From Acidobacteriota bacterium (GTDB lineage Bacteria; Acidobacteriota; Terriglobia; Terriglobales; Acidobacteriaceae): a stretch of 11,964 bases of DNA. The DNA lies in contig JAJZDO010000329.1 of the NCBI GenBank assembly GCA_021805955.1, positions 1-11,964 on the forward strand. Direction: 5' to 3'. Numbering within the stretch: position 1 is the stretch's first letter; every line of letters starts with the position of its first letter. The notes beneath the pieces are model-generated. The model did not search any database. It was not told the origin of the DNA and saw nothing but the letters and a program-made list of their open reading frames with translations. Of this stretch, positions 1 to 11,964 are shown piece by piece. Both the position numbers and the translations under genes were made by a program.

Positions 1-229
1 CCAACCCCCCCCCGCCGCAACCCCTTCCAAACCTTACCGACGGATTACGGACAGAAAACATAGCTTGACGATTATCTAGGAGTCTGTCGGGCATAGCGTT
101 TCGCTAAGGCCGATTCAGCGGTTTGCAGGGCTGGTGTTCGATCTGGTGGGCGCAGGCCGTAATCCCGTTGGTAGCTTATAGCAGGCTTTCTGTGCCGTTT
201 TGGTTCAACGGGCCCCTTTTCCCGCCGTT
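1..229. other. Left-edge non-coding segment containing the 3' flank of the IS element
   Basis: I see no convincing gene here. It starts with a run of nine C (5-13). From about position 80 onward it probably forms the untranslated end of the IS1182-type element, because the transposase stop codon lies at 230 and these elements carry a terminal inverted repeat a short way beyond the gene. The tract GGAGTCTGTCGGGC, just right of a CTAG tetranucleotide at 76-79, is a candidate IS end. Its partner terminus is missing, so the inverted repeat cannot be confirmed. Reading 1-79 on the minus strand gives no continuation of the LacI fragment found at 1285-1353. Confidence 0.4.
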
Positions 230-1294
230 TTATGCCATTTCCAGAACCCATCCGGCCCGGAACAGCTTCAGCAGGTTGCTCGTCGCGCACACCAGCTTCC
301 ACTCGCGGCTGACATTCTCTTTGCCACGCAAGCTGAAGCGGCGAAAGCCGCGCTGTTCCTTGATCTGTCCGAAGACCGGCTCGACGATCGCCTTGCGCAT
401 CTTGTATACGGCGCGTCCAGCCTCGGTTCGCAACTTGTGGCGCATCGCCTCCTTCGGCGACGCGTCCGCAGGCGGCGGATCGCTGCTCGTCTCCACCGCG
501 CCGCCATGCTTGTCGCGGCCCGTCGCCACGTACAGGTCGACGTCCTTTACTAACTCATCGGTCACATTTGCCTCGCTGAAGTAGCCCGTGTCGGCGCTGA
601 CCTTCTCCGGCTTCCGTTCCAGATTCGCCGCGATCCGCGCGATCATCGGCAGCAATTGTTTCTTGTCGTTGGTCTCCTGCGTAACCTCGGCGGCCACGAT
701 CACCTGCGACGCGGAATCGACCGCGATCTGCGCGTTGTAGCCCTGCACGAAACTGCCTTTGTTGGCGCCATCCGGCATGATACGGCTCTCCGGATCGGTG
801 AAGTTGCGTTGCGCCGTGTCGTCTGGCTTAACCTGATCGGGATCGCGCAACTCGGGCTTGCGGCCACCCTTCTTCTTGCCGGTACGTTGTTCTTCCTCTT
901 CGCGCTCGACCAGCTTCTGCTCGGTCTCGGCGCTTTGCTGCGCGGCCTTTTCTTTGGCTTCCTGTTCCAAAGCCGCTTTGGCCTGCGCGATCTTCTGCAG
1001 CCGGCTCTCCCGCCGCTGCAACTCGGCAGGCAACTCGTCGCCATGCCGATCCTTGCCGTACTGCGCATCCTCTTCGGCATCGGTCTTTTCCGCGGCCGCC
1101 AGCAGCGCATCGATCTCCTGCTGCAGGCGCGCCTCGGTCTCGTTCATGCGCTTGTAGCTCATCGCCTTGTGCTTGCTGGCGTTCGCCTTGATCTTGGTTC
1201 CGTCGATGGACACATGGCCCAGCTTCACCAGCCCAGCTTCCGAACACAGCAGCAGGGCCTGCGTGAACAAACCCGAGAGCGCCTCGAGATGCCG
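80..1294 (-). mobile_element. IS1182-family insertion sequence remnant, transposase 5' end lost
   Basis: The segment holds the C-terminal three quarters of an IS1182-type transposase and a possible terminal sequence starting near 80. The other end is absent: at 1285-1294 the transposase frame runs straight into the beginning of a LacI-family regulator gene. The element therefore appears to be a deletion derivative, unable to move by itself without its N-terminal domain and second terminus. The left limit is a guess from the GGAGTCTGTCGGGC tract. The right limit is where the transposase-like reading frame (R-H-L-E-A-L-S) stops making sense. Confidence 0.6.
230..1294 (-). pseudogene. IS1182-family transposase, N-terminally truncated
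   Basis: This DDE transposase would cut and join the ends of its own insertion sequence. The visible frame runs from a codon for Arg at 1292-1294 through RHLEALSGLFTQALLLC to a stop at 230; the first possible start inside it is TTG at 1270 (346 aa). Likely catalytic residues are all present: Asp in VSIDGTKIKA near residue 24 of the 346-aa form, Asp in VSADTGYFSE, and Glu in IVEPVFGQIKEQRGFRRFSL. A charged, Glu/Lys/Gln-rich segment in the first half resembles the insertion seen between the first two catalytic residues of this family. Family members are usually 450-550 aa, so about 100-150 N-terminal residues, including the DUF772-type domain, are missing. I see no internal stop or frameshift. 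The upstream flank is an unrelated LacI-type gene start, so I call it a pseudogene. Confidence 0.85.
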
Positions 1295-1353
1295 AGCGCA
1301 TCTGCGATATCCTTGATTCCAGGCTGCCGCACGGGTTCTTTACTTGCTTTCAT
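1285..1353 (-). pseudogene. LacI-family transcriptional regulator, N-terminal fragment only
   Basis: Reading from ATG at 1353, the frame gives MKASKEPVRQPGIKDIADAL followed by G-I-S. IKDIADALGIS is the first helix and turn of a LacI-type helix-turn-helix, a family that usually continues with something like (I/T)GTVDRAL in the recognition helix. Instead the frame changes to an arginine- and cysteine-rich run and ends at a TGA after about 42 codons, because the DNA beyond 1285 belongs to the IS1182-type transposase. The gene is thus cut inside its DNA-binding domain and must be inactive. It lies downstream of and on the same strand as the sugar-acid transporter, a usual place for a local catabolic regulator, so it may once have controlled the transporter and the divergent pentonate operon. 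The assignment rests on a short stretch, but the match to the family start is characteristic. Confidence 0.65.
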
Positions 1354-1567
1354 CCTATGTTTACCGCTACGGGATGCACCGGCGAAAAGGTCGGCCCAAC
1401 AAAGCGAAACTATCTTCTAAGGTACACGCATTACTGGCACGGCAACCCTGAGTTTGCCTCCATAATTACTCAACTTAGTGCCAACACGCATCTAGCGGCC
1501 TGTTTGGTCGCCACTCCACGCGGCTTTCTGGATATCGCATCAACTTGAACGCAATGTTATCCACGGA
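1354..1567. other. Intergenic region between transporter stop and regulator fragment
   Basis: This stretch of about 214 bases separates the transporter stop from the ATG of the broken LacI-type gene. By position it should contain the transporter's transcription end and the former regulator promoter. I see no hairpin followed by a T-run on the minus strand and no -35/-10 pair good enough to annotate. An AGG directly before the regulator ATG is at best a poor ribosome-binding site. Confidence 0.4.
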
Positions 1568-2875
1568 TCAGGGTGCCTCCATACCAGTTACAGGCCTCTT
1601 CCGCGGCGATTCCCGCAAGAACAGGATGATCAGCCCCGCACCCATCGATGAAACGGCCATCAGCAGGAATCCCGACCTGGAACTACCGGTGGCCGCGCCG
1701 AGCAGACCGACCAGCCAGGCGCCGAAGAACGCCCCGAGCGCGCCACAACTGTTGATCAGCGCCATGATCTCTCCCGCGACACTGTTCGGAAGCATTTCAG
1801 GAATCATGGCAAAAAAAGTTCCATACGGCGCATAGATTGCGCCACCGGCGAGTATCAGAAATCCATATGCTGTCCAGAAGCTATGCCCGGTGGCGAAGTA
1901 AGAGCCAAGCAGCGCGGTCGCGGCAAGCATCAGGAAAGGCCACACGAAGCGCTTGCGCTGGAGTGTCCTGTCGGAGAGGTGCGAAACCAGCAGCATCAGC
2001 AGAATGGCCAGCAAGTACGGCGCGGCGCCGAGCAGGCCGGTCGTTTGGATGCTGCTGGAGGACCCTTGCCGGATGATCGTCGGCAGCCACAGCACAAATC
2101 CATAGACCGCGACGCTCCATAGAAAATATTGGACGCATAGCCACACGACGCTGCCATTCTTCAGCGCAGACCTGAAGTTCGCCGCATGAGGAATGGCCTG
2201 CTGTTCCTGCTCCAGTTGATGCTTCAGAGAATCGCAAGCAGTCTGGCTCATCCACGGCGTATTCTCCGGTCCGTCGTGAACCAGCAGCAGCCAGACGAAC
2301 GCCCAGAGAACGGATGGAATTCCTTCGTAGATGAATGTTTTCTGCCAGCCGACTGCCTGAATCAGATATCCGGTCGCCGCGGACATCCATAGAACGGTTA
2401 CGGGATTGCCGAGGAACAGCAGTGTGTTGGTGCGGGACCGCTCCGCGCGTCTAAACCAATTGGTCAGCAGGATCAGCAGGGCCGGAAGGATAACGCTTTC
2501 CGCAACGCCAAGCAAAAGGCGATCGACTGCCAGTAGCCAGAAATTCCAAATCACACCCGTCAACGCGGCCAGAGTGCCCCAGCTTAGCAGCGCAAAAAAA
2601 ACGAGGCGCGTGGCGCTGTTCCGCCGCGCATAGGCCGCGCCCGGCACCTGAAACAAAAAATATCCCAGAAAAAACAGCGCCCCCAGCAGTGCGGAGCGAG
2701 AGTTGCCGATGTGCAGCGTGGTCGCCAGGCCCGCAGCCGCGCCGAAGCCATAGTTGGTCCGGTCGAGATACGCCAGACTGTACGTGACAAAGACGCACGG
2801 TACGATATACAGCCAGCGCTTCCGCATCTCGGACTGGATACCTTGCGTAGCTCTAACTGGCGTGTTGACCATCAT
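1568..2875 (-). CDS. MFS transporter, anion:cation symporter (sugar-acid uptake) family
   Basis: This integral membrane transporter of about 435 aa probably imports a sugar acid with protons into the cytoplasm. It has the pattern of 12 hydrophobic segments expected of MFS proteins. The start reads MRKRWLYIVPCVFVTYSLAY followed by L-D-R-T-N-Y-G-F-G, the typical first membrane helix of the ACS family (hexuronate, glucarate, galactonate carriers). The loop ARRNSATRLV and the second-half loop SHLSDRTLQRKR match MFS motif A, and WFRRAERSRTNT matches the conserved helix 4-5 loop. The start is uncertain: GTG at 2908, tandem ATGs at 2875 and 2872, and ATG at 2827 all fit; I chose 2875 for its ATG and the purine-rich stretch upstream. 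It is divergent from the pentonate operon, so D-xylonate or a related pentonate is the inferred substrate. The exact substrate cannot be read from the sequence. Confidence 0.85.
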   Translation of the reverse strand: MMVNTPVRATQGIQSEMRKRWLYIVPCVFVTYSLAYLDRTNYGFGAAAGLATTLHIGNSRSALLGALFFLGYFLFQVPGAAYARRNSATRLVFFALLSWGTLAALTGVIWNFWLLAVDRLLLGVAESVILPALLILLTNWFRRAERSRTNTLLFLGNPVTVLWMSAATGYLIQAVGWQKTFIYEGIPSVLWAFVWLLLVHDGPENTPWMSQTACDSLKHQLEQEQQAIPHAANFRSALKNGSVVWLCVQYFLWSVAVYGFVLWLPTIIRQGSSSSIQTTGLLGAAPYLLAILLMLLVSHLSDRTLQRKRFVWPFLMLAATALLGSYFATGHSFWTAYGFLILAGGAIYAPYGTFFAMIPEMLPNSVAGEIMALINSCGALGAFFGAWLVGLLGAATGSSRSGFLLMAVSSMGAGLIILFLRESPRKRPVTGMEAP

Positions 2876-3021
2876 CCCGCAGCGTAACCCTTTCCCTTTT
2901 TCATGCACGTCAAGTATGGAGCCTGCCCACAGACGGCTGGCGCAAGAATCTCAGCAACCACGACAGAGGCGCTCCCCACGTTCGCAGCAGAAGGACCGAG
3001 CAATCCAAAGCTATCCGCAAA

Positions 3022-3027
3022 TATAAT
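3022..3027 (+). promoter_or_regulatory. Candidate -10 element (TATAAT) of the pentonate operon
   Basis: A perfect sigma-70-type TATAAT lies 91 bases before the dehydratase ATG. Transcription would begin around 3033-3036 and give a leader of about 85 bases. The expected -35 position (about 2999-3004, AGCAAT) is a poor match to TTGACA, which would suit a promoter needing an activator, or the match may be chance. Confidence 0.4.
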
Positions 3028-3046
3028 GGCGCTTCGTCGTTTCCGT

Positions 3047-3067
3047 CTTCTTCCTTCTTCCTTCTCA
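3047..3067 (+). repeat. Heptamer tandem repeat CTTCTTC x 2.7 in the leader
   Basis: Two exact copies of CTTCTTC (3047-3053, 3054-3060) are followed by an imperfect third, CTTCTCA (3061-3067). The surrounding leader, from about 3037 to 3072, is strongly pyrimidine-rich. If transcription starts after the TATAAT at 3022, the repeat lies in the untranslated leader, 51 bases before the start codon. Possible roles are a weakly structured ribosome standby site or a slip-prone repeat altering leader length. Chance is also possible. Confidence 0.6.
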
Positions 3068-3118
3068 CTTTCGTCACGGGTCCAGAAGTTTCATTACACT
3101 TGCAGGGAGGAGCAGTGC

Positions 3119-5101
3119 ATGGCGGTCCACGAAATATCTCTCCCATCCGTGCTGGAGACGGCAGATTTGGCGCTCAATGCAGTCGCCACGCACGCCAAAG
3201 GTCCTTCGGGTGTCCTGCCACTGACGCCGGAGATGTTGCTGACCCAGCCCTCGGGAAATCTATTCGGCTTGAGTCTGAATGTGGGCATGGGATGGGACCC
3301 GCTGCGTCTGCTAGGGCCGGAAGTATTGATCCTGAGCACACATGGTGGCTTGCGCGCCGAAGATGGCACCCCGATTGCGCTGGGCCTGCACACTGGCCAT
3401 TGGGAGGTCGGAGCGCTGGTTGCTGAAGCGGCACGCGAATTGAAACGGTTGGACGCCATTCCGTTTGCCGGCGCGTGCACCGATCCTTGCGACGGACGCA
3501 CCCAGGGAACCAGCGGTATGCTCGACTCCCTGCCATTTCGCAACGATGCGGCGATTGTGCTGCGCAGGCTGATGCGCTCCTTGCCAACCCGCGCCGGTGT
3601 CATTGGAGTCGCCACCTGCGACAAGGGACTGCCCGCCATGATGATGGCTCTTGCCTCCGCGGGAAAAATTCCTACAGTGCTTGTTCCCGGAGGCGTGAGC
3701 CTGTTGCCGGAATCGGGAGAAGACGCAGGCAAGGTGCAGACCATCGGCGCGCGGTTCGCGCAGAATCAAATCAGTTTGGAAGAGGCTGCGGATGTGGGAT
3801 GCCACGCCTGCGCCAGCCCTGGCGGCGGATGCCAATTTCTCGGAACCGCTGCCACCTCGCAGGTGATTGCCGAGGCGCTTGGTCTGGCGTTGCCGCACAC
3901 GGCGCTGGCCCCTTCCGGACAGCCAGTCTGGCTGGACGCTGCGCGGCGTTCCGCGCTGGCCATGATGCGGATGCACCAACTGCACATTGGAACACTCGAC
4001 ATATTGACGCAGGCCGCCGTGCAGAATGCGATGGTGCTCCATGCGGCCTTCGGCGGTTCCACCAATCTGCTGCTGCATCTGCCTGCAATTGCGCATGCGG
4101 CCAAATTGAATCGACCCGTCGCCGCGGACTGGGCGCATGTCAACCGGCAGGTGCCTCGGCTGGTGGATGCGTTGCCCAACGGCCCCGGCAATTATGCGAC
4201 GGTGCAGGTCTTTCTCGCCGGAGGCGTGCCGGAAGTCATGCTGCATCTGCGACGCGTGGGCCTGCTCGATACAAGCGTCCGTACAGTCTCTGGCGACACG
4301 CTGGATGCGTGCCTCGACTGGTGGCAGCAGAGTCCACGTCGCCACCAACTGAGAATACTTCTGCGCGAAAAAGACGGTATCGATCCCGACGATGTCATCC
4401 TAAGTCCCGACCGCGCCAAAGCGTGCGGACTGACACCGACGGTATGTTTTCCCATGGGAAATCTCGCTCCCGAAGGCTCTGTAGTGAAAAGCACGGCCAT
4501 CGATCCGGCGTTGGTGGACCTCAGCGGCGTCTATCGGCACCAGGGCCCGGCAAAAGTTTTCATCTCCGAAGCGTCGGCCATTGCAGCTATCAAGCAACAT
4601 CAGGTGGTGGAGGGGGATGTGCTGGTCCTGATTTGCAGCGGACCGGCGGGAGCCGGAATGCAGGAGGTATATCAGGTCACCGCCGCGTTGAAATTTCTTC
4701 CCTGGGGCAAGCATGTTGCTGTCCTCACGGACGCGCGCTTCAGCGGCGTTTCCACGGGAGCCTGCATCGGACACATTTCGCCGGAGGCGCTGGCTGGCGG
4801 CGCGATTGGAAAAATTCAAGACGGCGATCAGATTGAGATTGTCATCGACCGCGCGAATCTGGTGGGCAGCGTGAATCTGATTGGCAATGCGCGGGAAATC
4901 TTCGGTGCGGAAGAAGGTAGCCGTCGGCTGCACGAGCGTCCCTCTCGCGCCGATCTCAAGCCGCATCCCGATCTACCCGACGATACGCGCCTGTGGGCCG
5001 CGCTGGTGCAGGCCAGTGACGGCGTTTGGGGCGGCTGTGTGTATGACGTGGATACTATTCTCGCTATTTTGGAACAAGGACGAAAGGCGGAAGACAATTG
5101 A
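3119..5101 (+). CDS. yjhG: D-xylonate dehydratase, YjhG/YagF type (IlvD/Edd family)
   Basis: This cytoplasmic iron-sulfur enzyme of 660 aa removes water from D-xylonate (or a similar pentonate) to give 2-keto-3-deoxypentonate, the first shared step of the Weimberg and Dahms routes. The start ATG at 3119 follows a strong AGGGAGGAG (3104-3112) at 6-base spacing and gives the length usual for YjhG/YagF (about 655 aa); an in-frame 72-codon upstream extension is discarded. Family motifs are [16 protein letters not shown] (residues 118-133), [16 protein letters not shown] with Cys167-Asp-Lys (165-180), and [20 protein letters not shown] (228-247). The cysteines at about 120, 167 and 238 are the likely cluster ligands, and the last block separates the YjhG group from ordinary IlvD. 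Near the C terminus [21 protein letters not shown] is typical of the family's substrate region. It is the first gene of a three-gene operon, overlapping the next by 3 bases. L-arabonate or another pentonate remains possible as substrate. Confidence 0.93.
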
Positions 5102-5925
5102 TTCTTTACCGGACCATGCAGGGTCACTACCTCGAACATGTGGGCCAGTATTACCGGCTCGAAGATACCTCCTGGGACGCATTGCTCACGCGACAGGAGT
5201 TGTACGAATATCTGTCGGAGAGTATCAGGAAGAACTCGCCCATTGGAGATTCGCTGCCATGTGCGCCAGAAGCTCCCATTGAGAACCAGGAGGTATGGGC
5301 CGCCGGCGTCACCTACTATCGCAGTCGCAGTGCGCGGATAGAAGAATCGAAAGACGCGGGTGGAGGCGACTTCTACGACCGCGTGTATCTCGCCGATCGT
5401 CCTGAACTGTTTTTCAAGGCAACGCCGCACCGGGTCGCGGGCCCAAACGGCAAGGTGAGGATTCGCAAGGATGCGACTTGGACCGTGCCCGAACCCGAGT
5501 TGACACTCTGCATCAACTCACAAGCGAAAATCGTCGGCTATACGATCGGCAATGACATGAGTTCGCGGGACATCGAAGGCGCGAACCCTTTATATCTGCC
5601 GCAGGCCAAGGTCTATGACCAAAGCTGCGCTCTCGGCCCCGGTATTTTGATTGCTCAAGAGCCATTGCCACTGACAACGCGAATCAGTATTGAAATCCTG
5701 CGCGGTACGAACATGGAATTTTCCGCGTCGGTTTCGCTGGCAGATATGAAGCGCGAACCCGCTACGCTGGTCGAGTATCTGTTTCGCGACAATAGCTTCC
5801 CGAGCGGCTGCTTTCTGCTGACTGGAACAGGCATTGTTCCGCCAGATTCTTTTACACTCCACAGCAACGACGAAATCAGGATCACGATTGCCTCCATCGG
5901 GACGCTCATCAACGAGGTCGCCTGA
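5098..5925 (+). CDS. 2-keto-3-deoxy-pentonate dehydratase, FAH-fold (KdaD-like)
   Basis: This 275-aa enzyme of the fumarylacetoacetate-hydrolase fold should dehydrate 2-keto-3-deoxy-D-xylonate/arabinonate to 2,5-dioxopentanoate. The substrate comes from the upstream dehydratase and the product feeds the downstream dehydrogenase. The FAH core is visible: [12 protein letters not shown] (residues 65-76), then [11 protein letters not shown] with Glu132 and Glu134, then [20 protein letters not shown] with Asp153. These acidic residues match the three carboxylates that bind Mg2+ in this fold. The C-terminal half has the usual [16 protein letters not shown] turn. I chose TTG at 5098: it overlaps the preceding TGA (TTGA), and the resulting start MILYRT resembles the family's beginning. 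An ATG seven codons in (5116) is the alternative. The overlap points to translational coupling. Other FAH proteins act on other keto acids, but the neighbours make the Weimberg role very likely. Confidence 0.88.
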
Positions 5926-5926
5926 C

Positions 5927-7543
5927 ATGACACTCACCGGCCGATCCATCATAGGAGACCTGCCCGCGAAGGATGCCAAGCAGAGTGGAACGCATCGCGA
6001 TGCTCCCTTCTCGGCCATCAATCCGGCGACCGGACAGGTCCTCGATCCCGAATACCTGTCGGCTTCTGCGGAAGACGTCGAACGCGCCACGTCCGCAGCG
6101 GAGCAAGCATTTCCCGTGTATAGCCAATGCTCCGGCACGGAAAAGGGAGTTCTTCTTCGAGCGATTGCGCAGGGGCTAGAGGCCATCCGAGATTCCCTGG
6201 TTGAGCGCGCAAACCTGGAAACTGCGCTGCCTGTTCCGCGACTTCAAGGAGAAGTGACGCGCACCGCCAACCAACTTCGCCTGTTCGCCGAAGTTGTGGA
6301 GGAGGGCTCGTGGGTCATGGCGCGCATCGATCGCGCACTTCCCTCCCGTACGCCTGCGCCCCGGCCAGATTTGCGATCCATGCTGCGACCGCTCGGCCCC
6401 GTCGTGGTGTTCGGAGCCAGCAATTTCCCGCTCGCCTTTTCTGTTGCGGGCGGCGATACAGCTTCCGCCCTGGCGGCAGGCAATCCTGTCATCGTGAAGG
6501 CGCACCCCGCCCATCCTGGGACTAGCGAACTCGCCGGCCAGGTGATCGCATCGTGCGTTCGTGCAGCGGGCCTGCCGTCCGGCGTTTTTTCGCTGCTCTT
6601 TGACAACGGGACCACCATAGGAACCGCGCTTGTGAACCATCCGCGTGTCAAGGCTGTAGGTTTTACCGGCTCGCTCGCCGGAGGCCGTGCGCTGATGGAT
6701 ATCGCCGCAGCGCGCCCTGACCCCATTCCCTGTTACGCGGAAATGAGCAGCACCAATCCGGTCTTTATACTGTCCGGGGCATTGCGCGAACGCAGAGGGC
6801 AGATCGCGACAGATTTATATGCTTCCATCACCCTGGGCGCGGGACAGTTCTGCACGAAGCCTGGTCTGGTATTTCTCCCGCACGATGAAGCCGATGGAAT
6901 GCTCGATCAACTCCAGCATTTCGCAGAGCAATCTTCTCCGTTTACCATGTTGACCCAAGGCATCGCCGCGCAATTCTCAAGGACAGTTGCAGAACGAAAA
7001 AATTCTGGCCGCGCGCAATATCGCTCGACGTCAGACAATGCAAATATTGGCAGCCCATTCACAACTCACGCCACATTGCTAACTACGGACGCAGCATCGC
7101 TTGAAAACAATCCCAGATTGAACGAAGAAGTCTTCGGCCCATCTGCGCTCCTCGTTTCCTGCAAAGATCGTGAACAGACTTTGCGCGCCGCGGAATCACT
7201 GCAAGGCCACTTGACCGCCACAATACTCGGTACCGCGAAAGACTTCGATCGGAACCGCGATCTGGTTGCAATCCTGGAACGGAAAGTCGGCAGGTTAATC
7301 TTCAACGGCTATCCCACGGGAGTGGAGGTATCCCATGCCATGGTGCATGGAGGCCCCTACCCCGCCACTTCCGATGGCCGTTCCACCTCGGTCGGTAGCC
7401 AGGCCATTTTTCGCTTCGCCCGACCTGTCTGCTACCAGAACTTCCCCGAGCACGCATTGCCGCAAGAGCTTCGCGACAGCAACCCTCGCGGCATCTTTCG
7501 CATGGTCGATGGCAACATAACTCGCGAAAGCCTCCACGAATAG
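5927..7543 (+). CDS. Alpha-ketoglutarate semialdehyde (2,5-dioxovalerate) dehydrogenase
   Basis: This NAD(P)+-dependent aldehyde dehydrogenase of 538 aa oxidises 2,5-dioxopentanoate to 2-oxoglutarate, passing pentonate carbon into the TCA cycle. Motifs of the superfamily are present: FGASNFPLAFS with the catalytic-site Asn166, VIVKAHPAHP with the cofactor-binding Lys191, GFTGS at 245-249, the general base Glu272 in YAEMSSTNP, and the nucleophile Cys309 in GAGQFCTKPG. The AHPAHPGTS and AEMSSTNPVF forms and the length above 500 aa fit the KGSADH type found with sugar-acid genes rather than common betaine or succinate semialdehyde dehydrogenases. ATG at 5927 lies one base past the previous stop, with GAGG at 5914-5917 as ribosome-binding site. 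A longer in-frame start at 5834 is rejected because it overlaps the FAH gene by 92 bases. It is the last gene of the operon and faces the minus-strand operon across 17 bases. Confidence 0.92.
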   Translation: MTLTGRSIIGDLPAKDAKQSGTHRDAPFSAINPATGQVLDPEYLSASAEDVERATSAAEQAFPVYSQCSGTEKGVLLRAIAQGLEAIRDSLVERANLETALPVPRLQGEVTRTANQLRLFAEVVEEGSWVMARIDRALPSRTPAPRPDLRSMLRPLGPVVVFGASNFPLAFSVAGGDTASALAAGNPVIVKAHPAHPGTSELAGQVIASCVRAAGLPSGVFSLLFDNGTTIGTALVNHPRVKAVGFTGSLAGGRALMDIAAARPDPIPCYAEMSSTNPVFILSGALRERRGQIATDLYASITLGAGQFCTKPGLVFLPHDEADGMLDQLQHFAEQSSPFTMLTQGIAAQFSRTVAERKNSGRAQYRSTSDNANIGSPFTTHATLLTTDAASLENNPRLNEEVFGPSALLVSCKDREQTLRAAESLQGHLTATILGTAKDFDRNRDLVAILERKVGRLIFNGYPTGVEVSHAMVHGGPYPATSDGRSTSVGSQAIFRFARPVCYQNFPEHALPQELRDSNPRGIFRMVDGNITRESLHE

Positions 7544-7560
7544 TTCGCATTCTCGCGACT

Positions 7561-8508
7561 TCAAAGCAATCTGTAGACCTTCGATATCGCGTCGACCACC
7601 GTGGCGGTTGTGAACAGATGGTTTTGGTCGCCGAATAATGGGTCAGGATCTCCTGGTTTCCAGGGCGCCAAACAATCACGCCTGGTCACTCGCAACATCG
7701 GCCCACTTCTCCAACTCCCATCGGACTCCTGGCCTTCCAGAAGTTCATCTATCCGCGGCCAGATGGCCTGGTCGGGCACAGTGTCCGGCAACAACAGAAA
7801 GCCCGATATGAGGAGAGCACACTCGAATGGATGTTGTGGACGGGTCTGCAGCAAAGTTGTCCGAGTAGCACGCAGGTCGATGTCCAGGTCCGCGGCTTTG
7901 AGCAACGACAAAGCCCCTTCGGTGCTATAGAGAAAAGAAGTCCACCAGAACGATTGCCATATCCCGCCAGAGGTTTTGTGTTTGCGAATATACTCGATAC
8001 CGCGATCGACGGCCTTTTTTTCGGTGCCATGCTGCGTCATCATGGCGAGGACCGCCGACGGAGTCACATCCGTATGCGAAGAGCCCCACGACCCCAGACC
8101 TGGCTGACCGCGAAAAGTAGCAAAGCCGCCGTCAGCACATTGAAAACTCTGAAGACATGCATAACTGGCCTCGCGGATATTCTTTCCCTCGAACGTCAGG
8201 AACAGAATTGCGAGCGCGGTCGAGTCTGCGTCTGAGCCGACTTCTTCGGTGTATCCCCATCCGCCGTCGAGAAAGATTCTCTCGTTAAGCCAATCCGAAG
8301 CAAGCCGCGTCGAAATCGACGCGCGCTTTTTGACTTTGGAGGGAAGACTCGTCAACCGGCTACCGACAAACGCCGTCGTCCAAACAGAGGACTGTCCGGG
8401 AGGCAGATTCCAATCGATCCAACTGCCATCGAACTGTTGTCGACTCATAAGGTAATCGAGTGAAGAGCCAAGCGCGTGTTCCAGGCTTTTCTTGCGATCA
8501 CTACGCAT
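7561..8508 (-). CDS. Prenyltransferase/squalene-oxidase repeat protein, class II terpene cyclase-like
   Basis: This 315-aa protein should fold as a single alpha/alpha barrel of the family that includes terpene cyclases and protein prenyltransferase beta subunits. QW-like repeats are visible: QQFDGSW (24-30), DGGWGY (81-86), CADGGFATF (124-132) and QESDGSW (260-266). In EEVGSDADSTALAIL (88-102), Asp93-Ala-Asp95-Ser96 sits where class II cyclases have DxDD; the middle Asp, the proton donor in known cyclases, is kept, while the last Asp is Ser. At 315 aa it is shorter than two-domain class II cyclases (about 500-700 aa), so it holds only one barrel, and no DDxxD class I motif is seen. The ATG at 8508 overlaps the end of the DMATS-like gene by 8 bases, implying translational coupling and a joint function, perhaps cyclising a prenyl chain that the partner transfers. 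A non-cyclase binding role is possible. It is the last gene of the operon. Confidence 0.75.
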   Translation of the reverse strand: MRSDRKKSLEHALGSSLDYLMSRQQFDGSWIDWNLPPGQSSVWTTAFVGSRLTSLPSKVKKRASISTRLASDWLNERIFLDGGWGYTEEVGSDADSTALAILFLTFEGKNIREASYACLQSFQCADGGFATFRGQPGLGSWGSSHTDVTPSAVLAMMTQHGTEKKAVDRGIEYIRKHKTSGGIWQSFWWTSFLYSTEGALSLLKAADLDIDLRATRTTLLQTRPQHPFECALLISGFLLLPDTVPDQAIWPRIDELLEGQESDGSWRSGPMLRVTRRDCLAPWKPGDPDPLFGDQNHLFTTATVVDAISKVYRLL

Positions 8509-9610
8509 CGGAATTGTTCGCGCCAGTCGGGTCGGGCTTCAGGTAGATGGTGGTGTACTCCTGCTGTTTTTTCCAGCCCAGCCCTAAATAGACGTGCGTG
8601 TTCACCTTGGCCGTACTCATTTGCCCGGCCAGGACTTCGAGCAGGTCGGTGTAGGCGCGTGCATCGATATTCCGAAGTGCCAGCCATCGCAAGCAGCGGG
8701 CCCTGGCCTGCGCGTCTCCCTGGAACAAACAATGACCGCAGAATTCGATCTTTACATCTGTTGGAGAATCTTTATCTGGACCAAACCCGGCTGAAAAAAC
8801 GACCGATTGTGTTGGATAAGCGCGGTCTCTTCCTAGCATCACTTCTGAGTATTGCCGGAACGCGTTCAGGTAATGCTTGCCTCCGAAATGCCGAAGCAAA
8901 GCTTCATAATAGGACACGGGTTTCCCGTACCCGCTGAGATAAATCCTGCCGTTTGGGCCCTCGTTCTGGCTAAGTGAGACCGCCATCCCCAGTGGCTTCA
9001 TATCGCTTGCCAGTAATTGCCTGATTTCCCGATGCTTTTTAAGCGCTCCAAAAGATGCCGCGAACTCCTCGAATCTGGACCAGCGCTCATTCTCCGCGCC
9101 ACTTTTTCCGTTAATGTAGATTTTCACTCCGGCCTTTCCTTCCGCCGCAAAACCGGCACCGACCCAGAAAGTTCCACCGCGATCGGGATCGATCTCGCGG
9201 GGATTCACTCTCGAAACTCTGTGGATCAGCGCAACAATGGAATCAATGTCTCCCTTCAGTTGGAGCAATGCCGACAATGCGCGCACCGTTCCCTCGATGA
9301 ATTCCCTTGTTTCGGGATAGGACTGGCTTGGATTGCCGGCCTCGCTCAGAAATTGCAACGGCATGGTTTGGTGTCCCAGGGCGAGAGCAAACTGAATCGG
9401 CGTTCCGTCGAGGTTCAGCGTAGAGGATTGTGTTGCCATCGCGACGGGACAGCCGCCCAGGGATGCGCGGCAAATCAGCTCATATGCCCGATATAATTGC
9501 GGAGACGCCTGCCCGAGCCCGAACTTTGGGATCAGCGCCTGGAGTTGGCCGCCGATGAGATCGTACCAGGAGCTGTCCGTGCCTTCGCGCGGTGGAAGGT
9601 TCTCTAGCAT
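8501..9610 (-). CDS. DMATS-type (ABBA-fold) aromatic prenyltransferase-like protein
   Basis: The predicted 369-aa soluble enzyme would move a prenyl group from its diphosphate to an aromatic ring, often indole or tyrosine in this family. The start of the ABBA barrel, LDGTPIQFALAL (68-79) then MPLQFLSEAG (83-92), resembles the conserved PxExS and LRFLxE strands of DMATS enzymes. Alternating Lys/Arg-x-Tyr residues on later strands, VKIYING (Lys163, Tyr165), GRIYLSGY (Arg222, Tyr224), VKIEF (Lys287) and EYTTIYLKPDP (Tyr356), match the basic and tyrosine pairs that bind diphosphate. The length fits bacterial members. ATG at 9610 is 17 bases past the previous stop with AAAGGGAG upstream; TTG at 9616 has better spacing, and an in-frame ATG at 9673 overlapping the preceding gene gives 390 aa. 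It overlaps the cyclase-like gene by 8 bases. Identification rests on strand motifs, so the family call is good but the acceptor is unknown. Confidence 0.72.
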   Translation of the reverse strand: MLENLPPREGTDSSWYDLIGGQLQALIPKFGLGQASPQLYRAYELICRASLGGCPVAMATQSSTLNLDGTPIQFALALGHQTMPLQFLSEAGNPSQSYPETREFIEGTVRALSALLQLKGDIDSIVALIHRVSRVNPREIDPDRGGTFWVGAGFAAEGKAGVKIYINGKSGAENERWSRFEEFAASFGALKKHREIRQLLASDMKPLGMAVSLSQNEGPNGRIYLSGYGKPVSYYEALLRHFGGKHYLNAFRQYSEVMLGRDRAYPTQSVVFSAGFGPDKDSPTDVKIEFCGHCLFQGDAQARARCLRWLALRNIDARAYTDLLEVLAGQMSTAKVNTHVYLGLGWKKQQEYTTIYLKPDPTGANNSDA

Positions 9611-9627
9611 GGCCAATCGATCTCCCT

Positions 9628-10395
9628 TTAGGCTTTCTTTTTTTTCTTGTCTGGGAGTGCCGCTTTTTTCCATCCAGACCTGACGTGCGCAGCGCGGTCG
9701 GCAGGACCATCGTCCGCCTTGGTCAGTTCAAGCGTGATGCGAGTAGGAACAGCAGCATGGAACAGAATGGCCTGTCCCGGCTGAAGTTCCAGCTTGCCAG
9801 GTTCGAAGCCGCGCTCGGAACACGCAACCTTGACGGGACTGGGCGGGCGATAGGCCGTCTTGCCGATCTTTGGATAGCCGACGATGATTTTGCCCTTCTC
9901 CTTGCCGCCCAGCGTGTTCGTAGCGGAATATGTTCCGGGCCGCAGAATGACAGCTGAAAAGATATCGTCGCCCTTCAGCTCACGGCTATCGAATGGATTC
10001 TGCTGCTTGGGATCTTCCGCAGCCTTGCTCACGCGCACGGCATACCCCCCCGCACCCGCCGAGACGTGAAACACCGCGTATCCCTTGGGGTTGACCTCGA
10101 ACTTCGTTCCCGCCTTCGCGCTCTCCCCCTGACAATTGCAGGTGCTGCCCGTGGTGCTTGTTGCCGCGGCCGCCTGTGTCGGCTCGAAGGCTGCCAGATC
10201 AATGTTCGCCTGCGCGACCGGACTGTTCTTGTCCACATTGACATAGAAGTCCGCTAGATTTTCGCCGTTCCGATACACGACGCCTCTGTATTGGCCTGGT
10301 TCCAGGAAGCGGTGTGTCACTCCTCCCAGCATGGTCAGGGAACCGCTGTCCAATCCGATTTGCGTAAAGAGATTCTGATCGAAGGTCAATTTCAT
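9628..10395 (-). CDS. Unrecognised 255-aa beta-rich protein with lysine-rich tail
   Basis: I do not recognise this protein. It appears to have two beta-rich parts: residues 1-70 (FLEPGQYRGVVYRNGENLADFYV in pieces) and about 97-228 (GYAVFHVSAGAGGYAV, LRPGTYSATN, LQPGQAILFHAAVPTRI), joined by an Ala/Thr-rich linker (72-85) followed by a Cys-Asn-Cys at 86-88. The repeated (L)xPGxY and LxPGQ turns resemble those of cupredoxin-like or carbohydrate-binding beta sandwiches, but no copper-ligand set is evident. It has no signal peptide or membrane segment. The C terminus is basic, ending in five lysines and alanine, encoded over a run of eight A. ATG at 10395 lies 2 bases past the stop of the upstream gene, and the next gene starts 17 bases on, so it is firmly inside the operon with the prenyltransferase and cyclase-like genes. 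Its role could be scaffold, carrier or binding protein; this is only inferred from position. Confidence 0.7.
   Translation of the reverse strand: MKLTFDQNLFTQIGLDSGSLTMLGGVTHRFLEPGQYRGVVYRNGENLADFYVNVDKNSPVAQANIDLAAFEPTQAAAATSTTGSTCNCQGESAKAGTKFEVNPKGYAVFHVSAGAGGYAVRVSKAAEDPKQQNPFDSRELKGDDIFSAVILRPGTYSATNTLGGKEKGKIIVGYPKIGKTAYRPPSPVKVACSERGFEPGKLELQPGQAILFHAAVPTRITLELTKADDGPADRAAHVRSGWKKAALPDKKKKKA
9638..9648 (-). promoter_or_regulatory. Candidate -1 frameshift heptamer A AAA AAG
   Basis: Near the end of the 255-aa gene the codons are AAG AAA AAA AAG AAA GCC TAA. This contains A AAA AAG in the same phase as the slippery heptamer of E. coli dnaX. A -1 shift would enter the frame of the prenyltransferase, which is open here (K-E-S-L-K-G-D-R-L-A-M), and make a fusion of the two proteins. 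A 5-bp CCTTC/GAAGG hairpin follows some 35 bases downstream, rather far for a stimulator, and no strong internal ribosome-binding site precedes the run, so use of the site is uncertain. Confidence 0.3.
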
Positions 10396-10397
10396 GG

Positions 10398-11309
10398 CTA
10401 TGCACCCACATTCGCTTGAACAATCATTTCTTGAGAATCGATGGTTGCGGCCAGATTCCGGATTGGAATTTTAACCGGGATGAGCCCGCCACTCGCCGGA
10501 AGAATCGGGAACGGATCTTCGAACTGATAGAGAGGATACTTGCTGGCGAAATAATCCGCGATTGCGGTTTCCAACAGCGAAAGCAGCCCGAATAGATTGC
10601 CCAACAGATTGGAGAGCCATTCGGCAATGCTGGTCGTGATCCCCAGCAGGTCCGTGATCAAGTTCGCGATCGGACCCAGGAACGCCATGATAATGTCGAC
10701 CGCCCAGCCCGGCAGCCACGACGGGAACAGATTGTCGATCGCGTTTGTGATCGCATTCACCAGGATGTTGTCGATCGTCGCCGGCACGTCGATCGGCGCC
10801 ACATTCACCAAGACCGGATCAATATAGATCTGCCATTGGTTCGAGTGCCCATTCAGTTCCGCGTCCAGATCGGTCCAGCCTGGAAGGCGCGCCGGATCGA
10901 TATAGTACTTCGGCGCCAAACTCGCCTTTAGGTCTGTGATCTGTGAAGTAAGACCGGATAGGTTCAGGTCCGCACAAATCGGGCCTCCAATGCAAAAGCC
11001 AGGGAAGCCCACAAGGCATCCGTTCCATGGATCTGGCACGAGGCAGAAGCTCGGAATGCAGAACCCGGGTAAGTCGAGACACAGTTTGAAGTCGAGCGTC
11101 CCAAAGACGATGTCGACGTTCTGTAACTCGATAGTGTTGTCATTGTTCAGCTGCAGGTTGCCCCCGGACAAATGCACGCTGACGGAGTAACTGGCGGAGA
11201 ACGGCCCGAAGTTGGCCGTGTCGGACTTCGAGAAGCTGAAGTTATTCTCCACTTCGTTGAACAATTGCTGGAACGCTTTCGCGGATGCGGCTATCGTGAT
11301 ATGACTCAT
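10398..11309 (-). CDS. Unrecognised 303-aa protein with six-cysteine cluster and hydrophobic C-terminal half
   Basis: I do not recognise this protein. The N-terminal 75 residues look like amphipathic beta strands (FGPFSASYSVSVHLSGG). A compact cluster with six cysteines at 77, 84, 89, 98, 106 and 112 follows and includes a near repeat, LPGFCIPSFC and FPGFCIGGPIC, 22 residues apart. The middle has YYIDPARLPGWTDLDAELNG, and residues about 180-255 are a long hydrophobic and amphipathic stretch (LFPSWLPGWAVDIIMAFLGP, then LLGITTSIAEWLSNLLGNLF). No N-terminal signal peptide is visible. The mix of amphipathic sheet and long hydrophobic helices could suit a lipid-binding or membrane-inserting protein, but this is only a guess. 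Its ATG overlaps the stop of the upstream gene (ATGA), and its stop is 2 bases from the next start, so expression is coupled with the prenyltransferase operon. Confidence 0.72.
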   Translation of the reverse strand: MSHITIAASAKAFQQLFNEVENNFSFSKSDTANFGPFSASYSVSVHLSGGNLQLNNDNTIELQNVDIVFGTLDFKLCLDLPGFCIPSFCLVPDPWNGCLVGFPGFCIGGPICADLNLSGLTSQITDLKASLAPKYYIDPARLPGWTDLDAELNGHSNQWQIYIDPVLVNVAPIDVPATIDNILVNAITNAIDNLFPSWLPGWAVDIIMAFLGPIANLITDLLGITTSIAEWLSNLLGNLFGLLSLLETAIADYFASKYPLYQFEDPFPILPASGGLIPVKIPIRNLAATIDSQEMIVQANVGA

Positions 11310-11962
11310 GGCGCCACCGTAAGAGTGATGAATATCTTCAATTGATTGTCATCAATTGAAGGGTTGTTCGGAATGGGAGGATTCGGCGTGAGTTGCGCCG
11401 TAATCGTGGCAAGGCTCAGCAGCGGAATGTCGAACAACATCGTCGATATCGGGAAGATCAGCTTTTCCTTCAACAGCAGCTCGAACGTCGTCTTCAAATA
11501 GCAGTTGACGTTGTCCGAGAGCCCCTTCGGCTTGATGCCTACGACATCCACGCTATCTACGATTCCAACCAGGGAAGGTTTCCCGCTGATAATCTGCACT
11601 CCTACGTGCGCCACCAGGTAAGCGTCCAGACAAAAACAAAGTAATCGGCGAGTGGGGGGCACCACTTCCTGCGTAGGTTGTACGTTGGTTGCTTCGCCAG
11701 GCGAAGTCGGTGTCGGCAGGAACCCCTTCAGGAACTCACTCGGGCAATCCATCCCTCCGCAGATCTGCACGTGCATGGCAAGATGCTGCTGCGGGAGCGG
11801 CGGATTGAGCACGGCCGGAAGAGTAAAGATATTTCCAGGGTAGAAGTCCACCTCTGCCTTCACCAGTTGTACGCAAAAGTTCAGGCCCACTGGGGGCGAG
11901 TCCGCGCCCAGAATCGGAACCGGACTTACGACTTTGAAAAGCGGGTTCTTATAGTCGGTCAC
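11306..11962 (-). CDS. Unrecognised cysteine-containing protein, start at or beyond the window edge
   Basis: This frame is open to within 2 bases of the window edge. A GTG at 11962 would give 218 aa (MTDYKNPLFKVVSPVPILG...), but the true start may lie outside. I do not recognise the family. It is rich in beta-type stretches and prolines, with cysteines at 30, 68, 73, 109, 111 and 154 of the 218-aa form, a low-complexity Pro/Thr segment at 81-104, and a distinctive end, PNPPIPNNPSIDDNQLKIFI. The segment SVDVVGIKPKGLSDNVNCYL followed by an amphipathic helix is well conserved in style but unassigned. Its stop overlaps the next ATG by an ATGA, so it is cotranslated with the 303-aa protein; the two share Cys content and lack of signal peptides and may work as a pair. 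It is the first visible gene of the five-gene operon. Confidence 0.6.
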   Translation of the reverse strand: MTDYKNPLFKVVSPVPILGADSPPVGLNFCVQLVKAEVDFYPGNIFTLPAVLNPPLPQQHLAMHVQICGGMDCPSEFLKGFLPTPTSPGEATNVQPTQEVVPPTRRLLCFCLDAYLVAHVGVQIISGKPSLVGIVDSVDVVGIKPKGLSDNVNCYLKTTFELLLKEKLIFPISTMLFDIPLLSLATITAQLTPNPPIPNNPSIDDNQLKIFITLTVAP

Positions 11963-11964
11963 GT

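What the first reader, a model, noticed from the sequence alone, without database searches (positions are those of the whole stretch)
7561..11962. Operon joining a DMATS-like prenyltransferase, a single-barrel terpene cyclase-like protein and three unknown proteins
Seen: five minus-strand genes with overlaps of 4 and 8 bases or gaps of 2 and 17 bases. Known: DMATS/ABBA enzymes prenylate aromatic compounds, and class II terpene cyclases protonate and cyclise prenyl chains. Inference: the pair could make a cyclised prenylated aromatic (indole or meroterpenoid type), perhaps on or with the unknown beta-rich and cysteine-cluster proteins, which could be substrate, scaffold or carrier. No peptide synthetase, tryptophanase, polyketide synthase or oxygenase is seen in the window, so the source of the aromatic acceptor is an open question and a protein or peptide acceptor is possible.
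Basis: partly seen in the sequence, partly recalled or inferred. Interest (0 to 1): 0.8.

Follow-up and report, generated by a model that had tools for sequence, protein, structure and literature searches.

The report
Lipid-binding proteins paired with terpene-making enzymes
A compact set of five genes, found as one unit in unrelated soil and water bacteria, links two enzymes that look able to attach and fold a terpene chain with two proteins shaped like lipid carriers, a combination we did not find described before and whose product is still unknown.

Summary
In detail: five minus-strand genes from 7561 to beyond the right edge (overlaps 4 and 8, gaps 2 and 17). The fifth is cut by the edge; its full length is 274 aa. 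The same five genes, same order and strand, lie in 11 of 12 fetched loci (the twelfth is broken by a contig end), from Acidobacteria, Nitrosomonas, Paracoccus, Pseudonocardiales and Dormiibacterota. The set is rare, patchy and co-inherited.

Predicted structures of two unknown proteins resemble TULIP lipid-binding proteins: well supported for the 303-aa protein, probable for the 274-aa one. The cyclase is a one-domain class II type like MstE (DADST motif 16 of 16). The prenyltransferase is a remote DMATS/CymD relative with a changed active site: the catalytic Glu is Gln in 49 of 49 family rows (Glu in 8 of 8 controls).

Best reading (inferred): prenylation, then cyclisation, of an acceptor that hosts already have, with the TULIP pair carrying the product. 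A cassette protein as acceptor is not excluded. A second cassette pairs related enzymes with a Gly-rich protein.

The parts
11306..11962 (-). 3' part (218 of 274 codons) of a probable TULIP protein; the start lies beyond the window
10398..11309 (-). 303-aa TULIP-like protein, the most conserved gene of the set
10974..11081 (-). six-cysteine stretch C77-C84-C89-C98-C106-C112 of the 303-aa protein, possibly three cross-strand pairs
   Evidence: C84 and C106 missing together in 5 of 121 sequences and never alone; the other four in 121 of 121 (window protein plus the 120 listed relatives); strands
11016..11036 (-). PDPWNGC hairpin tip of the 303-aa protein; Trp95 invariant
   Evidence: W95 121 of 121
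9628..10395 (-). 255-aa beta-rich protein, function unknown
   Evidence: present in all 12 loci L001-L012; only a sub-threshold Pfam match (Cupredoxin_1 E=0.036); no structure predicted
8501..9610 (-). DMATS/CymD-related (ABBA) prenyltransferase-like protein, 369 aa
   Evidence: profile A2 against PDB: CymD 4.6e-10, 6zrz 1.1e-7, 7w8u 8.3e-7, PriB 4.7e-6; PF11991 not hit
9392..9394 (-). Gln94 (390-aa numbering) at the place of the canonical catalytic Glu
   Evidence: Gln 49 of 49 family rows, Glu 8 of 8 actinobacterial controls
8729..8752 (-). strand with K308, E310, C312, H314, C315 where controls mostly have S, Y, P, R, D
   Evidence: 45, 47, 48, 48 and 47 of 49 rows
7561..8508 (-). single-domain class II terpene cyclase-like protein, 315 aa
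   Evidence: PF13243 E=6.1e-14; 8pak E=1.6e-22, 8paj 1.8e-20, MstE 4e-13
8218..8232 (-). DADST acid motif (D93-T97)
   Evidence: 16 of 16 aligned cyclases (window, L001-L012, L034-L036); aligned with DADST of 8pak/8paj and DADTT of MstE

Best explanation
The operon is a self-contained, horizontally spread terpenoid-lipid cassette. Shown: its gene content, order, conservation, enzyme families and (by predicted structure) the TULIP fold of at least one partner. Inferred: the DMATS-like barrel joins a prenyl chain from the host's own prenyl diphosphate pool to an acceptor that the hosts already have (no acceptor-making gene is part of the shared cassette), the MstE-like cyclase protonates the chain and closes rings on the attached terpene, and the two TULIP proteins, possibly as a pair like the two barrels of BPI, take up the water-insoluble product and hold or move it. 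The 255-aa protein would be a third structural partner. A P450 that follows the cyclase in some hosts would be optional tailoring.
For: Order and strand conserved in 11 of 12 loci; gaps lie between -67 and +15 except in L007, where my script's start choices give -433 and -107. Pairwise distances of the five proteins correlate 0.88-0.98 over 55 pairs of 11 loci. DMATS profile matches CymD over its length; Y186, Y245 and Y377, aligned with prenyl-shielding positions, are kept in 48, 49 and 48 of 49 rows. Cyclase DADST 16 of 16, best PDB relatives single-domain cyclases including MstE. TULIP fold; the listed relatives include proteins solved with terpenoid ligands (juvenile hormone binding protein with JH, beta-carotene-binding protein; titles). 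P450 next after the cyclase in L009 and L010, and in L035 of the second cassette type. dN/dS well under 1 for all five.
Confidence: 0.42

Rival explanations
1. The acceptor is a cassette protein. The DMATS-like enzyme prenylates a side chain of one of the three partner proteins (Trp95 at the hairpin tip of the 303-aa TULIP is one candidate) and the cyclase, where present, folds the attached chain.
For: By record titles the cassette occurs in at least four phyla without a shared acceptor-making gene. W95 is invariant (121 of 121). In a second cassette type the DMATS-like enzyme sits with an unrelated beta protein and a Gly-rich protein, and in 2 of 5 such loci no cyclase was recognised beside it (in L047 the contig ends 788 bases further). 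The enzyme keeps non-enzymatic protein partners while other parts change. Peptide-prenylating cyanobactin enzymes exist (review PMC13290415, abstract and section list seen; that they are ABBA barrels is recalled).
Against: W95 is one of many invariant residues (F17, Y41, Y135, W159 also 121 of 121). The aligned position of the Glu that holds the indole N-1 in TleC (Glu106, passage of PMC4786772) is Gln here. The partners are large conserved proteins, unlike cyanobactin precursors (recalled).
Confidence: 0.2
2. The DMATS-like barrel has moved to another chemistry (other donor, metal-assisted, or no prenyl transfer) and acts with the cyclase on a TULIP-bound lipid.
For: Remodelled site: Gln94, Gln107, loss of the R257-type Arg, E310, C312, H314, C315 in most rows; the family fails PF11991 while 4 of 4 tested controls pass.
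Against: Three aromatic shield positions, K or R at 184 (41 of 49) and R at 243 (46 of 49) are kept; clear profile homology to enzymes described as prenyltransferases.
Confidence: 0.2
3. The TULIP proteins are the effectors (for example exported lipid-extracting or membrane-active proteins) and the terpenoid is only their bound ligand; the cassette serves competition or defence.
For: TULIPs are the best-conserved parts; patchy, cross-phylum spread; paired cysteines; one locus lies near a KwaB-like gene (L009).
Against: No convincing match to defence models (one row, DpdE E=0.045 over 66 residues), no secretion signal seen by eye, no toxin or immunity gene recognised as shared by the flanks.
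Confidence: 0.1

Closest known systems
Bacterial DMATS/CymD-type (ABBA) indole prenyltransferases: CymD, PriB, TleC
   Same: Profile homology over nearly the whole length; similar length; D89, W170, D320 and three shield-type tyrosines shared with the eight actinobacterial controls.
   Different: Catalytic Glu is Gln (49 of 49), R100-, R257- and Y345-type positions changed, a new E-x-C-x-H-C strand, no PF11991 hit, different gene neighbourhood.
MstE (merosterolic acid synthase; name in full recalled) and other single-domain class II cyclases (8pak, 8paj, 6ij1)
   Same: One-domain length, PF13243, DADST/DADTT acid motif, alignment over nearly the whole protein for 8pak, 8paj and MstE.
   Different: Weak sequence similarity; substrate and gene neighbours of this protein differ or are unknown.
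TULIP proteins: BPI, LBP, CETP, YceB, JHBP/Takeout, P47
   Different: No sequence match to a known TULIP family, no signal peptide or lipobox seen by eye, encoded with terpenoid enzymes. Levine 2019 (PMC6791001, abstract) names P47, OrfX2, YceB, DUF4403, DUF2140 and DUF2993 as bacterial TULIPs.
Bacterial meroterpenoid gene clusters (recalled)
   Same: A prenyltransferase plus a class II cyclase, sometimes a P450.
   Different: No acceptor-making or prenyl-chain-making gene in the shared cassette; two TULIP-like proteins instead.

Membership tests
DMATS/CymD (ABBA) prenyltransferases | Profile homology over the full domain | tested here: met
   A2 against PDB: CymD 4.6e-10, positions 18-362 of 368
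DMATS/CymD (ABBA) prenyltransferases | Pfam PF11991 above its cut-off | tested here: not met
   Not reported at E<=1 for the window protein nor at E<=10 for L036; 4 of 4 controls given (of 8 held) hit it. TIGR03429 (DMATS) gives E=0.026, below cut-off, for L036 only
DMATS/CymD (ABBA) prenyltransferases | Catalytic Glu near the acceptor | tested here: not met
   Gln 49 of 49; controls Glu 8 of 8
DMATS/CymD (ABBA) prenyltransferases | Basic residues for the diphosphate | tested here: not met
   R100-type: R in 3 of 49 (controls 8 of 8); R257-type: N/A/S/T in 37 of 49 (controls R 8 of 8); K187-type: K or R 41 of 49; K259-type: R 46 of 49. The R411-type column is no test: the controls lack R there too
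DMATS/CymD (ABBA) prenyltransferases | Tyrosine shield | tested here: inconclusive
   Y186, Y245, Y377 kept; the Y345-type position is Glu in 47 and Asp in 2 of 49, Tyr in 8 of 8 controls
DMATS/CymD (ABBA) prenyltransferases | PT-barrel fold of this protein | not tested
   both prediction jobs went to the TULIP-like proteins
MstE-like single-domain class II terpene cyclases | SQHop_cyclase domain above cut-off | tested here: met
   PF13243 52.2 bits, cut-off 26.1
MstE-like single-domain class II terpene cyclases | DxD acid motif | tested here: met
   DADST 16 of 16
MstE-like single-domain class II terpene cyclases | Cyclisation of a prenylated aromatic | not testable with these tools
   needs an assay
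TULIP proteins | TULIP fold, 303-aa protein | tested here: met
TULIP proteins | TULIP fold, 274-aa protein | tested here: inconclusive
TULIP proteins | Hydrophobic ligand in the tube | not testable with these tools
   needs protein and mass spectrometry
Known anti-phage defence systems | PADLOC model match | tested here: not met
   5 proteins, only DpdE E=0.045 over residues 15-80 of the DMATS-like protein

The most novel reading that the evidence does not exclude
A protein-borne cyclic terpene: a remodelled ABBA barrel, with a Gln/Glu/Cys/His site unlike the known members compared here, attaches a prenyl chain to a dedicated partner protein (TULIP pair in one cassette type, Gly-rich protein in the other) and a class II cyclase closes the rings on the protein, giving a lipid-carrier protein with a built-in terpenoid.
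Probability: 0.12. Interest if true: 0.93.

Novelty: new variant of a known kind. Interest (0 to 1): 0.72.

Why it matters
It would be the first case we know of in which bacteria encode dedicated TULIP lipid carriers together with terpenoid-making enzymes, and it adds two families without a Pfam match to a fold whose bacterial roles are mostly open. The altered ABBA active site asks what donor and acceptor it uses. Two named Paracoccus genomes (P. luteus CFH 10530, P. endophyticus SYSUP0003; record titles) carry the cassette, so it can be tested by gene removal. The reading that the terpene is put on a protein would be categorically new.

Tried and rejected
Rejected: (1) a canonical tryptophan DMATS, because of the missing PF11991 hit and the Gln at the catalytic place. 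(2) A wider gene cluster: in an all-against-all comparison of flank ORFs of 90 aa or more (L001-L012 and L034-L036; the close pairs L004/L005 and L009/L010 set aside; flanks of L001, L010 and L012 short), the groups that recur are a P450 (L009, L010, L035), a sigma factor (L002, L007), an MFS-like gene (L001, L002), one short pair (L002, L007), and one pair each L007/L035 and L034/L035. None is general. (3) Phage or plasmid origin: the 303-aa protein has no match in 50,697 phage records or 72,556 plasmid records, and no relative among 49 pattern matches in viral contigs. (4) Common ancestry of the two TULIP-like proteins at sequence level: hhalign probability 0.8% (shallow alignments). (5) Decayed enzymes: dN/dS 0.12-0.36 for both in the six informative pairs. 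(6) Structured RNA: none at gathering scores. (7) Inverted repeats of the transposase copy at the left edge: none of 14 bases or more in 1-1500.

Limits: the genome scan needs two conserved peptide patterns, so distant relatives of the 303-aa protein were out of reach. In one search at most 5 candidates per genome were scored; G184 was in that sample without a match, although its DMATS-like ORF scores 1.5e-17 with A2, so the tallies are lower bounds. G289 (L036) has both enzymes and part of the 255-aa gene at a contig end, but no 274-aa TULIP was found in that genome. DMATS relatives were capped (7,999 candidates scored); the lists show the best 120 of 652 and of 276. The 49 DMATS rows are 36 rows of A2, 12 loci and L036; the window and L001 are near-identical, and some loci may repeat A2 rows, so they are not 49 independent cases. 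Literature: 10 searches of the open library, judged by listings, with passages of PMC12419801 and PMC3227686, PMC5507252 and PMC4786772, the abstract and section list of PMC6791001 and PMC13290415: none describes a TULIP-prenyltransferase-cyclase operon. Subscription papers are not held; no primary paper on 8pak/8paj or the MstE structure was listed.

Full report
What is there. The window carries, from the left, a transposase (-), an MFS transporter (-), a dehydratase / FAH-family / aldehyde dehydrogenase run (+), and then the five minus-strand genes of the finding. The fifth gene is cut by the window edge: the contig L001 (JAKAAZ010000112.1, an Acidobacteria MAG) is 99.14% identical over 10,473 aligned bp and gives a 274-aa protein.

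Conservation. A scan of the genome contigs with the 303-aa family (alignment A1, 37 rows) returned 12 loci. In 11 of 12 all five genes lie in the same order and strand; the twelfth, L012, is cut by a contig end and its 274-aa gene sits at the edge of another contig of the same genome. Hosts by record title: Acidobacteria/Terriglobia (5), Nitrosomonas (2), Paracoccus (2), Pseudonocardiales (2), Candidatus Dormiibacterota (1). All 12 genomes have the DMATS-like gene. Contig lengths shared between the protein hit lists, and neighbouring locus tags (VI685_02390, _02395, _02405), point to the same linkage in other metagenome contigs.

Distribution. Sampling shows it is rare. With the DMATS-like profile: 7 of 399 (class of G001; two of the seven are the second cassette type below and one, G289, is a partial locus), 1 of 248 (family of G008), 1 of 251 (phylum of G006), 10 of 249 (order of G009; two cassettes and eight weak matches that serve below as canonical controls), 2 of 125 (family of G004). 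With the 274-aa profile: 3 of 299, all cassette genomes. With the 303-aa profile: 1 of 198 (phylum of G009) and 2 of 71 Paracoccus genomes. These are lower bounds. The cassette of L007 (Terriglobia) is as far from L001-L003 (0.61-0.63 in the 303-aa protein) as from Nitrosomonas (0.64) or Pseudonocardiales (0.65-0.66), and the five distance matrices correlate 0.88-0.98 over 11 loci. I infer transfer as a unit.

The cyclase. PF13243 is passed at 52.2 bits; the best PDB relatives are the single-domain cyclases 8pak, 8paj and MstE. The acid motif is DADST in 16 of 16 proteins, aligned with DADST in 8pak/8paj and DADTT in MstE. Which Asp is the proton donor is recalled, not tested.

The prenyltransferase. 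The profile finds CymD (4.6e-10), other bacterial DMATS proteins and PriB. Aligned with eight actinobacterial controls, of which four were given to Pfam and all four pass PF11991, the 49 family rows differ at sites known from TleC (Glu106, Arg119, Lys187, Arg248, Arg378, Tyr252, Tyr317, Tyr382; passages of PMC4786772; the FgaPT2 numbers used as labels are recalled, and the mapping is by my alignment): Glu to Gln in 49 of 49, the R100-type position Gln in 42, the R257-type position N/A/S/T in 37, K259-type R in 46, Y345-type Glu in 47, and a strand with K308, E310, C312, H314 and C315 in 45 to 48 rows where the controls mostly have S, Y, P, R, D. Tyrosines 186, 245 and 377 are kept. It is homologous to the family but fails defining features, so I call it DMATS-related.

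Rates. Mean identity between six lineages is 0.61 (303 aa), 0.51 (274 aa), 0.47 (255 aa), 0.42 (cyclase) and 0.33 (DMATS-like); dN/dS is lowest for the 303-aa gene (0.02-0.15 in the six informative pairs) and highest for the enzymes (0.12-0.36). The carriers, not the enzymes, are the slow core.

A second cassette. Two distant DMATS-like hits (L034, L035) and three relatives (L047-L049) form another set. The 274-aa TULIP profile finds nothing in G108 and G247, and the ORFs of L034 and L035 give no significant match to either TULIP profile; the other three genomes were not searched. They carry a beta protein (25% identity between L034 and L035, E=6e-11), a Gly-rich protein (recognised in four of the five; in L049 the region was covered by the fused ORF in my listing), the DMATS-like protein, and a cyclase that is separate (L035), fused (L034, L049) or not recognised beside it (L047, where the contig ends 788 bases further, and L048). 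The catalytic position is Gln in L034 and L035, and by reading the sequence Gln in L048 and Glu in L047. So related enzymes recur with unrelated non-enzymatic partners.

Mechanism. The best reading is synthesis of a cyclised prenyl-aromatic lipid and its carriage by the TULIP pair. The steps of prenylation, cyclisation and carriage are inferred from families and folds; none has been assayed. A protein acceptor, a changed chemistry of the barrel, and an effector role of the TULIPs remain open.

Noticed in passing
L034:1541-4915, L035:7906-11230, L047:789-3320, L048:4881-7294, L049:3676-7401: A second cassette type in Acidobacteria: beta protein, Gly-rich repeat protein (GGNGGNGG), DMATS-like protein, and a cyclase that is separate, fused or not recognised; no Pfam match for the first two in L034 and L035.
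   Followed up: partly
L009:13907-15229, L010:4852-6174, L035:6466-7686: A cytochrome P450 next after the cyclase in three loci of two lineages (PF00067 for L009 and L035; L010 by similarity).
   Followed up: partly
L048:7291-7548 and within L035:7640-8425: A small protein with a C-x-x-C stretch (LLYRGxCxxCRxL) next to the second cassette; looks like a thiol-disulfide protein (recalled), not searched.
   Followed up: no
L009:7370-8359: A KwaB-like gene (PF16162, Kiwa defence) about 0.8 kb upstream of the cassette in one Pseudonocardiales MAG.
   Followed up: no
L002:7778-8356 and L007:8397-8969: Related sigma-70-like factors beside the cassette in two Acidobacteria, in opposite orientations (the L002 Pfam match is below its cut-off).
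   Followed up: no
window 230-1270: DDE transposase (PF01609) at the left edge; no inverted repeats of 14 bases or more found in 1-1500.
   Followed up: partly
window 1568-7543: MFS transporter facing an IlvD/EDD dehydratase, an FAH-family protein and an aldehyde dehydrogenase: resembles a non-phosphorylating sugar acid pathway (recalled).
   Followed up: no
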